This document shows positions 1 through 64,000 of a stretch of DNA of 64,000 bases, one piece after another (positions within the stretch are counted from its first letter, which is position 1; each line of letters begins with the position of its first letter). The DNA is from Okibacterium fritillariae. Lineage in GTDB: Bacteria; Actinomycetota; Actinomycetes; Actinomycetales; Microbacteriaceae. The notes under the pieces are model-generated. The model saw nothing but the letters and a program-made list of their open reading frames with translations, was not told the DNA's origin and ran no database searches. The position numbers were made by a program, and so were the translations under genes. The DNA lies in NCBI RefSeq assembly GCF_900167575.1, contig NZ_FUZP01000001.1, positions 372,001 to 436,000 of the forward strand. The letters run 5' to 3'.

Positions 1-594
1 TGCTCGGGCAAGCACGCCGCCATGCTGCTGGCGTGCGCCGCCAACGGCTGGGACACGGCCACCTACCTCGACCCCGAACACCCCCTGCAGCAACTCGTGC
101 GGCAGACGGTCGAGCGCGTGGCGGGCACGGCCGTCGAATACACGGCGATCGATGGATGCGGCGCGCCCCTGTTCAGCACCACGGTCGAGGGTCTGGCGCG
201 CTCGTTCCGCGCCCTCGTGACGGCACCCGAGGGAACCCCCGAACGCCTCGTCGCCGACGCCATGCGCGCGCACCCCTTCTTCGTGGGCGGCGACAACCAC
301 GCCAACAGCGACACCATGACGCGCGTGCCCGGCGTGCTCGCCAAGGGCGGCGCCGAGGGCGTCATCGGCATGGCCGCGGCCACGGGTCAGGCGGTCGCGA
401 TGAAGATCGTCGACGGCAACCCGCGCGCGACGACCCTGCTCGCGCTCGAGGTGCTGGGCGCGCTGGGCGTGGATGTCGCGGCCGCCGGTTCGCTCGTCGA
501 GCTGCCCGTTCTGGGCGGCGGCGTGCCCGTCGGTGAGATCGCGGCGGGTGCCGATGTGACGGCGTGGATCGCCGCGCGCGGTGACGTGCAGTGA
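1..594 (+). CDS. L-asparaginase II family protein, 3' part only
   Basis: The reading frame is open from base 1, so the N-terminus lies outside the window; 197 residues and the stop are present. The visible part opens with CSGKHAAML and later has AIDGCGAP. These match the zinc and active-site segments (C-x-x-K and D-G-C) described for the Rhizobium etli-type asparaginase (asparaginase_II family), which hydrolyses asparagine to aspartate and ammonia in the cytoplasm. The segment GGDNHANSDTM is also typical. The stop overlaps the GTG start of the next gene (GTGA), so the two are translationally coupled. The coupling to amino-sugar genes is unusual for a plain asparaginase. Family assignment is good; the natural substrate is open. 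Confidence 0.85.
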   Translation, partial: CSGKHAAMLLACAANGWDTATYLDPEHPLQQLVRQTVERVAGTAVEYTAIDGCGAPLFSTTVEGLARSFRALVTAPEGTPERLVADAMRAHPFFVGGDNHANSDTMTRVPGVLAKGGAEGVIGMAAATGQAVAMKIVDGNPRATTLLALEVLGALGVDVAAAGSLVELPVLGGGVPVGEIAAGADVTAWIAARGDVQ

Positions 595-2318
595 GCGCAT
601 CCGACTCTGCGCAGACCAGCCGCGTGCTCGTCGAGCTGTGCGTCGACGACCTGGAGGGGGCGCTCGTCGCCGACCGTGAGGGTGCGGACCGCATCGAGCT
701 GTGCGCCGACCTGCTCGAGGGCGGGACGACGCCGAGCATGGGCACGATCCTGGCGGTGCTCGACGCCGTCGAACGCGTCGGCGTGCAGATCATCGTGCGG
801 CCGCGCGGGGGCGACTTCGTCTACAGCGAGGCCGAGGTCGACGTCATGTGCCGCGACCTGCGGGCCATCGCGGGAGCCGCTTCCGGTGCGCGCACCCCCG
901 TAGGCGTCGTCGTCGGGGCCCTGACCACCGCGGGTGAGGTGGATGCCGCCGCGCTCCGCCGCCTGATCGACGCCGCGGCGCCATTGCCCGTCACTTTCCA
1001 CAAAGCGTTCGATGCGACATCCGATCTGCTGGCAGCCTATGACGTGCTGGCCGCGGCCGGCGTCGAGCGCGTGCTGACCTCGGGTGGGCCGCATCCGGCG
1101 CTGCAGGGCGTCGAGGTGCTGGCCGAACTCGTGCGCTGGTCGCGCGCGGATGCCGCCGCCCCGACCGTGCTCGTCGGCGGATCGGTGCGCCCCGCGAATG
1201 TGCGAGAGATCCTCGATGCAACGGGCGCGACCGAGGTGCACCTGCGCGCCCAGACCGCGTCGCCGCGCGGGGACGGGACGCTGCGGACCGACCCCGACGT
1301 CGTGCGCGACCTGTTCGCGGCCCTCGAGAATCCGGCGACCGACACGCTCTCCGATGCCTCCGTCGTCATCGCCGTCGACATCGGCGGCACCAACCTCAAG
1401 GGCGCCATCGTGGATGCCTCGGGCCGCACCATTGCGTCGCGGTCCGTGGGCGTCGGCGCCACCGGGGACGAGTCGATCGCCCGCATCATTGAGCTGCTGC
1501 AGGGTTTGCGCGCGCACACCGAACAATCGGGACACCACGTGGTCGGCATCGGCGTGGTCACGCCCGGCATGGTCGAGGCCGAGAACGGCATCGTGCGTTA
1601 CGCCTCGACGCTCGACTGGACCGACGTTCCCCTCGGCCCCATCCTCTCGGCCGAACTGGGCGTGCCCGTCGAGATCGGCCACGATGTGCGGTCGAGCGGG
1701 CTCGCCGAGAGTCTCTTCGGTGCCTCGAAGGGTGTCGCCAACTCGGTGCTCGTGGCCATCGGAACGGGTGTCGCGGCCTCGATCTTGAGTGGCGGGCATC
1801 CGGTCGTCGGCGCGGTCACCACGGCCGGCGAACTCGGGCACATCCCCGCCATTCCCGACGGCGAGCCGTGCACGTGCGGCCAACACGGATGTCTCGAGGT
1901 CTATCTCTCGGGTGCCGGAATCGCGCGCCGCTACGCCGCCGCCGGGGGAGAGCCTGGCCTGGACGCCGCCGCTATCTCGGTGCGCCTCGGGCACGACCCC
2001 GTTGCCGACCGCGTGTGGGCCGACGGTGTGCACGCTCTTGCGCTGGGACTGAAATCGGTGACGCTGCTGATCGACCCGGCCGTCATCGTGCTCGCCGGCG
2101 GAGTGTCGCGCGCCGGCGGCCTGCTGCTCGACCCGTTGCGTGCCGAACTCGCGCAGTCGCTCGTGTGGCGGGAAGCGCCCGAAATCCGCGTCTCCGAACT
2201 GGGCACGGCGGGCGGGCGCATCGGCGCCGCGGTCCTCGCGTTCCGCGCCAGCGGCCACGGCGAGGTCGTCGACCGGTGGACGACCGCCGACGTCTTGGCT
2301 GAAGAGCCTCGCGCCTGA
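591..2318 (+). CDS. CutC-like domain fused to ROK-family sugar kinase
   Basis: 575 residues starting at a GTG that overlaps the upstream stop. Residues about 10-245 are a CutC TIM barrel (VELCVDD near the start, DRIELCADLLEGG, IIVRPRGGDF, VTFHKAFD, RVLTSGG), normally a complete protein of 210-250 residues. After a ten-residue linker, residues 258-570 form a ROK kinase: phosphate loop AVDIGGTNLK, catalytic GHD at about 363-365, GELGH and the zinc motif CTCGQHGCLE at about 427-435. No HTH is present, so this is an enzyme and not a repressor. With nagB next, N-acetylglucosamine or N-acetylmannosamine phosphorylation is the likely job. The role of the CutC half is unknown. The sequence between the halves is continuous, with no sign of a frameshift. 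Confidence 0.88.
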   Translation: MSASDSAQTSRVLVELCVDDLEGALVADREGADRIELCADLLEGGTTPSMGTILAVLDAVERVGVQIIVRPRGGDFVYSEAEVDVMCRDLRAIAGAASGARTPVGVVVGALTTAGEVDAAALRRLIDAAAPLPVTFHKAFDATSDLLAAYDVLAAAGVERVLTSGGPHPALQGVEVLAELVRWSRADAAAPTVLVGGSVRPANVREILDATGATEVHLRAQTASPRGDGTLRTDPDVVRDLFAALENPATDTLSDASVVIAVDIGGTNLKGAIVDASGRTIASRSVGVGATGDESIARIIELLQGLRAHTEQSGHHVVGIGVVTPGMVEAENGIVRYASTLDWTDVPLGPILSAELGVPVEIGHDVRSSGLAESLFGASKGVANSVLVAIGTGVAASILSGGHPVVGAVTTAGELGHIPAIPDGEPCTCGQHGCLEVYLSGAGIARRYAAAGGEPGLDAAAISVRLGHDPVADRVWADGVHALALGLKSVTLLIDPAVIVLAGGVSRAGGLLLDPLRAELAQSLVWREAPEIRVSELGTAGGRIGAAVLAFRASGHGEVVDRWTTADVLAEEPRA

Positions 2319-2362
2319 GCGGCGTGCACCCCACATCATCCCCGTATCGAAAGGCACGTGAC

Positions 2363-3142
2363 ATGGCCGAAGTCGTCATCCTCCCCACGAAAGAAGCCGC
2401 CGGAGACCTGGTGGCCGACGCTATCGTGCGTCTCATCACGAGCACACCGGATGCCGTGCTCGGCGTCGCCACGGGCTCGACCCCGTTGCCCGTCTACCGT
2501 TCCCTGGCGGCACGCTCGGCCGGCCTCGATCTCTCCCGCGTGCGCGCCTTCGCCCTCGATGAATACGTGGGGCTGCCCGCCGAGCATCCCGAGTCGTATC
2601 GTTCGGTCATCACGCGTGAGGTCGTCGAACCGCTCGGCCTCGACCCGCAGCTCGTGCACACCCCCAACGGGGATGCCGCCACGATCCAGCACGCGGGCGC
2701 CGACTATGAGGCCGCCATCGAAGCCGCCGGCGGCGTGGACCTGCAGATTCTGGGCATCGGAACCGACGGCCACATCGGCTTCAACGAGCCGGGCTCATCG
2801 TTTGCGTCGCTGACCCGCGTGAAGACGCTCACCGAGCAGACCCGCCGCGACAACGCGCGCTTCTTCGACAGCGTCGACGACGTGCCCCGCCACTGCATCA
2901 CGCAGGGTCTCGGCACCATCCTGCGGGCGCGTCACCTCGTGCTGCTCGCGTTCGGCGAAGCCAAGGCCGAGGCGCTGGCGGCCGCGCTCGAAGGCCCGCT
3001 CACGGCGTCGGTGCCGGGCTCGGCCGTGCAACTGCACGGGCACGTGACGGTCGTGGTCGACGAGGCCGCCGCCTCGCGCCTGGCCCACGCCGACTACTAC
3101 CGCTACACCTACGACAACAAGCCGGACTGGCAAGTGTTGTAA
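2363..3142 (+). CDS. nagB: glucosamine-6-phosphate deaminase
   Basis: 259 residues, the usual length for NagB. It converts glucosamine 6-phosphate to fructose 6-phosphate and ammonia, the last step that feeds amino sugars into glycolysis. Family motifs: GVATGSTPLPVY (phosphate binding), FALDEYVGLP, GIGTDGHIGFNEPGSSF (catalytic Asp and His) and CITQGLGTIL. The start at 2363 is chosen because GAAAGG sits upstream and the N-terminus MAEVVILPT matches the family; an in-frame ATG 39 bases upstream would add 13 unrelated residues. It follows the CutC-ROK gene by 44 bases and is probably in the same operon. No NagA is seen here; it may lie upstream of the window. Confidence 0.95.
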   Translation: MAEVVILPTKEAAGDLVADAIVRLITSTPDAVLGVATGSTPLPVYRSLAARSAGLDLSRVRAFALDEYVGLPAEHPESYRSVITREVVEPLGLDPQLVHTPNGDAATIQHAGADYEAAIEAAGGVDLQILGIGTDGHIGFNEPGSSFASLTRVKTLTEQTRRDNARFFDSVDDVPRHCITQGLGTILRARHLVLLAFGEAKAEALAAALEGPLTASVPGSAVQLHGHVTVVVDEAAASRLAHADYYRYTYDNKPDWQVL

Positions 3143-3171
3143 AGAGGTTAGCCACCGTTCATTTTTCAGCG

Positions 3172-3192
3172 CTGTTCAGTTTCACTGAACAG
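3172..3192. promoter_or_regulatory. perfect 9-bp inverted repeat between nagB and iclR-type gene
   Basis: CTGTTCAGT, spacer TTC, ACTGAACAG. It lies between two convergent genes. A T-run precedes and an A-run follows on both strands, the opposite of an intrinsic terminator, so a protein-binding site is more likely. It shares TCACTGAA with the first of the three repeats upstream of the oxidoreductase at 6493, hinting at the neighbouring IclR regulator. Function unproven. Confidence 0.4.
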
Positions 3193-3250
3193 TGGCAAAA
3201 AGTGAACGCTCTCTTTCGTCGATCAGCGATCGGCGGAAGGTGAAGCAACC

Positions 3251-4033
3251 TCAGCGAACGGGGATGGCCGAGATCATGCCGAGGCCGACGCTGATGCGGT
3301 CGGCGACCTCGACGAGTTCCTCGGACAGGGCGTCGAGGTCGTGGTCGTTCATCACGGTGAGGCGGCCCGAGATGGAGATCGCCGCGACCACCGAGCCAGT
3401 GGCATCGCGGATGGGGGCGGCGACGCACAGGCGGCCGAGCGCGAGTTCCTGATCTTCGAGGGCTGTGCCGCGTTCGGCGACGCGGGCCAGGTCGGCGGTC
3501 AGCGCCTCGAACGTGGTGAGCGTGTTCTTCGTGTAGCGCGGGTAGGGCTCGTCGCCGAGCAGCTCGCGGCGCTCGTCGTCCCCGAGGCCCGACAGCAGGC
3601 ATTTGCCGAGCGCCGAGGCGTGCAGCGGTTGATGCAACCCGACCATGGTGTGCGATTTGGGCGCGAGCGAGCCTTCGAAGTGGCAGAGATAGACCGAGCT
3701 CGCCCCGTCGCGCACGGCGACGTTGACACTGAGGCCCGTGCGGTGGGCCAGCTCCTGAGCCGCACTGCGTGCCTCTCGGTGCACGGCGTTCTGATTGAGA
3801 CCGGCGCTCGACAGGGCCAGGATGGCGGGGCCGATCGTATAGGCGGGGCCGGCCGCGAGTTTGCTCACATAGCCGAGCTCTTCGAGCGTGCCGAGCAGCC
3901 GGGCGGTTGTCGAGGCGCCGAGCCCCGTCGCGCGGGCGATATCGGATGCCCGCAGCGGGCCGCTCGTCGACGCACCGAGAGCCTCGAGCACCGAGGCGGC
4001 GCGGCCGATGCCTTGCTGGATTTCGCCGGGCAC
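3251..4033 (-). CDS. IclR-family transcriptional regulator
   Basis: 260 residues, typical IclR size. The N-terminal winged helix (about 8-60) contains ASDIARATGLGASTTARLL. The effector-binding domain (about 80-255) carries the family segment around PRYTKNTLTTFEAL, then GTALEDQELALGRLCVAAPIR and VAAISISG. The GTG start is preceded by AAGAGG at proper spacing. The gene lies 39 bases downstream of the FAD oxidoreductase on the same strand and is probably co-transcribed with it. It is the likely controller of the oxidoreductase and the divergent transporter through the repeats at 6493-6552. The inducer is unknown. Confidence 0.92.
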   Translation of the reverse strand: MPGEIQQGIGRAASVLEALGASTSGPLRASDIARATGLGASTTARLLGTLEELGYVSKLAAGPAYTIGPAILALSSAGLNQNAVHREARSAAQELAHRTGLSVNVAVRDGASSVYLCHFEGSLAPKSHTMVGLHQPLHASALGKCLLSGLGDDERRELLGDEPYPRYTKNTLTTFEALTADLARVAERGTALEDQELALGRLCVAAPIRDATGSVVAAISISGRLTVMNDHDLDALSEELVEVADRISVGLGMISAIPVR

Positions 4034-4072
4034 GGGGACCTCTTTCGCTCGGGACGGACGAGGACTCAGCTG

Positions 4073-6451
4073 TCAGCCTACCCAGGCATCTCCGGCGCGG
4101 CCGCTCGGCGCCGAGTACGCCTTGAGCGCGACGACCGTGACATACGGCGAACCGTTGGTGCCGCGCACCACCAGCCGCAAACCGTCGGTCGTGACGGCGT
4201 CGATGTCGTGCACGCGGTGGCGGTGGCGGTTGCCCGAGACCTCGGCCACCGGCATCCATTCGCCCGTGGCGGTGCGCGCCTCGACGGCGTAGTCGGACAC
4301 GAGTTCCGGGATGACCTCGAACTCCGTGCGGTGGTGGTGCAGGTTCACCAGATCCTCGTCGACGTCGTCGTTGAACACGATGCGCACCGAACGGATGGTC
4401 ACAGGCTCGGACCACGTCGCCTCGACCGTTTCGGGGTGGGTGACGAGGTCGCGGGTCGGGTCGAGTGGGGCCGACGACCAGAGGTGCGGTCCGCCGAAGG
4501 GGCGCTGCAGGCCGTCGGTCAGGTGGGCGGGGGAGTAGGCGGTGGTCGCGGGCGACACGGTCGCGACGAAGCTGCGGCGGCGCAGCATCCGGGCCGTCCA
4601 ATCCGTGACCGGCTGGTCGCCCTCTTCGGGGATGTGGTCGTCGAGGGATTCGTCCGAGGCGTGTTTGGCGGTGAGGGCGAGCACGCCGTAGGGGCGCTCC
4701 TTGGCCAGGTGCAGCGCGATGTCGGGGTTGGCCCGCACGACGACGACGGCGTTCTGGGGGTCGTCGGGCAGCCAGTCGAAACGGGCGGCGATCGGGATGC
4801 TGCGGCCCGCCGTCACCGCGACGGTGCGGGTGTCGAGCGGCACGATGGGGGCGTAGTTCTGCGGTTTGCCCGTGCCCCAGAGCTCGACCGTGACGGTGGT
4901 GTCGGCGCTCGCGTCGGCGCGGAAGGTAATGTCGTCGAGGCGCGGCTCGATCGGGATGACGAGCGCGACGTCGCGGTCGAGGGGGAGGGTCGTGTTGGCC
5001 CCCGCGTGCGGCACCGTCGAGAGGTGGGTGAGCGTGCTCGATGCGGTCAGGGTGGCGGTGTGCATGAGGTCGTCGGCGTCATCCGCTCGCACACCGATGA
5101 CGGGCGCGTCCTCTCGCAGGAGCGTGCCCTGCAAGACGTCGAGGTGGCGGGAACCGAGCTCGCGCGGGGTCACGTCGAGGCGCGCGGCGAGGGCCGCGGC
5201 CGTTCCGACCGCCTGGCCCTGCGTGCTGCACGTGGCCATGACGCGCGTCGACCCGAAGGCCACGTGGGAAGCCGAGATGTTGCGCCCGGCGAAGAGCAGA
5301 TTCGAGACATCCCGCGAATAGAGGCTGCGGAAGGGGATGTCGTAGGTGCCATCGCTGAAACGCTGCTGGGCACCCGGTTTGTCGGCATAGACGCCCTCGA
5401 CGGGGTGCAGGTCGATCGACCAGCCGCCGAACGCGACGGCGTCGTCGAAGCGCACCTGGTCGAGGATGTCGTGCTGGGTGAGCGTGTGGTCGCCCACGAA
5501 GCGGCGGTATTCACGTTTGCCCGGGATGGCACCGACCCATTCGAGCGTGAGCGTGTCGGCGTCGAATTCGCCCGAGTTCTTGATGTGGTTCCAGATGCCG
5601 AAGACGACGCCCCACAGCTCGTCGCGGATGCGTTCGTTGTCGCCGACCGTGTCGAGTTCGCCGCCCCATTCGATCCACCAGTAATTGCAGCCGTTGTCGC
5701 CCGTGCGGATGATGCGGTTGGCCAGGATGGGGGTCTGGGCGATGTCGATGGCGATGCTCGGCGGCACGAAACGCTCGGGGCGGCCCGCATCCTTCGTGTA
5801 GAAGAAGATGGAGCTGCCGAGGAGTTCGTCGTCGGCCTCGAGGGGGGCCCAGGGCTCGTTGTATTCCGAGCGGGCCTCGCGGCCGATGCGGTAGGTGGCG
5901 CCGGCTTGGGCGCCGATCAGGCCGTCGCCCGTGCAGTCGATGAAGATCGGGGCCTCGAAGCGCGTTTCGATTTCACTGCCCATGGTCCAGCCGATGACGG
6001 CCTCGATGGCGGGTGCGGCAGCCCGGGCGGAGTCGGGGGCGGCAGCGGGCGCGGCGTCGAGGGTGGCAGCGGGTGCGGCAGTGGGTGTTGCGTCGCGCAT
6101 GACGGTGGTGCGGACATCCGTGTTGAGGTGCAGGTGGATGTTGGGCTCGGCGCGCACGAGGTCGAGCACCGTTTGGTCCCAGTAGTAGGGGTTGCCCTCG
6201 GCGTTTCGGTATTGGTTCTCGAGGAAGAGCTCGCCCATGATGCCGGTTTCGCGCGCGAACCGCTGGTGGCCGTGCGCGGTGGCGCCGACCACCCACACGC
6301 GGATCTCGCTCGACGAGTTGCCGCCGAGCACGGGACGATTGGTGATGAGCGAGACGCGCGAACCGAGTCGGGCGGCGGCAACGGCGGCTGAGACGCCGGC
6401 GAGGCCTCCGCCGATGACGACGACATCGCTGGACTCTGTTCGACTCTGCAT
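4073..6451 (-). CDS. large FAD-dependent oxidoreductase with beta-sandwich C-terminus
   Basis: 792 residues. Residues 9-40 are a Rossmann FAD-binding fold (VVVIGGGLAGVSAAVAAARLG, then an acidic/polar second strand), followed by VLGGNSSSEIRV, a signature of the FAD-dependent oxidoreductase group that includes PF12831-type proteins. FIDCTGDG at about 170-176 and GRNISASHVAFGSTR further on are the later FAD contacts. The last 130-150 residues (from about THPETVEATW) look like a discoidin-type beta-sandwich. The protein has no signal peptide, so it is cytoplasmic. An alanine/proline-rich insert interrupts the FAD domain at residues about 121-148. AAAGGAG precedes the ATG. Neighbours (IclR regulator, divergent transporter) suggest a catabolic oxidase or dehydrogenase. 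The substrate is not recognisable. Confidence 0.85.
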   Translation of the reverse strand: MQSRTESSDVVVIGGGLAGVSAAVAAARLGSRVSLITNRPVLGGNSSSEIRVWVVGATAHGHQRFARETGIMGELFLENQYRNAEGNPYYWDQTVLDLVRAEPNIHLHLNTDVRTTVMRDATPTAAPAATLDAAPAAAPDSARAAAPAIEAVIGWTMGSEIETRFEAPIFIDCTGDGLIGAQAGATYRIGREARSEYNEPWAPLEADDELLGSSIFFYTKDAGRPERFVPPSIAIDIAQTPILANRIIRTGDNGCNYWWIEWGGELDTVGDNERIRDELWGVVFGIWNHIKNSGEFDADTLTLEWVGAIPGKREYRRFVGDHTLTQHDILDQVRFDDAVAFGGWSIDLHPVEGVYADKPGAQQRFSDGTYDIPFRSLYSRDVSNLLFAGRNISASHVAFGSTRVMATCSTQGQAVGTAAALAARLDVTPRELGSRHLDVLQGTLLREDAPVIGVRADDADDLMHTATLTASSTLTHLSTVPHAGANTTLPLDRDVALVIPIEPRLDDITFRADASADTTVTVELWGTGKPQNYAPIVPLDTRTVAVTAGRSIPIAARFDWLPDDPQNAVVVVRANPDIALHLAKERPYGVLALTAKHASDESLDDHIPEEGDQPVTDWTARMLRRRSFVATVSPATTAYSPAHLTDGLQRPFGGPHLWSSAPLDPTRDLVTHPETVEATWSEPVTIRSVRIVFNDDVDEDLVNLHHHRTEFEVIPELVSDYAVEARTATGEWMPVAEVSGNRHRHRVHDIDAVTTDGLRLVVRGTNGSPYVTVVALKAYSAPSGRAGDAWVG

Positions 6452-6492
6452 GGGGTTGGGCTCCTTTGACCGGGGGACGACGACCTCAAACT

Positions 6493-6552
6493 ATCACTGA
6501 ATGGGATTAACTTTCCGCTCAGTGGGATTAAACCATCGCTTGGTGGTATGTT
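6493..6552. promoter_or_regulatory. three 21-bp-phased direct repeats, probable IclR operator array
   Basis: Copies begin at 6493 (ATCACTGAATGGGATTAA), 6514 (TCCGCTCAGTGGGATTAA) and 6535 (ATCGCTTGGTGGTATGTT). The first two share TGGGATTAA exactly; the third keeps TGG, the central AT and ATCGCT. The spacing of exactly 21 bp places all copies on one face of the helix. They lie in the 139-bp gap between the divergent oxidoreductase and MFS genes. IclR-type regulators such as PcaU are known to bind multiple repeats. Binding by the adjacent IclR protein is inferred. Confidence 0.55.
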
Positions 6553-6590
6553 GATCGTCGCCAGCTTCAACAATGACGTGAGGATTCCCG

Positions 6591-7943
6591 ATGAGCGAGA
6601 CAGTGAAACAGCCGCAGGCCGGCCTCGACGAGGCCGCCGCCCGCACGAGCCTGACCCCCTTAGACGACGCGGAACGCCGCCGGCGCATGCGCAAGGTCAT
6701 CGGCGCCGCGGGGGCCGGGCATTTCGTCGAATGGTTCGACTTCGGTCTCTATGGAACCCTCGCCACCGTCATCAGCGTGCAGTTCTTCCAGCAGGGCAAC
6801 ACGCAGGCCGCCCTCCTCTCGGCCTTCGCCGTGTTCGGCGCCGGCTTCGTGATGCGCCCCCTCGGCGGCCTCTTCTGGGGTTCGATCGGCGACCGGCTCG
6901 GCCGCAAGACGACGCTCGCCACGGTCATCCTCGTCACCTCGGGTGCCACGGTGGTGATGGGCCTCTTGCCCACCTTCGACATGGTGGGGCTGTGGGCGCC
7001 GTTCTTGCTCGTGATCGTGCGGCTCGTGCAGGGCTTCGCGGCCGGCGGCGAGAGCTCGGGCGCGACGACGTTGCTCGCCGAATATGCGCCGTCCAACCGA
7101 CGCGGTTTCGTCACCAGCTTCATCGACGTCTTCGGCTTCGCCGCCTTCGTTGTGAGTGCCGGCCTGGTGTTGCTGTTCACCACGACGCTCGGCGAAGATG
7201 CCCTCACCGACTGGGGATGGCGCGTCCTCTTCCTGCTCGCCCTGCCGCTCGGTCTCGTCGGCCTCTACCTGCGTAACAAGCTCGAGGACACCCCCGAATT
7301 CCAGGCCGTGAAGGCCGCCGGCGAGGTGTCGGCCTCCCCGCTGCGCGATTCGTTCCGCACGTCGTGGCGCGCGCTGCTGTTCTGCGTCGGATTCGTCGTG
7401 CTCAAGGCCGTCGGGCACTGGATTCTGCAGACCTTCATGCCGTCCTACCTGCAAACCGACCTGGGCTATAGCAAGACCCTCAGCTACGGCGCCACCGTCG
7501 TGGGCCTGCTCGCGATCGCCACGCTCGTGCCCTTCATGGGTCTGCTCAGCGACAAGATCGGTCGCAAACCGGTCATGATCGCCGGATGCCTGGGCTTCCT
7601 CGTGCTCACCTACCCCACGCTCATGCTCATGAACGCCGGCAACTTCTGGGCGGCCGCCGGAGCCATGATCATCCTGGGTGTCTTCATGGCCGCGTTCGAT
7701 GGTGCCGCCAGTGCCGCGATGGCGGAACTTTTCCCCACCCGCATCCGCTACGGCAGCATGTCGATCGCTTACAACATGTCGGTCGCCGTGTTCGGTGGCA
7801 TCACGCCCTACTTCGCCACCTTCCTCATCGCCTCGACGGGCAACAAGTTCGCCCCCGCCTTCTACGTGATGGCCGCCGCGCTCATCAGCCTCATCGTGGT
7901 GCTGCGCGCTCGCGAGACCGCGAAGGCCCCGCTGCCGTCCTAG
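6591..7943 (+). CDS. MFS transporter, metabolite:H+ symporter type
   Basis: 450 residues with about 12 hydrophobic membrane segments. The N-terminal segment GAGHFVEWFDFGLYG is the signature of the MHS group (proline/betaine, citrate, alpha-ketoglutarate and related acid symporters). The motif-A loops GSIGDRLGRKTTL and LSDKIGRKPVM are in place. GTGAGGA precedes the ATG. It is divergent from the FAD oxidoreductase and shares its operator region, so it probably imports the substrate of that enzyme or a related organic acid. The family is secure; the substrate is not. Confidence 0.9.
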   Translation: MSETVKQPQAGLDEAAARTSLTPLDDAERRRRMRKVIGAAGAGHFVEWFDFGLYGTLATVISVQFFQQGNTQAALLSAFAVFGAGFVMRPLGGLFWGSIGDRLGRKTTLATVILVTSGATVVMGLLPTFDMVGLWAPFLLVIVRLVQGFAAGGESSGATTLLAEYAPSNRRGFVTSFIDVFGFAAFVVSAGLVLLFTTTLGEDALTDWGWRVLFLLALPLGLVGLYLRNKLEDTPEFQAVKAAGEVSASPLRDSFRTSWRALLFCVGFVVLKAVGHWILQTFMPSYLQTDLGYSKTLSYGATVVGLLAIATLVPFMGLLSDKIGRKPVMIAGCLGFLVLTYPTLMLMNAGNFWAAAGAMIILGVFMAAFDGAASAAMAELFPTRIRYGSMSIAYNMSVAVFGGITPYFATFLIASTGNKFAPAFYVMAAALISLIVVLRARETAKAPLPS

Positions 7944-7956
7944 GCCGGCCCGCACT

Positions 7957-7989
7957 GCGCGGGTCGTGCACGTGACGCGCGACCCGCGC
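7957..7989 (+). terminator. GC-rich hairpin after the MFS gene
   Basis: Perfect 10-bp stem GCGCGGGTCG / CGACCCGCGC with a 13-base loop, 14 bases after the transporter stop. There is no clear T-run, as is common in high-GC actinobacteria. It probably separates the transporter from the LacI gene. Confidence 0.5.
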
Positions 7990-8067
7990 GGCTGTGACAG
8001 GTGGCGCAACCGTTTGTCCCCGCCTGGCTAGGATGGCGTCAGCACCGGTGCGACGGAGAGGGGCGTG

Positions 8068-9093
8068 ATGGCGGCAACATTGCGGGATGTCGCGGCGCTC
8101 GCCGGAGTCTCGGTGAAGACGGTCTCTAACGTGGTCAACGGCTACGAGTTCGTGAAGCCGGCAACGCGCGAGAAGGTGTCCGCGGCCGTGACGGAGCTCG
8201 GTTATCAACCGAATATCGCCGCCCGCAACCTGCGCACGGGTCGCACGGGCGTCATTGGTCTCGCCGTTCCTGAGCTGAGCTTCAGCTATTTCGCCGATCT
8301 GGCCGACCTCGTGCTGACGGCCGCGCGCGCCCAGGACTTCACGGTCCTCATCGAGCAAACCGGCGGCGAGCGTCACCGCGAGATCGATGTGCTCGAGAGC
8401 CCCCGCATCGCCATGCTCGATGGTCTCCTCTTCAGCCCGCTGGGCATGTCCAACGAGGATGCCTCGCATCTCGACGTCCCCTACCCGTTGGTGTTGCTCG
8501 GCGAGCGCATCTTCGGCGGCCCCACCGACCACGTGACGATCCAGAACGTCGAGGCGGCGCGCGCGGCGACCGAATACCTCATCCGGTCGGGCCGGCGCGA
8601 TATCGCCGCGATCGGTGCCCACGCCCGCGAGGCCGTCGGTTCGGCGGCACTGCGACTGCAGGGCTATCGCGAGGCCCTGGCGGCTCACGGCATCCCGTTC
8701 GATGAGAGCCTCGTGGTCTATCGCGAGGGCTGGCACCGCATGGACGGCGCCGGATCGATGCAGGAGTTGCTGGCGCGGGGCATCCAGTTCGATGCGGTGT
8801 TCGCGCTGAACGATGAGTTGGCCCTCGGCGCCATGCGTGTGCTGCAGCAAGAGGGCGTGCGCGTGCCGACCGATGTGGCGGTGGTCGGTTTCGACAACCT
8901 GACCGAGGGCCAGTTCTCGTTGCCGAGCCTGACCACTATCGACCCGGGGCGGCGGCAGATCGCCGAGGCCGCGGTGTCGGCGCTGATCGAGCGCATCTCC
9001 GACCGGGGTGGCGCGATCGGGCAGCCGCGGCGCATCAACGCGCCCTTCGCGGTGGTCGAGCGTGAATCGGCGGCCGTGCGCCAGGCGGTGTGA
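8068..9093 (+). CDS. LacI-family repressor of the arabinan locus
   Basis: 341 residues. The N-terminal HTH is ATLRDVAALAGVSVKTVSNVVNG with the hinge segment YQPNIAARNLRTGRTGVIGL. The periplasmic-binding-like effector domain ends with DVAVVGFDNL and SLTTIDPGRRQIAEAA, both typical. The ATG at 8068 is preferred over the adjacent GTG at 8065 because GGAGAG then has 7-base spacing. It sits directly upstream of the arabino-oligosaccharide operon, whose promoter carries two LacI-type palindromes at 9354-9381. Its inducer is probably an arabinan fragment. The gene ends inside an 8-bp tandem repeat. Confidence 0.93.
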   Translation: MAATLRDVAALAGVSVKTVSNVVNGYEFVKPATREKVSAAVTELGYQPNIAARNLRTGRTGVIGLAVPELSFSYFADLADLVLTAARAQDFTVLIEQTGGERHREIDVLESPRIAMLDGLLFSPLGMSNEDASHLDVPYPLVLLGERIFGGPTDHVTIQNVEAARAATEYLIRSGRRDIAAIGAHAREAVGSAALRLQGYREALAAHGIPFDESLVVYREGWHRMDGAGSMQELLARGIQFDAVFALNDELALGAMRVLQQEGVRVPTDVAVVGFDNLTEGQFSLPSLTTIDPGRRQIAEAAVSALIERISDRGGAIGQPRRINAPFAVVERESAAVRQAV

Positions 9094-9162
9094 AGGCGTG
9101 AAGGCGTGAAGGCGTGAAGGCGCGACGGTGTGGCGGCGTGATGGCGTGACGCCGTGAGGCTT
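9091..9162. repeat. 8-bp tandem repeat at the end of the lacI-type gene
   Basis: Four exact copies of TGAAGGCG (9091-9122) followed by about five decayed copies (CGACGGTG, TGGCGGCG, TGATGGCG, TGACGCCG, TGAGGCTT). The first unit supplies the TGA stop of the regulator gene. The rest of the gap up to the promoter (9163-9318) shows no gene or clear structure. Confidence 0.9.
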
Positions 9163-9318
9163 CGAGGGTGGCGAGGCCCCCATTTCGGCGCATTCTCGAC
9201 GGGGCGTGTTGATACTCACACGGCTCGGGGCCGGGGTTGACGGGTGCCCTGCTGAAGCGGCGCGCTCAGGCATCCGTCGTGTCACTCGTTTTGGGCATGA
9301 GTGATCTGCGCAAATGAA

Positions 9319-9381
9319 TTGACAGTCTCGTGAGCTCGTGCCTATCATCACTTTTACAACGTTGTAATTGCAGCGTTGCAG
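9319..9381 (+). promoter_or_regulatory. promoter and double LacI operator of the arabinan ABC operon
   Basis: A -35 box TTGACA (9319-9324) and a -10 box TATCAT (9343-9348) are separated by 18 bp. Immediately downstream is a perfect 14-bp palindrome TTACAACGTTGTAA (9354-9367), centred on CG as LacI-family operators are. An adjoining imperfect copy, TTGCAGCGTTGCAG (9368-9381), matches 5 of 7 base pairs. The two centres are 14 bp apart and cover the start of transcription. The neighbouring LacI protein is the natural candidate. Confidence 0.75.
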
Positions 9382-9426
9382 AGATCTCGCCCGACACGGA
9401 TGTCGGCGAGCTAAGAGAGGCATTCA

Positions 9427-10686
9427 ATGAGGAAGCTCTTGGCGACACTCGCTGTCGCGGTCACGGCCACGGCGGCCCTGGCCGGTTGCTCCACGTCTTC
9501 GTCGTCGACCGACAGCAACGGTCACATCGACCTCACCTTCTGGCACGGCTACACCGAGGCAGACGGCAAAGTCCTCGACGGCATCGTCGACGACTACAAC
9601 AAGTCCCAAGACAAGGTGACGATCAAGACGCAGGTGAAGACCTGGGATGTCATCGACGACACCCTGCTCACCGCGCTCTCGGCCAACAAGGGCCCGCAGA
9701 TCGTGGCTATGCCCGCCGAACGCCTGCCCGTCTACGCCTCGAAGAAGGCGCTCGCCAACCTCGACGACTTCTACGCCGACGACAAGAACGCGGCCGAGAT
9801 CTCGGAGCAGGCCGCGGCCATGGAAACCGTCGACGGCGCGAAATACGGCGTGCCGACGGGCTTCGTGCCGCTCTCGGTCTTCTATAACAAGACGCTCTTC
9901 GAAGCGGCCGGCGTCACCGAATTCCCCGAGACCTGGGACGAATGGGTCGACGCGGCCAAGAAGCTCACGGTCGACCAGGACGGCGACGGCACGCCCGAGC
10001 AATATGGTCTGGCCCTGGCCGATCACGCCACGGTCGGCAACGGCGTCTGGCCGTCGCTCTTCGCGGGCAACGGCGGCGAGATCGTCGACGACTCGAAGTC
10101 GGTCATCGACTCTCCCGAGAACGTCGAGACCCTCGAATACTGGTCGAAGGCGCTGAACGACGACAAGATCAGCCCCACGGGACTGGATGGCGTCGCCACC
10201 GACAAGCTGTTCTCTTCGGGCAAAGCGGCCATGACGATCGGCGGACCCTGGATGGCCAGCGTCTCGACCGAGAACAAGATCGACTACGGCATCGCCGCGA
10301 TCCCGGCCGGGCCCGTGGCCCAGGCATCCTCGGGTATCGGCGTGTCGATGGCCGTCACGGCTCAGGCCTCGCCCGAGGAACAGAAGGCCGCTCAGGACTT
10401 CTTCTCCTACTTCTTCTCGAAGGATGTCGCCACCGAATGGTCGCTCGGCTCCGGCTGGCCGCCCCTGCGCACCGATGTTCCGGCCGCTGACGTCTCGTCC
10501 AACCCCGTCGTCGCCTCGCTCACCGACATCTCGTCGACCACCAAGGCGCTGCTGCCCGGCGTGATCAACAGCACGGATGTCCTGAGCGCGATGGACGAGG
10601 TCACCCAGAAGGCCATGGCGGGCGGCGACCCGAACGAGCTGCTCGGATCGGCATCGACCGCCATCGACAAGGCCCTGAAGGACTAA
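9427..10686 (+). CDS. ABC transporter sugar-binding lipoprotein (arabinan locus)
   Basis: 419 residues. A lipoprotein signal ends in LAGC with the lipidated Cys at residue 21, followed by a Ser-rich spacer. The mature part is a family-1 extracellular sugar-binding protein (TFWHGYTEADGK, VPTGFVPLSVFYNKTLFEAAG, GKAAMTIGGPWM). AAGAGAGG precedes the ATG. It heads the operon with two permeases and intracellular arabinan-type glycosidases, so arabino-oligosaccharide capture at the outer face of the membrane is likely. The downstream hairpin probably keeps its transcript more abundant than the permease mRNA. Confidence 0.92.
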   Translation: MRKLLATLAVAVTATAALAGCSTSSSSTDSNGHIDLTFWHGYTEADGKVLDGIVDDYNKSQDKVTIKTQVKTWDVIDDTLLTALSANKGPQIVAMPAERLPVYASKKALANLDDFYADDKNAAEISEQAAAMETVDGAKYGVPTGFVPLSVFYNKTLFEAAGVTEFPETWDEWVDAAKKLTVDQDGDGTPEQYGLALADHATVGNGVWPSLFAGNGGEIVDDSKSVIDSPENVETLEYWSKALNDDKISPTGLDGVATDKLFSSGKAAMTIGGPWMASVSTENKIDYGIAAIPAGPVAQASSGIGVSMAVTAQASPEEQKAAQDFFSYFFSKDVATEWSLGSGWPPLRTDVPAADVSSNPVVASLTDISSTTKALLPGVINSTDVLSAMDEVTQKAMAGGDPNELLGSASTAIDKALKD

Positions 10687-10689
10687 CGC

Positions 10690-10723
10690 TTCGGGGGCGG
10701 CGGCACACGGCGTCGCCCCCGAA
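10690..10723 (+). terminator. intra-operon hairpin after the binding-protein gene
   Basis: Perfect 10-bp stem TTCGGGGGCG / CGCCCCCGAA with a 14-base loop, four bases after the stop. Its place between binding protein and permease suggests partial termination or 3'-end protection. The mannan operon has an analogous hairpin at 24454. Confidence 0.6.
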
Positions 10724-10812
10724 TCTGTTCTCCACATCGCCATTGGCACGACTTTCTCCACAGTGCCGCCGCCACGAGGCGTCGGCTCCGATTCAGCACA
10801 CAAGGTTGAGAC

Positions 10813-11766
10813 ATGACCAGCACCACGAGGGAGCGTCCGCGCAAGCGGCTCCGCACCCCTGCCCCTCTGGGCGGGCGAGGCCCCATGCCGGGCGGCACGC
10901 AACGCCGCCTCACAGCCGCCGCCTTCCTCATCCCCGGCCTCACGATCCTCGTGGTGTTCGTGGGCTGGCCGATGGTGTCGGCGCTGCGGCTGTCGTTCAC
11001 CGACGCGTCGGGGTTCGGGGCCGAGAACTTCGTGGGGCTCGACAACTATGTGCGGGTCTTCACCGATCCCGACATCCTGCAGTCGATCGGCAACACGGCG
11101 CTCTACTCGGTGCTGTTCACGCCGCTCGCGGTCATCGTGGCCCTCCTGCTCGCCGTGGCGCTCAACAACCCGCGGCTGCCGTGGCGGGGCTTCTTCCGCA
11201 CCACGCTGTTCCTGCCGTTCATCGTGTCGTTGGCCGTCGCCGCCTTCGCGTGGCAATACCTGCTCGACCCGCAGATCGGCTTGCTCAACTACTGGCTGCG
11301 TGGTGCCGGCATCAGCCTCGGCAACGTGCTGCAAGACCCGGCCCTCGCTATGCCCACCGTCGTGCTCGTGGCGGTGTGGAAGAACTTCGGCTTCTACATG
11401 GTGATCTTCCTGGCCGGCCTGCAAGACATCCCGGGCAGCCTCTATGAGGCGGCCAAGATGGACGGCGCCAACGCCTGGCGCCGTTTCACCAACATCACCC
11501 TGCCGCAGCTGTCCAACACGCTGGCCTTCGTCGGCATCGTGGCCCTCATCGCCGCGCTGCAGGCCTTCGACCAGATCTACGTCCTCACGGGCGGCGGCCC
11601 CTACCGCAGCACCCAGACGGTCGTCATGGAGATCTACGAGTCCGGCTTCAAAGACCTCGACCTCGGCTTCGCCTCGGCACTCTCCTATGTGCTGCTGATC
11701 GCGACGCTCATTCTCTCGCTCGTTCAGTTCGGCTTCGCCGGCCGCCGCGAAAAGGACGCCAGCTGA
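10813..11766 (+). CDS. ABC sugar transporter permease, MalF/UgpA type
   Basis: 317 residues with about six membrane segments and the cytoplasmic coupling loop EAAKMDGANAWRRF followed by TLPQL, the EAA motif of binding-protein-dependent permeases. TGGGPYRSTQTVVMEIYESGF near the end is typical of the MalF/UgpA group. It overlaps the next gene by one base. It forms the heterodimeric channel with the following permease. No ATPase gene is present, so a shared MsiK-type ATPase elsewhere is likely. Confidence 0.92.
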   Translation: MTSTTRERPRKRLRTPAPLGGRGPMPGGTQRRLTAAAFLIPGLTILVVFVGWPMVSALRLSFTDASGFGAENFVGLDNYVRVFTDPDILQSIGNTALYSVLFTPLAVIVALLLAVALNNPRLPWRGFFRTTLFLPFIVSLAVAAFAWQYLLDPQIGLLNYWLRGAGISLGNVLQDPALAMPTVVLVAVWKNFGFYMVIFLAGLQDIPGSLYEAAKMDGANAWRRFTNITLPQLSNTLAFVGIVALIAALQAFDQIYVLTGGGPYRSTQTVVMEIYESGFKDLDLGFASALSYVLLIATLILSLVQFGFAGRREKDAS

Positions 11767-12743
11767 TGTCACACACCCTCGAAACCCCGGCCGACGCCTC
11801 ATCCGGCCGCACGCCCCGCTCCACCCGCTCCACCCGCTCCGCGCGCGGCGGCTCGCGGTCGACCCGCCCGGGAGGTGCGACGGCGGGCCGGGTCGAAACG
11901 CCCGCGCGCAAGAAGGCCCGTCAGCGCAGCCTGGTGCTCCGCGGCATCTCGCTCGTGGTGTTCCTCGCGGCCACGTTCTTCCTGCTGCTGCCGATCATCA
12001 TCATCGTGTTCACGGCCTTCAAACCCACGAGTGAGGTCAACGCGTTCCCGCCCACGCTCGTGCCCACCGAGTGGACGTTCGACAACTTCACGCGCATCTT
12101 CACCGAGCTGCCCTTCGCGCGGCTCATCGCCAACAGCTTCGTTTTCGCGGGCGGCGTCACGATCTGCGCGCTGGTCTTCGATTCGCTCGTGGCCTATGCG
12201 CTCGCCCGCATCGATTTCCGCGGCAAGAACGTGCTGCTGATCGCCATCATCGCCAGCCTCATGATCCCGTTCCAGGCCACGCTCATCCCCGTCTACCAGC
12301 TCGTGAGCGACCTGGGCTGGGTGAACACGTTCGCGGCGCTCATCATCCCGAGAGCCGCGGATGCCTTCGGCATCTTCTTCCTGCGCCAGTTCTTCGTCTC
12401 GCTGCCGCGCGACCTCGACAGCGCCGCCCGCATCGACGGAGCCTCCGAGTGGCGGGTGTTCCGCAGCGTCGTGCTGCCGAACGCCGTTCCCGCGCTGCTC
12501 ACGCTCGCCATCTTCACGTTCGTGAACAACTGGAACGACCTCCTGTGGCCGCTCGTGTTCACGACCGACAGCGAGATGGGCACCATCACATCGGGGCTCA
12601 CGCTGCTGACCGGCCCCGGCGGCATCATCCCCTACGGCGTCATGATGGCCGGCTCGCTCATCGCGGTGCTGCCCCTCGCCATCATGTTCCTGTTCGTCCA
12701 ACGACGCTTCATCGAGAGCGTCGCCACCACCGGTCTGAAATGA
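11766..12743 (+). CDS. ABC sugar transporter permease, MalG/UgpE type
   Basis: 325 residues. An unusual 55-residue Arg/Ser/Thr-rich cytoplasmic tail (about 12-58, with several TRS-type repeats) precedes the first membrane segment. The rest is a standard MalG-type permease with EAA loop SAARIDGASEWRVF and the ending RRFIESVATTGLK. The start overlaps the upstream stop by one base, and its TGA overlaps the ATG of the GH1 gene. It is the partner of the preceding permease. The basic tail is not needed in the family and may be lineage-specific. Confidence 0.92.
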   Translation: MSHTLETPADASSGRTPRSTRSTRSARGGSRSTRPGGATAGRVETPARKKARQRSLVLRGISLVVFLAATFFLLLPIIIIVFTAFKPTSEVNAFPPTLVPTEWTFDNFTRIFTELPFARLIANSFVFAGGVTICALVFDSLVAYALARIDFRGKNVLLIAIIASLMIPFQATLIPVYQLVSDLGWVNTFAALIIPRAADAFGIFFLRQFFVSLPRDLDSAARIDGASEWRVFRSVVLPNAVPALLTLAIFTFVNNWNDLLWPLVFTTDSEMGTITSGLTLLTGPGGIIPYGVMMAGSLIAVLPLAIMFLFVQRRFIESVATTGLK

Positions 12744-14128
12744 GCCCCGTGTCTGACCCGACCGCGCCCAGCGCTACTCCCGCTTCTGTCGCCACCCCCG
12801 GTGTGGCCGCGGCCCCGTGGTTCGCCGACGGCGCGCTGCACTTCGCCCTCGGCATCGAGGACACCTTCGTGCCGCAGACGCGCGCGGGCGAACGGGCCAT
12901 CGACGAATACGAGCTGACCGAGCACTACGAGCAGTACGACACCGACTTCGCGCTCGCCTCCACGGTGGGCGCCGAAATGCTGCGCTGGGGCGTGCCGTGG
13001 TACCGCGTGACGCCCGAGAAGGGCGTCTGGGACTGGGGCTTCGTCGACCGTGCCGTCGAGAGCATGCAGGAGAACGGCATCCGGCCCCTCGTGGACCTGC
13101 TGCACTACGGCACGCCCGCGTGGCTCGAGCGGCAGTTCGCGCATCCCGACTACCCGCAGCATGTCGCCGAATACGCCGAGCGCTTCGCCGATCGATACGG
13201 ATCGTTCGTCACCGACTACACGCCCGTCAACGAACCCGTCATCCACGCGCTCTTCTCGGGCGAATACGGCTACTGGCCTCCGTACCTCTCGGGTGCCGAC
13301 GGGTTCGTGCAGATGTCGCTGGCCCTGTCGAAAGGGTTCGTCCTCACCCAGCAAGCCATCTCACGCTCGATCGGCGAGCGCGCCACCTTCGTGCACGTCG
13401 ACGCGGGCATGCGCTACACGGGCGACGCCGAGGCGACCGAACACGCCGAGCTCGCCACCCGCCTGCGACACCAAAGCTTCCTCGTCGAAGACCTCGTCAC
13501 GGGTGGTGTCGGCCCCCATCACCCGCTGCTCGACACCCTGCGGCACAAGGGCTGCACGGATGCCGAGCTGACCTGGTTCCTCGACAACGCGGTGCGCCCC
13601 GACGTCATGGGCGTCAACTACTACCCGCGGCACTCCACCGAGGTCTTCGAGGCGGGGGTGCGCCACGGTGGGGGATTCGCCGATCCGCGTCCGTCATTCG
13701 ACGCCGGCACCGAGGGTCTGCGGGAGGTGCTCGAGACGTATGCGGCGCGTTACGGTGCGCCCGTCATGGTGACCGAGACCTGCGTCACCGGAACGGTGGC
13801 GGAGCGTATCGAGTGGCTCGATGCATCCGTCGAACTCGTGCACAGGATGCGCGCCGAGGGGCAGCAGGTCGTCGGCTACACCTGGTGGCCGCTCTTCGAC
13901 ATGTACGAGTGGACCTACCGGCACACCGAGAACCCGCGCATCGACCACCTGCTCACCATGGGGCTCTACGACCTCGTCGAGAGTCCGTCGGGTCTGCTGC
14001 GGCAGAAGAACCCCGTCGCCGACCGTTACCGGCAGCACGCCGAGGCCGCCCGGCACGCAGAAGACACGCAACATGCCCCATCCGCCCGCGCTTTCGGCGC
14101 CCCGCACATTCAGGACCACCATGCTTAA
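12740..14128 (+). CDS. glycoside hydrolase family 1 protein
   Basis: 462 residues starting at an ATG overlapping the permease stop (ATGA). A (beta/alpha)8 GH1 enzyme with acid/base motif TPVNEPV (Glu165) and nucleophile motif VTETC (Glu346); the WGVPWYRV and VNYYPRH segments also fit. No signal peptide is present, so it works on imported sugars in the cytoplasm. GH1 members are mostly beta-glucosidases, beta-galactosidases or related exo-enzymes; beside GH51 and the ABC importer, it may remove a beta-linked sugar from arabinan or arabinogalactan fragments. It overlaps the GH51 start by 8 bases. Confidence 0.85.
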   Translation: MSPVSDPTAPSATPASVATPGVAAAPWFADGALHFALGIEDTFVPQTRAGERAIDEYELTEHYEQYDTDFALASTVGAEMLRWGVPWYRVTPEKGVWDWGFVDRAVESMQENGIRPLVDLLHYGTPAWLERQFAHPDYPQHVAEYAERFADRYGSFVTDYTPVNEPVIHALFSGEYGYWPPYLSGADGFVQMSLALSKGFVLTQQAISRSIGERATFVHVDAGMRYTGDAEATEHAELATRLRHQSFLVEDLVTGGVGPHHPLLDTLRHKGCTDAELTWFLDNAVRPDVMGVNYYPRHSTEVFEAGVRHGGGFADPRPSFDAGTEGLREVLETYAARYGAPVMVTETCVTGTVAERIEWLDASVELVHRMRAEGQQVVGYTWWPLFDMYEWTYRHTENPRIDHLLTMGLYDLVESPSGLLRQKNPVADRYRQHAEAARHAEDTQHAPSARAFGAPHIQDHHA

Positions 14129-15647
14129 CGCCCGCATCACCGTCAACCCGCGCCAGACCATCGGCGCCGTCAACCGCCGACTCTTCGGCTCGTTCGTCGA
14201 ACACCTCGGGCGCTCCGTCTACGACGGCATCTACGAGCCCGGGCACCCCGCGGCCGACGCCGACGGTTTTCGCACCGACGTAATCGAGCTCGTGAAAGAG
14301 CTCGGGGTGTCGGCCATCCGCTACCCCGGCGGCAACTTCGTCTCGGGCTTCCGCTGGGAGGACAGCGTCGGACCCGTGGCCGATCGGCCGCGCCGCCTCG
14401 ACCTCGCGTGGCACTCCACCGAGACCAACGAGATCGGGCTGCACGAGTTTCAGACGTGGCTCGACAAGGTGGGCAGCGAGCTGATGCTCGCCGTGAACCT
14501 CGGCACGCGGGGCACCCTCGAGGCGCTCGACCTGCTCGAATACGCCAACCTGCCGGGCGGCACCGCGCTCGCCGAGCGACGCGCCGAGAATGGTCGGGCG
14601 TCGGCCTTCGGCGTGAAGATGTGGTGCCTCGGCAACGAGATGGACGGCCCGTGGCAGCTCGGGCACCGCTCGGCCGACGACTACGGCAAGCTGGCCGCCC
14701 AGACCGCCCGCGCCATGCGCTCGTTCGACCCCGACCTCGAACTCGTCGTGTGCGGCTCATCCAGCGCCACCATGCCGACCTTCGGCGAATGGGAGCGCGT
14801 CGTGCTCACCCACACCTACGACGACGTCGACTACATCTCCTGCCATGCCTACTACGAGGACAAGGGCGACCTGCCCAGCTACCTCGCGTCGGGTGTGAAC
14901 ATGGACCACTTCATCGACTCGGTCGTGGCCACCGCCGACCATGTCAAAGCCGTGCGCGGCAGCGACAAGACCATCAATATCTCGTTCGACGAGTGGAACA
15001 TCTGGTACAACACGCGTTTCGAGAACGTCGACAAGATCCAGGGCGTCGACAACTGGCCCACCGCACCGCGCCTGCTCGAAGACCAGTACTCGGTGGCCGA
15101 CGCCGTCGTGTTCGGCAGCCTGCTCATCGCCCTGCTGAAGCACGCCGATCGCGTGACGAGCGCCTCGCTCGCGCAACTCGTCAACGTGATCGCGCCCATC
15201 ATGACCGAGCCGGGCGGGCCCGCGTGGAAGCAGACCACGTTCTTCCCCTTCGCCGCCACGTCTCAGCACGCCGTGGGCACAGCCCTCGACGTGGCCGTCG
15301 AGAGCCCGACCTATGACACGGCCGATTACGGAACGGTGCCCGTGGTCGACGCGGTCGCAACGCACGACGAGACGACGGGTGCGGCATCTGTCTACTTGGT
15401 CAACCGGTCGACCGACGACGAGGTCACCGTGACGATCGACCTCGCGCCGTATCGGCGGAACGGGGCCGACGTGCACGCGACGGCCCGCACGCTCGCCGAC
15501 GACGACATCCACGCGGCCAACACGCTGCAGCAGCCCGAACGCGTGCAGCTGCACGCAAACGACAGCGTCCAGCGCGACGGCGACACGATCACGATCGTGC
15601 TGCCCGCCGTCTCGTGGACCGAAATTCTTCTCGCGCCGACCGACTGA
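14121..15647 (+). CDS. alpha-L-arabinofuranosidase, GH51
   Basis: 508 residues, full GH51 length. Acid/base in CLGNEMDGPWQ (Glu173), nucleophile in FDEWNIWYN (Glu291), and the conserved RLFGSFVEHLGR, IRYPGGNFVSG and HAYYEDKGD segments. It hydrolyses terminal alpha-L-arabinofuranosyl residues. The lack of a signal peptide places it in the cytoplasm, downstream of oligosaccharide import. A C-terminal beta-sandwich follows the barrel. The ATG lies inside the end of the GH1 gene, so the operon is tightly coupled. This is the clearest evidence that the locus handles arabinan-type polymers. Confidence 0.95.
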   Translation: MLNARITVNPRQTIGAVNRRLFGSFVEHLGRSVYDGIYEPGHPAADADGFRTDVIELVKELGVSAIRYPGGNFVSGFRWEDSVGPVADRPRRLDLAWHSTETNEIGLHEFQTWLDKVGSELMLAVNLGTRGTLEALDLLEYANLPGGTALAERRAENGRASAFGVKMWCLGNEMDGPWQLGHRSADDYGKLAAQTARAMRSFDPDLELVVCGSSSATMPTFGEWERVVLTHTYDDVDYISCHAYYEDKGDLPSYLASGVNMDHFIDSVVATADHVKAVRGSDKTINISFDEWNIWYNTRFENVDKIQGVDNWPTAPRLLEDQYSVADAVVFGSLLIALLKHADRVTSASLAQLVNVIAPIMTEPGGPAWKQTTFFPFAATSQHAVGTALDVAVESPTYDTADYGTVPVVDAVATHDETTGAASVYLVNRSTDDEVTVTIDLAPYRRNGADVHATARTLADDDIHAANTLQQPERVQLHANDSVQRDGDTITIVLPAVSWTEILLAPTD

Positions 15648-15718
15648 GCACTGCCGGGGGTGGGGGAACGCCGGGGCGGGACATCCGCGCCGGATCAGTG
15701 ACAACTATCGGAGGAAAG

Positions 15719-17845
15719 ATGAGCACAGTCTCTTCGGGTGTGGACGACGTCGTTCGCACCCCGCGCCGAGCGAAACGGCGATTCACCGTCGCCGGTCTCG
15801 GCACCATCGCGCTGCTCCTGCTGGGGCAGCTCGCCGGGGCAGCCCCCGCCCAGGCGGTCACCACCGGCAACGGTGCCCTCGTCTACTCGCCCGCCGCCGG
15901 CAGCTCCTTCAACCCCGAGGGTGGGCGCGCGGCCGGCACCACCTACGCCAAGAACCTCGTGCTGAAGAACAGCGGCACGGCCAACGGCACCCAGATCGCC
16001 ACCTTCGACCAGCTCGTGTTGGTCAACGGCAAACAGGTCTACCCGATCTATCGCAGCACCAACGACGGTGCCAGCTGGACCAAAGTGGCCGACATCAACC
16101 CCAGCGTGCAGTTCCCGACCCTCACGCGCACCGCCCAGCCGTTCCTCTATGAAGTGCCCGTCCAACTCGGCAACCTGCCCGCCGGCACCCTGCTGTTGAG
16201 CGGCATGATCATGCCCGAGGACCGCTCGAGCAGCCGACTCGTCGTCTACAAGAGCCTCGACCACGGTGTGACCTGGAGTTACCAGAGCACCATCGACTCG
16301 GGTGGCCCCGCCGTCTATGACCCCAGCCCCACCTCTACGACGACGACCGTCTGGGAGCCCTCCCTCGCCGTCGACGCCAACGGCGGCCTCGTCGCCTACT
16401 TCTCCGACGAACGTCAGAAAGCCAACGGCGTGCTGCAGGCCGTGTCCTACCGGCGCTCCACCGATGGTGGCCTCACCTGGGGTCCCCTCGTGAACGTGTC
16501 CGCACCCACCAACCAGAGCGACCGACCCGGCATGATCACGGTCACGCGGCTGCCCGACGGTCGATACATGGCCACGTTCGAGGTCGTCAACCGGCCGAGC
16601 CAGACGCAGAACACCGCGCCCGTCTACTACAAGTACTCTCCCGACGGCCTCACCTGGTCGCCCGAGACCAGCATCGGCACCCAGGTCAAACTCGCCAACG
16701 GCCGCGGCATCGGATCATCCCCGTTCGTGCGCTGGGTGCCCACCGGCGGTCCCAAGGGCATGGTCGTGATCGCCTCGAAGTGGGCCCTCAACTCGTCCAA
16801 CGCCATCGACGGCGGGCAGAACTTCTACGTGAACTACAACCTGGGCGAAGGCCCGTGGGAGCGCCTGCCGTTCGGCGTCACCTACGACGCCGCCGATGTT
16901 CAGGGCGGCACCTTCACGGGCTTCGCGCAGAGCTTCGACACCAGCGTCGACGGGCGCACGCTCTACCACGCCACCAACGTCGAAAACCTCGCCACTACCT
17001 ACAACGACGTGCGGGTCGGCTCCATCCCGCTCGATGCGCAGCAGTACGAGGCCGAGAAGGCGGCGCTCGTCGACGCTACCCTGGTGACCCACGCCGATGC
17101 GGCCAACGGGTCGAAGGTGGGCAACATCAATAACGCCGGGAGCAAGGTGACCTTCACGGTGCGGGCGCCGGCCGCCGGCACCTACACGGTCAACGTGCGC
17201 TACGACAACGGAACCGGGGCAACGAGCACCCACAACGTGTCCGTCAACGGCGGCACGGCGTCGAGCATCTCCTACCCGGCGACCTTCGACTGGGGTCGCT
17301 ACCTGTGGGCCCAGAAGACCGTCACCCTGAACGCGGGCGTCAACACCATCGCCTTCGCCAAGGGGACCGGTTTCGCCGAGCTCGACCAGATCCAGCTCTA
17401 CCGGCCGGCCACGGCGACCGACCCGCAGTTCCGCATCACCAACCGCAACAGCTCCAAACTGCTCGAGATCGCCGGTGCGTCCACGGCCGACGGCGCGCTC
17501 GCCAGCCAATGGGGTGACACGGGCAACGCCACCCAGGTGTGGAACGCCCGACCCGTCACCGGCGGAACGCAGCTGATCAACAACAACAGCGGCAAGCTGC
17601 TCGAAATCCCGGGCGCCGCAACCGGCGACGCCGTGCAGGCCGCCCAGTGGGGCCCGACCGGTAACGCCACCCAGGTGTGGACGCTCGCAACCGCCTCGGG
17701 CTGGTGGACCATCAAGAACACCAACAGCAACAAGCTGCTCGAGATCGCCGGCGCCTCCACCGCCGACGGCGCGGCCGCGCAACAGCGCACCGCCAACGGG
17801 AGTACCACACAGCAGTGGCGCCTCGTGAAGGAGGGCATCCAGTAG
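15719..17845 (+). CDS. secreted GH93-like exo-arabinanase with CBM6/35-like and ricin-type modules
   Basis: 708 residues starting at the ATG after GGAGGAAAG. A twin-Arg-poor Sec-type signal ends near AAPAQA (about residue 44). Residues about 50-430 form a sialidase-like six-blade propeller with BNR-type repeats (STNDGASWT, SLDHGVTWS, STDGGLTWG). WEPSLAV, VAYFSDERQ and RPGMITVTRLPDGRYMATFEV resemble GH93 exo-alpha-1,5-L-arabinanases. A CBM6/35-like domain (from YEAEKAALVD) and a ricin-type CBM13 trefoil with three QVW/QQW motifs follow. It probably releases arabinobiose outside the cell for the upstream transporter. A related sialidase-fold specificity cannot be excluded. Confidence 0.82.
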   Translation: MSTVSSGVDDVVRTPRRAKRRFTVAGLGTIALLLLGQLAGAAPAQAVTTGNGALVYSPAAGSSFNPEGGRAAGTTYAKNLVLKNSGTANGTQIATFDQLVLVNGKQVYPIYRSTNDGASWTKVADINPSVQFPTLTRTAQPFLYEVPVQLGNLPAGTLLLSGMIMPEDRSSSRLVVYKSLDHGVTWSYQSTIDSGGPAVYDPSPTSTTTTVWEPSLAVDANGGLVAYFSDERQKANGVLQAVSYRRSTDGGLTWGPLVNVSAPTNQSDRPGMITVTRLPDGRYMATFEVVNRPSQTQNTAPVYYKYSPDGLTWSPETSIGTQVKLANGRGIGSSPFVRWVPTGGPKGMVVIASKWALNSSNAIDGGQNFYVNYNLGEGPWERLPFGVTYDAADVQGGTFTGFAQSFDTSVDGRTLYHATNVENLATTYNDVRVGSIPLDAQQYEAEKAALVDATLVTHADAANGSKVGNINNAGSKVTFTVRAPAAGTYTVNVRYDNGTGATSTHNVSVNGGTASSISYPATFDWGRYLWAQKTVTLNAGVNTIAFAKGTGFAELDQIQLYRPATATDPQFRITNRNSSKLLEIAGASTADGALASQWGDTGNATQVWNARPVTGGTQLINNNSGKLLEIPGAATGDAVQAAQWGPTGNATQVWTLATASGWWTIKNTNSNKLLEIAGASTADGAAAQQRTANGSTTQQWRLVKEGIQ

Positions 17846-17846
17846 G

Positions 17847-17915
17847 TTCCGCGGGGAAGAACCGCGGAAAAAGTGCGAGGGGTCGAACGGGTTGCAGGTC
17901 CGTCCGGCCCCTCGC
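17847..17915 (+). terminator. tandem hairpins ending the arabinan operon
   Basis: First stem TTCCGCGG / CCGCGGAA (17847-17854 and 17862-17869, 7-base loop), directly after the stop. Second stem GCGAGGGG / CCCCTCGC (17875-17882 and 17908-17915), followed by TTGTC. Together they form a strong end to the operon. Confidence 0.65.
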
Positions 17916-17998
17916 TTGTCGGCGGCACAGAGCAATAGATTAGTGATGCAGTCGGCCGGATGCCGAGTCGTGTGTCCGTTTCATCCGTAGGGGGAAGC

Positions 17999-19585
17999 AT
18001 GGTCACGTACCGCATCACCGCTGGCGCCGTCGAAGGGCTGCCGGTCGAGACGCCCGGCGGCCCGGCGGTCGCCGTGCTGGGCGTGCCCGTCGCGAAAGTC
18101 ACGCGACGCTTCGCCGCGGCCGAACCCTCGACGCCCTGGAAGGGTATCCGAGCAAGCGCCCTCGGCCCCCGCGCCTGGCAGAGGAACGACCCGCACGACC
18201 CTGATGCAGGCAGGCCCCGACACGAACGCGACTGCCTCAACGCCAACATCTGGATCCCGGCCGAACCCGCCTCGTCTCCGCGACCCGTGCTCGTCTGGGT
18301 GCACGGCGGCGCGCACGTCTTTGGCTCGAACGCGCACCCCCTCTGTGATGGCGCCCAATTTGCCGCCGCACACGGCGTCATCGTCGTCGCGCTCAACTAC
18401 CGCCTAGGCGCATTCGGATATTTGCGCCTCGAGCACCTTTTGGGTGCGGACTACGCGGATGCCGACAACCTCGCGCTCATCGACATCCTGGCCGGCCTCG
18501 AATGGATACGGCACGACATCGTTGCGTTCGGGGGAGACCCGACCGCGGTGACACTCATGGGGCAGTCGGCGGGCGGTGTCGCCGTCACCACGCTCCTCGC
18601 CGAAAGTACCGCCGGAGCGCCGTTCCAGCGCGTGATCGTGCAGAGTGCAACGGCCGAACGCGTGCACACGCGGGATGAGGCCGCCGGCGTGACCGATGAG
18701 CTGCTGCGCGCCCTCCCTGGCGGCAGCACCGACCCCGAGCAGCTGATCGATATCCCGCCGCAGGCCCTCGTCGACGCTCAGACCGGGGTCATCGAGAAGC
18801 AGGCGGGGCTCAGTCGGGGGCCCAGTGTGCCTTTTCGGCCGATCATCGACGGCCGCGTCGTTCACGACACACCACTTCGAGTGATCGCGGCCGGGGGAGG
18901 GGCCGGCATAGACGCCATCTTCGGCACGAACCTGAACGAAGCGTCGGCCTACGTCGACCTCGGCGGGATGACCGGCGAGGAGGCCCGTCGCGCGCTGCGT
19001 GCCGAGATTGCCGCGCGCCGCGAAACGTTCACCCCTGACGAATACGTCGAGGCGTGGGCGTCGCGTGGCGTCACCGGAGCCGGCGCCGCCGGGGCACTCG
19101 AGGCCTATCTCAGCGATGCGCTCTATCGGCAACCCACGCAGCGGATGCTCGACGCACGGGTGGTGGCAGCGGCCCGAACGCCGGACCCATCGGGGCCGAC
19201 CGCCTCGCGACAGGGTTCGACTCGCTCCTATCTTTTCGAATGGGCGCGCAGCGACGGCGAAACCTGGGCGAGAGGCGCCAGCCACTCGCTCGAACTCCCT
19301 TTCGTCTTCGGGCATGTGAACGACACGGCCTGGGCGCGTGAGGAACTCGGAGAGCGTGCTCCCGTCGAACTCGCGTCGTCGATGGGATCCGCGTGGTCGA
19401 GTTTTGTTCGGACCGGTGAGCCCGTGGCGATACCAGTGCCCGCCACCGACGGCCCCGCGGACACCGGCCCCGCCGACCTCGTCTGGCCCGAATACGCCCC
19501 CTCCCGCGACGCACTGCTGTTCGGCGAGCGGGTGCGCGTTGTCCGCGACCCGCTCACCGAGGAGCGACGGCTGTTCGTGCGCTGA
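17999..19585 (+). CDS. type-B carboxylesterase
   Basis: 528 residues, family-typical. An alpha/beta hydrolase with oxyanion segment VWVHGGAHVFGS, nucleophile elbow MGQSAGG (Ser190), EDCL-like position HERDCLNANIW, acidic residue near GTNLNEAS and catalytic His in GASHSLELPFVFGH. No signal peptide is seen, so it is probably cytoplasmic. Start at 17999 chosen because AGGGGGAAG precedes it. It lies alone between the arabinan operon and the convergent mannanase gene. It could remove acyl groups from imported hemicellulose fragments; that is inference from position only. Confidence 0.88.
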   Translation: MVTYRITAGAVEGLPVETPGGPAVAVLGVPVAKVTRRFAAAEPSTPWKGIRASALGPRAWQRNDPHDPDAGRPRHERDCLNANIWIPAEPASSPRPVLVWVHGGAHVFGSNAHPLCDGAQFAAAHGVIVVALNYRLGAFGYLRLEHLLGADYADADNLALIDILAGLEWIRHDIVAFGGDPTAVTLMGQSAGGVAVTTLLAESTAGAPFQRVIVQSATAERVHTRDEAAGVTDELLRALPGGSTDPEQLIDIPPQALVDAQTGVIEKQAGLSRGPSVPFRPIIDGRVVHDTPLRVIAAGGGAGIDAIFGTNLNEASAYVDLGGMTGEEARRALRAEIAARRETFTPDEYVEAWASRGVTGAGAAGALEAYLSDALYRQPTQRMLDARVVAAARTPDPSGPTASRQGSTRSYLFEWARSDGETWARGASHSLELPFVFGHVNDTAWAREELGERAPVELASSMGSAWSSFVRTGEPVAIPVPATDGPADTGPADLVWPEYAPSRDALLFGERVRVVRDPLTEERRLFVR

Positions 19586-19607
19586 GGCTCGAACGGCGCG
19601 CGACGCG

Positions 19608-20624
19608 TCAACCCACGGCCACCTCGCCCTGATTCAGGACGCGACCGTTGAAGTACGTGCTCTGAATCTGCGCGTTCCTGTTGTTGGCCCGCAGTTGCTC
19701 CGACCACATCATGAAGTAACTCCACCGGGTCTGGGAGTTCAGGAACGCGGCATCCGGAACCTTGCCCATCTCGGCAATCGCGATGGGTTTCGTGCCAGCG
19801 ATGGTCTGCAGCTGTTGGTAGTCGCCCGCCGATGGGTAGGACTTGTACCAAACGTCGAGCGATACGACATCGACATACGTGCTGCCGGGGTAGTAATTCG
19901 CCCAACCGCCCGCCGGATTGTCCTGCACGTTCCAGACCCAGATCAGGTTGTCGAGGCCCTGCGCGTCAAAGTAGTCGCGCATCTGCTGGAAGATCTTCGA
20001 TCCACCGTTCGCGCCCGGGCGTCCGCCCCACCAGTTCCAGGTTTCGTTCATCTCATGGAAGGGGCGGAACAACACCGGCACGCCTGCATCCTTCAGCTGC
20101 TTCAAATAGGGCACCACGGCGGCCATCCGCTGGCGCCAGGTTTGATTGAGGGCCGTGCCGCCCGTCACGATCTGCGTGAACTGGTCGTTCGAGATTGTCG
20201 TCTTCACCCCGCCCTCGAACTCGCACGTGGCACCGACGGTCGGCGAGCATGCGTGCCACGTGAGTGCCACGAGCGAGCCGTTCCTCCATTCGGTCTTCGC
20301 CTGGTCGATCACCCGCTGACGGTTTGCGGCATCGTCGGCGCGGAACATGAGATCGCCGCCCCACAGCCCGGGGTATTGCCCCGTGATCTCCTTCACCTGT
20401 TGTGTGTACTGGCCGGGCGCGGATGCTGGCTCCTTGTTGTGCTGGCCTGACACGATATTCGTGCCGGCGATGCTGCGCAGGTAGGTCAAGACTTGCGCCT
20501 TGTTCGTGGCGCCGAAAGCGGATGCATCGGTGATGGGCGCCACGGTGGCCCCCGCTCCCGCACTCAGCCCGGCGAGCACGGCCGTAGCGGCCGCGGCAGC
20601 GAACAGTCGTTTTCTCAACGTCAT
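19608..20624 (-). CDS. secreted endo-beta-1,4-mannanase, GH26
   Basis: 338 residues. A signal peptide covers about 1-27 (RKRLFAAAAATAVLAG...AGAGA). The GH26 barrel has acid/base in FRPFHEMNETWNWWG (Glu191) and nucleophile in IAIAEMGKVP (Glu285); SGQHNKEP and WNVQDNP are also family-typical. It cuts internal bonds of beta-mannan outside the cell. No binding module or wall anchor is present, so it is probably freely secreted. It is transcribed from an AT-rich regulatory stretch behind the ROK repressor gene and joins the mannan locus on the far side of that regulator. Confidence 0.93.
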   Translation of the reverse strand: MTLRKRLFAAAAATAVLAGLSAGAGATVAPITDASAFGATNKAQVLTYLRSIAGTNIVSGQHNKEPASAPGQYTQQVKEITGQYPGLWGGDLMFRADDAANRQRVIDQAKTEWRNGSLVALTWHACSPTVGATCEFEGGVKTTISNDQFTQIVTGGTALNQTWRQRMAAVVPYLKQLKDAGVPVLFRPFHEMNETWNWWGGRPGANGGSKIFQQMRDYFDAQGLDNLIWVWNVQDNPAGGWANYYPGSTYVDVVSLDVWYKSYPSAGDYQQLQTIAGTKPIAIAEMGKVPDAAFLNSQTRWSYFMMWSEQLRANNRNAQIQSTYFNGRVLNQGEVAVG

Positions 20625-20708
20625 TGTTGTGTTCCCCGAATCTGTTTCGTCGAGAGGCGACGGTGCCCCTCGACGCCAGAATCGCGGATGTCGAGCCGCA
20701 AATCAAGA

Positions 20709-20731
20709 CTTAATTAATTAAATGATTTAAG
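20709..20731. promoter_or_regulatory. AT-rich palindromic element upstream of the GH26 gene
   Basis: A 23-bp stretch without C or G except at its ends and one internal G: outer arms CTTAA / TTAAG around TTAATTAATTAA (itself palindromic). It stands out sharply in GC-rich DNA and overlaps the last codons of the ROK gene. ROK repressors such as XylR and NagC bind AT-rich inverted repeats. It resembles the element at 23028-23052 in about 13 of 20 positions. Confidence 0.5.
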
Positions 20732-21956
20732 CCGCTGGAATCAGTGACGGGCCATGACCGGGCGCGATCGAACCCTGCAATACGAGGGCCGCAGCCCCGA
20801 TCGCGGCCGCATCGCGCGGGTTCGACGACAGCTCGACCGCGATCGAATGCGCATTCCGCGCGAAGAAACTCCGCTCCAAGCGTTCGCGGATGGCCCGCGC
20901 ATACACCGACCCAGCCACGGCCATGCCCGGCCCCGCGAGTACGATCCGCTCGAGATCGAACAGGTTCGCGAGCGTGACGGTCGCCGCAGCGATCTGGTCG
21001 GCCGAGCGCTGCAAGAGTTCGGCCGCGACTGTCTGTCCGCCCACCGCCGCGCGAGCCAATTGGTCGAAATCCCGGGACAGGGAGGCTGGATCGAACGTGA
21101 GATTGACGTCGTCGAGATCATCTCGCGCGGCCCGGGCCGCCGCGATCGTGGGGCCGGGCGCGGCATACCGCTCCAGACATCCCTGATTGCCGCAGTAGCA
21201 GGGCTCGCCATCGATCTGGATGGTGACGTGCCCGAGCTCACCCGCATTCGAGCTCGCGCCGCGCAGCAGCGCTCCGTCGAGCACGACCCCGGCCCCGATG
21301 CCCGTTCCCAGGTAAACGCACGCGAAGGCTTCGTTCCGGCTCACCTGGCGGCTCCAAAATTCGCCGATGGTGGCGGCCGCGGCATCGTTGCCGATGATGA
21401 CGGGAACGCCGAGCGCGTCGGCGAGCACATCGCGGAGTGGGTATCCGTCCCAGAGCGGCAGGCTCGGCGCCGCGAGGATGGCTCCCTCGGCGAGGGCGAT
21501 CGGCCCGGGCGTCACGACGGCGACGCCGGCTACTGATGCCGCGTCGAGACCCAGACCCGAGAGGAAGGCTCGATAGAGTTCGACGATGCGCTCGGCCGTC
21601 TCGTCGGGCTGCCCGGCGCCCGCGCCGTCGACCAGCTGGCGACCGACGACACCTCCGCGCACATCTGTGGCGACGATGGTGATGGATTCGAAGCCGAGCT
21701 GCACACCGATGCCGTAACGGGCGCGCGCATTGATCTCCAGGAGTGTGCGCGGCTTGCCACCCTGCGAGGGGGTGCGACCCGTTTCGCGCACGATTCCGTC
21801 GTCGATCAGGCGGCGGACGATATTGGAGATCGAAGGCTGTGTGAGCCCGGTGGCGGCCGTGAGCTCGGTGCGACTGATGGGCCCGGACGAGCGGATGAGA
21901 TCGACGATCAGGGCCTGGCTGCCCGGTCCGGTGAGGATGGATTCGCGGCGGGCCAT
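20727..21956 (-). CDS. ROK-family transcriptional repressor (mannan locus)
   Basis: 409 residues from the ATG at 21956, which has GGAGGAAAG in front. N-terminal winged HTH (about 5-70; GPISRTELTAATGLTQPSISNIVRRL), then a ROK fold with VVTPGPI, IGNDAAAA, GELGH and zinc cysteines CYCGNQGCLE. The HTH plus ROK layout is that of NagC/XylR-type repressors, which sense a sugar or sugar phosphate. It is flanked by GH26 on one side and by the divergent LacI-like gene and mannan operon on the other, so it is the probable local repressor, with mannose or manno-oligosaccharides as likely effectors. Confidence 0.92.
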   Translation of the reverse strand: MARRESILTGPGSQALIVDLIRSSGPISRTELTAATGLTQPSISNIVRRLIDDGIVRETGRTPSQGGKPRTLLEINARARYGIGVQLGFESITIVATDVRGGVVGRQLVDGAGAGQPDETAERIVELYRAFLSGLGLDAASVAGVAVVTPGPIALAEGAILAAPSLPLWDGYPLRDVLADALGVPVIIGNDAAAATIGEFWSRQVSRNEAFACVYLGTGIGAGVVLDGALLRGASSNAGELGHVTIQIDGEPCYCGNQGCLERYAAPGPTIAAARAARDDLDDVNLTFDPASLSRDFDQLARAAVGGQTVAAELLQRSADQIAAATVTLANLFDLERIVLAGPGMAVAGSVYARAIRERLERSFFARNAHSIAVELSSNPRDAAAIGAAALVLQGSIAPGHGPSLIPAA

Positions 21957-22094
21957 CTTTCCTCCTCGTCGGGTGGTCATCGGGGGACGCGCCCCGGCGC
22001 ATGCGGCCGCGAGGGCTTCGCCTGTCGAGGGCATAACGTGTACCCGTAGAGCGTGAAATGCACGCGCAGACCCGACAAGAAAGGCCGCCAGCCG

Positions 22095-22964
22095 ATGGGC
22101 CTCGATTTCGACCACACTACCGCCAACCATCGCCCGGTTGGGCTCACCCTGGTGCGCGCTTCCGAGGTCTACGGCGCCGAACCGTTCTACCACGAGGTTA
22201 TCGCGGGCATCGATCGGATCGTGCGCCCGCAGGGGCTCTCGGTGCTGATCCGTGTTTTGCCGACCCGCGAGCAAGAGCTGGAGACGATCGAGCGGTGGGT
22301 GCGCGAGCAGGCGGTGAGCGCCATCATCCTGGTCGACCTGGTGGCGGACGACGAGCGGTTATCGGCCGTCGCGCGGGCTCGGATGCCCGCGGTCGTGCTC
22401 GGCTCGCCGACGGTCGCGCGCGGTCTCCCCGCGATCTGGACGAACGACGCCGAGACCATGGATCAGGCCGTGCAGCACCTCGCCGCGCTCGGTCACTGGC
22501 GTCTGGGCCATGTGACGGGCCCGTCCGAGCTCGCGCACACGGCGTCCCGTCAGCAGGCGTTCGAGCGCGCGGGCGGTGAGCGTGAGTTGACGTTGCAGAG
22601 TATCGAGGGTGACTATTCGCTCGAGTCGGGCGCGCGGGCGATGTCGGCCCTGCTGGCGGGCGAGGAGCCGCCGACCGCCGTCGTATTCGACAGCGATCAG
22701 ATGGCGCTCGGCGGTTTGCGCGCCACGCAGGAGGCCGGCTTGGCGGCCCCGCGCGACGTCTCGATCGTGGCCTGGGATGATTCGGCGCAATGCCAGCTGT
22801 CCGAGCCTGCCCTGTCGGCACTCAGTCACGACGTCCAGCGCATCGGCGAGCTGGCGGGGGAGTCGTTGCTCGCGCTCCTGAGCGGGGAACCAGCGCCCGA
22901 CCGGGAAGCGCCGCGGGCGACGCTCGTTCGGCGGGCGACCACGGGGCCGGCGCCGCGGCGGTAG
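22095..22964 (+). CDS. LacI/GalR-type effector domain protein without HTH
   Basis: 289 residues. The whole protein matches the sugar-sensing half of LacI-family repressors: GLTLVRASEVYGAEPFYHEVIAGI, AIILVDLV, MPAVVLGSPT, HLAALGHWRLGHVTGP, PPTAVVFDSDQMALGGL, VSIVAWDDSA and LSALSHDVQRIGELAGE. The DNA-binding helix-turn-helix that should precede it is missing. The 138 bases upstream encode none in any frame, so this is not a frameshifted gene. It also lacks a signal peptide, so it is not a transport binding protein. It is divergent from the ROK repressor and precedes the mannan ABC operon. It may be a cytoplasmic sugar sensor, or a decayed repressor. The start at 22095 follows AAGAAAGG. Confidence 0.85.
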   Translation: MGLDFDHTTANHRPVGLTLVRASEVYGAEPFYHEVIAGIDRIVRPQGLSVLIRVLPTREQELETIERWVREQAVSAIILVDLVADDERLSAVARARMPAVVLGSPTVARGLPAIWTNDAETMDQAVQHLAALGHWRLGHVTGPSELAHTASRQQAFERAGGERELTLQSIEGDYSLESGARAMSALLAGEEPPTAVVFDSDQMALGGLRATQEAGLAAPRDVSIVAWDDSAQCQLSEPALSALSHDVQRIGELAGESLLALLSGEPAPDREAPRATLVRRATTGPAPRR

Positions 22965-23027
22965 CTCTTTCGCGGCGCGGACGGTCTGGAACGGCCCCTT
23001 ACCCTGCATTCTTTCGTTACTCTGTCG

Positions 23028-23052
23028 TTACATAAATTACTAATGTATGTAT
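23028..23052. promoter_or_regulatory. AT-rich candidate operator before the mannan ABC operon
   Basis: TTACATAAATTACTAATGTATGTAT contains arms TACAT / ATGTA around AAATTACTA, in otherwise GC-rich DNA about 85 bases before the binding-protein start. It resembles the element at 20709-20731. It may hold the -10 region and be a target of the ROK repressor. No convincing -35/-10 pair could be fixed. Confidence 0.45.
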
Positions 23053-23135
23053 TGCGAGAGCTGGATTTCCCCTCCATACTCGATCACAGCGGCGGCGCAC
23101 CCACCCCACCCGTCGCACCGAACGAAGGAGTTCAC

Positions 23136-24437
23136 GTGACCATCAGACCGAGCCTCGGTGTGGCAGCAACCGCCGCCATCGCCGCACTCCTCCTCAGCGG
23201 CTGCGCCGGTGGCGCCGCTAACGACGACGGCGAGCCGGCCGGCACCATCACGGTTCTGACGAACAGGACCGACCTCGTCGACACGACGTTCAAGGACTAC
23301 GCCGCCGAGTTCACCAAGAAATACCCGGGCACCGAGGTCAAATTCGAAGCGCTCACCGACTATGAGGGCGACGCGAAGATCCGGCTCAACTCCCGCGACT
23401 ACGGCGACGTGCTCCTCATCCCGTCGTCCAACGTGACCAAAGACAAGTACGCCGACTACTTCGAGCCCATGGGCAGCACCGAAGAGTTGTCGAAGAAGTA
23501 CCGATTCACCAACGAGGGCTCGTTCGACGGCACGGCCTACGGCGTCTCGACATTCGGCTCAGCCATGGGCTACGTCTTCAACAAAGATGTCTGGACGAAA
23601 GCCGGCATCACGACGCCACCCGCCACCGAAGAGGAGTACCTCGACGCACTCGAGAAGGTCAAGGCCACCGGCTCGATCCCCTATTACACGAACTACAAAG
23701 ACGGATGGCCGCTCGCCACGATCGAGGGCAACCTCGGCACCGTGCAGGGCGACACCGTGCGCACGCAGATGATCGATGACGACGCTCCGTGGACCGAGGG
23801 CAACGACCAGTACAACATCGACGGGCTGCTCTTCGACACGGTCTCGGCCGGTCTGAGTGAACCCGATCCGACCACCACCAACTGGGAAGAGTCGAAGAAC
23901 CTTCTCGCGTCGGGCGAGGTCAGCTCGATGGTCCTCGGTTCATGGGCCGTGAGCCAGATGCAAGATGCCGCTGAGGCAGCCGGTGAATCCCGCGACGTCA
24001 TCGGATTCTGGCCGATGCCCTGGAAGACCGACACCGGGTTCACATCGGTGACCGCCTCGGACAAGTTCCTGGCGATCAGCAAGTATTCGAAGAACAAGGC
24101 CACGGCGAAGGCATGGGTCGACTGGTTCACGAACGAATCCGGATACGCCGCCAGCCAGGGCGCGATCAGCCCCGTCGTGAGCGACCCCGCTCCCGACACG
24201 CTCAAAGACTTCCAGGAGCTCGGCGTGAACTACATCGAGCTCGCCGCTGACCCGGTGGGCAAGGAAGCCGTGATCAACGACATCGCCAATGAGGCCGAGA
24301 TCGACCTGTTCGGCAACACCTACCGGCAGAAGCTGATCGACGTGGCGCGTGGCGCCGCGGATGGTGACAAGGAGAGCGTCTTCGCGGACCTCAACGACCG
24401 GTGGGCCGCTGCTCGCGCCACCGTCGACGCGAAGTAG
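23136..24437 (+). CDS. ABC transporter sugar-binding lipoprotein (mannan locus)
   Basis: 433 residues from the GTG at 23136, preceded by AAGGAG. The lipoprotein signal ends in LLSGC (Cys23). The mature protein is a family-1 sugar-binding protein (TITVLTNRTDLVD, DYGDVLLIPSSN, YGVSTFGSAMGYVFNKDVW, GSWAVSQMQDA). It heads an operon with two permeases, GH2 beta-mannosidase, GH5 mannanase and a ROK kinase, so manno-oligosaccharides are the expected ligand. The sequence is clearly different from the arabinan binding protein at 9427. Confidence 0.92.
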   Translation: MTIRPSLGVAATAAIAALLLSGCAGGAANDDGEPAGTITVLTNRTDLVDTTFKDYAAEFTKKYPGTEVKFEALTDYEGDAKIRLNSRDYGDVLLIPSSNVTKDKYADYFEPMGSTEELSKKYRFTNEGSFDGTAYGVSTFGSAMGYVFNKDVWTKAGITTPPATEEEYLDALEKVKATGSIPYYTNYKDGWPLATIEGNLGTVQGDTVRTQMIDDDAPWTEGNDQYNIDGLLFDTVSAGLSEPDPTTTNWEESKNLLASGEVSSMVLGSWAVSQMQDAAEAAGESRDVIGFWPMPWKTDTGFTSVTASDKFLAISKYSKNKATAKAWVDWFTNESGYAASQGAISPVVSDPAPDTLKDFQELGVNYIELAADPVGKEAVINDIANEAEIDLFGNTYRQKLIDVARGAADGDKESVFADLNDRWAAARATVDAK

Positions 24438-24453
24438 CGCCCTCCACACGAAG

Positions 24454-24487
24454 CGCCGTGGTCCCGCAGCGTGGCGGGGCCACGGCG
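24454..24487 (+). terminator. intra-operon hairpin after the mannan binding-protein gene
   Basis: A stem of 14 pairs including one T-G pair: CGCCGTGG + CCCGC against GCGGG + CCACGGCG, with a six-base loop. It begins 16 bases after the stop. Same position and probable role as the hairpin at 10690 in the arabinan operon. Confidence 0.6.
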
Positions 24488-24517
24488 TCCACCATCGAAC
24501 GAATCGAAGGTAGAAGC

Positions 24518-25456
24518 ATGTCCACACTCAAGGGCGATCCGGCCCTGACCGCCCGAGCGCTCGCGCCGATATCGTCACGCCGCCGCAACCGGCTGACCGG
24601 CTCGGGCACGACACCCTGGCTGTTCCTCATCATCCCGCTGGCGTTCCTGATCGTGCTGACCTACATTCCCGTCGGCAACATGTTCTGGTACAGCCTCACG
24701 TCGTGGGACGGCCTCGACCCCGACATGGAGTTCGTCGGTCTCGGCAACTTCGTCCGGATTTTCACGCAGCCCGAGATCTTCCAGGTCTTCTTCGTCAGCC
24801 TGTACTACCTGGCGGGCGCCATCGCGCAGCTCGTGCTGGCGCTGTACTTCGCCACCCTGCTGAGCTTCAAGACGCGCTTCCGCAACCTGTTCAAGGGCGT
24901 GATCTTCTTCCCCTACCTCATCAACGGGGTGGCGATCGGCCTGGTCTTCCTGTACTTCTTCCGGCCGGGCGGCACCCTCGACGCGCTGCTTGCGGCTGTC
25001 GGCATCCACGACCCCGGCCAGTGGCTGGGCGACCCGTCGCTCGTGAACATCTCGCTGGCCGGCACGTCGGTGTGGCGCTACATGGGCCTCAACTTCGTGC
25101 TCTTCCTGGGGGCCATCCAGTCGGTTCCCGCCGAGCAGTACGAGGCGGCCGATCTCGACGGAGCCAACTCGTGGCACAAGTTCCGGTTCATCATCCTGCC
25201 GAGCATCCGACGCATCCTCGGGTTGTCGTTCATCCTCGCCATTGCCGGGGCTCTCTCGGCCTTCGAGATGCCCTACATCATGACGGGAGGCGCCAACGGC
25301 TCCGAAACGTTCGTGATCCAAACGGTCAACACGGCATTCAAGTTCTCGAAGGTGGGCCTCGCGTCGGCCATGGCCGTTGTCCTGCTCATCATCGTTCTCG
25401 TCATCACGGCGGTCCAGCGTCGGGTTTTCCCCGACGAGAGAGGGGAGGAATCGTGA
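24518..25456 (+). CDS. ABC sugar transporter permease, MalF/UgpA type
   Basis: 312 residues with about six membrane segments. EAA coupling loop EAADLDGANSWHKFRF followed by ILPSI, and MTGGANGSETFVIQT near the end. Start at the ATG after GAAGGTAGAAG. The GTG start of the next permease overlaps its stop (GTGA). It pairs with that permease to import oligosaccharides delivered by the preceding lipoprotein. No ATPase is encoded nearby. Confidence 0.92.
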   Translation: MSTLKGDPALTARALAPISSRRRNRLTGSGTTPWLFLIIPLAFLIVLTYIPVGNMFWYSLTSWDGLDPDMEFVGLGNFVRIFTQPEIFQVFFVSLYYLAGAIAQLVLALYFATLLSFKTRFRNLFKGVIFFPYLINGVAIGLVFLYFFRPGGTLDALLAAVGIHDPGQWLGDPSLVNISLAGTSVWRYMGLNFVLFLGAIQSVPAEQYEAADLDGANSWHKFRFIILPSIRRILGLSFILAIAGALSAFEMPYIMTGGANGSETFVIQTVNTAFKFSKVGLASAMAVVLLIIVLVITAVQRRVFPDERGEES

Positions 25457-26277
25457 GGAGCACCGTCGCCACGACCCTCAAGTATGTATCGCTCGTCGTC
25501 GCCAGCCTGTGTGCGATCGTGCCGCTCGTCACGATCTTCATGCTGGCCTTCAAAACCGACCAGGAACAACGCACGACCGGTCCGCTCACGCCGCCGTCGA
25601 ACTGGCTGAACTTCGAGAACTTCGTGACCGCGTTCTCGCAGGGCGGCATGGTGATGGGGTTCATCAATACGGGCATCATCCTGGTCGTCTCGGTGGCGGG
25701 CACGATCTTGATCGGCACTATGGCGGCTTACGCGGTCGATCGTTTCCGTTTCCGCGGGCGCAAGCTCGTGCTCGGCCTCTTCCTCCTGGCCACCCTCGTG
25801 CCGTCCGTGACCACACAGGTGGCCACGTTCCAGGTGATCTCGGCGCTCGACCTCTTCAACACGCGTGGCGCCGCCATCCTGTTGTTCGCCGGCACCGACA
25901 TCGTGGCGATCTACATCTTCCTGCAGTTCATGTCGTCCATCCCGGTCTCACTCGACGAGGCGGCCATGCTCGACGGCGCGAACCGATTCACCATCTATTG
26001 GCGCGTCATCCTGCCGCTCTTGAAGCCCGCGATCGCCACCGTGATCATCATCAAGGGCATTGCCATCTACAACGAGTTCTACATCCCGTTCCTCTACATG
26101 CCGTCGCAGGAGCTCGGGGTGATCTCGACCTCGCTCTTCCGCTTCATGGGCCCGTTCGGCTCGCAATGGCAAGTCATCGCCGCCGGAACGATCCTCGTCA
26201 TCATCCCCACCCTCTTGGCCTTCCTCTTTCTTCAGCGATACATCTACAACGGCCTCACCTCAGGAGCAACGAAATGA
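25453..26277 (+). CDS. ABC sugar transporter permease, MalG/UgpE type
   Basis: 274 residues beginning at a GTG with GGGGAGG upstream. Six hydrophobic segments, EAA loop EAAMLDGANRFTIYWRVILP and the C-terminal RYIYNGLTSGATK. It lacks the basic N-terminal tail seen in the arabinan counterpart at 11766. Its stop overlaps the ATG of the beta-mannosidase gene. It completes the channel of the mannan importer. Confidence 0.92.
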   Translation: MRSTVATTLKYVSLVVASLCAIVPLVTIFMLAFKTDQEQRTTGPLTPPSNWLNFENFVTAFSQGGMVMGFINTGIILVVSVAGTILIGTMAAYAVDRFRFRGRKLVLGLFLLATLVPSVTTQVATFQVISALDLFNTRGAAILLFAGTDIVAIYIFLQFMSSIPVSLDEAAMLDGANRFTIYWRVILPLLKPAIATVIIIKGIAIYNEFYIPFLYMPSQELGVISTSLFRFMGPFGSQWQVIAAGTILVIIPTLLAFLFLQRYIYNGLTSGATK

Positions 26278-28781
26278 CCCTCACCACCGCCGGCCTGTCC
26301 ACCGTGATCACGCGCACCCTGCACGACGGTTGGTCGCTGCGGGCTCTGCGCGGCCCGGTGCCCGCCGATCTGAGGGAGGTCTCGGTCCCGGCCCGTGTGC
26401 CGGGCCTCGTGCACACCGATCTGCTCGAGGCCGGCCTCATCCCCGACCCGTATCTCGACCGCAACGAGCAGAAGGTCACGTGGATCGGCGAATGCGATTG
26501 GGAGTACCGCACCACGTTCGAGTGGCATGCGGATGGCCGTGACCGCCACGATCTGGTGTTCGAGGGCCTCGACACCGTTGCGACGGTGCTCCTCAACGGC
26601 CAGACGGTCGCGTCGACGCGCAACCAGCACCGCACCTACCGGCTGCCGGTCGCCGAGCTGCTGGTCGAGGGCGACAACGAGTTGGTCGTGCGCTTCGGGT
26701 CGCCCGTCGCCTTCGCCGATCAGGCCAGCCTTGACATCGGCTACCGCCCGCACACGTACTTCCACCCGTTCAACGCCATCCGCAAGGCCGCCTGCAATTT
26801 CGGGTGGGACTGGGGGCTGGACGCCGCGTCGGCCGGAATGTGGAAGGCCGTGACATTGCAGTCGTGGCAGGGTGCGCGTTTGGGAGCTGTGCGCCCGATC
26901 GTGACGGTCGATGCGCCCGCGCGCGGCCGCGTCTCGGTGCATGTCGACGTCGAACGGTCGGATGATCGTGCCGTGACGGTCGTCGCCGAGGTTGCGGGAG
27001 TCCGCGCCGAGGTGCCGGTCACCGGAACGGTCCCCGCGGGTGGCGTGTCGGCGGTTGCGGTTGAGCTCGAGGTGGACGACGTCGACCTGTGGTGGCCGAG
27101 AGGTTTCGGCGAGCAGCCGCTCTATGACCTGACCGTGCGCGTTGTGGATGGCGCGCCGACCGACGACGCCGAGCTCGACATCCGTGCCCTGCGCATCGGT
27201 TTTCGCACCGTCGTCGTCGAACTCGAACCGGATGCTGAAGGAACCTCGTTCCGCTTTGTCGTCAACGGTCAACCGGTCTGGGTGCGCGGCGCGAACTGGA
27301 TTCCCGACGACGCGTTCGTGACACGCGTCGACCGTGCCCGCCTGAGCGCCCGCCTCGATCAGGCCGAGATCGCCAATATGAATCTGCTGCGGATCTGGGG
27401 CGGCGGCTACTACGAGAGCGACGACTTCTACGAGCTGTGCGACGAGCGCGGCATCATGGTGTGGCAAGACTTCCTGTTCGCCTGCGCGAGCTACGCCGAG
27501 GAAGAGCCGCTCTGGAGCGAGGTCGAGGCCGAGGCGCGCGACAACATCACCCGCTTGATGCCGCATCCGAGCCTCGTGCTCTGGAACGGCAACAATGAAA
27601 ACATCTGGGGCTTCGAGGAATGGGGCTGGGGCAAACGCCTGCAGGGTCGCACGTGGGGGCTCGGCTACTATCTCGACCTGCTTCCGCGTCTGGTCTCGGA
27701 GCTCGACCCGGGCCGTGCCTACACGGCGGGGTCGCCCTGGTCGGGCAGTATCGACATTCCCGCCAACGACCCCGACCACGGTTCGGTGCACCTGTGGGAG
27801 CACTGGAACCGCGTCGACTACCCGGCGTATCGCGATGTCTCGCCGCGATTCGTCGCCGAGTTCGGGTGGCAGGGCCCGGCCACATGGTCGACGATCGAAC
27901 GCGCCATCTCGGACAGCCCCCTCACGCCCGAATCGCCCGGCATGATCGCGCACCAGAAGGCGACCGACGGCAACGACAAGCTCACCGACGGTCTCGTCGC
28001 GCACCTGCCGTTGCCCGATGACACCGAAGATTGGCACTGGGCGATGTCGCTCAACCAGGCCAACGCGGTCACCTACGCGATCGAACACTTCCGGTCGCTC
28101 AGCCCGCGCTGCATGGGCACGGTCGTCTGGCAGCTGAACGACTGCTGGCCCGTGACGTCATGGGCCGCGGTCGACGGCTACGGCCGGGCCAAACCGTTGC
28201 TCTATGCCCTGAAGCACGTCTACGCCGACCGGCTTGTCACCATCCAGCCGCGTGAGGGTGGCTCGCTCGCCGTCTCGGTGGTCAACGACGGGCCGGATGC
28301 CTGGGCCGACACGGTGGAGATCACCCGCTTCGCCTTCGACGGCACCGTGCTGGCCTCCTCGACCGCGGCCCTGGCCCTCGAACCGCGCTCGTCGATATCG
28401 ATCGAGGCGACGACGGATGTCGCGCAGGCCACCGACCCGGCGGGCGAGGTGCTCATGGCGACGGTCGGCAGCGACCGCGCGTTCTGGTTCTACACCGAAT
28501 GCCGGGACTCGTCGATCGAGGCAGCCAACCCGCGTGTCGAGGTCGAGCGCGTATCGGACGGCTACGCCGTGACGGTGACCGCCGACGTGTTGGTGCGCGA
28601 CTTGGCCCTGCTCGTCGACAAGGTGTCGCCCGGCGCCGTGGTCGACGACATGCTCGTCACGCTACTGCCCGGCGAGACGCACACGTTCCATGTGCGGCTC
28701 GACGCCGAGGTGGATGCTTCGGCGCTCGCCTCGCCACGCGTCGTGCGCACGGCCAACCAGCTCGTCGCCGACTGGCGCTGA
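26274..28781 (+). CDS. beta-mannosidase, GH2
   Basis: 835 residues, full length for GH2 beta-mannosidases. N-terminal jelly-roll (DWEYRTTFEW, FEGLDTVATVLLNGQ, PFNAIRKAACNFGWDWG), then the barrel with WGGGYYESDDFYELCDE, acid/base in WNGNNEN (Glu442) and nucleophile in VAEFGWQ (Glu529), and C-terminal sandwich domains. It removes mannose from the non-reducing end of beta-manno-oligosaccharides. There is no signal peptide, so it acts in the cytoplasm after import. ATGA overlap with the upstream permease shows it belongs to the operon. Confidence 0.95.
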   Translation: MTLTTAGLSTVITRTLHDGWSLRALRGPVPADLREVSVPARVPGLVHTDLLEAGLIPDPYLDRNEQKVTWIGECDWEYRTTFEWHADGRDRHDLVFEGLDTVATVLLNGQTVASTRNQHRTYRLPVAELLVEGDNELVVRFGSPVAFADQASLDIGYRPHTYFHPFNAIRKAACNFGWDWGLDAASAGMWKAVTLQSWQGARLGAVRPIVTVDAPARGRVSVHVDVERSDDRAVTVVAEVAGVRAEVPVTGTVPAGGVSAVAVELEVDDVDLWWPRGFGEQPLYDLTVRVVDGAPTDDAELDIRALRIGFRTVVVELEPDAEGTSFRFVVNGQPVWVRGANWIPDDAFVTRVDRARLSARLDQAEIANMNLLRIWGGGYYESDDFYELCDERGIMVWQDFLFACASYAEEEPLWSEVEAEARDNITRLMPHPSLVLWNGNNENIWGFEEWGWGKRLQGRTWGLGYYLDLLPRLVSELDPGRAYTAGSPWSGSIDIPANDPDHGSVHLWEHWNRVDYPAYRDVSPRFVAEFGWQGPATWSTIERAISDSPLTPESPGMIAHQKATDGNDKLTDGLVAHLPLPDDTEDWHWAMSLNQANAVTYAIEHFRSLSPRCMGTVVWQLNDCWPVTSWAAVDGYGRAKPLLYALKHVYADRLVTIQPREGGSLAVSVVNDGPDAWADTVEITRFAFDGTVLASSTAALALEPRSSISIEATTDVAQATDPAGEVLMATVGSDRAFWFYTECRDSSIEAANPRVEVERVSDGYAVTVTADVLVRDLALLVDKVSPGAVVDDMLVTLLPGETHTFHVRLDAEVDASALASPRVVRTANQLVADWR

Positions 28782-28818
28782 GCCCCGACGTTTTCACCGC
28801 TGGACGAAGGAGCCCACG

Positions 28819-31644
28819 ATGACACCACCCACCCTGACGACCCGCGCGATCGCCGCGGTCGCGACCGGCGCGATCGCCCTGACATCGCTCACAGCGTTGA
28901 CTCTCGCGGGGGCGCCCGCGTCCCCTGCAAGCGCGGCGACCGGCGACTGGACGTCCCAGAACACGGAATTCGTCACGCGCGACGGCGCCGCCCTGCGGCT
29001 CGGCGGCCAACCGTTCCGGTTCAACGGGGCGAACGCTTACTGGTTGGGACTCGACGAGAACGTGGGCGGGGTCGACTATCCGACCTTCTTCCGCATCAAA
29101 GACGCCATCGATACGGCCGACGAGATGGGGCTGACGGTTCTGCGGTCGCACATGATGACGTCGACGGGTCAGAACGACGCCAACCCGCTCGCCATCATGC
29201 CGTCCCTCGGCGAATACAACGAGGAAGCGTTCGCGACCATCGACTTCGCGATCGCCTATGCGGGGGAGCGCGGCATCCGGCTCATTCTGCCTCTGACCGA
29301 TGAATGGGAGTACTACCACGGCGGGCACCGGGATTTCACGACGCCCCTGGGGCTGCAATCGGCCGACTTCTACACCGATCGTGCCGCTATCGGCGCTTAC
29401 CAGGAGTACGTCGACCGAATTGTCGGCCGCACTAACACCCTGACCGGCGTGCCGTATGCGGCTGACCCGACCATCCTCGCGTGGGAGCTCGGCAACGAAC
29501 TCGAGGGGATGACGCTGCCCTGGATCGACGAACAGGTCGCCTTCATTCGCGAACGCGCGCCCGAACAACTGGTGTCGGCCGGCCGCCGCTTCGACATCGA
29601 CCCCGACACGTTGGCCTCGGCCGACCTCGACATCGTCGATGTGCACTACTACCCGCCGACCGCCCAGAAGGTGACAGCGGATGCGGCAGCCGTCGTCGCG
29701 GCGGGAAAAGTCTATGTCGCGGGCGAATACGGCTCGAATTCGGCGTCGCCCGCGCTGCTCGACCCGCTCGTCGCGAACGACGACGTCTCGGGAATGATGC
29801 TGTGGTCCCTCTTCGGCCACAACGATCGCGGCGGGTTCGTGCCCCACGACGACGGCTTCACGCTGCATTATCCGGGCACAACGGCGAAAATGCGTGAGCA
29901 GGTCGTCGCCATCACGGGCTTCAGCCGCGCGCTCAGGTCCGAGACGGGCACGCTGGCCCTTGGGCAGCCCCTCATCACATCGGTCGACAACGTCAACGGG
30001 GTGAATGAGATCGCGTGGCGCGGAACGGCAGGGGCCGCCACCTACCGTGTCGAGGTGTCGACGGATGGGATCACGTGGACGTCTCTCGGAGCGGGAGCCG
30101 TCCCGGCCGAGGCCTCACCCGCGACCGACCTCGCGTCGACCCCGGGTTCGCGCTACCGGGTCGTTCCAGTGAAGCTCGACGGCTCTGTCGGGCCGGCTTC
30201 CGAGACCGCTCAGCCGGGGGCTGACGCCGACCTGCTCGTCGATCCGCTGCAGAGTTTCTCGCTCGCGTCCGCACACCCCGGCGTGGTGCTCGAGGGAACG
30301 CCGCGGGGCGCGATCGCCCGCGCCGGTGGATCGGGCGGCAGTATCACCTGGGCCGGAGAGCGGATCAACCGCGTGCAGGTACGTTCCGCGGCCGGAGCCG
30401 CCCCTGCCGGCAGCATCTCGATCGAGGTTCGCCGCGGTGACGCGGGTTGGCAACGCGTCGAGGGTGCGAGCGTGGGAGACGTTGTGGACACCGGAGTGTT
30501 CGAGGATGCATCCGCCGTTCGCGTCGCGCTAATGCCCGGAGTGGCTCTCGCATCCGTCACGCTGTCCTCGGCCGCCGCGGTGCCGACGTCGGCGCCGGGA
30601 GCCTTCGCGTTGAGTGCGCCCGCCGACGGCGCCGAGGGTGTGCGTGCGACCCCGCGCTTCGTCTGGACGGAGGCCCCCGATGCGGCGTACTACCGCTTCA
30701 CCTTGCGCGCCGAGGGTGCCGAGGAACCGCTCGTCGCCCTGACCGGTTTGCGGGGCACGACGCTCGATCCCGCCGTGGAACTCGCGCCCGGAACCACGTA
30801 TGTGTGGACGGTCGTGGCCGTGAACGGCACGGGCGAGACGGTCTCCGACCCTCGATCAGCGACGTTCGAGGCGGCGCCACTGCCCGAAACCGATCGCGTC
30901 ATCGAGGACTTCGAGTCCTATGCCGACGCCGCGTCGGTGAACGCGGCCTACGTGCGCAACACGGGTGGCGGTGCCATCGCCGGTGCGCTGGCAGAAGCTC
31001 CCGAGGGTGACGGCTCCAGCCCGGACGGGCAGACCGCGGACTTCGCCTACGACCTCGCGGGCCCCGGCTATGCCGGCGTCACGCACAAACTCGCGGCGCC
31101 CGACGATTGGTGGGGATACGACTCGATAGCCTTCACGGCGCGCGGAGGCAGTCCCGACCAGGACCTCAGCGTGCAATTCGTGGCCGGTGGCGCGTTCTGG
31201 GAGGCGACGGTTGCCATGCCAGGCGCCGACTGGACCGAGATCGAGATCCCCTTCGACGACTTCGCGCCGCCGAGTTGGGCCGGTGAGGGTGTGCTCGATC
31301 CGACCCAGGTGACCGAGTTCTCGTTCTACCTCGGCGGGTCGGGCGCGGGGACCCTCTCGGTGGACGATGTGCGACTGGTCGCACCGGCGGCCGTGGTGCC
31401 ACCCGTGACCGAGCCCACTCCGTCTCCCTCGCCGACGCCTCCTCCGTCGACGGAATCGCCCGTCCTCATCGATCCCGGCGTTGCCGGGGCCGAAGGCGCA
31501 GCGCCCAACGCTGGCAAGGGTCTTGACGCGCGGCTCGCGAACTCCGGTGCGGACGGGGGAGTGTTGGGGGTCCTCGCACTAGCCCTTCTCGGAGCGGGCC
31601 TCGTTATCGCCGCCTCTCGACGACGCCGGGGCCGGACGGGCTGA
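28819..31644 (+). CDS. wall-anchored GH5 beta-mannanase with Fn3-like and carbohydrate-binding domains
   Basis: 941 residues. Signal peptide ends near ASAA (about residue 40). The GH5 barrel (about 45-410) has acid/base in WELGNELEG (Glu227) and nucleophile in VYVAGEYG (Glu303), as in GH5 mannanases. Fn3-like domains follow (about 420-510 and 600-690). A CBM11-like domain starts at VIEDFESY, then a Pro/Ser/Thr linker. The end is a sorting signal: LANSG, a hydrophobic stretch, and an Arg-rich tail, close to the LAXTG consensus of actinobacterial sortase E. It would cut mannan at the cell surface and feed the adjacent importer. GAAGGAG precedes the ATG. Confidence 0.88.
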   Translation: MTPPTLTTRAIAAVATGAIALTSLTALTLAGAPASPASAATGDWTSQNTEFVTRDGAALRLGGQPFRFNGANAYWLGLDENVGGVDYPTFFRIKDAIDTADEMGLTVLRSHMMTSTGQNDANPLAIMPSLGEYNEEAFATIDFAIAYAGERGIRLILPLTDEWEYYHGGHRDFTTPLGLQSADFYTDRAAIGAYQEYVDRIVGRTNTLTGVPYAADPTILAWELGNELEGMTLPWIDEQVAFIRERAPEQLVSAGRRFDIDPDTLASADLDIVDVHYYPPTAQKVTADAAAVVAAGKVYVAGEYGSNSASPALLDPLVANDDVSGMMLWSLFGHNDRGGFVPHDDGFTLHYPGTTAKMREQVVAITGFSRALRSETGTLALGQPLITSVDNVNGVNEIAWRGTAGAATYRVEVSTDGITWTSLGAGAVPAEASPATDLASTPGSRYRVVPVKLDGSVGPASETAQPGADADLLVDPLQSFSLASAHPGVVLEGTPRGAIARAGGSGGSITWAGERINRVQVRSAAGAAPAGSISIEVRRGDAGWQRVEGASVGDVVDTGVFEDASAVRVALMPGVALASVTLSSAAAVPTSAPGAFALSAPADGAEGVRATPRFVWTEAPDAAYYRFTLRAEGAEEPLVALTGLRGTTLDPAVELAPGTTYVWTVVAVNGTGETVSDPRSATFEAAPLPETDRVIEDFESYADAASVNAAYVRNTGGGAIAGALAEAPEGDGSSPDGQTADFAYDLAGPGYAGVTHKLAAPDDWWGYDSIAFTARGGSPDQDLSVQFVAGGAFWEATVAMPGADWTEIEIPFDDFAPPSWAGEGVLDPTQVTEFSFYLGGSGAGTLSVDDVRLVAPAAVVPPVTEPTPSPSPTPPPSTESPVLIDPGVAGAEGAAPNAGKGLDARLANSGADGGVLGVLALALLGAGLVIAASRRRRGRTG

Positions 31645-31647
31645 CAC

Positions 31648-32655
31648 ATGGTCGGGACTCATCCCTCGCACCACGGCAGTCCTCTCGCGCTCGCCGTCGA
31701 CATCGGTGGCACGAAGGTGGCTGCGGCATTGGTCGATGACCACGGCTTCCTCGTGCCGGGCAGCACCGCGCGGGCCGCCACGGGTGGAGTCGGTAATGCC
31801 GCCGGGCTGACACACAACATCGTCGGGGTGGTGGCCGACGTGCTGCGGACCGCGCCGCGCGGCGCCCGGATCGTCGGTGTCGGCATCGGATCCGCCGGCC
31901 CTGTCGACTTGGCGCGGGGTGCCGTTTCGCCTAAGAATCTGGCCGCTTTAGATCGATTCCCGGTCGTCGATGTGGTCGCAGCGGCGGTCCGGGCAGAGCA
32001 GGGTGACGACAGCGGCGACGTGCCGGTGGTGTTGCGTCTCGACGGCACCTGCATCGCGCTGGCGGAACGGTGGCGGGGCGCCAACCGCGGTGCCCGCCAT
32101 TCGATGGCGATCGTCGTGTCCACTGGCGTCGGCGGCGGCATCATCCTCGATGGCGCCATGGTTTCGGGTGCGTCGGGCAATGCGGGCCACATCGGCCAGC
32201 TGCGCCTGCGACCCGCGGATGCCGGCGGCCCGAGCGACTCGGGAACCCTCGAGGGCATCGCGGCCGGGCCTCGCACGGTGGCCTGGGCTCAGAGCCGACG
32301 ATGGCTCGGGCAGACGGGCGAGCAGCTGGCCGCGTCGTACGCCGACGGCGACCCCGTCGCGAGAGCCGCCGTGCGGCGGTCGGCCGAAGCTGTCGGGTTG
32401 GCGATCAGCAACGTGACGACCTTGCTCGATCTCGAGGCGGTCGCCATCGGTGGCGGGTTTGCGAATGTGGCGCCCGACTATGTCGACTTGGTGCGGGCGG
32501 CGGCGGAAGAGAGCGCGCTGTTCCCCTACGCCTCCGCCGTCACGATCCGCCCGACGGGTCTCGCGGGAGACGGGCCGTTGATTGGTGCCGCGGCACTGGT
32601 GCACCGGGCGTCGGACCTGGCGCTCCGGGGCACGGTCGAGCCGGAGCCCGCGTAG
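31648..32655 (+). CDS. ROK-family sugar kinase lacking the zinc cysteines
   Basis: 335 residues, three bases after the GH5 stop. Phosphate loop AVDIGGTKVAAALV, GIGSAGPVDLARG and GNAGHIGQL are ROK motifs, and there is no HTH, so it is an enzyme. The usual C-x-C-G-x-x-G-C zinc cluster is replaced by PADAGGPSDSG with no cysteine. At the end of the mannan operon it probably phosphorylates mannose (or glucose) released by the beta-mannosidase. Zinc-free ROK kinases are known but less common; substrate remains to be shown. Confidence 0.85.
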   Translation: MVGTHPSHHGSPLALAVDIGGTKVAAALVDDHGFLVPGSTARAATGGVGNAAGLTHNIVGVVADVLRTAPRGARIVGVGIGSAGPVDLARGAVSPKNLAALDRFPVVDVVAAAVRAEQGDDSGDVPVVLRLDGTCIALAERWRGANRGARHSMAIVVSTGVGGGIILDGAMVSGASGNAGHIGQLRLRPADAGGPSDSGTLEGIAAGPRTVAWAQSRRWLGQTGEQLAASYADGDPVARAAVRRSAEAVGLAISNVTTLLDLEAVAIGGGFANVAPDYVDLVRAAAEESALFPYASAVTIRPTGLAGDGPLIGAAALVHRASDLALRGTVEPEPA

Positions 32656-32661
32656 TGCGAA

Positions 32662-33552
32662 CTAGCCGATGGCGTCGGTCAAGAACGCGACGACGTCGGC
32701 GTTCATGCGGGCGTGGAAAGCCTCGCGGTCGAAGCCTGACGGGTCCTGAGAGGGCGGGAAACTCGCGTTCTGCATCACCTCGGGGAACGGGGTGAGGAAC
32801 GAGAAGTGGCCGCCGTTCTCGACGACCTCGTGCCGCACGCGGGACCGGTCCGGCACGCCGTCGAGCACGATATCGCCCTGCCACGCCGGCGTGTGTTTGT
32901 CGTGTTCGCCCGACATCAGCAGAATCGGCACCTCCACGTTGCGCAGCGCCGTCTCCTCCTGGAACCACGGCGTCGCCGGCGCGAGCAACACCAGCGCGCC
33001 GACGCGACGACTCGTGCGCGGGTGCAGCTTCTCGGGTTCGCCCGACTCGGTCTCGCGCGCAAAAGCCGTCGGCACGGCGCCCGCGGCGGCCAGCACCGAG
33101 TAGCCGCCCATCGAATGCCCGATGAGGCCGACATCCGTGGGTCGCACCACCGGCGAGAAACGAGGGTCGCTTAGCATGAACTGGATGACCTCGACCACAT
33201 GCCGCGGCCGGTCGACCAGGTTTGCCACCCGCCCATAGGAGGCGTTGTCGCCGATGCTGTTGCCCGGATGCGTGGGCGCCGCGACGACGAAACCGGCGCG
33301 AGCCAGCGCCGCCGCGAGGTCGCGGTAGAGCAGGGGCGAGCCGCCGTTGCCGTGCGACAGGACGACGAGCGGATAGCGCGAACCATCGGTGGGCGGGGCC
33401 ACCTCGGCGTCGAGGGCGACGCTCTCCGTGTAGGGGCCCAGCTTGGTCGGCCGCTCGGGTGAATCGGTCGGATACATCACCAACACCGGGAAGGGCGCCC
33501 CGGTTTCGTCGTCGTGAACCTCGACCCACCGGCATCCCGCGTTCTTCTGCAT
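32662..33552 (-). CDS. alpha/beta hydrolase, dienelactone-hydrolase/PAF-acetylhydrolase-like
   Basis: 296 residues from the ATG at 33552 (an ATG at 33591 would add 13 residues and leave only 11 bp to the divergent gene). Nucleophile elbow GLIGHSMGGYS, oxyanion segment VLSHGNGGSPLLYRDLA, and GHFSFL containing the catalytic His. GEHDKHTP precedes an acid residue. It resembles predicted dienelactone hydrolases and small esterases; substrate unknown. Its stop is only 6 bases from the convergent ROK kinase stop. A TACCCT -10 box lies 7 bases before the ATG, suggesting a leaderless transcript. Confidence 0.8.
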   Translation of the reverse strand: MQKNAGCRWVEVHDDETGAPFPVLVMYPTDSPERPTKLGPYTESVALDAEVAPPTDGSRYPLVVLSHGNGGSPLLYRDLAAALARAGFVVAAPTHPGNSIGDNASYGRVANLVDRPRHVVEVIQFMLSDPRFSPVVRPTDVGLIGHSMGGYSVLAAAGAVPTAFARETESGEPEKLHPRTSRRVGALVLLAPATPWFQEETALRNVEVPILLMSGEHDKHTPAWQGDIVLDGVPDRSRVRHEVVENGGHFSFLTPFPEVMQNASFPPSQDPSGFDREAFHARMNADVVAFLTDAIG

Positions 33553-33559
33553 TCTGTTA

Positions 33560-33596
33560 AGGGTAGCCGGGGTGGTGGGCCGCGCCGTCATAGGCT
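33560..33596. promoter_or_regulatory. back-to-back leaderless -10 boxes
   Basis: On the minus strand TACCCT (33560-33565) ends 7 bases before the ATG at 33552. On the plus strand TAGGCT (33591-33596) ends 6 bases before the ATG at 33603. This spacing is that of actinobacterial leaderless promoters. No clear -35 boxes. It supports the chosen starts of both hydrolase genes. Confidence 0.5.
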
Positions 33597-33602
33597 GAGC
33601 GG

Positions 33603-34466
33603 ATGGGGGAATACAGCATCGAGGTCACCGACAGTGTCGTGCCGGGGCCGCATGGCGGCGTACCGATTCGGCACTACGTCGACCCCGGGCATCCGCGCCC
33701 GGCCGCGCACGTGGTGTGGGTGCACGGTGGAGGATTCATCCGGGGCAGCCTGGAGCTGCCCGAGTCGGATCAGGTGGCGCGGGCGCTCGCCGCCGAGGGG
33801 ATCGCGACGACCGCGGTGGGCTATCGACTCGTTCGCCCCTCGCTGAGCCGCGCCGCCCACACCGCCGACAGCCGGCGGGCGCGATCGCGCAACCGTTTTC
33901 CGGTGCCGCTAGACGACGTCGTCGCGGTCGTGCGGCAGGTCCAGGAGCAGCACCCCGAGGGCGTCATCCTGGGCGGTGCGAGCGCCGGCGCGTGCCTCTC
34001 GGCCGGTGCCGTCATGCGGCTCGCCGCCGACGGAGACGCACCGCTTCTCGGCACCTTCTTCACCTACGGGTTCTTCCACGCACGCCTGCCGAAGGGCCCG
34101 CGCGAGGACCGGCCTCGGTCGCGGGGCCATCGCCGATACTCGCACTCGGCCGCGCTTCTCGACATGCTGAACCGCATCTATGTCGGCGATCCCGCCGTTC
34201 TCCGTGACCCGACGGCGTTCGCGGGCGGGCACGACCTGAGCGGCTTCCCGTCATCCCTCCTGCTGGATGCCGACCGCGACACCATGCGCGCGTCGGGCGG
34301 GCAGTTCGGGCGCGAGCTCGTGGCCGCCGGCGTCGAGACCGACTACAGCGTGATGCCCGAGACCGCGCACGCCTTCCTCAACCGGCCGCTCGACCCGGCT
34401 TTTCGCCCGGCTATCGATCACATCGCCGACTGGGTCCGCTCGCGAAGCCTCGTCACCCCGAAGTAA
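33603..34466 (+). CDS. alpha/beta hydrolase, hormone-sensitive-lipase (HGGG) family
   Basis: 287 residues. Oxyanion motif VWVHGGGFIRGS, nucleophile elbow GGASAGACLS, acidic residue in LLDADRDTM and catalytic His in ETAHAFLNRP are the HSL-family set. It hydrolyses ester bonds of small acyl substrates; no signal peptide, so cytoplasmic. An Arg-rich insert near AHTADSRRARSRNR sits before VPLDDVV. It is divergent from the previous hydrolase and convergent with the ABC cluster. Confidence 0.85.
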   Translation: MGEYSIEVTDSVVPGPHGGVPIRHYVDPGHPRPAAHVVWVHGGGFIRGSLELPESDQVARALAAEGIATTAVGYRLVRPSLSRAAHTADSRRARSRNRFPVPLDDVVAVVRQVQEQHPEGVILGGASAGACLSAGAVMRLAADGDAPLLGTFFTYGFFHARLPKGPREDRPRSRGHRRYSHSAALLDMLNRIYVGDPAVLRDPTAFAGGHDLSGFPSSLLLDADRDTMRASGGQFGRELVAAGVETDYSVMPETAHAFLNRPLDPAFRPAIDHIADWVRSRSLVTPK

Positions 34467-34553
34467 GAACGCAGAGCTCGGGTCACCAGTTTTGGGGCGA
34501 GTCCTGACGACGCCCCTCGGGGGCGGACGAGGCGGCGTGCCGCGGCTCGCCGA

Positions 34554-35288
34554 TCACCGCTCTTCGTGTGGTTCTCCGTCGGGGTTCGCGTGGCGCCCGC
34601 GGCGCGCCTCGTGGGGCTGCACGCGCCCGTCGGCGAGCCGGATGACCTGATCGGCAACGGCCTCGATCTTCGGGTCGTGCGTCGAGATGATCGCGGTCGT
34701 CCCCTCGGCGCGCACGACATCGCGCAACAACGTGAGCACGCTGGCACCCGTGTCGGCGTCGAGCTGCCCCGTCGGCTCATCCGCGATGAGCAGGCGCGGT
34801 CGACCCGCGAGCGCCCGCGCGATGGCCACGCGCTGCTGCTGCCCACCCGAGAGCTCGCCGGGCCGCTGCTGGGCCTGGGCCCCCAGGCCCACGAGGTCGA
34901 GGTAGTGCGCCACCCGCTCCTCGCGCTCAACAGGGTCGAGCCGGCGCAGTCGAAGAGGCAGGCTCACGTTCTCGGCCGCGGTCAGCAGGGGCAGCAGGCC
35001 GAACGTCTGGAACACGAAGGCGATCTTGTCGCGGCGCAAAGCCGTGCGGGCGCGGTCGTCGAGGGTGGCGACATCCGTGCCGTCGACGATCACGCGGCCC
35101 GAAGTTGTGGTGTCGAGGCCGCCGATGCAGTTGAGCAACGTGGTCTTGCCGGCGCCCGAGCGACCGACCAAAGCGGCGATGCGACCCGGCTGGATGCTGA
35201 ACGACACGTCCGAGAGCGCGTCGACCGTGCCCGTGCCCGACGGATACGTGCGCGTCAGGTTCTCGACCTGGATCATGGCGTCGGTCAT
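34554..35288 (-). CDS. ABC transporter ATP-binding protein, MacB/LolD type
   Basis: 244 residues. Walker A GRSGAGKT, Q-loop FQTFGLLP, signature LSGGQQQR, Walker B LLIADE, and H-loop STHD. The arrangement matches the LolD/MacB/FtsE-like group that powers FtsX-type permeases rather than importers. Its start overlaps the stop of the preceding ATPase (ATGA). The C-terminal 25 residues are charged and divergent. It probably serves one of the two large permeases upstream. Confidence 0.9.
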   Translation of the reverse strand: MTDAMIQVENLTRTYPSGTGTVDALSDVSFSIQPGRIAALVGRSGAGKTTLLNCIGGLDTTTSGRVIVDGTDVATLDDRARTALRRDKIAFVFQTFGLLPLLTAAENVSLPLRLRRLDPVEREERVAHYLDLVGLGAQAQQRPGELSGGQQQRVAIARALAGRPRLLIADEPTGQLDADTGASVLTLLRDVVRAEGTTAIISTHDPKIEAVADQVIRLADGRVQPHEARRGRHANPDGEPHEER

Positions 35289-36346
35289 CGTCCGGTCTCC
35301 TCGGAGTCGGTGGAGTCGGTGGAGTCGGTGGAGTCAGGGGAGTCGGTGCGGGCGCGCCGGGGACGCCGGAACGGGGAGAGGGAGGGGTCGTCGGCGGCGG
35401 TCTCCGGGGTGTCGACGGGCTCGGCAGCGCGGTCTGCGAACACCCCCACGTGGTCGCTCTCGAGCTCGAGTCGCACCCGATCCCGCAGGCCGAGCCGCTC
35501 GCGATAGGCCGCGGGCACCTGCATGCGGCCGGCCCGGTCGAGCAGCGCGAACTCCTCGGCGTGCACCGTCTCGGCACCCGCGTCGTCGACGACCGTGCGG
35601 CGCACCACCTCGGTCGAGGTGCGGCCATCCCGAATCGCGATCGTGCGCTGCACCCGCCCGGACACCGCGGCGTCGTGCGTGACGATGACGACCGTCGTGC
35701 CCAGCACCCGGTTGGCCGTGCGCAGCGCATCGAAGACATCGTCGCTCGTGGCCGAATCGAGCTCACCCGTCGGCTCGTCGGCGAGCAGCACGGCGGGCTC
35801 GTTGGCCAGGGCCACCCCGATCGCGACGCGCTGCTGCTGCCCACCCGACATCTCGTGCGGGCGTCGCGCCGCCAGCTCGGCTATGCCCAGGGCGTCGAGC
35901 ACCTGCGCCGTGCGTTCGCGGCGACGCGCGCGAGAGGCCCCGGCGAAGCTGAGCGCCAATCCGATGTTTTCGGCGGCCGTCAGGTAGGGCAGCAGATTCT
36001 TGGATGTCTGCTGCCAGATGAATCCCACCACCTCGCGGCGATAGTGCACCCGCTGTCGCGCGCTGAGCGTGAGTAGGTCGTGCCCCGCAACGGTCGCGCG
36101 CCCGGCCGTCGGCAGGTCGAGCCCCGACAGAATACCGAGCAGCGTCGACTTGCCCGACCCCGACGCCCCCACGATGGCGACCATCTCGCCGGGCTGCACG
36201 ACGAGGTCGAGCCCCTGCAACGCCTGCACCTCGATCGACCCGGTCTGGAAGATGCGCACGATGTTGTCGCACACGATGACGGCGTCGGCGCCGTAGGCCG
36301 CGGCTCCCGGAGCCCTCGCGGCCGGCGTGATCACAGGTTCGGTCAT
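35285..36346 (-). CDS. ABC transporter ATP-binding protein with C-terminal AbrB-like domain
   Basis: 353 residues from the ATG at 36346, which overlaps the permease stop. Residues about 24-245 are a MacB-type ATPase: Walker A GASGSGKST, Q-loop WQQTSKNLLPY, signature MSGGQQQR, Walker B VLLADE, H-loop VTHD. Residues about 264-304 read FALLDRAGRMQVPAAYRERL and then GLRDRVRLELESDHVGV. This fits the SpoVT/AbrB swapped-hairpin pattern (D-x-x-G-R, IP/VP, R-x-x-L-G-L, D-x-V). A low-complexity tail with TDS repeats follows. Such a domain is not normal in this ATPase family, and its purpose is unknown. Confidence 0.85.
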   Translation of the reverse strand: MTEPVITPAARAPGAAAYGADAVIVCDNIVRIFQTGSIEVQALQGLDLVVQPGEMVAIVGASGSGKSTLLGILSGLDLPTAGRATVAGHDLLTLSARQRVHYRREVVGFIWQQTSKNLLPYLTAAENIGLALSFAGASRARRRERTAQVLDALGIAELAARRPHEMSGGQQQRVAIGVALANEPAVLLADEPTGELDSATSDDVFDALRTANRVLGTTVVIVTHDAAVSGRVQRTIAIRDGRTSTEVVRRTVVDDAGAETVHAEEFALLDRAGRMQVPAAYRERLGLRDRVRLELESDHVGVFADRAAEPVDTPETAADDPSLSPFRRPRRARTDSPDSTDSTDSTDSEETGR

Positions 36347-39108
36347 GAGCTCTCTCCTACTCGAAGAACGGTCGGCAAGGCGCGGCGGTTGGCGGCCACG
36401 CGCTCGCCCAGGATGGCCGCGGCGAGGGTGAGGATGATTCCGGCGGCGGCCACGGCGAGCGTCGCCTGATCGAGCACCATCGCGGTCTCCTCGCGGCCCG
36501 TCAGAATGTCCAACCCGAGCGACGGCCCGACCAGATACAGGATGAGCGCCCCCGCGCCGACCCCGCCGAGGAACGCCGCGAGGGCCACGGGCAGGGTCTG
36601 CGCGAGCGCGAGCCACCAGCCCGCGCCGCGCTCGGCCCCGAGCGTGCGCATCAGGGCGACGTCGCGCACGCGGCCGCGCGCTTGCCCCAGCACCGCCGCC
36701 GCAACGGCGAGCATCGCCAGCGCGAAGGCGGCCCCCGCGGCCAGCTGCATGGTGTGCGTGGTTCCCGCGATCAACGCCGAACCGCGCCGCTCGGCCAGCC
36801 AGCCGGCCCGCGTCTCGACCTCGGCGTCCGGGCCGAGGCTCGCCACGGCGCTGGCCGCCCCCGCGCCGTCGACGACGATCGTGGTGGCCGGCAGGGGGGT
36901 GCCGACGGCATTCGAGAGGGCGTCGAGGTCGACGAGCAGACGTGAGCCCACCTCATCCGTCTGCCCGGCGAGGGGCACGTCGAGCGGGCCGACCAGATCG
37001 AGCTCGACCATGCGGTCGTTGATGTCCACGCTCAAACCGGCCTCGCCGTAGCGCTCGATCAGGGCGGCGTCGGCCAGCGCGCGCACGGGCGCCTCGACCT
37101 CGCTATACGAATCCTCACCCCTCAGTGAGCGGATGTCCGTCGCCGTCGTCCGATAGTCGGGATCGTCGGGCCGCCCACCGATCAGGCGCTCCGAACCGGC
37201 GGTCACACCCGTCACGCTCACGAGCGTGCTGCCGCGGTCACCCGTCGCGTCGACGCCGCGCAACACCAGGCGGGCGCCCGCGGCCGTGACATCCGGCGAC
37301 CCCTGCACCCGCGTGACGTCGTCGGGCGTGAACGAACCGTCGGCGCGCGCATCGCCCCCGACGGCCAACCAGGAGGCGTTCTCCTGACCGCTGTCGACCG
37401 TCGCCGCGAAACTGCCGCCCGCGAACAGGATGCCGACGGCCAGCGTGGCGGCGAAGACGGGCAGGAGGGTGGGCGTGCGCTCGAGCTGGGCCGCGATCAG
37501 CAGGCCGGCGATTCCGCGGGAACGGCGAGCGGGTCGGAGTGCCGGGCGGAGCGCGAGGGGCAGCAGTCGGGCCGCCGCAACGGCCACGCTCGCCGCGATG
37601 AGGGCGGGGGCGATGGCGACGAGCGGGTCGACGCCGAGGGCGCCGGGCGCGAATGCCGAACCCGGTCCGCCGCCCGTCGGGCCTGCAGGAAGCGCGCCGC
37701 GCTGCACGACGGCCACCACGGCCGCGAGCGTCACGGCACCGAGCAGGGCTTCGAGCACGAGACGTCGGCGCCCCTGCATCCGAGCGGCCCGTCGTCGTTC
37801 GCTGGGATTCGCCACCCGCCGGCTCGTGGGCCAGGCGGCGCGCGCCACCCGGACGGCCTGCACGACGGGCACGGCAATGGCGACGAGGCCCACGAGGGCG
37901 ACCACCCACCACAGCGTGCCCGGGCCGGGGAAGACGAGGCCGGCACCACCGACGCCGACGACGGTGGCGAGGGCCGTCGTCACGACCGCCTCGACGCCCG
38001 CGCGACATCCGATGCCCACGAGCGACGTGCCGCGTGCGCGTTCGAGTGTGAGGCCGGCCGCGCGGCGCGCCGTGAGCAGCGCGCTGGCGAGCACCAGTAC
38101 GGTGATGGCGGCGACGAGCATGCCCGCGATGGCGATCGTCATCTGGGCCGTTGCCGCCGAGGCGGCCGGCGGATAGTCGGCCAGCGCCGCCTCGAAGCTC
38201 GACTGCGCGAGCAGGGTGATCGGCTCGCCGGGGGTGAGATCGGCTGCCGTGCCCTTCAGCGCATCGATGTCCTGCGCAACGCGTGTCACGAGGTCCGCCG
38301 TGAACCCGTCGGGGTCGAGCGTCACGCGAATGCCGGCCGGCACGGGGTCGACCAGGGCCGCCGTGACGCGCGTCATGGCCTCCGGGTCGATGAGAACCGA
38401 CACCTGCTCGGTTCTCGGGCGGCCCGTTCCGACCACGGGTTCGCCGTCGGTCTCGTCGGGCCACAGGTTCGGGATGTCGATCCACGACGCCCGCTGGTCG
38501 GCAGGGGTCTGGCCCGCGTCCGGTGCCACGAGGGCCGAGACCCGGATGTCGAACGCATCCGTCGCCGTCTCGAGACGCAGCACCGAGCCCACGTCGGCGC
38601 CGATACGGCGCGCGGCGACGGCGGACAGGGCGACCCTGATGGGCGCATCGTCCGATGCGCCGGCGGTGGCACCGGGCAGCTCGCCGCGCTCGACGACGAG
38701 ATGTCCGCGGCCATCCGGCGTGAGGGCGGCGAAGCGCATGCCCACCTCGACGGGGGCTCCGACCACATCCACCGCTTGCGTCACCGCGAAGGGAAGGGCC
38801 GACTGTGCCACGCCGCGCAGGGCCGGGGGCAGCCGCTCGGGGATCAGCGGGGCGAGATCGATGACCTGCTGCGCGGTGACCGGGGTGGAACCCGTGCCCG
38901 GCAGATCGGCGATGAGGTTGCTGCCCAGCACGAGGTCGGTGCTGCGCCCCGCCGTGGCAACGGCTTCTCGGGCACCGCGGTCGACGGTGTCGTGCACGAG
39001 CCGCGGGGCCGCGCAGGCCAGGAACACCGTGACCGCCGCGATGAGGGCGGTCAAACCGAGCAATCCGAGGTCGCGCAGGGCGCGCCGCAGAATCAGGACG
39101 ACGCTCAT
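36343..39108 (-). CDS. FtsX-type ABC permease (large)
   Basis: 921 residues from the ATG at 39108, overlapping the upstream stop (ATGA). Hydrophobic segment after RRALRDLGLLGLTALIAAVTVFL, a long extracytoplasmic region, a central membrane block around residues 430-620, a second extracytoplasmic region and three C-terminal membrane segments with the FtsX feature LMRTLGAERGAGWWLALAQ. The layout is two FtsX repeats in one chain, like the permeases of antimicrobial-peptide or lipoprotein export systems. It works with the two downstream ATPases. Confidence 0.87.
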   Translation of the reverse strand: MSVVLILRRALRDLGLLGLTALIAAVTVFLACAAPRLVHDTVDRGAREAVATAGRSTDLVLGSNLIADLPGTGSTPVTAQQVIDLAPLIPERLPPALRGVAQSALPFAVTQAVDVVGAPVEVGMRFAALTPDGRGHLVVERGELPGATAGASDDAPIRVALSAVAARRIGADVGSVLRLETATDAFDIRVSALVAPDAGQTPADQRASWIDIPNLWPDETDGEPVVGTGRPRTEQVSVLIDPEAMTRVTAALVDPVPAGIRVTLDPDGFTADLVTRVAQDIDALKGTAADLTPGEPITLLAQSSFEAALADYPPAASAATAQMTIAIAGMLVAAITVLVLASALLTARRAAGLTLERARGTSLVGIGCRAGVEAVVTTALATVVGVGGAGLVFPGPGTLWWVVALVGLVAIAVPVVQAVRVARAAWPTSRRVANPSERRRAARMQGRRRLVLEALLGAVTLAAVVAVVQRGALPAGPTGGGPGSAFAPGALGVDPLVAIAPALIAASVAVAAARLLPLALRPALRPARRSRGIAGLLIAAQLERTPTLLPVFAATLAVGILFAGGSFAATVDSGQENASWLAVGGDARADGSFTPDDVTRVQGSPDVTAAGARLVLRGVDATGDRGSTLVSVTGVTAGSERLIGGRPDDPDYRTTATDIRSLRGEDSYSEVEAPVRALADAALIERYGEAGLSVDINDRMVELDLVGPLDVPLAGQTDEVGSRLLVDLDALSNAVGTPLPATTIVVDGAGAASAVASLGPDAEVETRAGWLAERRGSALIAGTTHTMQLAAGAAFALAMLAVAAAVLGQARGRVRDVALMRTLGAERGAGWWLALAQTLPVALAAFLGGVGAGALILYLVGPSLGLDILTGREETAMVLDQATLAVAAAGIILTLAAAILGERVAANRRALPTVLRVGESS

Positions 39109-42100
39109 TCGGGCGCCCCTTCCCGCAGCAGCCGGGCCGGTTCGACCAGACGCTGCGTGGCCCAGACCGCCACGACGACCGCGCCGACCACGACGAGGAG
39201 CTCGACGATCAGCAGGGCGATCGGCGCCGCGGGCAGCACCACGCGCACCGCGGGCACGGGCGGCGCGCCCGTGGGGGACACCGAGACGAGCGGCCCGAGT
39301 AGCTGGGCCAGCACCACACCGCTCACGACGCCGAAGAGGATGCCGATCGCGCTGAGCACACCCGCCTCGATCGACACCGTCGAGAGGATGCCGCGGCGCC
39401 CGAATCCCACGGCGCGCAGTTGCGCGAACTCGAGTCGTCGCCGGCGCAGCGAACCCGCGCTGTGCATGCCGAACCCGATCGCGAGCAGCACGGCGCTCGT
39501 GATGATGGTGAGCCACAGGGCGGCCTGCGTGCCGATGCGCAGCGGGCCCTCCTGCAGCGAACGGGTGACGCCGTCGATGCTGATGCTGACGGCGGAGTTG
39601 GCGGCCTGCTCCTGGCGCACGACGTAGGCCTCGCCCGACCCCGCGGGCACGTCGACCCACCACTCGTCGAGCAGCGTCCCCGCCGCCCCATACTGAGCGA
39701 GCGCTCGCGCGAGCGATTCGCTATCGGCCACGAGGTACACACCGCCCGCGGCCGATCCGTCCGAACTGGTGGCCGCCAACCCCGCCGTCCCGCCGACGAG
39801 GGTGCGGGCCTCGACCGCCCCCGGCACGGCCGGGGCCATGCCGGCGACGGCCGAGGGGATGGCCGCGTCGCCCAGGGTGAGCACGAAGGGGGCCGCGAGC
39901 CCGAGACCCAGCCGCGTGGCCTGATCCGTCGGCACGACCACGGGCAACGCGGTCACGGGCTCCCACGCCACCAGCGACGCGACGGCACCGGTGCCCGCGA
40001 GGTCCTGCGGCAGGTCGACGCTCACGGCGAGGGCCGGCGCGGGCGACGGCGACGGCGCAGGCGCCGAGACGACCGTCGGCACTTCCGCCTGGTAATCCGA
40101 CGTCACTCCCGCCCACCCGATCAGGGGCGCGATGTCGAGAGCCACGGGTGCCGCCTCTCGAGACGAGCGCGCGCCGGCATCCGAGAGAATCATGCTCACC
40201 GGCAGCCGCGACCCGCGCAGGGAACGTGTGGCGGGCTCGCCCTCGAAGCGCAGTTGCAGCCCGACGAGCGTGCGCTCCGCCGAGGGCTGCGAGAGGGGGC
40301 CGAGCAGCGCGTGCGGTTGCCCGTCGAGATCGGCCGTGCCGAGTGCATCCACGGTCACAATGCCGGCCGCATCGACCGTGATGGCCGACACCGTCGCCCG
40401 CACGCCGGTCGGAGTATCGGCGGGGTCGGCCGTGGTCGGAAGAGCCGTCACGGTCACGCCCATCCAGGTCACATCGTCGTCGATAGCGATCCCGTCGAGG
40501 GCTTCGCCGGAATCGTCCGCGTCGTCGCGCGGGGCGAGCGCGCTGGCGATCTCGGTGCCACCCTCCTCTCCGAGGCGGCCCGCGTCGATCAGCTGCCGCG
40601 CGGACTCGTCGAGCCCCAACACGTGCACGCGCGAACCGGAGGGTGCGGCGTCGTTCCACGAGGCGACCGCATCTCGTCGCAGGGCAGCCGAGGGTGAGGT
40701 GCCGGATGTCGCGCCGACCGCGAGCGCCTCGGCCTGCTCACTCGGGGCCCGGCCGTCGGCCACCAGGCGCACGGGTGGGCCCACCGCGAACGCCGCCTGA
40801 TCGGCCTGCGACTGCCGCCACGTGTCGAGGAATGAGACGCTGAAGATTCCGACCGCCAGGGTCACGGCCACGAGGAGCACGGCCGCGATCGACGAACGTG
40901 CTCGTCGCGCGAGTTCCCACGACGCCAGCGCGGAGGCGGCACCCCGGGCGCGCCGCGAACGTCGCTCGGCCGCCGCGGAGACGAGGGGCATGAGTCGCAG
41001 GCACAGGAGCACGGCCCCGAGTAGCACGATCGCGGGGGCCACCGCCGCGATGGGGTCGACGCCCAGGGTCCCCTCGCGCACGGTGCCCTGCAGGCGGAAC
41101 AGTTGCAGGGCCGCGACGACCGCCACGGCGATCACGGCGAGGTCGAGCCCCGAACGCATGAGCGGCGCGAGGCGCCCGGCCCGCGCGGCCGAGTCCTGCT
41201 CGGCGTCGAACTCGGCCTCGGCCCCGCGACGCACGAGGAGGGGAGCCGACACGATCGCGACGAAGACGACCGCGACGCCGGCCGCCACGAGCCAGGCCGC
41301 GAGCGGGATCGAGGCGGTAGCCGGCATCCGGGCGGCCCTCATGGCGGGAACGGCAGCCATGGCCTGATAGACGAGCGCGCCGAGTCCCGGTGCCACGAGG
41401 GCCGTGACGATCGCGACGCTGACCGCCTCGAGGCCCACGAGCGCACCCACCTGGGCGGGGGACGCGCCGCGCGAACGCATGAGGCGCCGGTCGACGATGC
41501 CGCTCTCGGTCATGAGCCGCGCCACCTGCACGAGAGCCGTGACCGCGAGGAGGGCGAGGAGCACGCCCGAGACGGCGACGACCGTGCGGGTGACCAGGAT
41601 GCCGCCGCCGACCGCGTCGAGGGTCTGGGGGAGTTCGGTCGTGAGCGCGACGGTCGTGGCCTGCCGGCCGACGGCCGACGAGAAGGAGACGTCGGCGTCG
41701 ACCAGCCGCTCGCGCAGCGGCGACAGCGCCGACTCGTCGACGGCCGTGAAGTCGGGGCGGAAGATCGTTTCGGCAAACGCGGCCGAGACGTCGCGCGCCT
41801 CGAGCGTGCCCGGGGCGGCGAGCAGCGGCCCGATCGCGACCACGGGTTCGTAGCTGCGCTGGCCGGGTTTCGCGAAGCCTATGTGTGCGCCGCCGCCCTG
41901 CAACGGATCGATGGCCCACTGCTCGGCGGGGGCCTGGGCGCTGGCCTCGGCGAGGCGGTAGAAGCCGCTGATGCGCAGTGCCACATCGCCCCGCGTGGTC
42001 TGCACGACGAGCTCGTCGCCGATTGCGAGTCCGACGACCGTGCGCGCGGCCTCGGGTGCCACGACCGATCGATCGTCGCTCGCCCACGCGCCGTCGACGA

Positions 42101-42536
42101 GGCTCGTTCGGCTCTCGGCGTCGGTGAGCTCGCCGACCGAGGCATACACCGCGGTCTCGGCGACGAGCGGGGAGCCCGTGCGCGTGACCGGTCGCAGCGC
42201 CGATTCGGTGAGCGTGAACCGCTCGGTCGGGATGTCGGGGCCCAACACATCCGCGGCCGTGTCCGCGAGCGTCGCGTCGAGCTCGGTGAGCGAACCGCTC
42301 GGTCGCAGCAGATCCACCGTAAGCGACGTGGCGGCGGGGTCGGTGTCGGTGAGCCCACCGCGCAGAGCCCCGGCATCCGACGAGGCGGCCAGCACGGCCA
42401 GCGCGCTCAAGAGGGTCGCGACAAGCACGAGCACGGCCGTGACGGTGCCGAGAAAACGCCACCGGAACGCGGCCCGACGCGCGAACACCCGCAGCAGGTA
42501 CACGCCATCGCGTGAGGGGTGCGCATCGGCGGGCAT
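39105..42536 (-). CDS. FtsX-type ABC permease (very large)
   Basis: 1143 residues. First membrane segment FLGTVTAVLVLVATLLSALAVL, large extracytoplasmic domain, central membrane block with RLMRSRGASPAQVGALVGLEA (FtsX motif), second extracytoplasmic domain and C-terminal block with FAQLRAVGFGRRGILSTVSIEAG. The start at 42536 is supported by a TATGCT -10 box six bases upstream (leaderless type); an upstream in-frame ATG would add 38 unrelated residues. It is the first gene of a four-gene operon running to 34554. Cargo is unknown; envelope lipids, lipoproteins or peptides are likely. Confidence 0.87.
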   Translation of the reverse strand: MPADAHPSRDGVYLLRVFARRAAFRWRFLGTVTAVLVLVATLLSALAVLAASSDAGALRGGLTDTDPAATSLTVDLLRPSGSLTELDATLADTAADVLGPDIPTERFTLTESALRPVTRTGSPLVAETAVYASVGELTDAESRTSLVDGAWASDDRSVVAPEAARTVVGLAIGDELVVQTTRGDVALRISGFYRLAEASAQAPAEQWAIDPLQGGGAHIGFAKPGQRSYEPVVAIGPLLAAPGTLEARDVSAAFAETIFRPDFTAVDESALSPLRERLVDADVSFSSAVGRQATTVALTTELPQTLDAVGGGILVTRTVVAVSGVLLALLAVTALVQVARLMTESGIVDRRLMRSRGASPAQVGALVGLEAVSVAIVTALVAPGLGALVYQAMAAVPAMRAARMPATASIPLAAWLVAAGVAVVFVAIVSAPLLVRRGAEAEFDAEQDSAARAGRLAPLMRSGLDLAVIAVAVVAALQLFRLQGTVREGTLGVDPIAAVAPAIVLLGAVLLCLRLMPLVSAAAERRSRRARGAASALASWELARRARSSIAAVLLVAVTLAVGIFSVSFLDTWRQSQADQAAFAVGPPVRLVADGRAPSEQAEALAVGATSGTSPSAALRRDAVASWNDAAPSGSRVHVLGLDESARQLIDAGRLGEEGGTEIASALAPRDDADDSGEALDGIAIDDDVTWMGVTVTALPTTADPADTPTGVRATVSAITVDAAGIVTVDALGTADLDGQPHALLGPLSQPSAERTLVGLQLRFEGEPATRSLRGSRLPVSMILSDAGARSSREAAPVALDIAPLIGWAGVTSDYQAEVPTVVSAPAPSPSPAPALAVSVDLPQDLAGTGAVASLVAWEPVTALPVVVPTDQATRLGLGLAAPFVLTLGDAAIPSAVAGMAPAVPGAVEARTLVGGTAGLAATSSDGSAAGGVYLVADSESLARALAQYGAAGTLLDEWWVDVPAGSGEAYVVRQEQAANSAVSISIDGVTRSLQEGPLRIGTQAALWLTIITSAVLLAIGFGMHSAGSLRRRRLEFAQLRAVGFGRRGILSTVSIEAGVLSAIGILFGVVSGVVLAQLLGPLVSVSPTGAPPVPAVRVVLPAAPIALLIVELLVVVGAVVVAVWATQRLVEPARLLREGAPE

Positions 42537-42681
42537 AGGCGAAGCATAATGCGCAATCGAGCGCGCATCGGCACCGCCGCGACGGCGACCGTCCGGGCAG
42601 GCAGCGCCGTGCCGGACCGCGCCAGTCGTCTTCCGTGTTCGCGCTTCCATCCCCGGCTTTGCCGACGCCGCGTCGAGTGCA

Positions 42682-42687
42682 TAGGGT
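42682..42687 (+). promoter_or_regulatory. -10 box of the two-component operon
   Basis: TAGGGT ends 7 bases before the GTG at 42695, the usual spacing of a leaderless transcript. No good -35. The messenger would therefore begin at or near the short leader reading frame rather than at the kinase start. Confidence 0.45.
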
Positions 42688-42694
42688 CAACCGT

Positions 42695-42748
42695 GTGAAC
42701 ACGTTCGAGGCGACCCGACCCGGCCACCCGCCGCGGTGCGCCGCATGA
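42695..42748 (+). CDS. possible 17-residue leader peptide coupled to the kinase gene
   Basis: GTG-initiated frame encoding MNTFEATRPGHPPRCAA, ending in a TGA that overlaps the kinase ATG (ATGA). It starts 7 bases after a -10 box, as leaderless genes do, and the kinase itself has no Shine-Dalgarno sequence. Translation of the leader could therefore deliver ribosomes to the kinase start. No known attenuation motif is present in the peptide. It may be chance in GC-rich DNA. Confidence 0.35.
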   Translation: MNTFEATRPGHPPRCAA

Positions 42749-43998
42749 TCGACCTCCTGCGCGACCGCCGCCGGCTCATCCTCGCCGATGTCGCCACCGG
42801 CCTCGTCGTCGCGTTGCTGGCCGTGTTCCCGCCGCTCGAGGTCAACGCCGCCGGCATCCTCACCGCCCTGCTCGCTTTCGTGGCGATCGGATGCCGCAAC
42901 GTCTCGCCCCTCGCCAGCCTCGCGCTCGTGTGGCTGCTCGCCATCGCCCAGCTCGTCCTGAGCGAGCGCCCCGGTTTCGCCGACCTGGCCCTCCTCCTCG
43001 TGCTCTACGCGTGTGCCCGCCGCGGAACCCGCTGGGAGTTGGGCGCCGCAGCCGTCTCGGCCATCGCGGGCGGCGTCATGGCCTCCTCATATCTGACGCA
43101 GACGGGAACGCGCTACGCCCAGATGGCCTACGGCTCGACCGAGGGGCAGATCGCCGCGTCGGTCGCACCCGTCGTCGTGCTCGCATCCGCCTGGCTGTTG
43201 GGTTTCGCCGTGCGGGCCCTGCGCTCGCAGCGCATCGAGGCCGGCCGACGCGTCGAGGCCGAGACCGAGATGGTGAAGGCGCTCGACAGCGCCGAATTCG
43301 AGCGGTTGCGGGCCACGATGGCGCGCGACGTGCACGATGTGGTGGGCCATTCGCTGGCCGTGATCATCGCGCAGGCCGACTCGACCGAATTCATCCACGA
43401 CGAGGCTCGGCTGCGGCAAGTATCGGCGACCATCGCGGCCACGGCCAGGCGTTCGCTGCTCGAGGTGCGGCAGGTGCTGAACGGCGACCCGGCGGCGGGC
43501 ATCGACGACGAGACCATCGACCTGGATGCCCTGATCGAGCAGGTTCGCGAATCGGGCGTCGCCATCGAGCGCGTCGTCCGGGGCGAACCGCGCCTGCACG
43601 ACGCGGGGCTGCGGCTTGCCATTCGCCGCGTGGCGCAGGAGATGTTGACGAACGCCATCCGACACGGGGATGCGCGTGAGCCCGTGGCTTTTCGCGAGAC
43701 CTGGCGCGCGCAGGACGTCGTCATCGAGGTAGAGAATCGAGTGGGACTCACCCGCAACCCCGGCTCGGGGTCGGGAGTCCGTGGAATGCGCGCACGCGTC
43801 GAAGGGATGGGCGGCATGTTGGAGGCCGAGGCCGTTGACGGCGTCTACACCGCGCGGGCGCGCATCCCGGCGCCGGCCTCTGCGTCTGCGTCTGCGCTGG
43901 CACCCGGGTCGGCTTTGGAGTCGGCACCCGCGGCGGCGACTGTGACTAGGTCGCCCGCTTCTCCGGCGTCGTCGGCGGGGGCGGTTCCTCATGGGTGA
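42745..43998 (+). CDS. sensor histidine kinase, NarL-partner (HisKA_3) type
   Basis: 417 residues. Four or five N-terminal membrane segments (about 10-155) with no large external domain, then dimerisation box RATMARDVHDVVGHSL with phospho-acceptor His197, and an ATPase domain with N-box RRVAQEMLTNAIRHG and G-box GSGSGVRGMRARVEGMGG. The last 40 residues are Ala/Ser/Pro-rich. Lack of an external domain fits intramembrane sensing of envelope stress. It overlaps the response-regulator gene by 8 bases. Divergent from the FtsX permease operon, which is its likely target. Confidence 0.92.
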   Translation: MIDLLRDRRRLILADVATGLVVALLAVFPPLEVNAAGILTALLAFVAIGCRNVSPLASLALVWLLAIAQLVLSERPGFADLALLLVLYACARRGTRWELGAAAVSAIAGGVMASSYLTQTGTRYAQMAYGSTEGQIAASVAPVVVLASAWLLGFAVRALRSQRIEAGRRVEAETEMVKALDSAEFERLRATMARDVHDVVGHSLAVIIAQADSTEFIHDEARLRQVSATIAATARRSLLEVRQVLNGDPAAGIDDETIDLDALIEQVRESGVAIERVVRGEPRLHDAGLRLAIRRVAQEMLTNAIRHGDAREPVAFRETWRAQDVVIEVENRVGLTRNPGSGSGVRGMRARVEGMGGMLEAEAVDGVYTARARIPAPASASASALAPGSALESAPAAATVTRSPASPASSAGAVPHG

Positions 43999-44749
43999 CG
44001 CCGGGCCCATCCGCATCCTGCTCGTCGACGATCAGGAGCTGTTCCGCGGCGGCGTGCGCGTGGCGCTCGAGGCACAGCCCGATTTCGCGGTCGTGGGTGA
44101 GGCGGCGAACGGGCGTGAGGCGTTGCGCCTGATCGACGAGCTCGGGCCCGACGTGGTGCTGCTCGACATCCGGATGCCGGTGCTCGACGGTGTCGAGACG
44201 GTGCGGGCGATCTTCGGGGCCGGGGCCGATGGAGCGACTGCGGATGCCAGCGCAAGCGCCCCTGGCGCACGCCCGGATGGTGAGGTGGGCTCATCTGCGA
44301 GCGGAGCCATCTCGCGCAAACCCCGCGTCATCATGCTCACGACCTTCGCGCTCGACCGCGCCGCCGCGACCGCGATCCGGCTGGGCGCGAGCGGATTCCT
44401 GCTCAAGGATGCGACGCCGAGCTTCCTGGCCGAGGCCATCCGCACCGTGCACGCGGGCAACACCGTGCTGGCGCCCGACGAGCTGTCGCAGCTGTTCTCG
44501 GCCGATGTGCAGCGTGCCGCGCCCACGCCGGCGCCCGAGATCTTCCGCCAGCTGAGCGTGCGCGAGCGGGCCGTCTTCTTCGCCGTGGCGCAGGGTGCCA
44601 CCAACGCCGAGGTGGCCGAGCGGCAGTTCATCAGCGAGTCGACGGTCAAGGGCCACGTCTCCAGCATCCTGAGCAAGCTTCAGCTGCGCGACCGCGTGCA
44701 GCTCGTCGTCTTCGCGCATGACCACCGGCTGACCGAAGACCGGGTCTGA
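43991..44749 (+). CDS. response regulator, NarL/LuxR type
   Basis: 252 residues. Receiver domain with acidic pair D13/D14 (LLVDDQELFR), phospho-acceptor Asp59 in VVLLDIRMPVLDG, and Lys139 in GFLLKDA. The C-terminal LuxR HTH is LSVRERAVFFAVAQGATNAEVA...STVKGHVSSILSKL. An Ala/Gly/Ser-rich insert of about 35 residues (76-110) sits in the receiver just before the fourth beta strand, where NarL proteins have only a short loop. It is the cognate partner of the overlapping kinase and probably activates the adjacent ABC export operon. Confidence 0.92.
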   Translation: MGDAGPIRILLVDDQELFRGGVRVALEAQPDFAVVGEAANGREALRLIDELGPDVVLLDIRMPVLDGVETVRAIFGAGADGATADASASAPGARPDGEVGSSASGAISRKPRVIMLTTFALDRAAATAIRLGASGFLLKDATPSFLAEAIRTVHAGNTVLAPDELSQLFSADVQRAAPTPAPEIFRQLSVRERAVFFAVAQGATNAEVAERQFISESTVKGHVSSILSKLQLRDRVQLVVFAHDHRLTEDRV

Positions 44750-44835
44750 CGTACCGGCGGAACGCGTCGATGGGATGATCCGACGCGGTACCGCCCGCCG
44801 TTCCCCGCCTCCGGCTGCCGCGAAAAGCTGAGGGT

Positions 44836-45579
44836 ATGAACAAGAACACCCTGTCTTCGCCGTCGCTTTCACCGCTGCCTTCGCCGTCGCATTCGCCCCG
44901 TCGTGCCGCCGGCGCCCTGCTCCTCGCCGCGCTCGTGCTCGTGTCGGCCACGGGCTGCGGGGCGGCCCGCAACACACTCGACAACCCCGGGCACACGCTC
45001 GTCGACGGTCTTCGGGGCGGCGACTCTGACGCGGCGCTGGGCGAGGGGGATGGTTCGGGCGACGGCACCTGGGGTGACGACTCGTCCGGCGGGTCGGCCG
45101 ATAACGGATCGACGGAGGGTGACATCGACTCGTCCGAGCTCACGGCCGACGACGGCTACCCGGTCTACGGCGAGCGTTTCGGGCTGAGTGACGATGTGCC
45201 CGCCGTCACCAACCTCGACCCCGCCCTCCTCGACGCCCTGCGCCGCGCCGCCTCTGCCGCCCGCGCTGACGGCGGCATCGAGATCACGCTCACGGCGGGA
45301 TGGCGCAGCGAGCGTTACCAGCGCTACCTGTTCCAGCAGGCGGTCCATAAATACGGCAGCGTGCAGGAGGCGTCGCGCTGGGTCATGCCGGGCACGACGT
45401 CGAAGCACCTCGCGGGCCAAGCCGCCGACGTCGCGACGGTCGACGCCATGGAGTGGCTGAAGTCATCCGGCGCCCGTTTCGGCCTCTGCCAGGTCTACTC
45501 CAATGAGAACTGGCACTACGAACTCACGGCCCGCAAGGGCGTCTGCCCGCCCCTCCTCACGGACTCCTCCGGCTCCTGA
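44836..45579 (+). CDS. VanY-type D-alanyl-D-alanine carboxypeptidase, lipoprotein
   Basis: 247 residues. Signal with lipobox SATGC (Cys41) after a Ser/Pro-rich start, then a Gly/Asp/Ser-rich linker to about residue 105. The catalytic domain holds TAGWRSERYQ, SKHLAGQAADV (His191, Asp198, zinc ligands) and NENWHYEL (Glu224, His227), the VanY/LAS metallopeptidase set. It trims the terminal D-alanine of peptidoglycan peptides at the membrane surface. Position beside an envelope-stress two-component system is consistent with cell-wall maintenance. Confidence 0.9.
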   Translation: MNKNTLSSPSLSPLPSPSHSPRRAAGALLLAALVLVSATGCGAARNTLDNPGHTLVDGLRGGDSDAALGEGDGSGDGTWGDDSSGGSADNGSTEGDIDSSELTADDGYPVYGERFGLSDDVPAVTNLDPALLDALRRAASAARADGGIEITLTAGWRSERYQRYLFQQAVHKYGSVQEASRWVMPGTTSKHLAGQAADVATVDAMEWLKSSGARFGLCQVYSNENWHYELTARKGVCPPLLTDSSGS

Positions 45580-45620
45580 CGGGTCTAGACATCGGTGGAT
45601 GCGCGGAGCAGCATGGGGGC

Positions 45621-46064
45621 ATGACCGAGACTCGCACCCCTTCGCCGACCCCACGGCTGCGCCAGTTCGTGCTCGACGCCGAAGACTCGCGGGCGCTCGC
45701 CGAGTTCTACCATCACCTCACGGGGCTTCCTTATATCGAGGGAGACGAACCGCGCACCGACGGCGCACCCGAAGGTTCCAACGCGAATTTTCTCGTCTTG
45801 ACCGACGGGGATGGTGTGCGTCGCCTCGCTTTCCAGAAGGTGCCTAGCATGCCTCCGCCCACCTGGCCCGAGGGCCCGCGCCCGCAGATGATGCATCTCG
45901 ATTTCGAGGTCGCCTCGGATGCCGAGCTGCAGGCCGTGCAGCAGCGCGCCCTCGATCTGGGCGCCACGGTTCTCGACGACCGCGCGGATGACGCCGACGA
46001 ACGTCTCATCGTCTTCGCCGACCCGGCGGGCCACCCGTTCTGCGTCTTCATCCCGGCCGGCTGA
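45621..46064 (+). CDS. VOC-family (glyoxalase/bleomycin-resistance-like) protein
   Basis: 147 residues. Two beta-alpha-beta-beta-beta halves: RLRQFVLDAEDSRALAEFYHHLTGL at the start and HLDFEVASDAELQAVQQRALDLGA in the second half, ending DPAGHPFCVFIPAG. Candidate metal ligands are in the QFVLD, HLDF and CVF strands. Such proteins range from antibiotic binding to isomerases, and a specific role cannot be read here. It is followed by a 17-bp tandem repeat and the convergent TetR gene. Confidence 0.82.
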   Translation: MTETRTPSPTPRLRQFVLDAEDSRALAEFYHHLTGLPYIEGDEPRTDGAPEGSNANFLVLTDGDGVRRLAFQKVPSMPPPTWPEGPRPQMMHLDFEVASDAELQAVQQRALDLGATVLDDRADDADERLIVFADPAGHPFCVFIPAG

Positions 46065-46086
46065 TCGGACCGCGGCCCTGTCATCC

Positions 46087-46154
46087 GATCGACCCGAGCC
46101 GCTGATCGACTCGAGCCGCTGATCGACCCTGGCCGCCGACCAACCCTGACCGCT
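46087..46154. repeat. 17-bp tandem repeat between VOC and TetR genes
   Basis: Four consecutive 17-bp units: GATCGACCCGAGCCGCT, GATCGACTCGAGCCGCT, GATCGACCCTGGCCGCC and GACCAACCCTGACCGCT. The last runs into the stop codon of the convergent TetR gene. Identity falls from left to right. No obvious terminator fold. Confidence 0.85.
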
Positions 46155-46701
46155 AGTCGACTTTCAGCCCGCGGATGATGAGGGCCGCGACCGCACGCGC
46201 TTCGGCCACCCACTCAGGGCGATCGGTCGCGCCGCCGATGCCGTGTAACGCGATCATGACGGATGCCGGGGTAACGTCGTCGCGAATCGCCCCGTCGGCA
46301 GCGGCCCGACCCATGAGCTCGGCGAGCGTGCGTTCGAGTTCGTTCCCGCCCTCGGCTTGGGTGGCGGGGTCGACAACCGTGGCGAGTGTTCGTGCAAGGG
46401 CGGCGTGCTCGACCACGTAGTCGACGAAAGCGCGCAGGAACGCGTCGAGGCTGTCGGCGGCCGGCCCGGAGGAGTCGCGGGCCTGCTCACACAGTGCGAC
46501 CACTTCGCCGCGGTAGACCGCGGCCGCCAATGCCTCGCGCGTGGGGAAGTGTCGGTAGAGGGTTCCTACTCCGACGCCGGCGCGCGCCGCGAAGTCGTCG
46601 AATCGAAGCTGCTCGTCGTGTTCGAAGACCGACCGAGCGGCCGCGATGATCGCGTCCCGGTTGCGGCGAGCGTCGGCTCTTAGCGGTTTTTCGTCGATCA
46701 T
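46153..46701 (-). CDS. TetR-family regulator
   Basis: 182 residues from the ATG at 46701; an upstream in-frame start would extend through the operators. HTH RFDDFAARAGVGVGTLYRHFPTREAL is typical. The C-terminal ligand domain is short and alpha-helical. It is divergent from the ketopantoate-reductase-like gene and separated by two TGGAGA-N3-TCTCCA palindromes that overlap the opposing promoter, so it most likely represses that gene and itself. Ligand unknown. Confidence 0.92.
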   Translation of the reverse strand: MIDEKPLRADARRNRDAIIAAARSVFEHDEQLRFDDFAARAGVGVGTLYRHFPTREALAAAVYRGEVVALCEQARDSSGPAADSLDAFLRAFVDYVVEHAALARTLATVVDPATQAEGGNELERTLAELMGRAAADGAIRDDVTPASVMIALHGIGGATDRPEWVAEARAVAALIIRGLKVD

Positions 46702-46713
46702 GGGCCCCTCGCG

Positions 46714-46763
46714 TTGACAAGTGGAGATCGTCTCCATATAGTCCGGAGTGGAGACAATCTCCA
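46714..46763 (+). promoter_or_regulatory. consensus promoter with two TetR operators
   Basis: -35 TTGACA (46714-46719), 17-bp spacer, -10 TATAGT (46737-46742). Operator 1, TGGAGA-TCG-TCTCCA (46722-46736), fills the spacer. Operator 2, TGGAGA-CAA-TCTCCA (46749-46763), with an additional outer G-C pair, covers the transcription start. Centres are 27 bp apart. Occupancy would block RNA polymerase; the adjacent TetR protein is the obvious binder. Confidence 0.8.
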
Positions 46764-46783
46764 CATTATCGGATGGGTGAGCC

Positions 46784-47722
46784 ATGAAAATTCTCATGTT
46801 CGGTCGCGGAGTCATCGCGACGATCTACGGTCGGGCGTTTGAGGCGGCCGGCCATGAGGTCGAGTTCTACGTGCGCCCCGGGCGGGTCGCCGACTATGGA
46901 ACCGATGTGCACATGGAGCTCATCGACGGTCGCAGTGCGCCCCTCGGGCGTCAGACCCGCGCCACTTTCGCGCCGCGACTGCGCGAGTCGATCGACCCGC
47001 GGGATGGGTTCGACCTCGTCGTCCTCAGTGTCGGGCATCATCGCCTGAGCGAGGCGGCCGCCTTTCTCGCCCCGCGAATCGGCGCTGCGCCCGTGCTGGT
47101 CTTCGGCAACATCTGGCAAGAGCCCCTCGACGCCGTAGCGCCGCTCCCGGCCGACCAGGTCGTCTTCGGTTTCCCGCAGGCGGGCGGCGGTTTCGACGAA
47201 AACGGCGTCCTGCGGGGCGCGCTGGTCGGCTCGGTCATCCTGGGTGCGTCGAATACGTCGGCCACGAAACCTCATCGGGTGGCGCGAGCCGTCTTCGCGC
47301 AAGCCGGCATCGGCGTGAGGGAGGAAGAGGATATGCGGGGATGGTTGATGCTGCACGTCGCCCTCGACGCCGGCATGTTCTCGCAGGCTCTGCGCGTCGG
47401 CGGGTTGGCGAAGATGGTGGGTGACCCTAGGGCGCTCCGTGGTGCCTTTCTCACGAGCCGGGAATTGCTCCCCGTGCTGGCCGCGCGGGGCGTCGATCTC
47501 AGGCGGCACCGCGCGGCGGCGATCCCCACGCGTTTCCCTCTGCTGATCGGCGCGCTGACGGCCGCTGCCAGTGCGGCCCTCCCGATCGCGCGGGCCAGCC
47601 TGGCGGCGCACATCGACCCGAGTGCGGCCGAACCCCGAGCGGTCCTCGACGACACGCTGCGCACCGCCCGCGAGCTCGGCATCGCGGTCCCGCGCCTCGA
47701 ACACGCGCCGCGCGGCGTGTAG
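46784..47722 (+). CDS. ketopantoate reductase (ApbA/PanE) family oxidoreductase
   Basis: 312 residues. N-terminal NAD(P)-binding fold (KILMFGRGVIATIYGRAFEAAGHEV), then FDLVVLSVGHHRLSEAA and the QAGGGF segment. The C-terminal helical domain ends with IDPSAAEPRAVLDDTLRTARELG. The fold fits PanE-like reductases, but the usual catalytic Lys region is not clear, and control by a dedicated TetR regulator argues for a detoxification or specialised role rather than pantothenate synthesis. Transcribed from the operator-covered promoter at 46714. Confidence 0.8.
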   Translation: MKILMFGRGVIATIYGRAFEAAGHEVEFYVRPGRVADYGTDVHMELIDGRSAPLGRQTRATFAPRLRESIDPRDGFDLVVLSVGHHRLSEAAAFLAPRIGAAPVLVFGNIWQEPLDAVAPLPADQVVFGFPQAGGGFDENGVLRGALVGSVILGASNTSATKPHRVARAVFAQAGIGVREEEDMRGWLMLHVALDAGMFSQALRVGGLAKMVGDPRALRGAFLTSRELLPVLAARGVDLRRHRAAAIPTRFPLLIGALTAAASAALPIARASLAAHIDPSAAEPRAVLDDTLRTARELGIAVPRLEHAPRGV

Positions 47723-47766
47723 TCACCCCGCCGCACCGCGCGCGCCCTACGCGTCTATCTTCGCGG

Positions 47767-48333
47767 TCAGAGACCCGCGCGGCTCACGTCGTAGGTCACG
47801 CGCACGAGTCCGTCGCCCTCGCTGCTGTGGTGGCCGCGCAACGTAAGGTGCACATCCTCCGTCAACTCGCCGAAGAGTCGGGCGCCCCGACCGATCAGCA
47901 CGGGCGCGATTGACACGGTCAATTCGTCGACGAGCCCGGCCGCGAGGAACGACTGTATGGTCCTTCCGCCGTCGATGTAGACCCGCGCAGCAGTGTCGGC
48001 ATCGAGGAGCTCGTGTGCCTCATCCACGGTGCGCGCCACGGCGACGCGGTCATCCGCCTCGAGGGTCGTGCTGAGCACGATCACGCGCTTGCCCTCGAAC
48101 GGCCACTCCTCGAACCCGAGCACCGTCTCAAAGGTCGATCGCCCCATGACGAGCGTGTCGACCGTCGGGAAGAAGGTCTCCCACTCGAGTGCAGGGTGGG
48201 CGTTCGACTCGGCCGTGTGGGGCCGCACCGCCGGGTCGGTCAACCAGTCGAGGTCGCCATCGGGCCGCGCGATGAAGCCATCCAGGCTCATGCCGATGAA
48301 AACGCAGCCGATCCACGTGCGGGTGTCTGTCAT
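47767..48333 (-). CDS. dihydrofolate-reductase-like (RibD C-terminal) protein
   Basis: 188 residues. MSLDGFIARPDGDLDWL at the start, LVMGRSTFETVLGFEEWPFEGKRVIVLS, VYIDGGRTIQSFLAAGLVDELTVSIAPVLIGRGARLF and a final LRGHHSSEGDGLVRVTYDV. These are the hallmarks of the bacterial dihydrofolate-reductase-family/RibD_C reductases, NADPH-binding cytoplasmic proteins whose substrates are mostly unknown. It stands alone, divergent from the aldolase operon. Confidence 0.88.
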   Translation of the reverse strand: MTDTRTWIGCVFIGMSLDGFIARPDGDLDWLTDPAVRPHTAESNAHPALEWETFFPTVDTLVMGRSTFETVLGFEEWPFEGKRVIVLSTTLEADDRVAVARTVDEAHELLDADTAARVYIDGGRTIQSFLAAGLVDELTVSIAPVLIGRGARLFGELTEDVHLTLRGHHSSEGDGLVRVTYDVSRAGL

Positions 48334-48462
48334 GTCGGGCCTTTCGAGGGGGAGCGGCAGCAGGGGGAGGTCTTGACGATCGTAGGGGTGGGCACCGACA
48401 TCCGTTCCGCATCCTCGATCGGACTGGTGGCGAAGAGATGCATTGGTCTACGCCGGCGGTCG

Positions 48463-48505
48463 TTGTACGTACAGACTGGACTATACGTACCGGCCGGGCT
48501 AGAGT
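48463..48505 (+). promoter_or_regulatory. promoter and GntR operators of the aldolase-kinase operon
   Basis: TTGTACGTACAGAC (48463-48476) is the exact reverse complement of the 14-mer at 54674-54687 before the MFS gene. A second half-conserved site TATACGTAC lies at 48482-48490, with TACGTA cores 18 bp apart. Between and after them, TGGACT (48477-48482) and TAGAGT (48500-48505) form a plausible -35/-10 pair with 17-bp spacing. The rest of the 315-bp gap (48334-48648) shows no gene. Confidence 0.65.
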
Positions 48506-48648
48506 ACGAGGGTCGGCGCGCCCCGCGCCGCACAACGAAGCGAAGGATGTTCGGCGCGACGAAGCGCGTTTCGACGGCTCGGCCCAGTGAGCCAGCCGCC
48601 CCGGGCCGCAGGTCGAGGGCGCGCGTGTCCGAACTCGAAAGGAATGTC

Positions 48649-49488
48649 ATGCCTTTGGTCAGCGGTCTCGACGTCATCACCGAGTGCGGGGAGCGCGGCC
48701 TCGTCGCCGGTGCCTTCAACACCACGAACCTCGAGACGACGATGGGTATCGTGGCGGCCATCGACCGCGTGAAGGTGCCGACCTTCATTCAGGTCGCGCC
48801 CACCAATGTGGCGCTGTCGGGCTACGCCTACATCTACGACATGGTCGCCCGCCGCCTCGAAGACACCGATGTGCCCGTGGCGCTGCACCTCGACCACGGC
48901 AAGAACCTGCAGGCCGTCGAAGACGCCCTGGCCGCTGACTTCACCTCGATCATGATCGATGCCTCCGAGGAGCCCTACGACGAGAACGTGCGCATCTCGG
49001 CGATCGCCCGCGGGCTGACTCCCGCCACGCTCGCGCTCGAGGCCGAGCTCGGCAGCATCGGGGGCAAGGAAGACGACCATGGTCCCGAGATCGAGTCGAC
49101 CACGAACCCGGCCCAGGTCGAGGACTTCGTGCGCGCCGTGAACCCCGACATGCTCGCCGTGTCGGTGGGCAATGTGCACGGGTATTCGCCGACCGCGGCC
49201 ATCGATTTCGATCTCCTGGCCCAGGTGCGCGACGCGAGCGCCGTCCCCTTGGTCGTGCACGGAGGCTCGGGTCTGCCCGCCGAGCAGCTGAGCCGCCTGG
49301 CCGAGTTCAACGTGGTCAAGGTGAACGTGGCCAGCGACCTGCGCAACGCCATGATCCGCACGTTCGGCGAATCGTTCAACGCCAATCCCAACGAGGTGTC
49401 GCTCATCCGCGTCTCGACCGAAGCCGTGACCGCAATCGCCGACGTGGTCGAACGCCGCATCCGCACGCTCAACCCGTCGGTCGCCTGA
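48649..49488 (+). CDS. class II ketose-bisphosphate aldolase (fructose/tagatose type)
   Basis: 279 residues from the ATG after GAAAGGA. Class II zinc aldolase of the fructose/tagatose-bisphosphate group: GAFNTTNLETTMGI, zinc ligands in HLDHGKN, SIMIDASEEPYDENV, EAELGSIGGKEDDH, SVGNVHG and VVHGGSGLP. It splits a phosphorylated ketose into two three-carbon units (or a two/three-carbon pair). As first gene of an operon with three FGGY kinases, the substrate is probably a sugar phosphate made by one of them rather than glycolytic fructose bisphosphate. Confidence 0.9.
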   Translation: MPLVSGLDVITECGERGLVAGAFNTTNLETTMGIVAAIDRVKVPTFIQVAPTNVALSGYAYIYDMVARRLEDTDVPVALHLDHGKNLQAVEDALAADFTSIMIDASEEPYDENVRISAIARGLTPATLALEAELGSIGGKEDDHGPEIESTTNPAQVEDFVRAVNPDMLAVSVGNVHGYSPTAAIDFDLLAQVRDASAVPLVVHGGSGLPAEQLSRLAEFNVVKVNVASDLRNAMIRTFGESFNANPNEVSLIRVSTEAVTAIADVVERRIRTLNPSVA

Positions 49489-49504
49489 CGACTCGGCCCC
49501 GCTC

Positions 49505-50953
49505 ATGCACATGCTGCCCACCATCACGATCGACATCGGCACGACGAGCGTCAAGCTGCGCGCGTTCGACGCCTCGAGCATCCCCCTCGCCTCGGAGACT
49601 CACGCAACGCCTACCGTGCGCGACGCCTGGGGCGAGATCTACGCCCTGGATGCTCTGACCGGCTACATCGAGCGATTCGTCCGGGGGCTCGAAGATGCCG
49701 ACCGCGCGGGCATGCAGCGCATCGCCGTCACGGGCGTGGGCGAATCGGGTGGACTCGTGCGCGCGGACGGCAGCCTGGCCTCGCCCATGATCCTGTGGCA
49801 CGACCATCGTGGGGCCGATCTGCTCGCGCCTCTCGATGACGCCGAACGCCTGCGCATCTACGCGATCACGGGCCTGCCGGTGAACGCGAACTATGGCCTG
49901 TCGAAGGCCGCCTGGGCCCTCGGGCACGCCGACGATGCCTCGGATGCGCAGTGGCTCAACGTGGCCGAATACGTGGCCGCGCGCCTGACGGGCGTGCGCT
50001 GGTCGGAGTACTCGCTCGCCAGCCGCACCATGGCACTCGATCTGACGACCGGCACGTGGTCGGCCGAAGCATCCGCCCTGCTCGGGCTCGACGTCGCCCT
50101 CTTCCCCGAACTGCGCCCGGCCCGGGTGGGCGAGCCGCTCAGCCCGTCGGTCGCCGCGCGGCTGGGGCTCTCTGATGGCGTGCGCGTGCATGTGGCCGGT
50201 CACGACCACATGGTCGGCGGCGTCGGTGCCGACCTGCGCGCCGGCGAGTTGCTCAACTCGACGGGCACCACCGAGGGACTCCTTTTTCTTCGCGAGGCAC
50301 CCCGCCTCGACGCGCAGACCGCCCGCACCAAGCTCGCCAACGGCATCGCGTGCACGGGCGACGATTTCACGCTCTTCGCGTCGATCCCCACGGGCGGCTC
50401 GGCCTTCGCCACCCTGCAATCGCTGCTGTCGCTGACCCCGCAGCAGCTGTCGGGGCACGTAGCCGAGCTGTCCGAACGGTATGCCGCCGGCGATATCGAC
50501 CTCGACGCCATGCCGCTCGTGCTGCCGCAGTTCCGGGGCAGTCCGCCGCCCACCAAACGTGCGTCGGCCCGCGGCGTGGTGTCCGGCATCCGCACCGACA
50601 CGACGGCCGCTGACCTGATCTTCGGATGTTTCCTCGGGCTCGCCCTGCAGTTCAGAGACGTGCTCGACCTTTTCGGGCAGCGGGCCGAGGTCGTCAAGGT
50701 CATCGGCCCAGCCAGCGCGAACCCCCTGTGGCTGCAGTTGAAGGCCGACCTCTTGGGAGTTCCGCTGAGCGTGTCGCAGGTCTCTGAGGTCGTCTCGCGG
50801 GGTGCTCAGGCGCTCGCGTCAGGGGCCCAGGGCTCGTGGCTCGACTGCGATCCCCGCGATGTCGAGGTCGACGACCGTCGTCGCGACCGGCTCGCGGAAT
50901 GGGAGGCCGACATCCGCCCCCAGTGGGATGACCTGAAGGGCCTGGAGCGATGA
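49505..50953 (+). CDS. FGGY-family carbohydrate kinase (first of three)
   Basis: 482 residues. N-terminal phosphate loop ITIDIGTTSVKLRAFD, substrate-side motif VTGVGESGGLV, ILWHDHRGADLL, catalytic-region AGHDHMVGGVGADL, adenosine motif ELLNSTGTTEGLLF and C-terminal KVIGPASANPLWLQLKADLLGVPL. It phosphorylates a sugar or sugar alcohol; specificity is not recognisable. 16 bases after the aldolase stop, and its stop overlaps the start of the next kinase (ATGA). Confidence 0.88.
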   Translation: MHMLPTITIDIGTTSVKLRAFDASSIPLASETHATPTVRDAWGEIYALDALTGYIERFVRGLEDADRAGMQRIAVTGVGESGGLVRADGSLASPMILWHDHRGADLLAPLDDAERLRIYAITGLPVNANYGLSKAAWALGHADDASDAQWLNVAEYVAARLTGVRWSEYSLASRTMALDLTTGTWSAEASALLGLDVALFPELRPARVGEPLSPSVAARLGLSDGVRVHVAGHDHMVGGVGADLRAGELLNSTGTTEGLLFLREAPRLDAQTARTKLANGIACTGDDFTLFASIPTGGSAFATLQSLLSLTPQQLSGHVAELSERYAAGDIDLDAMPLVLPQFRGSPPPTKRASARGVVSGIRTDTTAADLIFGCFLGLALQFRDVLDLFGQRAEVVKVIGPASANPLWLQLKADLLGVPLSVSQVSEVVSRGAQALASGAQGSWLDCDPRDVEVDDRRRDRLAEWEADIRPQWDDLKGLER

Positions 50954-52389
50954 CGCTTGTCGCAGGAATCGATTCATCGACGCAGGCCTGCAAGGTCACG
51001 GTGCGAGACGTCGCCACGGGTGTGCGCGTGCGCGAGGGCAAGGCGAGCCATCCGCCCGACAGCATCGTCGACCCCGAGGTGTGGTGGCGCGCCCTGCTCG
51101 AGGCCGTGCGCCATGCGGGTGGGCTCGACGATGTCGCCGCGATCTCGGTCAGCGGTCAGCAACACACGCCCATCTTCTTGGATGCCGGGGGCACACCGGT
51201 CGCACCGTCGCCGCTGTGGAACGACACCGGGTCACACCCGCATATGCTCGCCCTCAACGAGGAGCTCGGCCGCGACGAGTGGATCCGCCGCACGGGTTTG
51301 CCGCTCACGCTCTCCGACACGGCGCCCAAGCTCCGGTGGCTGCGCGACACCGACCCGGAGGCCGCACGACGCACCGACGCCGTCGCCATCGTGCACGACT
51401 GGCTCACGTGGCGGTTGATGGGCTTCGGCCCCGGCGCGGGCGGAATCGATCGTCTGACGACGGACCGGTCGGAGGCATCGGGCACCGGGTATTGGTCCGG
51501 CGTCACGGGCGAGTACACCCTCGACCTGTTCGAGCATGCGCTGGGCAGGAGCGCCGTGCTGCCCGAGGTGCTCGATCCACTCGGACGCGCGGGTGTCACC
51601 GGCGAGGGCATGCCGGGCATCCCCGCCGGCATCCCCCTCGGCGTGGGCAGTGGCGACAACGCGGCCGCGGCCCTCGCGCTCGGCCTCGAGGAGGGTGACG
51701 CCGTGCTGAGCCTCGGCACATCGGGCGTGGTCTATGCGCGCACCGCCGACCCGGTGCAGGACTACGCCGGCTACGTGTGCAGCTATGCCGACGCGACGGG
51801 AGACCACCTGCCGCTCGTGGCGACACTGAACGCCGCCCGCAATCTGCACCTCGGCGCGGGCGTGCTCGGTTGCACGTATGCCGAGCTCTCAGACCTCGCG
51901 CTCGATGCCCCCGCCGGTTCGGAGGGTCTGACCCTGTTGCCGTATTTCGAAGGTGAACGCACACCCGATCTGCCGCATGCCCGTGGTTCGCTGCACGGCG
52001 CGACGCTGACGAATTTCACGCGCGCCAACTTCGCCCGCGCCGTGGTCGAGGGCACGCTGGCCAGTCAGGTCGCCATGCTCGATGCGTTGCACGCGTGCGG
52101 TGTCGAGACCAACCGCCTGCTGCTCATCGGCGGTGCCGCCAAGAACCCGGCCGTGCAGAAGGTGCTCGCCCAGATGGTCGCTCCGCCGCTCCTGGTTCCC
52201 GAGTTCGATGAATACGTGACCAAGGGCACGGCCATGCAAGCCGTGGCCGCGCTCGACGGAGGCTTTCCGTCGTGGAACGTCACGATGACCGAGCTGCCGC
52301 AGACGCCCCTGCAACCGCAGATCGCTGAGCAGCACCATGCGGCGCAGGCGGCGCTCGGCTACATCGATCCCGCTCGCGCCCGGGCCTGA
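50950..52389 (+). CDS. FGGY-family kinase, xylulokinase-like (second of three)
   Basis: 479 residues. GIDSSTQACKVTVRD, ISVSGQQHTPIFLD, PLWNDTGSHPHM, HDWLTWRLMG, VGSGDNAAAALALGL, LSLGTSGVVYA and LLLIGGAAKNPAVQKVLAQM are close to xylulokinase (XylB), which makes xylulose 5-phosphate. Of the three kinases here, this one is nearest a known enzyme. Together with the dehydrogenase and polyol-type transporter downstream, a route polyol to ketose to ketose phosphate is plausible. Confidence 0.88.
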   Translation: MTLVAGIDSSTQACKVTVRDVATGVRVREGKASHPPDSIVDPEVWWRALLEAVRHAGGLDDVAAISVSGQQHTPIFLDAGGTPVAPSPLWNDTGSHPHMLALNEELGRDEWIRRTGLPLTLSDTAPKLRWLRDTDPEAARRTDAVAIVHDWLTWRLMGFGPGAGGIDRLTTDRSEASGTGYWSGVTGEYTLDLFEHALGRSAVLPEVLDPLGRAGVTGEGMPGIPAGIPLGVGSGDNAAAALALGLEEGDAVLSLGTSGVVYARTADPVQDYAGYVCSYADATGDHLPLVATLNAARNLHLGAGVLGCTYAELSDLALDAPAGSEGLTLLPYFEGERTPDLPHARGSLHGATLTNFTRANFARAVVEGTLASQVAMLDALHACGVETNRLLLIGGAAKNPAVQKVLAQMVAPPLLVPEFDEYVTKGTAMQAVAALDGGFPSWNVTMTELPQTPLQPQIAEQHHAAQAALGYIDPARARA

Positions 52390-52483
52390 TGCGGTGCGGG
52401 CGCTATCGTCGTCTGCAGGCGCTGAGCCGAGCGCCCGCTCGCACGGATGGTCGGGAGCGCAACCACACGCAGGAGGTATCGAG

Positions 52484-53812
52484 CTGACCCGCACGTTGCG
52501 CATTCCCGTCGCCTGTGGCGTCGACCTCGGCAGCACCAACACCAAGGTCGTGGCTCTCGACCGCTCGGGGGCCGTTGTCGCCCGCGCGAGCCGTCCGACC
52601 CCGCGCGACGCCGAGCTCTCGGTCAAGGCCGAGGCCCTCTTCGCGGTCGTCGAAGAGATGCTCATCGAGGTCTGCGGCGACGTGTATTCCATCCATGCCG
52701 TCTGTGTGGCCGGAGTGGGGGAGGATGGCGTCCTCGTCGACGAGGACCTGCGGGTGCTGACGTCGCCGCTCACCTGGTTCGACCCGCGCCGTCGCGACAT
52801 CTTCCGCGGGCTGCGAGATCTGCTGCACGACGACGAGTCCTTCGACGCCGAAACCGATGCCGTGCGCACGCTCGTCGGATGGTCGTGGGCGCGCGAACAG
52901 CGCGCGGCACGGTCGGCCCGACACTGGCTCGCCCTGACCGATCTGGCGGCCGTTCGATGGACGCGGCGCCCCTTCTTCAGCGACACCCTCGCCGCGCGCA
53001 CCTCGGCGTGGCGCTCGACGGATCGGCGCTGGGCATCGGAGCGCGTCGAGGTCACGCTCGGCTCGGCCGATCTGCTGCCCGAGGTGCTGACGACCGGCGA
53101 GATCGCCGGGCCGCTCGATTCGGCCATGCTCCGTGCGGCCGACGTCGTCGCCCCGGATGCGATCACTGTGGCGGGTGGGCACGACCATCCGATCGCCGGG
53201 TGGGGTGTGCGGCAGATGATTCCGAACGCGGTGCTCGACTCGATGGGCACGGCCGAGGTGGTCGTGGCCGAAGCATCCGTGCCCGCGCCGCGCGGGGCCC
53301 ACGTCGACGTCGGGCCGGGCATCCGTTCGAGCGGTTTCACTCTGCTGCGCGTCGAGGAACTGGCGCGCAACGTGCAGTGGGCGTCGCAGAATGCCGCCGT
53401 CGCGGATCAGATCCGCGCCATCCTCGTGGGCCGCATCGAATCGCTGCCGCTCTGGGATTCGGGCATCTTCCTGCCGGGCGAACGGGGTGGCGGCACGCCC
53501 GCGTTCGCCCCCGATGCGCCACGAGACCCGCTGGCGCTCGCGTCGGCCGTACTCGGCGCGCTCGCGCGGGCGGGCCGCGACGCGGTCGATGCCGTCGGTG
53601 CGCCGGGTGGTGGGGTGCGGCTGGCGGGCGGCTGGGTGCGCTCGCCCGGGTGGATCGAGATCAAGTCGGCGGTGCACGGAACACGGGCGGCCCCCATCCT
53701 CGAACCCGAGGTCACGGCCGTGGGTGCCGCATTGCTCGCTGCCGCCGCGCGCGGATGGGCGCCCGATGCGACGCTCGCCCTGGGCGGTTTCAGCACCGAG
53801 ATGCTCGGCTGA
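52484..53812 (+). CDS. divergent FGGY-family kinase (third of three), probable CTG start
   Basis: 442 residues if read from CTG at 52484, which has AGGAGG 7 bases upstream and leads into TRTLRIPVACGVDLGSTNTKV. The nearest in-frame GTG (52394) or earlier codons would bury this Shine-Dalgarno inside the gene and add unrelated residues, and the in-frame TTG at 52496 is too far from it. FGGY features: VDLGSTNTKVVALD, CVAGVGEDGV, VAGGHDHPIAGWGV, LDSMGTAEVVVA and GGWVRSPGWIEIKSAVHG. It differs strongly from the two upstream kinases. Substrate unknown. Confidence 0.82.
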   Translation: MTRTLRIPVACGVDLGSTNTKVVALDRSGAVVARASRPTPRDAELSVKAEALFAVVEEMLIEVCGDVYSIHAVCVAGVGEDGVLVDEDLRVLTSPLTWFDPRRRDIFRGLRDLLHDDESFDAETDAVRTLVGWSWAREQRAARSARHWLALTDLAAVRWTRRPFFSDTLAARTSAWRSTDRRWASERVEVTLGSADLLPEVLTTGEIAGPLDSAMLRAADVVAPDAITVAGGHDHPIAGWGVRQMIPNAVLDSMGTAEVVVAEASVPAPRGAHVDVGPGIRSSGFTLLRVEELARNVQWASQNAAVADQIRAILVGRIESLPLWDSGIFLPGERGGGTPAFAPDAPRDPLALASAVLGALARAGRDAVDAVGAPGGGVRLAGGWVRSPGWIEIKSAVHGTRAAPILEPEVTAVGAALLAAAARGWAPDATLALGGFSTEMLG

Positions 53813-53825
53813 GGTGACGTGTGCC

Positions 53826-54572
53826 TCAGCTCGCGGAAACGCTCACCTCGAGCGGAATCACGTCGGTGAGCACCCACGTCTCGTAGTAGTCGAACTTCGT
53901 GCCGCGGTCATCCCACGACAGCGAGCGCACGCGCAGCACGGGCTCGTCGGTGCCGACCTGCAGGTGCGCGGCGACGGGCTCGGGGGCGCGCAGGGCGTGG
54001 ATGACGCGTTTCGCGCCGCTCGTGACGAAACCGGCCGCGCGCAGGCGCTCATTCACCGAGGCCGATCCGTCGAGCACATCGGAAGCGGTCGACATCGATT
54101 GGCCCGAGGCCCCCGGGAACCAGTTCGTGCTGAACATGGCGATGCGCCCCTCGAGCGAGCGCACGCGTTCGAGGGCGAAGACGTCGTCGCCGGCGCCGAC
54201 CTGCAGCGCGTCGGCCACGTGTCGGGGCGGGCGGGTGAATCGTGCATCGATGACGCGCGTTTCGATGCCCACGCGGCCGTGCCGGATCTGGGATTCGAGA
54301 AAACCTTCTTGCACGGTCCACCCGGATGTCTCGACGGGCGTGCTCGCGAACACACCGCGGCGGGGCACCCGGCGCGCGAACCCGTCGGTCTCGAGCTTCT
54401 GCAGCGTCTGTCGCACGGTCGCGCGCGACAGCCCGAATTCGCGGCAGAGCTCGGATTCGCTGGGCAGTCGCTCATCGGGCGGGATGGCTCCGTCGAGAAT
54501 CTGCGCGCGCAGGATCTCGGCGAGCTGCTCGTAGTAGGGCACGGGTGAGGTGCGTTCGATGGTCTGCGACAT
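53826..54572 (-). CDS. GntR-family regulator, HutC/UTRA subfamily
   Basis: 248 residues from the ATG with AAGGAG in front. Winged HTH PYYEQLAEILRAQIL, LPSESELCREFGLSRATVRQTLQKLE, then a UTRA ligand domain (VGAGDDVFALERVRSLEGR; VLRVRSLSWDDRGTKFDYYETWVL). It lies between the kinase operon and the divergent MFS gene. Matching TACGTA-centred palindromes precede both units (48463 and 54674), so it probably represses the whole regulon and responds to a sugar phosphate. Confidence 0.93.
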   Translation of the reverse strand: MSQTIERTSPVPYYEQLAEILRAQILDGAIPPDERLPSESELCREFGLSRATVRQTLQKLETDGFARRVPRRGVFASTPVETSGWTVQEGFLESQIRHGRVGIETRVIDARFTRPPRHVADALQVGAGDDVFALERVRSLEGRIAMFSTNWFPGASGQSMSTASDVLDGSASVNERLRAAGFVTSGAKRVIHALRAPEPVAAHLQVGTDEPVLRVRSLSWDDRGTKFDYYETWVLTDVIPLEVSVSAS

Positions 54573-54645
54573 TTCCACACTCCTTCGAGCGCCATCGTAT
54601 AACCCGATACCGGCACACCGGTCGATTCGTATTGTCGAGACCCAC

Positions 54646-54687
54646 TGGTCAGGCCGCCTGTCCGGGTGGTACTGTCTGTACGTACAA
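54646..54687 (+). promoter_or_regulatory. promoter and GntR operator of the MFS-dehydrogenase operon
   Basis: TGGTCA (54646-54651) and TACTGT (54670-54675) are spaced by 18 bp and can serve as -35/-10. The operator GTCTGTACGTACAA (54674-54687) covers the expected start point. It is identical, in inverted orientation, to the site before the aldolase operon 6.2 kb away. Confidence 0.65.
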
Positions 54688-54821
54688 GATCGAACGATCA
54701 GCAAGGTCGCTGACCCACCGGGCACCACTCGGGCCGCCACGACCGTGAGAGAGAACGGGCACCCCGCCCGGCTCGCGACAAGTATTCGCAGCGCTGCGCT
54801 GCGTGACACGAGGGAAAATCA

Positions 54822-56174
54822 ATGTCAGTGACGACGAGTATCCACTCCGACGGCCCGAAGGCCCAGGGGTTCATCGAAAAGATCGGAATTCCGAAACCCC
54901 TCGTCTGGGGTTTCGTCGGCCTGCTGCTGTTCATGATCGGTGACGGGGTCGAATCGGGCTACATCGCCCCGTTCCTCGCGGACAACGGCGCGGGCGGCGA
55001 GACCAACGCCGCCGTCATCATCACGGTCTACGGCCTCATGGTCACGCTCGGTTCCTGGTTGTCCGGCGCCCTCTCCGACGTGTGGGGCCCGCGCCGGGTC
55101 ATGATCATCGGCCTCACGCTGTGGGCCGTGCTGCAGGTGCTCTTCCTCGCCGTGGCCCTGCCCACCGAGAACTTCACGCTCATGCTCGTGATCTACGGCC
55201 TGCGCGGCGTCGCATACCCCCTCTTCGCCTACGGTTTCCTCGTGTGGGTGCTGGGTGCCAGCCCGGCCAACCGCCTCGGCAGCGCGGTCGGATGGTTCTA
55301 CTTCGCGTTCACGGGCGGTCTTCCCACTCTCGGGTCGCTCGTGGCGAGCGGCACCGTGCCGTTCATCGGCCCCTATTGGACCTTCTGGGTGGCCCTCTCG
55401 CTCGTCGTCCTCGGTGGCATTTTCGCCCTCGTCGGGTTGCGCAACGCGCAGGGTGGCGGCCGTCAGGCGGCTCCGCACATCACGACGGGGCGCAGCCTCA
55501 TCGACAGCGTCGCCATCGCGTTCACCAACCCGCGCGTGGGTCTCGGCTGCCTCGTCCGAGTTATCAACACGGCGCCGCAATTCGGCCTCTTCGTCTTCTT
55601 CCCGACGATCTTCGCGGTCGACCTGGGCTTCGGCACATCCGGATGGCTTCAGCTCGTCTTCATCCTCGGCGCCTCGAATATCTTCGCCAACCTGTTCTTC
55701 GGTGTGTTGAGCGACCGCCTCGGCTGGCACCGCACGCTGCGGTGGTTCGGCTGCATCGGTTCGGCCGTGGCCGTTCTCGCCTTCTACTTCCTGCCGCAGT
55801 ACGTCGGCGACCAGTACTGGGTCTCGGCCCTCTGCGCCGCGTTCTTCGGCATCACGCTCGCCGGTTTCACGCCCATCTCGGTGCTCATGTCGCTCATGGC
55901 CCCCGCGCAGAAGGGCAACTCGATCGCCGTGCTGAACCTCGGCGCCGGTGCGGCCACGTTCGTCGGCCCCGGTATCGTTGCACTCTTCCTCGCGCCTCTC
56001 GGCGCCGGTGGCGTCACGATCATCTTCGCCGTGCTGTACGTGCTCGCGGGCATCTCGGTGCGCTGGCTCCAGGTTCCCGACGAGGCGCAGCGCGTGGTCG
56101 AAGAGGGCGGAACCTTGCAGGCCTTCGCGGGCGACCCGGCCGCGACGACGGGTTCGGCCAAAACTCAGGGTTGA
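54822..56174 (+). CDS. MFS transporter, polyol-permease-like
   Basis: 450 residues, 12 membrane segments. KPLVWGFVGLLLFMIGDGVESGYIAPFL at the start recalls ribitol/arabinitol permeases (RbtT/DalT group); motif-A equivalents are GALSDVWGPRRVM and GVLSDRLGWHRTL. It imports the substrate of the GntR regulon, likely a sugar alcohol given the dehydrogenase 60 bases downstream. The polyol assignment rests on remembered resemblance and context, so it is moderate; MFS membership is certain. Confidence 0.88.
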   Translation: MSVTTSIHSDGPKAQGFIEKIGIPKPLVWGFVGLLLFMIGDGVESGYIAPFLADNGAGGETNAAVIITVYGLMVTLGSWLSGALSDVWGPRRVMIIGLTLWAVLQVLFLAVALPTENFTLMLVIYGLRGVAYPLFAYGFLVWVLGASPANRLGSAVGWFYFAFTGGLPTLGSLVASGTVPFIGPYWTFWVALSLVVLGGIFALVGLRNAQGGGRQAAPHITTGRSLIDSVAIAFTNPRVGLGCLVRVINTAPQFGLFVFFPTIFAVDLGFGTSGWLQLVFILGASNIFANLFFGVLSDRLGWHRTLRWFGCIGSAVAVLAFYFLPQYVGDQYWVSALCAAFFGITLAGFTPISVLMSLMAPAQKGNSIAVLNLGAGAATFVGPGIVALFLAPLGAGGVTIIFAVLYVLAGISVRWLQVPDEAQRVVEEGGTLQAFAGDPAATTGSAKTQG

Positions 56175-56234
56175 CGGTTCCCGCTGCGGGCCCGCAACAC
56201 CCCTCACCTTTCGAACACCTTTGTGGAGTGAAAC

Positions 56235-57239
56235 ATGACCGATCGAACAATGCGCGCCGCCGTCCTCGACGGAACGGGTGGAATCGACATCCGCGAACTA
56301 CCCGTTCCCCGCCCGGCGGCCGACGAGGTCGTTATCGCTCCCGTGGGAACGGGTGTGTGCGGAACTGACCTGCACCTGGCCTCGGGGGAGTACCCGCACG
56401 GACGCTTCCCCGTCGTGCCCGGACACGAGTTCGCCGGCTACATCACCGCCGTGGGATCGGATGTCTCGACATTCGCCGAGGGCGACTACGTGGGCGTCAA
56501 CCCCAACATCTCCTGCGGCATCTGCACGTGGTGCCGGCGCGGGGCCACGAACCTGTGCGTCAACATCCTGCCGGTCGGCGTGGCCGTGGATGGTTCGGTG
56601 GCCGAGTTCGTGGCCGTGCCCGCGCGCATCACGTTCCCCCTCGACGAGCGCATCACGCACCGCGCGGCGCCCCTCATCGAACCTTTCGCGTGCGTGCTGC
56701 ACGCCCTCGAGCGGGTGCCCGACTGGAAAGACCAGGAGCTCGTGATCTTCGGAGCCGGCTCGATCGGACTCATGGCCGTCATCCTCGGCACTGCCGAGGG
56801 GGCCACAGGCATCCGAGTGGTGGAGCCCAACCCCGCGCGTCGCGAGGCCGCCGCCCAGCTCGGAGCGTTGCAGGCCGTCGCGTCGGTCGACGAGCTCGAC
56901 CGGGACGTGTTCGACCTCGCGCTCGACGCCAGCGGGCATCCCGTGGCGATCGAGAACGCGATCTCGGTGCTCGGCCCGCGGGGACGCCTCGTGCAGATGG
57001 GGGTCGCGGCGCCCACGGCCAGCGTGCCCCTGCTCCCGTATGAGGTCTTCGCCAAAGAACTCAGCATCATCGGCTCGAATTCGCTGGCCGAGAAGTACGG
57101 CGAATCGGCCGAGCGCATGGTCGACCTGCAGGGCGAGCTCGAGGGCCTCGTCACGTCGACCTTCGGTATCGAGGACTACGCGGAGGCCATGGCCGCCGCC
57201 ACGCGACCCGACCAGATCAAGGTGCAGATCGTCAACTGA
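56235..57239 (+). CDS. zinc-dependent medium-chain dehydrogenase, polyol/sorbitol type
   Basis: 334 residues. Catalytic zinc ligands in GVCGTDLHL and PGHEFAG; structural zinc cysteines in NISCGICTWCRRGATNLC; catalytic Glu in PLIEPFAC; NAD fold GAGSIGLMAVI. The set fits MDR enzymes of the sorbitol/xylitol/threonine dehydrogenase type, oxidising a secondary alcohol to a ketone in the cytoplasm. Downstream of a polyol-type transporter it would produce a ketose for the kinases of the same regulon. GGAGTG precedes the ATG. Confidence 0.9.
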   Translation: MTDRTMRAAVLDGTGGIDIRELPVPRPAADEVVIAPVGTGVCGTDLHLASGEYPHGRFPVVPGHEFAGYITAVGSDVSTFAEGDYVGVNPNISCGICTWCRRGATNLCVNILPVGVAVDGSVAEFVAVPARITFPLDERITHRAAPLIEPFACVLHALERVPDWKDQELVIFGAGSIGLMAVILGTAEGATGIRVVEPNPARREAAAQLGALQAVASVDELDRDVFDLALDASGHPVAIENAISVLGPRGRLVQMGVAAPTASVPLLPYEVFAKELSIIGSNSLAEKYGESAERMVDLQGELEGLVTSTFGIEDYAEAMAAATRPDQIKVQIVN

Positions 57240-57293
57240 TCGGTCGGGCGCGCAAGCCGCGTGCCGCGAGCCCGTGCCCGGGCGTCGCCCCCG

Positions 57294-59798
57294 CTAGACG
57301 TGGTGGCGACGCTCGAGCGCCGCGCCCTCGACATCCACGTTGGGCAGGATGCGGTCGAGCCAGCGTGGGATCCACCACGCCGAGCGCCCCAGCAGGTGCA
57401 TGAGCGCCGGCATGAGCAGCATGCGCACGACGAACGCGTCGAGCAGCACGCCGAAGGCCAGGCCGAAGCCGATCGAGCGGATGATGGTGGCCTCGGAGAA
57501 GATGAATCCGCCGAACACCGACACCATGATGAGCGCCGCGGCCGTGACGACGGCGCGACCCGCCCGGAAGCCCTGCATGACGGCGAGCCGTGCGGGTGCC
57601 CCGTGCACATACGCCTCGCGCATGCCGGATGCCAGGAACAGCTGGTAGTCCATGGCGAGTCCGAACAGGATTCCGACCAGGATGACGGGAAGGAAGCTCA
57701 GGATCGGGCCCGTGCTGTGCAGGCCGATGACGTCGGCGAACCATCCCCACTGGAACACCGCGACGACCGCGCCGTAGGTGGCGAAGAGCGACAGGATGAA
57801 CCCGCCCGTCGCGATCAGCGGCACCAGCAGCGAGCGGAACACGAGGATCATGATGAGCAGCGACAGGCCCACGACCACCGCGAGGTAGAGCGGCAGCACG
57901 GCCGCCAGGCTCTCCGAGATGTCGATGTTGATGGCGGCCTGGCCCGCGACGCCCAGCTGGATGTCGCCGTCGATGGCGGGCAGCAGGCGCAGATCGCGCA
58001 CGAGCTGTTCGGTCGACACGCTGTTGGGGCCCTCGGCCGGGATGACCTGGAAGGCCGCGAGTTCGTTATCGTCCGACACGGCGATGGGTGCGACCGAGAC
58101 GACATCCTCCTGGTCGGCGATCTCCTCGGCGACGAGCACCTGCTTCTCGAGCACCTGGTCGTCGTCGAGGCCCGACGGCAGCTGCGCGGTGACGAGCAGC
58201 GTGCTGTTGGTGCCGGCGCCGAACTCGTCCTGCGTGAGCGTGTAGGCGCGGTAGGACGCGGAATCTTCGGGTTCGGAGGAGCCGTCGGGCAGGCCCACGC
58301 GCATCGACAGAGACGGGATGGCTACGACGAGCAGCGCGACGATGCTCACGAGAACCGTGACTACGGCGCGCACGGTCGACATGGGTTTGACGGGCTTCTC
58401 GACCCGGGCGTGGTGGGCGGCACCCGAGCCGGTGCGCGCCTGGGCGGCCCGGGCGCGGGGCTTCTTCGCGAGCACGCGCTCACCGACGAGACCCAGCAGC
58501 GCGGGCGTGAGCGTCACGGCGATGAGCACGGCCACGGCCACGCACACGGCGCCCGCGGTGCCCATGAGGCCGAGGAACGGCACGCCCGTCACGTTGAGGG
58601 CCAGGAGCGCCACGATGACGGTAGCCCCGGCGAAGATCACGGCGTTACCGGCGGTGCCGTTGGCGAGCCCGATCGACTCGCGCACCTCGGCGCCCTGCAG
58701 CAGCTGCTTGCGGTGGCGGTTGATGATGAAGAGCGAGTAGTCGATGCCCACCGCGAGCCCCAGCATGACGCCGAGCACGGGGGTGACCGAGGCCATCTGC
58801 ACGACACCCGAGAACGACAGCGTGGCCAGCACGCCGATGCCGACGCCGACGATGGCGGTCACGAGCGGCAGGCCCGCGGCGATGACCGAGCCGAGCAGCA
58901 CGAGCAGCACGATGGCCGCGATGACGAGGCCGATCACCTCGCCCACGCCGAAGATCTGGGGAACGCCCTGCGCGATATCGGTCGAGAAGCTCACGTCGAC
59001 GCCGTCGATGGGCTCGGACTCGAAGTGTGAGATCACGCCCTGCTTGGCCTCTTCCGAGAGCTCGAGGCGCGGTTCGGTGAAGGCGACGTTGACGAGCGCG
59101 GTCGAGCCGTCCTCCGAGACGAAGCGGATGCCGTCGGCCAGGTCGAGCAGGCGTGCGCCGAGTTCGAGCTTCGACGTCTGGGTCTCGAGTTCGTCGCGGC
59201 CATCCGTGAGCGTCTGCTGCTGCGCGTCGAGCTGCGCCTTCGAGGCGTCGAGCTGCTGCTGTTGCGCGTCGATCTGGGCGGTCGGGAACCCGGCGGCCTC
59301 GGCCTGCGCGCGGGCCTGGTCGAGCTGCGTCTGGGCGGCCTCGAGCTGGGCGGCCCCGGCATCCAACTGGGTCTGGCTGGCGTCGAGTTGCGCGGCGCCG
59401 TCGGTGATCTGCTGGCGTCCGTCGACGAGCTGCTGGGCCTGGTCGGCGCGCTGCTGCTCGGTGTCGAAGGGGTCGATCACATCCGAGACATCCTCGAGGT
59501 CGCCCGAGTCGGCGATGAGGGCGCTGATGCCCGCGCGCTGCTCGTCGGTGAGCGCGCTGCCGTCCTCGGTCGAGAAGACGACGGTTCCTGATGCTCCGCC
59601 GAAGTCGGGCAGCTTCTCTTGCAACTCGTCGGTGACGGCGCCCGACGCGGTGCCGGGGATGTCGAAGCTCGACGTCAGGCCCTTCGAGCCGATCAGGTAA
59701 CCACCCACCGCGAGCGCGAAGATCACGGCCCAGGCGGCGATGACGAGCCAGGCGCGCCGTGCCGAGAGTTTGCCCAGGCGATAGAGGAGTTCAGCCAT
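57294..59798 (-). CDS. MMPL-family RND transporter
   Basis: 834 residues from the ATG at 59798. One N-terminal membrane segment, an external loop, five membrane segments (SLFIINRHRKQLLQGAEVRESI loop), a second external loop and five more segments ending LLMPALMHLLGRSAWWIPRWLD, the MMPL family layout. The first external loop has a Gln/Ala/Leu-rich heptad region (about 112-215, units such as QTQLDAG and AAQLEAA) predicted to be a coiled coil. It probably exports lipids or drugs. A divergent TetR gene and an intervening palindrome point to inducible efflux. Confidence 0.9.
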   Translation of the reverse strand: MAELLYRLGKLSARRAWLVIAAWAVIFALAVGGYLIGSKGLTSSFDIPGTASGAVTDELQEKLPDFGGASGTVVFSTEDGSALTDEQRAGISALIADSGDLEDVSDVIDPFDTEQQRADQAQQLVDGRQQITDGAAQLDASQTQLDAGAAQLEAAQTQLDQARAQAEAAGFPTAQIDAQQQQLDASKAQLDAQQQTLTDGRDELETQTSKLELGARLLDLADGIRFVSEDGSTALVNVAFTEPRLELSEEAKQGVISHFESEPIDGVDVSFSTDIAQGVPQIFGVGEVIGLVIAAIVLLVLLGSVIAAGLPLVTAIVGVGIGVLATLSFSGVVQMASVTPVLGVMLGLAVGIDYSLFIINRHRKQLLQGAEVRESIGLANGTAGNAVIFAGATVIVALLALNVTGVPFLGLMGTAGAVCVAVAVLIAVTLTPALLGLVGERVLAKKPRARAAQARTGSGAAHHARVEKPVKPMSTVRAVVTVLVSIVALLVVAIPSLSMRVGLPDGSSEPEDSASYRAYTLTQDEFGAGTNSTLLVTAQLPSGLDDDQVLEKQVLVAEEIADQEDVVSVAPIAVSDDNELAAFQVIPAEGPNSVSTEQLVRDLRLLPAIDGDIQLGVAGQAAINIDISESLAAVLPLYLAVVVGLSLLIMILVFRSLLVPLIATGGFILSLFATYGAVVAVFQWGWFADVIGLHSTGPILSFLPVILVGILFGLAMDYQLFLASGMREAYVHGAPARLAVMQGFRAGRAVVTAAALIMVSVFGGFIFSEATIIRSIGFGLAFGVLLDAFVVRMLLMPALMHLLGRSAWWIPRWLDRILPNVDVEGAALERRHHV

Positions 59799-59830
59799 GC
59801 GGAGTGTGCCTTTCGGAACCGGGAAGTTTG

Positions 59831-59852
59831 CAATACGCACCGTCTCGTATTG
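59831..59852. promoter_or_regulatory. TetR-type operator between MMPL and tetR genes
   Basis: CAATACG, 8-bp spacer, CGTATTG: a perfect 22-bp inverted repeat midway between the divergent starts. A TAGCAT -10 box (59863-59868) six bases before the TetR ATG at 59875 indicates a leaderless transcript next to it. Autoregulation and repression of the exporter are inferred. Confidence 0.65.
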
Positions 59853-59874
59853 GTGACAACGCTAGCATGGCGGC

Positions 59875-60483
59875 ATGGAACATCAGCGCGGACGGGCCCG
59901 CAGCGAGGCGGCACGCGTGGCCATCCTGCAGGCCACCGCGCGGCTCTTCGCCGACCGTGGGTACGAGCAACTCACCATGGAGGGCATCGCGCACGAGGCC
60001 GGTGTGGGCAAGCAGACGATCTACCGCTGGTGGACGTCGAAGGGTGCGCTCGTGGCCGACTGCCTGCTCGAGGGCCTGCTGCTGCCCGAGGGGATAGCGC
60101 CGGACGATACGGGCGACATCCGCACCGATCTGGTCACGTGGCTGCACAAGATCTTCGTGCTGCTCGAGAGCAAGGGTGGGCCGGCGCTCATGCGGTCGCT
60201 CATCGCGGCCGGCGCCGAGAGCGACGACGTCGGCGGGCGACTCGGCGACACGTTCGGCACCAGCTCCTTCCTCGTCGAGCGGTTCGACAAGGCGGTCGCG
60301 GTCGGGCAATTGCCGCCCGATGCGCCCCTGCAGCAGATGGGGGAGGCGCTGCTCGGAGCGGTGATCTTCCGCACCCTCACGCGCGCCCCCGCCGACGCCG
60401 ACGTGGCCGCGCGCCTGGTCGATGTGGCGCTCGGGCCGCGCCTCGCCGATGACGGAATTCGTCACGGCGACCTATCCGAATGA
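59875..60483 (+). CDS. TetR-family regulator of the MMPL exporter
   Basis: 202 residues. HTH LFADRGYEQLTMEGIAHEAGVGKQTIYRWWTSKGAL, with a TetR_C-type ligand domain (LLESKGGPALMRSLIAAGAESD; GEALLGAVIFRTLTRAP). The start is supported by the leaderless -10 spacing. It is divergent from the MMPL gene and separated from it by a palindromic site, so it is the likely repressor of that exporter. Confidence 0.92.
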   Translation: MEHQRGRARSEAARVAILQATARLFADRGYEQLTMEGIAHEAGVGKQTIYRWWTSKGALVADCLLEGLLLPEGIAPDDTGDIRTDLVTWLHKIFVLLESKGGPALMRSLIAAGAESDDVGGRLGDTFGTSSFLVERFDKAVAVGQLPPDAPLQQMGEALLGAVIFRTLTRAPADADVAARLVDVALGPRLADDGIRHGDLSE

Positions 60484-60596
60484 CGCATTCCTATGAAATA
60501 ACACAGAGACTTCTCTGAAACACGATCGATACACGGCGCCCGTAGATTTCGGGGGATGCCCACCTCAGGGCAGATTCCCTTGCAGAAAAAGGACGC

Positions 60597-63359
60597 ATGT
60601 CACACGACGATCGTTCCACCCCCTCATCCCCTGCCCGCTCTCCGAGACGAACACTCCGCCGCTCCGGCGCCACCCTCGCCGTCGGCATCCTCGCCGCCGG
60701 CGTCATCATCCCCGCGACGGGCGCCACCGCCGTCTCGAGCACCACGGCCGCCAACGGTGCGGTGTGGCAGATCCACGACGCAGCCCCTCCCGGACTCGAC
60801 ACGGGAAGCATCCGCACCGTCAGTCAGTCGCGCGTCGACGGCTTCGGCAACATCTTCGTAAAGGTGACGGGTGCCTCGAACCCTCGCTTCAACGGCGAGA
60901 TGATGCGCGGCTTCGGGCTCACCGCCACAGCCGACGGTGCCGCCTACGACACCACGCAGTCGGTCGACCTCGGCGGCATCGACATCACGCGCGACATCAC
61001 CATGGGCAACGCCGACAGCACGGCGCGCTACTTCGACACGTTCACCAACACGACGACCGCGCCCGTCACGGTGGATGTCTCGTTCGGTGGTTCGCTCGGC
61101 TACGGCACCACGACCAACCAGGGTCTCGTGCGGGCGACGGCCGACGGCGACACCACGATCGCCCCGACCGACTCGTGGGCGCTCGTCGCCAACACGCAGG
61201 CCACCCAGCGCCCCGTCGGTGTGGTGCTCGGCAGCCCCGCCCCGTTCGCCGGCGCCATGAACCGCACGGGCAACCAGCAGCGCAGCCCGTTCACCAACCC
61301 GATGGCCACCTCGGGCAACGAGGCTAACTTCTACGGTTTCATCAACACCATCACGGTGAAGCCCGGCGAGACCCGTTCGCTGGCGCGCTTCGTGCACGTC
61401 GGCGCGGCCGGTCCGGATGCCGCGACCTCCCAGGCCTCGGCCACCACCACGCTGCAGACGCTCGCCACCACGCCGAACTTCGCGGGCCTCACGCCCGCCG
61501 AGATCTGCACGGTCAGCAACTGGGACCTCACCACCATCCAGGGCTTCGACGCCGCCGCGTGCGCACCCTCGACGAAGCTCGACGTGCCCGCCTCGCCCGC
61601 CGCCGCGACGCCCACCACCACGTCGCGCTATGACGTCGTCAACAAGACGATCACCGAGATGCAGGCCGATATGACGGCGGGTCGCACCACATCCGTCGCC
61701 ATCGTGCAGGCCTACCTCGACCGCATCAACGTCTACGACGACGGGCAGTTCGGGTTCAACGCGTTCCTGCACGTGGCCGCCGACGCGCTCGACCAGGCGA
61801 AGGCAGCGGATGCCGCACGCGCCGCCGGCACGACCGGTGACCTGCTCGGCATCCCCATCGCCCTGAAAGACCTCTACGACACCAAAGACCAGCCCACCAC
61901 GGGCGGAACCCGCGCCCTCGAGGGCTGGCAGCCCGACAGCGACGCGTTCCAGGTGGAGAAGCTGCGCGCCGCCGGCGCCGTGCTCATCGGCAAGACCAAC
62001 CTCTCGGAGTTCGCCAACTCGGGCAGCTTCAGCGAGTCCGGCTGGGGCCAGGTGTGGAACGGTCTCTACGGCTCGAAGACATCCTTCGGGTCGTCGGGTG
62101 GTTCGGCCGTCGCCGTCGCCACCAGCATGGCCGCGGGCGCCATGGGCACCCAGACCGGTGTCTCGCTCTACGCGCCCACCACGGGTTCGAGCCTCACGAC
62201 GTTCCGCGGAACCGACGGCATGGCCTCGACCCGCGGCGTCATGCCGCTCACGTGGGGTCAGGACTACGCGGGCCCCATCGCCCGCACCGTCAGCGATCTC
62301 GCCGTGCTGCTGAACGCGACGACGGGAACCGACCCGTTCGACATGCTCACGGCCCAGGCCGACGCGCGCAAACCCGCCGACTGGAAGACCGGGCTCACGA
62401 CGCAGGCCCTGCAGGGCAAGCGCATCGGCTACCTGCCGACGTCGTTCGTGTCGTCCTACGCCGACGACGGAACCGGTGAGGCGGCCCTCGCGCACCTCGC
62501 CGACCTGCGCGCCGCGGGTGCCACGGTCGTCGAGATGCCCGCGCCGCCGTCGGGTGGCTCGAACCCCGCCCGCAACGTGTCGCAGGAGGGATGGGCGCTC
62601 TACATCGAGGAGCAGACGGGCTTCCCCTACGCCGATGGCAACGCGCTGCTCGCGTCGCCGAAGGTGCTGCCCTACAACCAGCGTTCGCTCTCGACCGCGC
62701 CGCGCATGACGCCCGAGAACGTGCAGGCCTACATCGATTACCGCACCAACTACAAGCGCATCATCGATGCGTGGATGGCTGAGCAGGGCGTCGATGCGGT
62801 GGTCTACCCGGGCTTCATCAGCGACGTTTTCAACAACGACGCCTCGAGCTCGCAGCTGTCGTCGGACCGCGCCACGGGCGTCCTCACTTCCACCGTCGGC
62901 CTGCCGACCGTGGTCGTGCCCGTTGGCCTCAACCCGCACGGTTACTCGATGTCGATGCAGCTCGTCGGCCCCTCGTGGAGCGACGCGTCGGTGCTCGGCA
63001 TGGGTTACGCGCTCGAGCAGCAGACGAAGGCTCAGGTTCTCTCGACCCTAGCGCCGGCCCTGGCTCTCGATCCCTCGGTTCCGGTCGAGCCGACTGAGCC
63101 GCCGGTTCCGCCGGTCGACCCGACCACGCCTCCCGTGGACCCGACCGTGCCGCCCGTCGAGCCGGAGCCGAGCGCGACGGCCGTGCCCATCCCGAACATC
63201 CCGGCCGACACCGGCTCGACGCCGAAGCCCGGCGCCTCGGGTTCGCTGTCCACGACGGGTAGCGAGATCGGTCCCTGGTTCGTGGCCGCGTTCGCGCTGA
63301 TGTTCGCGGGTGCCGCGGCGACGTTCATCCGTCGCCGACGCCGCACCGCGTCGGAGTAG
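60597..63359 (+). CDS. secreted, wall-anchored amidase-signature enzyme
   Basis: 920 residues. Signal peptide to about residue 45 (ATLAVGILAAGVIIPATG). Residues 55-320 form an unrecognised beta-rich region. Residues 345-830 are an amidase-signature enzyme with the Ser-cis-Ser-Lys triad: Lys424 (ALKDLYD), Ser499 (FGSSGGS) and Ser523 (TQTGVSLYAP, where most relatives have TDTGGS). A Pro/Val/Glu linker and a sorting signal LSTTG, membrane segment and RRRRR tail end the protein, so a sortase probably fixes it to peptidoglycan. It would hydrolyse an amide bond outside the cell; substrate unknown. The 113-bp leader has no clear promoter. Confidence 0.87.
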   Translation: MSHDDRSTPSSPARSPRRTLRRSGATLAVGILAAGVIIPATGATAVSSTTAANGAVWQIHDAAPPGLDTGSIRTVSQSRVDGFGNIFVKVTGASNPRFNGEMMRGFGLTATADGAAYDTTQSVDLGGIDITRDITMGNADSTARYFDTFTNTTTAPVTVDVSFGGSLGYGTTTNQGLVRATADGDTTIAPTDSWALVANTQATQRPVGVVLGSPAPFAGAMNRTGNQQRSPFTNPMATSGNEANFYGFINTITVKPGETRSLARFVHVGAAGPDAATSQASATTTLQTLATTPNFAGLTPAEICTVSNWDLTTIQGFDAAACAPSTKLDVPASPAAATPTTTSRYDVVNKTITEMQADMTAGRTTSVAIVQAYLDRINVYDDGQFGFNAFLHVAADALDQAKAADAARAAGTTGDLLGIPIALKDLYDTKDQPTTGGTRALEGWQPDSDAFQVEKLRAAGAVLIGKTNLSEFANSGSFSESGWGQVWNGLYGSKTSFGSSGGSAVAVATSMAAGAMGTQTGVSLYAPTTGSSLTTFRGTDGMASTRGVMPLTWGQDYAGPIARTVSDLAVLLNATTGTDPFDMLTAQADARKPADWKTGLTTQALQGKRIGYLPTSFVSSYADDGTGEAALAHLADLRAAGATVVEMPAPPSGGSNPARNVSQEGWALYIEEQTGFPYADGNALLASPKVLPYNQRSLSTAPRMTPENVQAYIDYRTNYKRIIDAWMAEQGVDAVVYPGFISDVFNNDASSSQLSSDRATGVLTSTVGLPTVVVPVGLNPHGYSMSMQLVGPSWSDASVLGMGYALEQQTKAQVLSTLAPALALDPSVPVEPTEPPVPPVDPTTPPVDPTVPPVEPEPSATAVPIPNIPADTGSTPKPGASGSLSTTGSEIGPWFVAAFALMFAGAAATFIRRRRRTASE

Positions 63360-63522
63360 CCGCAATGGGGCGGTCGCGCCGGCACCTGCTGCCGCGACCG
63401 CTCCCATGGGACGGCCGCGCACGCCGGAGGATTCCGCCGGCCGAGCGACTATTCGCCATGTTCGGTGCGTGTGTTGTTCGATCATCCGCGTCGGCCTGAC
63501 GGCCGCACTGCGCTAGGGCTCC

Positions 63523-63558
63523 GAGAAGGGGACGGGCTCACCAGCCCGTCCCCTTCTC
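63523..63558 (+). terminator. strong hairpin upstream of the siderophore gene
   Basis: A perfect 16-bp stem GAGAAGGGGACGGGCT / AGCCCGTCCCCTTCTC with loop CACC, 164 bases after the amidase stop. No long T-run. The interval 63360-63522 has no gene or other structure I could recognise. Confidence 0.75.
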
Positions 63559-63562
63559 TCGT

Positions 63563-63592
63563 GTTAGGCCGCCCTAACTTCTGCGAGACAAT
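63563..63592 (+). promoter_or_regulatory. DtxR/IdeR-like iron box and leaderless -10
   Basis: GTTAGG-CCGC-CCTAAC (63563-63578) is a perfect inverted repeat. TTAGGCCGCCCTAA matches 11 of 14 positions of the right part of the IdeR consensus (TTAGGCTAACCTAA). GACAAT (63587-63592) ends six bases before the ATG at 63599, the leaderless spacing. The box lies where a bound repressor would block the promoter. Confidence 0.55.
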
Positions 63593-63598
63593 GGATTT

Positions 63599-64000
63599 AT
63601 GACAATTGCTTCCCCGCGCCCGCCCAAACCGCAATGCGTGCTGCAGGTGCAGCGCAGCGAGTGGGTGTCGCCGCACCTCGTGCGCGTCGTCCTGGGTGGC
63701 GAGAACTTCGACGATTTCGTCGACAACGGTTTCGCCGACAAATACGTGAAGATCGTCTTCGTCAAACCCGAGCTGGGCCTCGAGCCGCCCTACGACCTCG
63801 CCGAGCTGCGCACCACGCTCGCGCCCGACGACCGCCCGGTCACCCGCACCTACACCGTGCGCTGGGTCGACCAGGCGGCGCGCGAGCTGGCCATCGACTT
63901 CGTGGTGCACGGCGACGCCGGTCTCGCGGGCCCCTGGGCCGCGGCGGCCCAGCCCGGCGACACGCTCGTCTTCGCGGGCCCGGGCGGCCTGTTCAACCCC
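63599..64000 (+). CDS. siderophore-interacting protein, 5' part
   Basis: 134 residues; the frame runs off the window edge. Start MTIASPRPPKPQCVLQVQR, then SPHLVRVVLGGENF, TRTYTVRWVD (flavin-binding R-x-Y-T motif) and DFVVHGDAGLAGPWA followed by AQPGD and FAGPGG. These are the FAD-binding and phosphate contacts of ViuB/YqjH-type ferric-siderophore reductases, which release iron in the cytoplasm. The ATG at 63591 runs into a stop after three codons, so 63599 is the real start. The upstream iron box fits iron control. Confidence 0.92.
   Translation, partial: MTIASPRPPKPQCVLQVQRSEWVSPHLVRVVLGGENFDDFVDNGFADKYVKIVFVKPELGLEPPYDLAELRTTLAPDDRPVTRTYTVRWVDQAARELAIDFVVHGDAGLAGPWAAAAQPGDTLVFAGPGGLFNP

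Follow-up and report, generated by a model that had tools for sequence, protein, structure and literature searches.

ATPase2, one of two ABC ATPases encoded by a transporter operon of Okibacterium fritillariae, appears from its sequence to be an otherwise ordinary ATPase of the type VII (FtsX/YbbP-like) transporters that carries an extra domain behind its nucleotide-binding core. This tail almost certainly belongs to the AbrB/MazE/MraZ swapped-hairpin superfamily, on the evidence of its predicted fold, of profile comparisons and of genome searches made blind. The fusion is a new combination of known parts; no description of an AbrB- or MraZ-tailed ABC ATPase was found among the matches listed in a search of open-licence papers. 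The reading we favor, with a probability of roughly 0.55, is that the tail acts as a C-terminal dimerization or regulatory domain, comparable to the tails exchanged between subunits in FbpC or MlaF, and most likely does not bind DNA.

The window, a stretch of 64,000 nucleotides (contig NZ_FUZP01000001.1, positions 372,001 to 436,000), holds the operon in the order permease B, permease A, ATPase2, ATPase1 (Table 1). Both ATPase junctions are 4-base ATGA overlaps, the start of ATPase2 overlapping the stop of permease A, and an overlap of permeases B and A at 39105-39108 follows from their coordinates. The ABC motifs of ATPase2 are intact (Walker A, Q-loop, signature SGGQ, Walker B, and H-loop) and its core matches PF00005 with 113.5 bits. 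Among NCBIfam models those for MacB and LolD rank on top; in the PDB, LolD is one of the best matches, outranked by an Rv1281c importer ATPase. In its motifs and its similarity to LolD and MacB, ATPase2 has the features by which a type VII (MacB/LolD/YbbA) ABC ATPase is recognized.

The first-pass annotation had noticed behind this core the motif spacing D-x-x-G-R, VP, Y-R-E-R-L-G-L and R-V-x-L of an AbrB/SpoVT-like domain. The residues concerned, 264-304, map exactly to positions 35557-35435 and read EEFALLDRAGRMQVPAAYRERLGLRDRVRLELESDHVGVF..., with D-x-x-G-R, VP, YRERLGL, and RVRL all found. The tail is conserved nearly as well as the ATPase, the linker and the C-terminal extension less so, with mean majority-residue frequencies of 0.771 for the ATPase, 0.717 for the tail, 0.563 for the linker (residues 248-262) and 0.283 for the extension. 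The last comprises 49 acidic, repetitive residues that are not kept by relatives: its DST-repeat end (window 35300-35350) is without counterpart in the aligned sequences, and Demequina and Cellulomonas relatives carry other long proline-rich or low-complexity extensions at the end of ATPase2.

Table 1. Features of the tailed ATPase, its operon and the divergent regulator genes, with positions in the window.
Feature	Position	Strand	Description
ATPase1	34554..35288	minus	244 aa, ABC ATPase without tail; co-occurs with tailed ATPase2
ATPase2	35285..36346	minus	353 aa; ABC nucleotide-binding domain at residues about 23-247
C-terminal extension of ATPase2	35288..35434	minus	Residues 305-353, DSTDSTDST..., acidic, low complexity; not conserved; model confidence mostly very low
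AbrB/MraZ-like domain of ATPase2	35435..35557	minus	Residues 264-304; from family alignment, profiles and predicted fold
Beta-hairpin linker of ATPase2	35558..35623	minus	Residues 242-263, GRTSxEVxRR... up to the first AbrB strand; predicted strands run on into the domain
Permease A	36343..39108	minus	921 aa, FtsX-type; 10 hydrophobic segments, of which 1 and 7 are each followed by a long stretch; YbbP-like topology
Permease B	39105..42536	minus	About 1143 aa, FtsX-type; 11 hydrophobic segments, layout as in permease A
Histidine kinase	42736-43998	plus	HisKA_3 and DUF7134; divergent from operon
Response regulator	43991-44749	plus	LuxR-type; divergent from operon

Taken alone, the window tail is suggestive but stays under the curated cut-offs of both the MraZ model (PF02381; 18.8 against 23 bits) and the AbrB model (TIGR01439; 22.9 against 28.3 bits), and relatives were therefore collected. 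As a family the tails fared better than the single copy, with 28 of 29 non-redundant tails matching the MraZ model and 15 of 29 the NCBIfam AbrB model (E<=1; best about 1e-5). The relatives were the best 80 of at least 574 from a scan of public genomes, ranked with the tail inside the query, and two of the six patterns of the search were placed at or beside the tail. Because this ranking favored tailed proteins, the occurrence of D-[RAH]-x-G-R-x-Q-x-P behind the ATPase in all 80 of them as well as in the window (the motif in locus L056 being counted after reading-frame correction) is no measure of the frequency of tails among ATPase relatives. Across the 81 family rows D270, G273, R274, Q276, P278, L285, and R290 are invariant and R271 is present in 79; eight columns are invariant in the alignment of the 29 non-redundant rows. 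The superfamily signature, D-x-x-G-R-x-x-x-P followed by a helix and an R-V-x-L-type strand, is found in the tail.

A blind search of 296 genomes from the phylum with a 44-residue profile of the tail, from which the ATPase was excluded, gave matches in 63, and 30 loci were fetched. Eight genomes, including that of O. fritillariae, gave E<1e-20, and all eight matches are fusions. One of the next 22 fetched loci, L124, is again an ABC fusion, the most divergent one, and at E<=0.01 no Pfam model of AbrB type matches it. Twenty of the other 21 were scanned; these non-fusion loci comprise 15 MraZ, four MazE_antitoxin and one SRP-type GTPase (L126), the last of which shows that the profile makes chance matches at E about 1e-4. 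Conversely, the Pfam MraZ model run over the organism's own genome at E<=1 gave three matches, one to each half of the genuine MraZ and one to the tail (E=0.018). In profile-profile comparison the tail scored 53.7 with MraZ-C, 47.0 with MazE and 31.8 with MraZ-N, scores reached by none of 200 column shuffles each, although the test is partly circular because the MraZ and MazE rows came from loci found by the tail profile. Judged by profile, the second half of MraZ is the nearest relative of the tail. MraZ (1n0e) was also the best, though weak, match of a PDB profile search (E=0.15), the second being an adenylate cyclase (E 0.55) that was taken as chance; a phmmer search of the PDB with the window tail alone returned nothing but 3opc, a weak match (E 0.27) to an unrelated protein. 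Together, the MraZ and AbrB model matches, the blind phylum search, the own-genome MraZ scan and the profile-profile shuffles rule out a chance motif. The tail was filed neither as an AbrB family regulator nor in the MraZ family, given the cut-offs above and, for MraZ, its being a single half with no tandem pair.

A single-chain AF2 model of residues 240-311 (72 residues, 81 sequences) reached a pLDDT of 81 and has the order strand-strand-helix-strand-strand, as in AbrB. Nineteen PDB entries matched it with a Z-score of at least 2, and 17 of these are by name AbrB, Abh, SpoVT, MazE, VapB, MraZ, or Sso7c4; the remaining two (5itj and 5itm) are named 'histone-like protein' and are presumably archaeal AbrB-like proteins. 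The Z-scores (maximum 4.8, typical of a very small domain) were obtained by realigning Foldseek's own list, Foldseek alone giving a best E of 0.41 with a probability of 0.99 and no significant match. The AbrB/SpoVT-like assignment made at first pass is thus backed by the predicted fold as well as by profiles and blind genome searches.

The tailed ATPase is real, and it is not peculiar to the Okibacterium genome in which it was first noticed. In a survey of 296 genomes of the class with a C-terminal profile (E<=0.001), 56 gave a match, one of them (G420) weak, and the fusion was counted in 55; among the 30 class loci fetched, the tail lies in frame behind ABC motifs in 29, while L170 failed the pattern. 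Plasmid records yielded four matches at E<=1e-60 that aligned through residue 305 or beyond, with annotations that, where present, read merely "ATP-binding protein". One of these plasmid copies, from Paenibacillus cellulosilyticus (Bacillota), has 46% identity over ATPase and tail and is the one among them in which the tail itself was read. In a tree of 72 ATPase cores all 38 tailed proteins form one group, a single change, with support of 82/56 when the very long L124 branch is included and 98/91 for the other 37. Because the tailed proteins group in this way, the fusion seems to have arisen once and long ago, and its architecture has been conserved. The L124 protein (808-1614), a diverged ABC ATPase, comes from another part of the phylum; its sequence stops immediately behind an AbrB-like tail with G-R-x-Q-x-P, and it is possibly an older branch of this architecture. 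Genomes G539, G616, G669, G672, and G691 hold another tailed ATPase besides the first, with a weaker score (E between about 1e-20 and 1e-23), and in the first three of these ATPase1 lies within about 1 kb of the second tailed copy and not of the first.

The untailed ATPase1 proteins form their own group of 22 in the tree, Paenibacillus included (support 97/83). ATPase1 adjoins ATPase2 on the same strand in 32 of the 67 loci with enough sequence, and an opposite-strand ATPase1 lies nearby in at least five further loci (L041, L054, L068, L088, and L105; >200 bits). These five are among 30 loci with an opposite-strand ATPase1-like gene, of which 23 score 86-112 bits and one (L098) 141, the gene in L097 being cut by the locus end. 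The low-scoring genes were not counted as ATPase1: four Streptomyces ones placed in the tree fall far from it, and that of L035 is, as we take it from its sequence, an EttA-type protein. In other Streptomyces ATPase1 is found away from the tailed gene, and for five Streptomycetaceae loci (L035, L036, L044, L051, and L061) the best ATPase1 relative (58-64% identity) is located beyond the ends of the fetched sequence. An ORF that is presumably dUTPase-like was observed in three Streptomyces-type loci (L180, L182, and L183), about 1 kb upstream of an ATPase1 relative distant from the tailed ATPase2.

The association of the two ATPases was followed in 150 genomes of the genus of G403, taken as Streptomyces by relatedness (tail E<=1e-15, ATPase1 E<=1e-70). 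Tail and ATPase1 were found together in 84, the tail only in five, ATPase1 only in three and neither in 58 (Fisher value 1e-31, which ignores relatedness). Where both are present, the genes lie within 20 kb of each other in 28 genomes, on one contig but more than 2 Mb apart in 23 and on different contigs in 33. The class sample gave ATPase1 at E<=1e-70 in 39 of 56 tail genomes and in none of 240 others; some of the 17 tail genomes without it at this threshold may hold a diverged ATPase1, and absences in the genome searches are not certain because only part of the first-look candidates was scored. Near-strict co-occurrence of genes that are often unlinked suggests that ATPase1 and ATPase2 belong to one machine with two different ATPases, that is, to an ATPase1:ATPase2 pair.

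Permeases A and B both match PF02687, and each looks by its sequence like a full YbbP-type permease, so that the FtsX-type partner with 4 or 10 helices that marks a type VII transporter is present. A same-strand permease match occurs near the tailed ATPase in 62 of the 67 loci with enough flank. The P. cellulosilyticus plasmid operon (NZ_CP054609.1, 3317-10444; L175) encodes ATPase1, an HlyD-like adaptor, an FtsX/MacB permease, the AbrB-tailed ATPase2 and, last, a family-1 solute-binding protein. Exporter-type and importer-type parts are combined here in an unusual way, and the operon is flanked on either side by transposase genes. It has a single permease (nine segments by the same count method), yet both ATPases are kept, which fits an ATPase1:ATPase2 heteropair. 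In the Okibacterium window the divergent two-component pair (42736..44749) possibly regulates the operon; a regulator match is present in only four of 80 related loci.

The barrel of the AbrB superfamily is a swapped dimer. The N-terminal domain of AbrB is described as a stable one (PMC4022651), and two ABC ATPases offer precedents for such an arrangement: in FbpC each ATPase exchanges its C-terminal domain with the other (PMC2896483), and in MlaF the tails clasp the neighboring subunit, their loss being largely rescued by an artificial dimerizer (PMC7367683). On the strength of these precedents we propose that two tails would intertwine into one barrel below the ATPase and hold two ATPase2 subunits together, a clamp that may set the resting distance of the subunits or stabilize the assembly. 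Were an ATPase2 homodimer to sit on the permease, the clamp would lie within one transporter; were it an ATPase1:ATPase2 pair, the clamp would bridge two, since a heteropair brings one tail per transporter and makes a clamp within the transporter impossible. The latter version, in which each 10-helix permease holds a heteropair and a swapped-hairpin dimer staples the permease A and permease B transporters into a double machine, is possible but on the doubtful side. We infer the dimerization of the tail, its one-transporter or bridging arrangement and any regulatory effect; the tail model is of a single chain, which cannot show a swap. A monomeric tail that packs on its own ATPase core and merely stabilizes it, its AbrB ancestry being a relic, would agree with single-chain models that fold the tail with moderate confidence, but it is highly improbable given the stable swapped dimer of the AbrB N-domain (PMC4022651) and a set of invariant residues that consists of the fold signature and Q276, unlike that of a decaying relic.

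The residues of the tail bear on the two remaining alternatives. An AbrB-like dimer exposed by the state of the ATPase might bind the operon promoter or other sites and so couple transport to expression, as the first-pass annotation had envisaged; MraZ and AbrB are described as DNA-binding, and the arginines of G-R and D-R are conserved in the tails. In AbrB the arginines proposed for DNA contact are R8, R15, R23, and R24 (PMC4022651). By our own alignment to AbrB, the 81 tails have alanine, valine, or threonine at R8 in every case, keep R15 in all, and have arginine at R23 in 26 and arginine or lysine at R24 in 12. R15 alone is therefore kept, and its invariant equivalent, R274, is also part of the fold motif. 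Q276, two residues after G-R, is present in all 81 tails and also in those of Paenibacillus and L124, whereas its equivalent is absent from 25 aligned MraZ/MazE halves. Because three of the four AbrB arginines are lost and an invariant glutamine is specific to the family, the surface of the tail has probably been reused, which makes DNA binding unlikely. Net charge is uninformative here because the MraZ C-halves share the mean of the tails (-1.9 in both). No MraZ-type repeat array was found in 42530-42760, upstream of the operon, where a single pair of 11-mers and some weak inverted repeats were all that turned up, and the ATPase would be expected to stay tied to its membrane partner. Feedback from transport to expression through DNA binding thus finds no support in these data, and we consider it improbable.

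The same glutamine, being conserved in the tails and absent from the MraZ/MazE halves, amounts to conservation beyond the shared fold signature and would suit a docking or sensing site, in which a protein or small ligand binds the barrel face through Q276 and R271 and switches the ATPase, dimerization being a by-product. MlaB, which switches MlaF (PMC7367683), sets an example of such control, but no partner or ligand is known for the tail, the neighbor-gene comparison having covered six window proteins, and we hold this explanation to be somewhat unlikely.

If the tail does act as a dimerization or regulatory domain, a transcription-factor fold built into a transporter ATPase would clearly exemplify how a DNA-binding module can be put to new use in clamping proteins together. 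The type VII transporters, a group with many members not yet characterized, would then gain a C-terminal regulatory domain of a new kind. Should the stapled arrangement hold, a bacterial transcription-factor fold would serve as a clamp between transporters. The co-occurring, often unlinked ATPase genes make subunit pairing directly testable, and the invariant glutamine and lost arginines single out the exact residues to mutate.

Among known systems, the second half of MraZ (PF02381) resembles the tail in D-R-x-G-R...P, the next helix and the closing strand (D-H-x-x-x-W in 1n0e), which align over about 40 columns. The tail differs in being one half with no tandem, in sitting behind an ABC ATPase and in its invariant glutamine two residues after G-R. 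The N-terminal domains of AbrB and SpoVT (1z0r, 2w1t) share the G-R signature and match the predicted fold with Z 4.6-4.7 over 45-49 residues, but the tail is without R8, R23, and R24 and lies at the C-terminus of an ATPase. As C-terminal additions to ABC ATPases, the MlaF extension and the C-terminal domains of FbpC, MalK, and MetN are comparable, those of FbpC and MlaF being described as swapped; however, what is added in these proteins is an OB/TOBE fold, a ferredoxin-like domain or just a peptide. The types named in the passages drawn on here from a survey of ABC ATPase C-terminal domains are hairpin, ferredoxin-like, R-domain, and TOBE, with no AbrB type among them (PMC7367683). YbbAP, a type VII transporter whose 10-helix permease holds two ATPases and has a large domain behind each of helices 1 and 7 (PMC12646458), shares with the window system its permease layout and separate ATPase subunit. 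In YbbAP, as described there, these are two copies of one ATPase, whereas the system reported here has two different ATPases, one of them AbrB-tailed, and usually two permeases.
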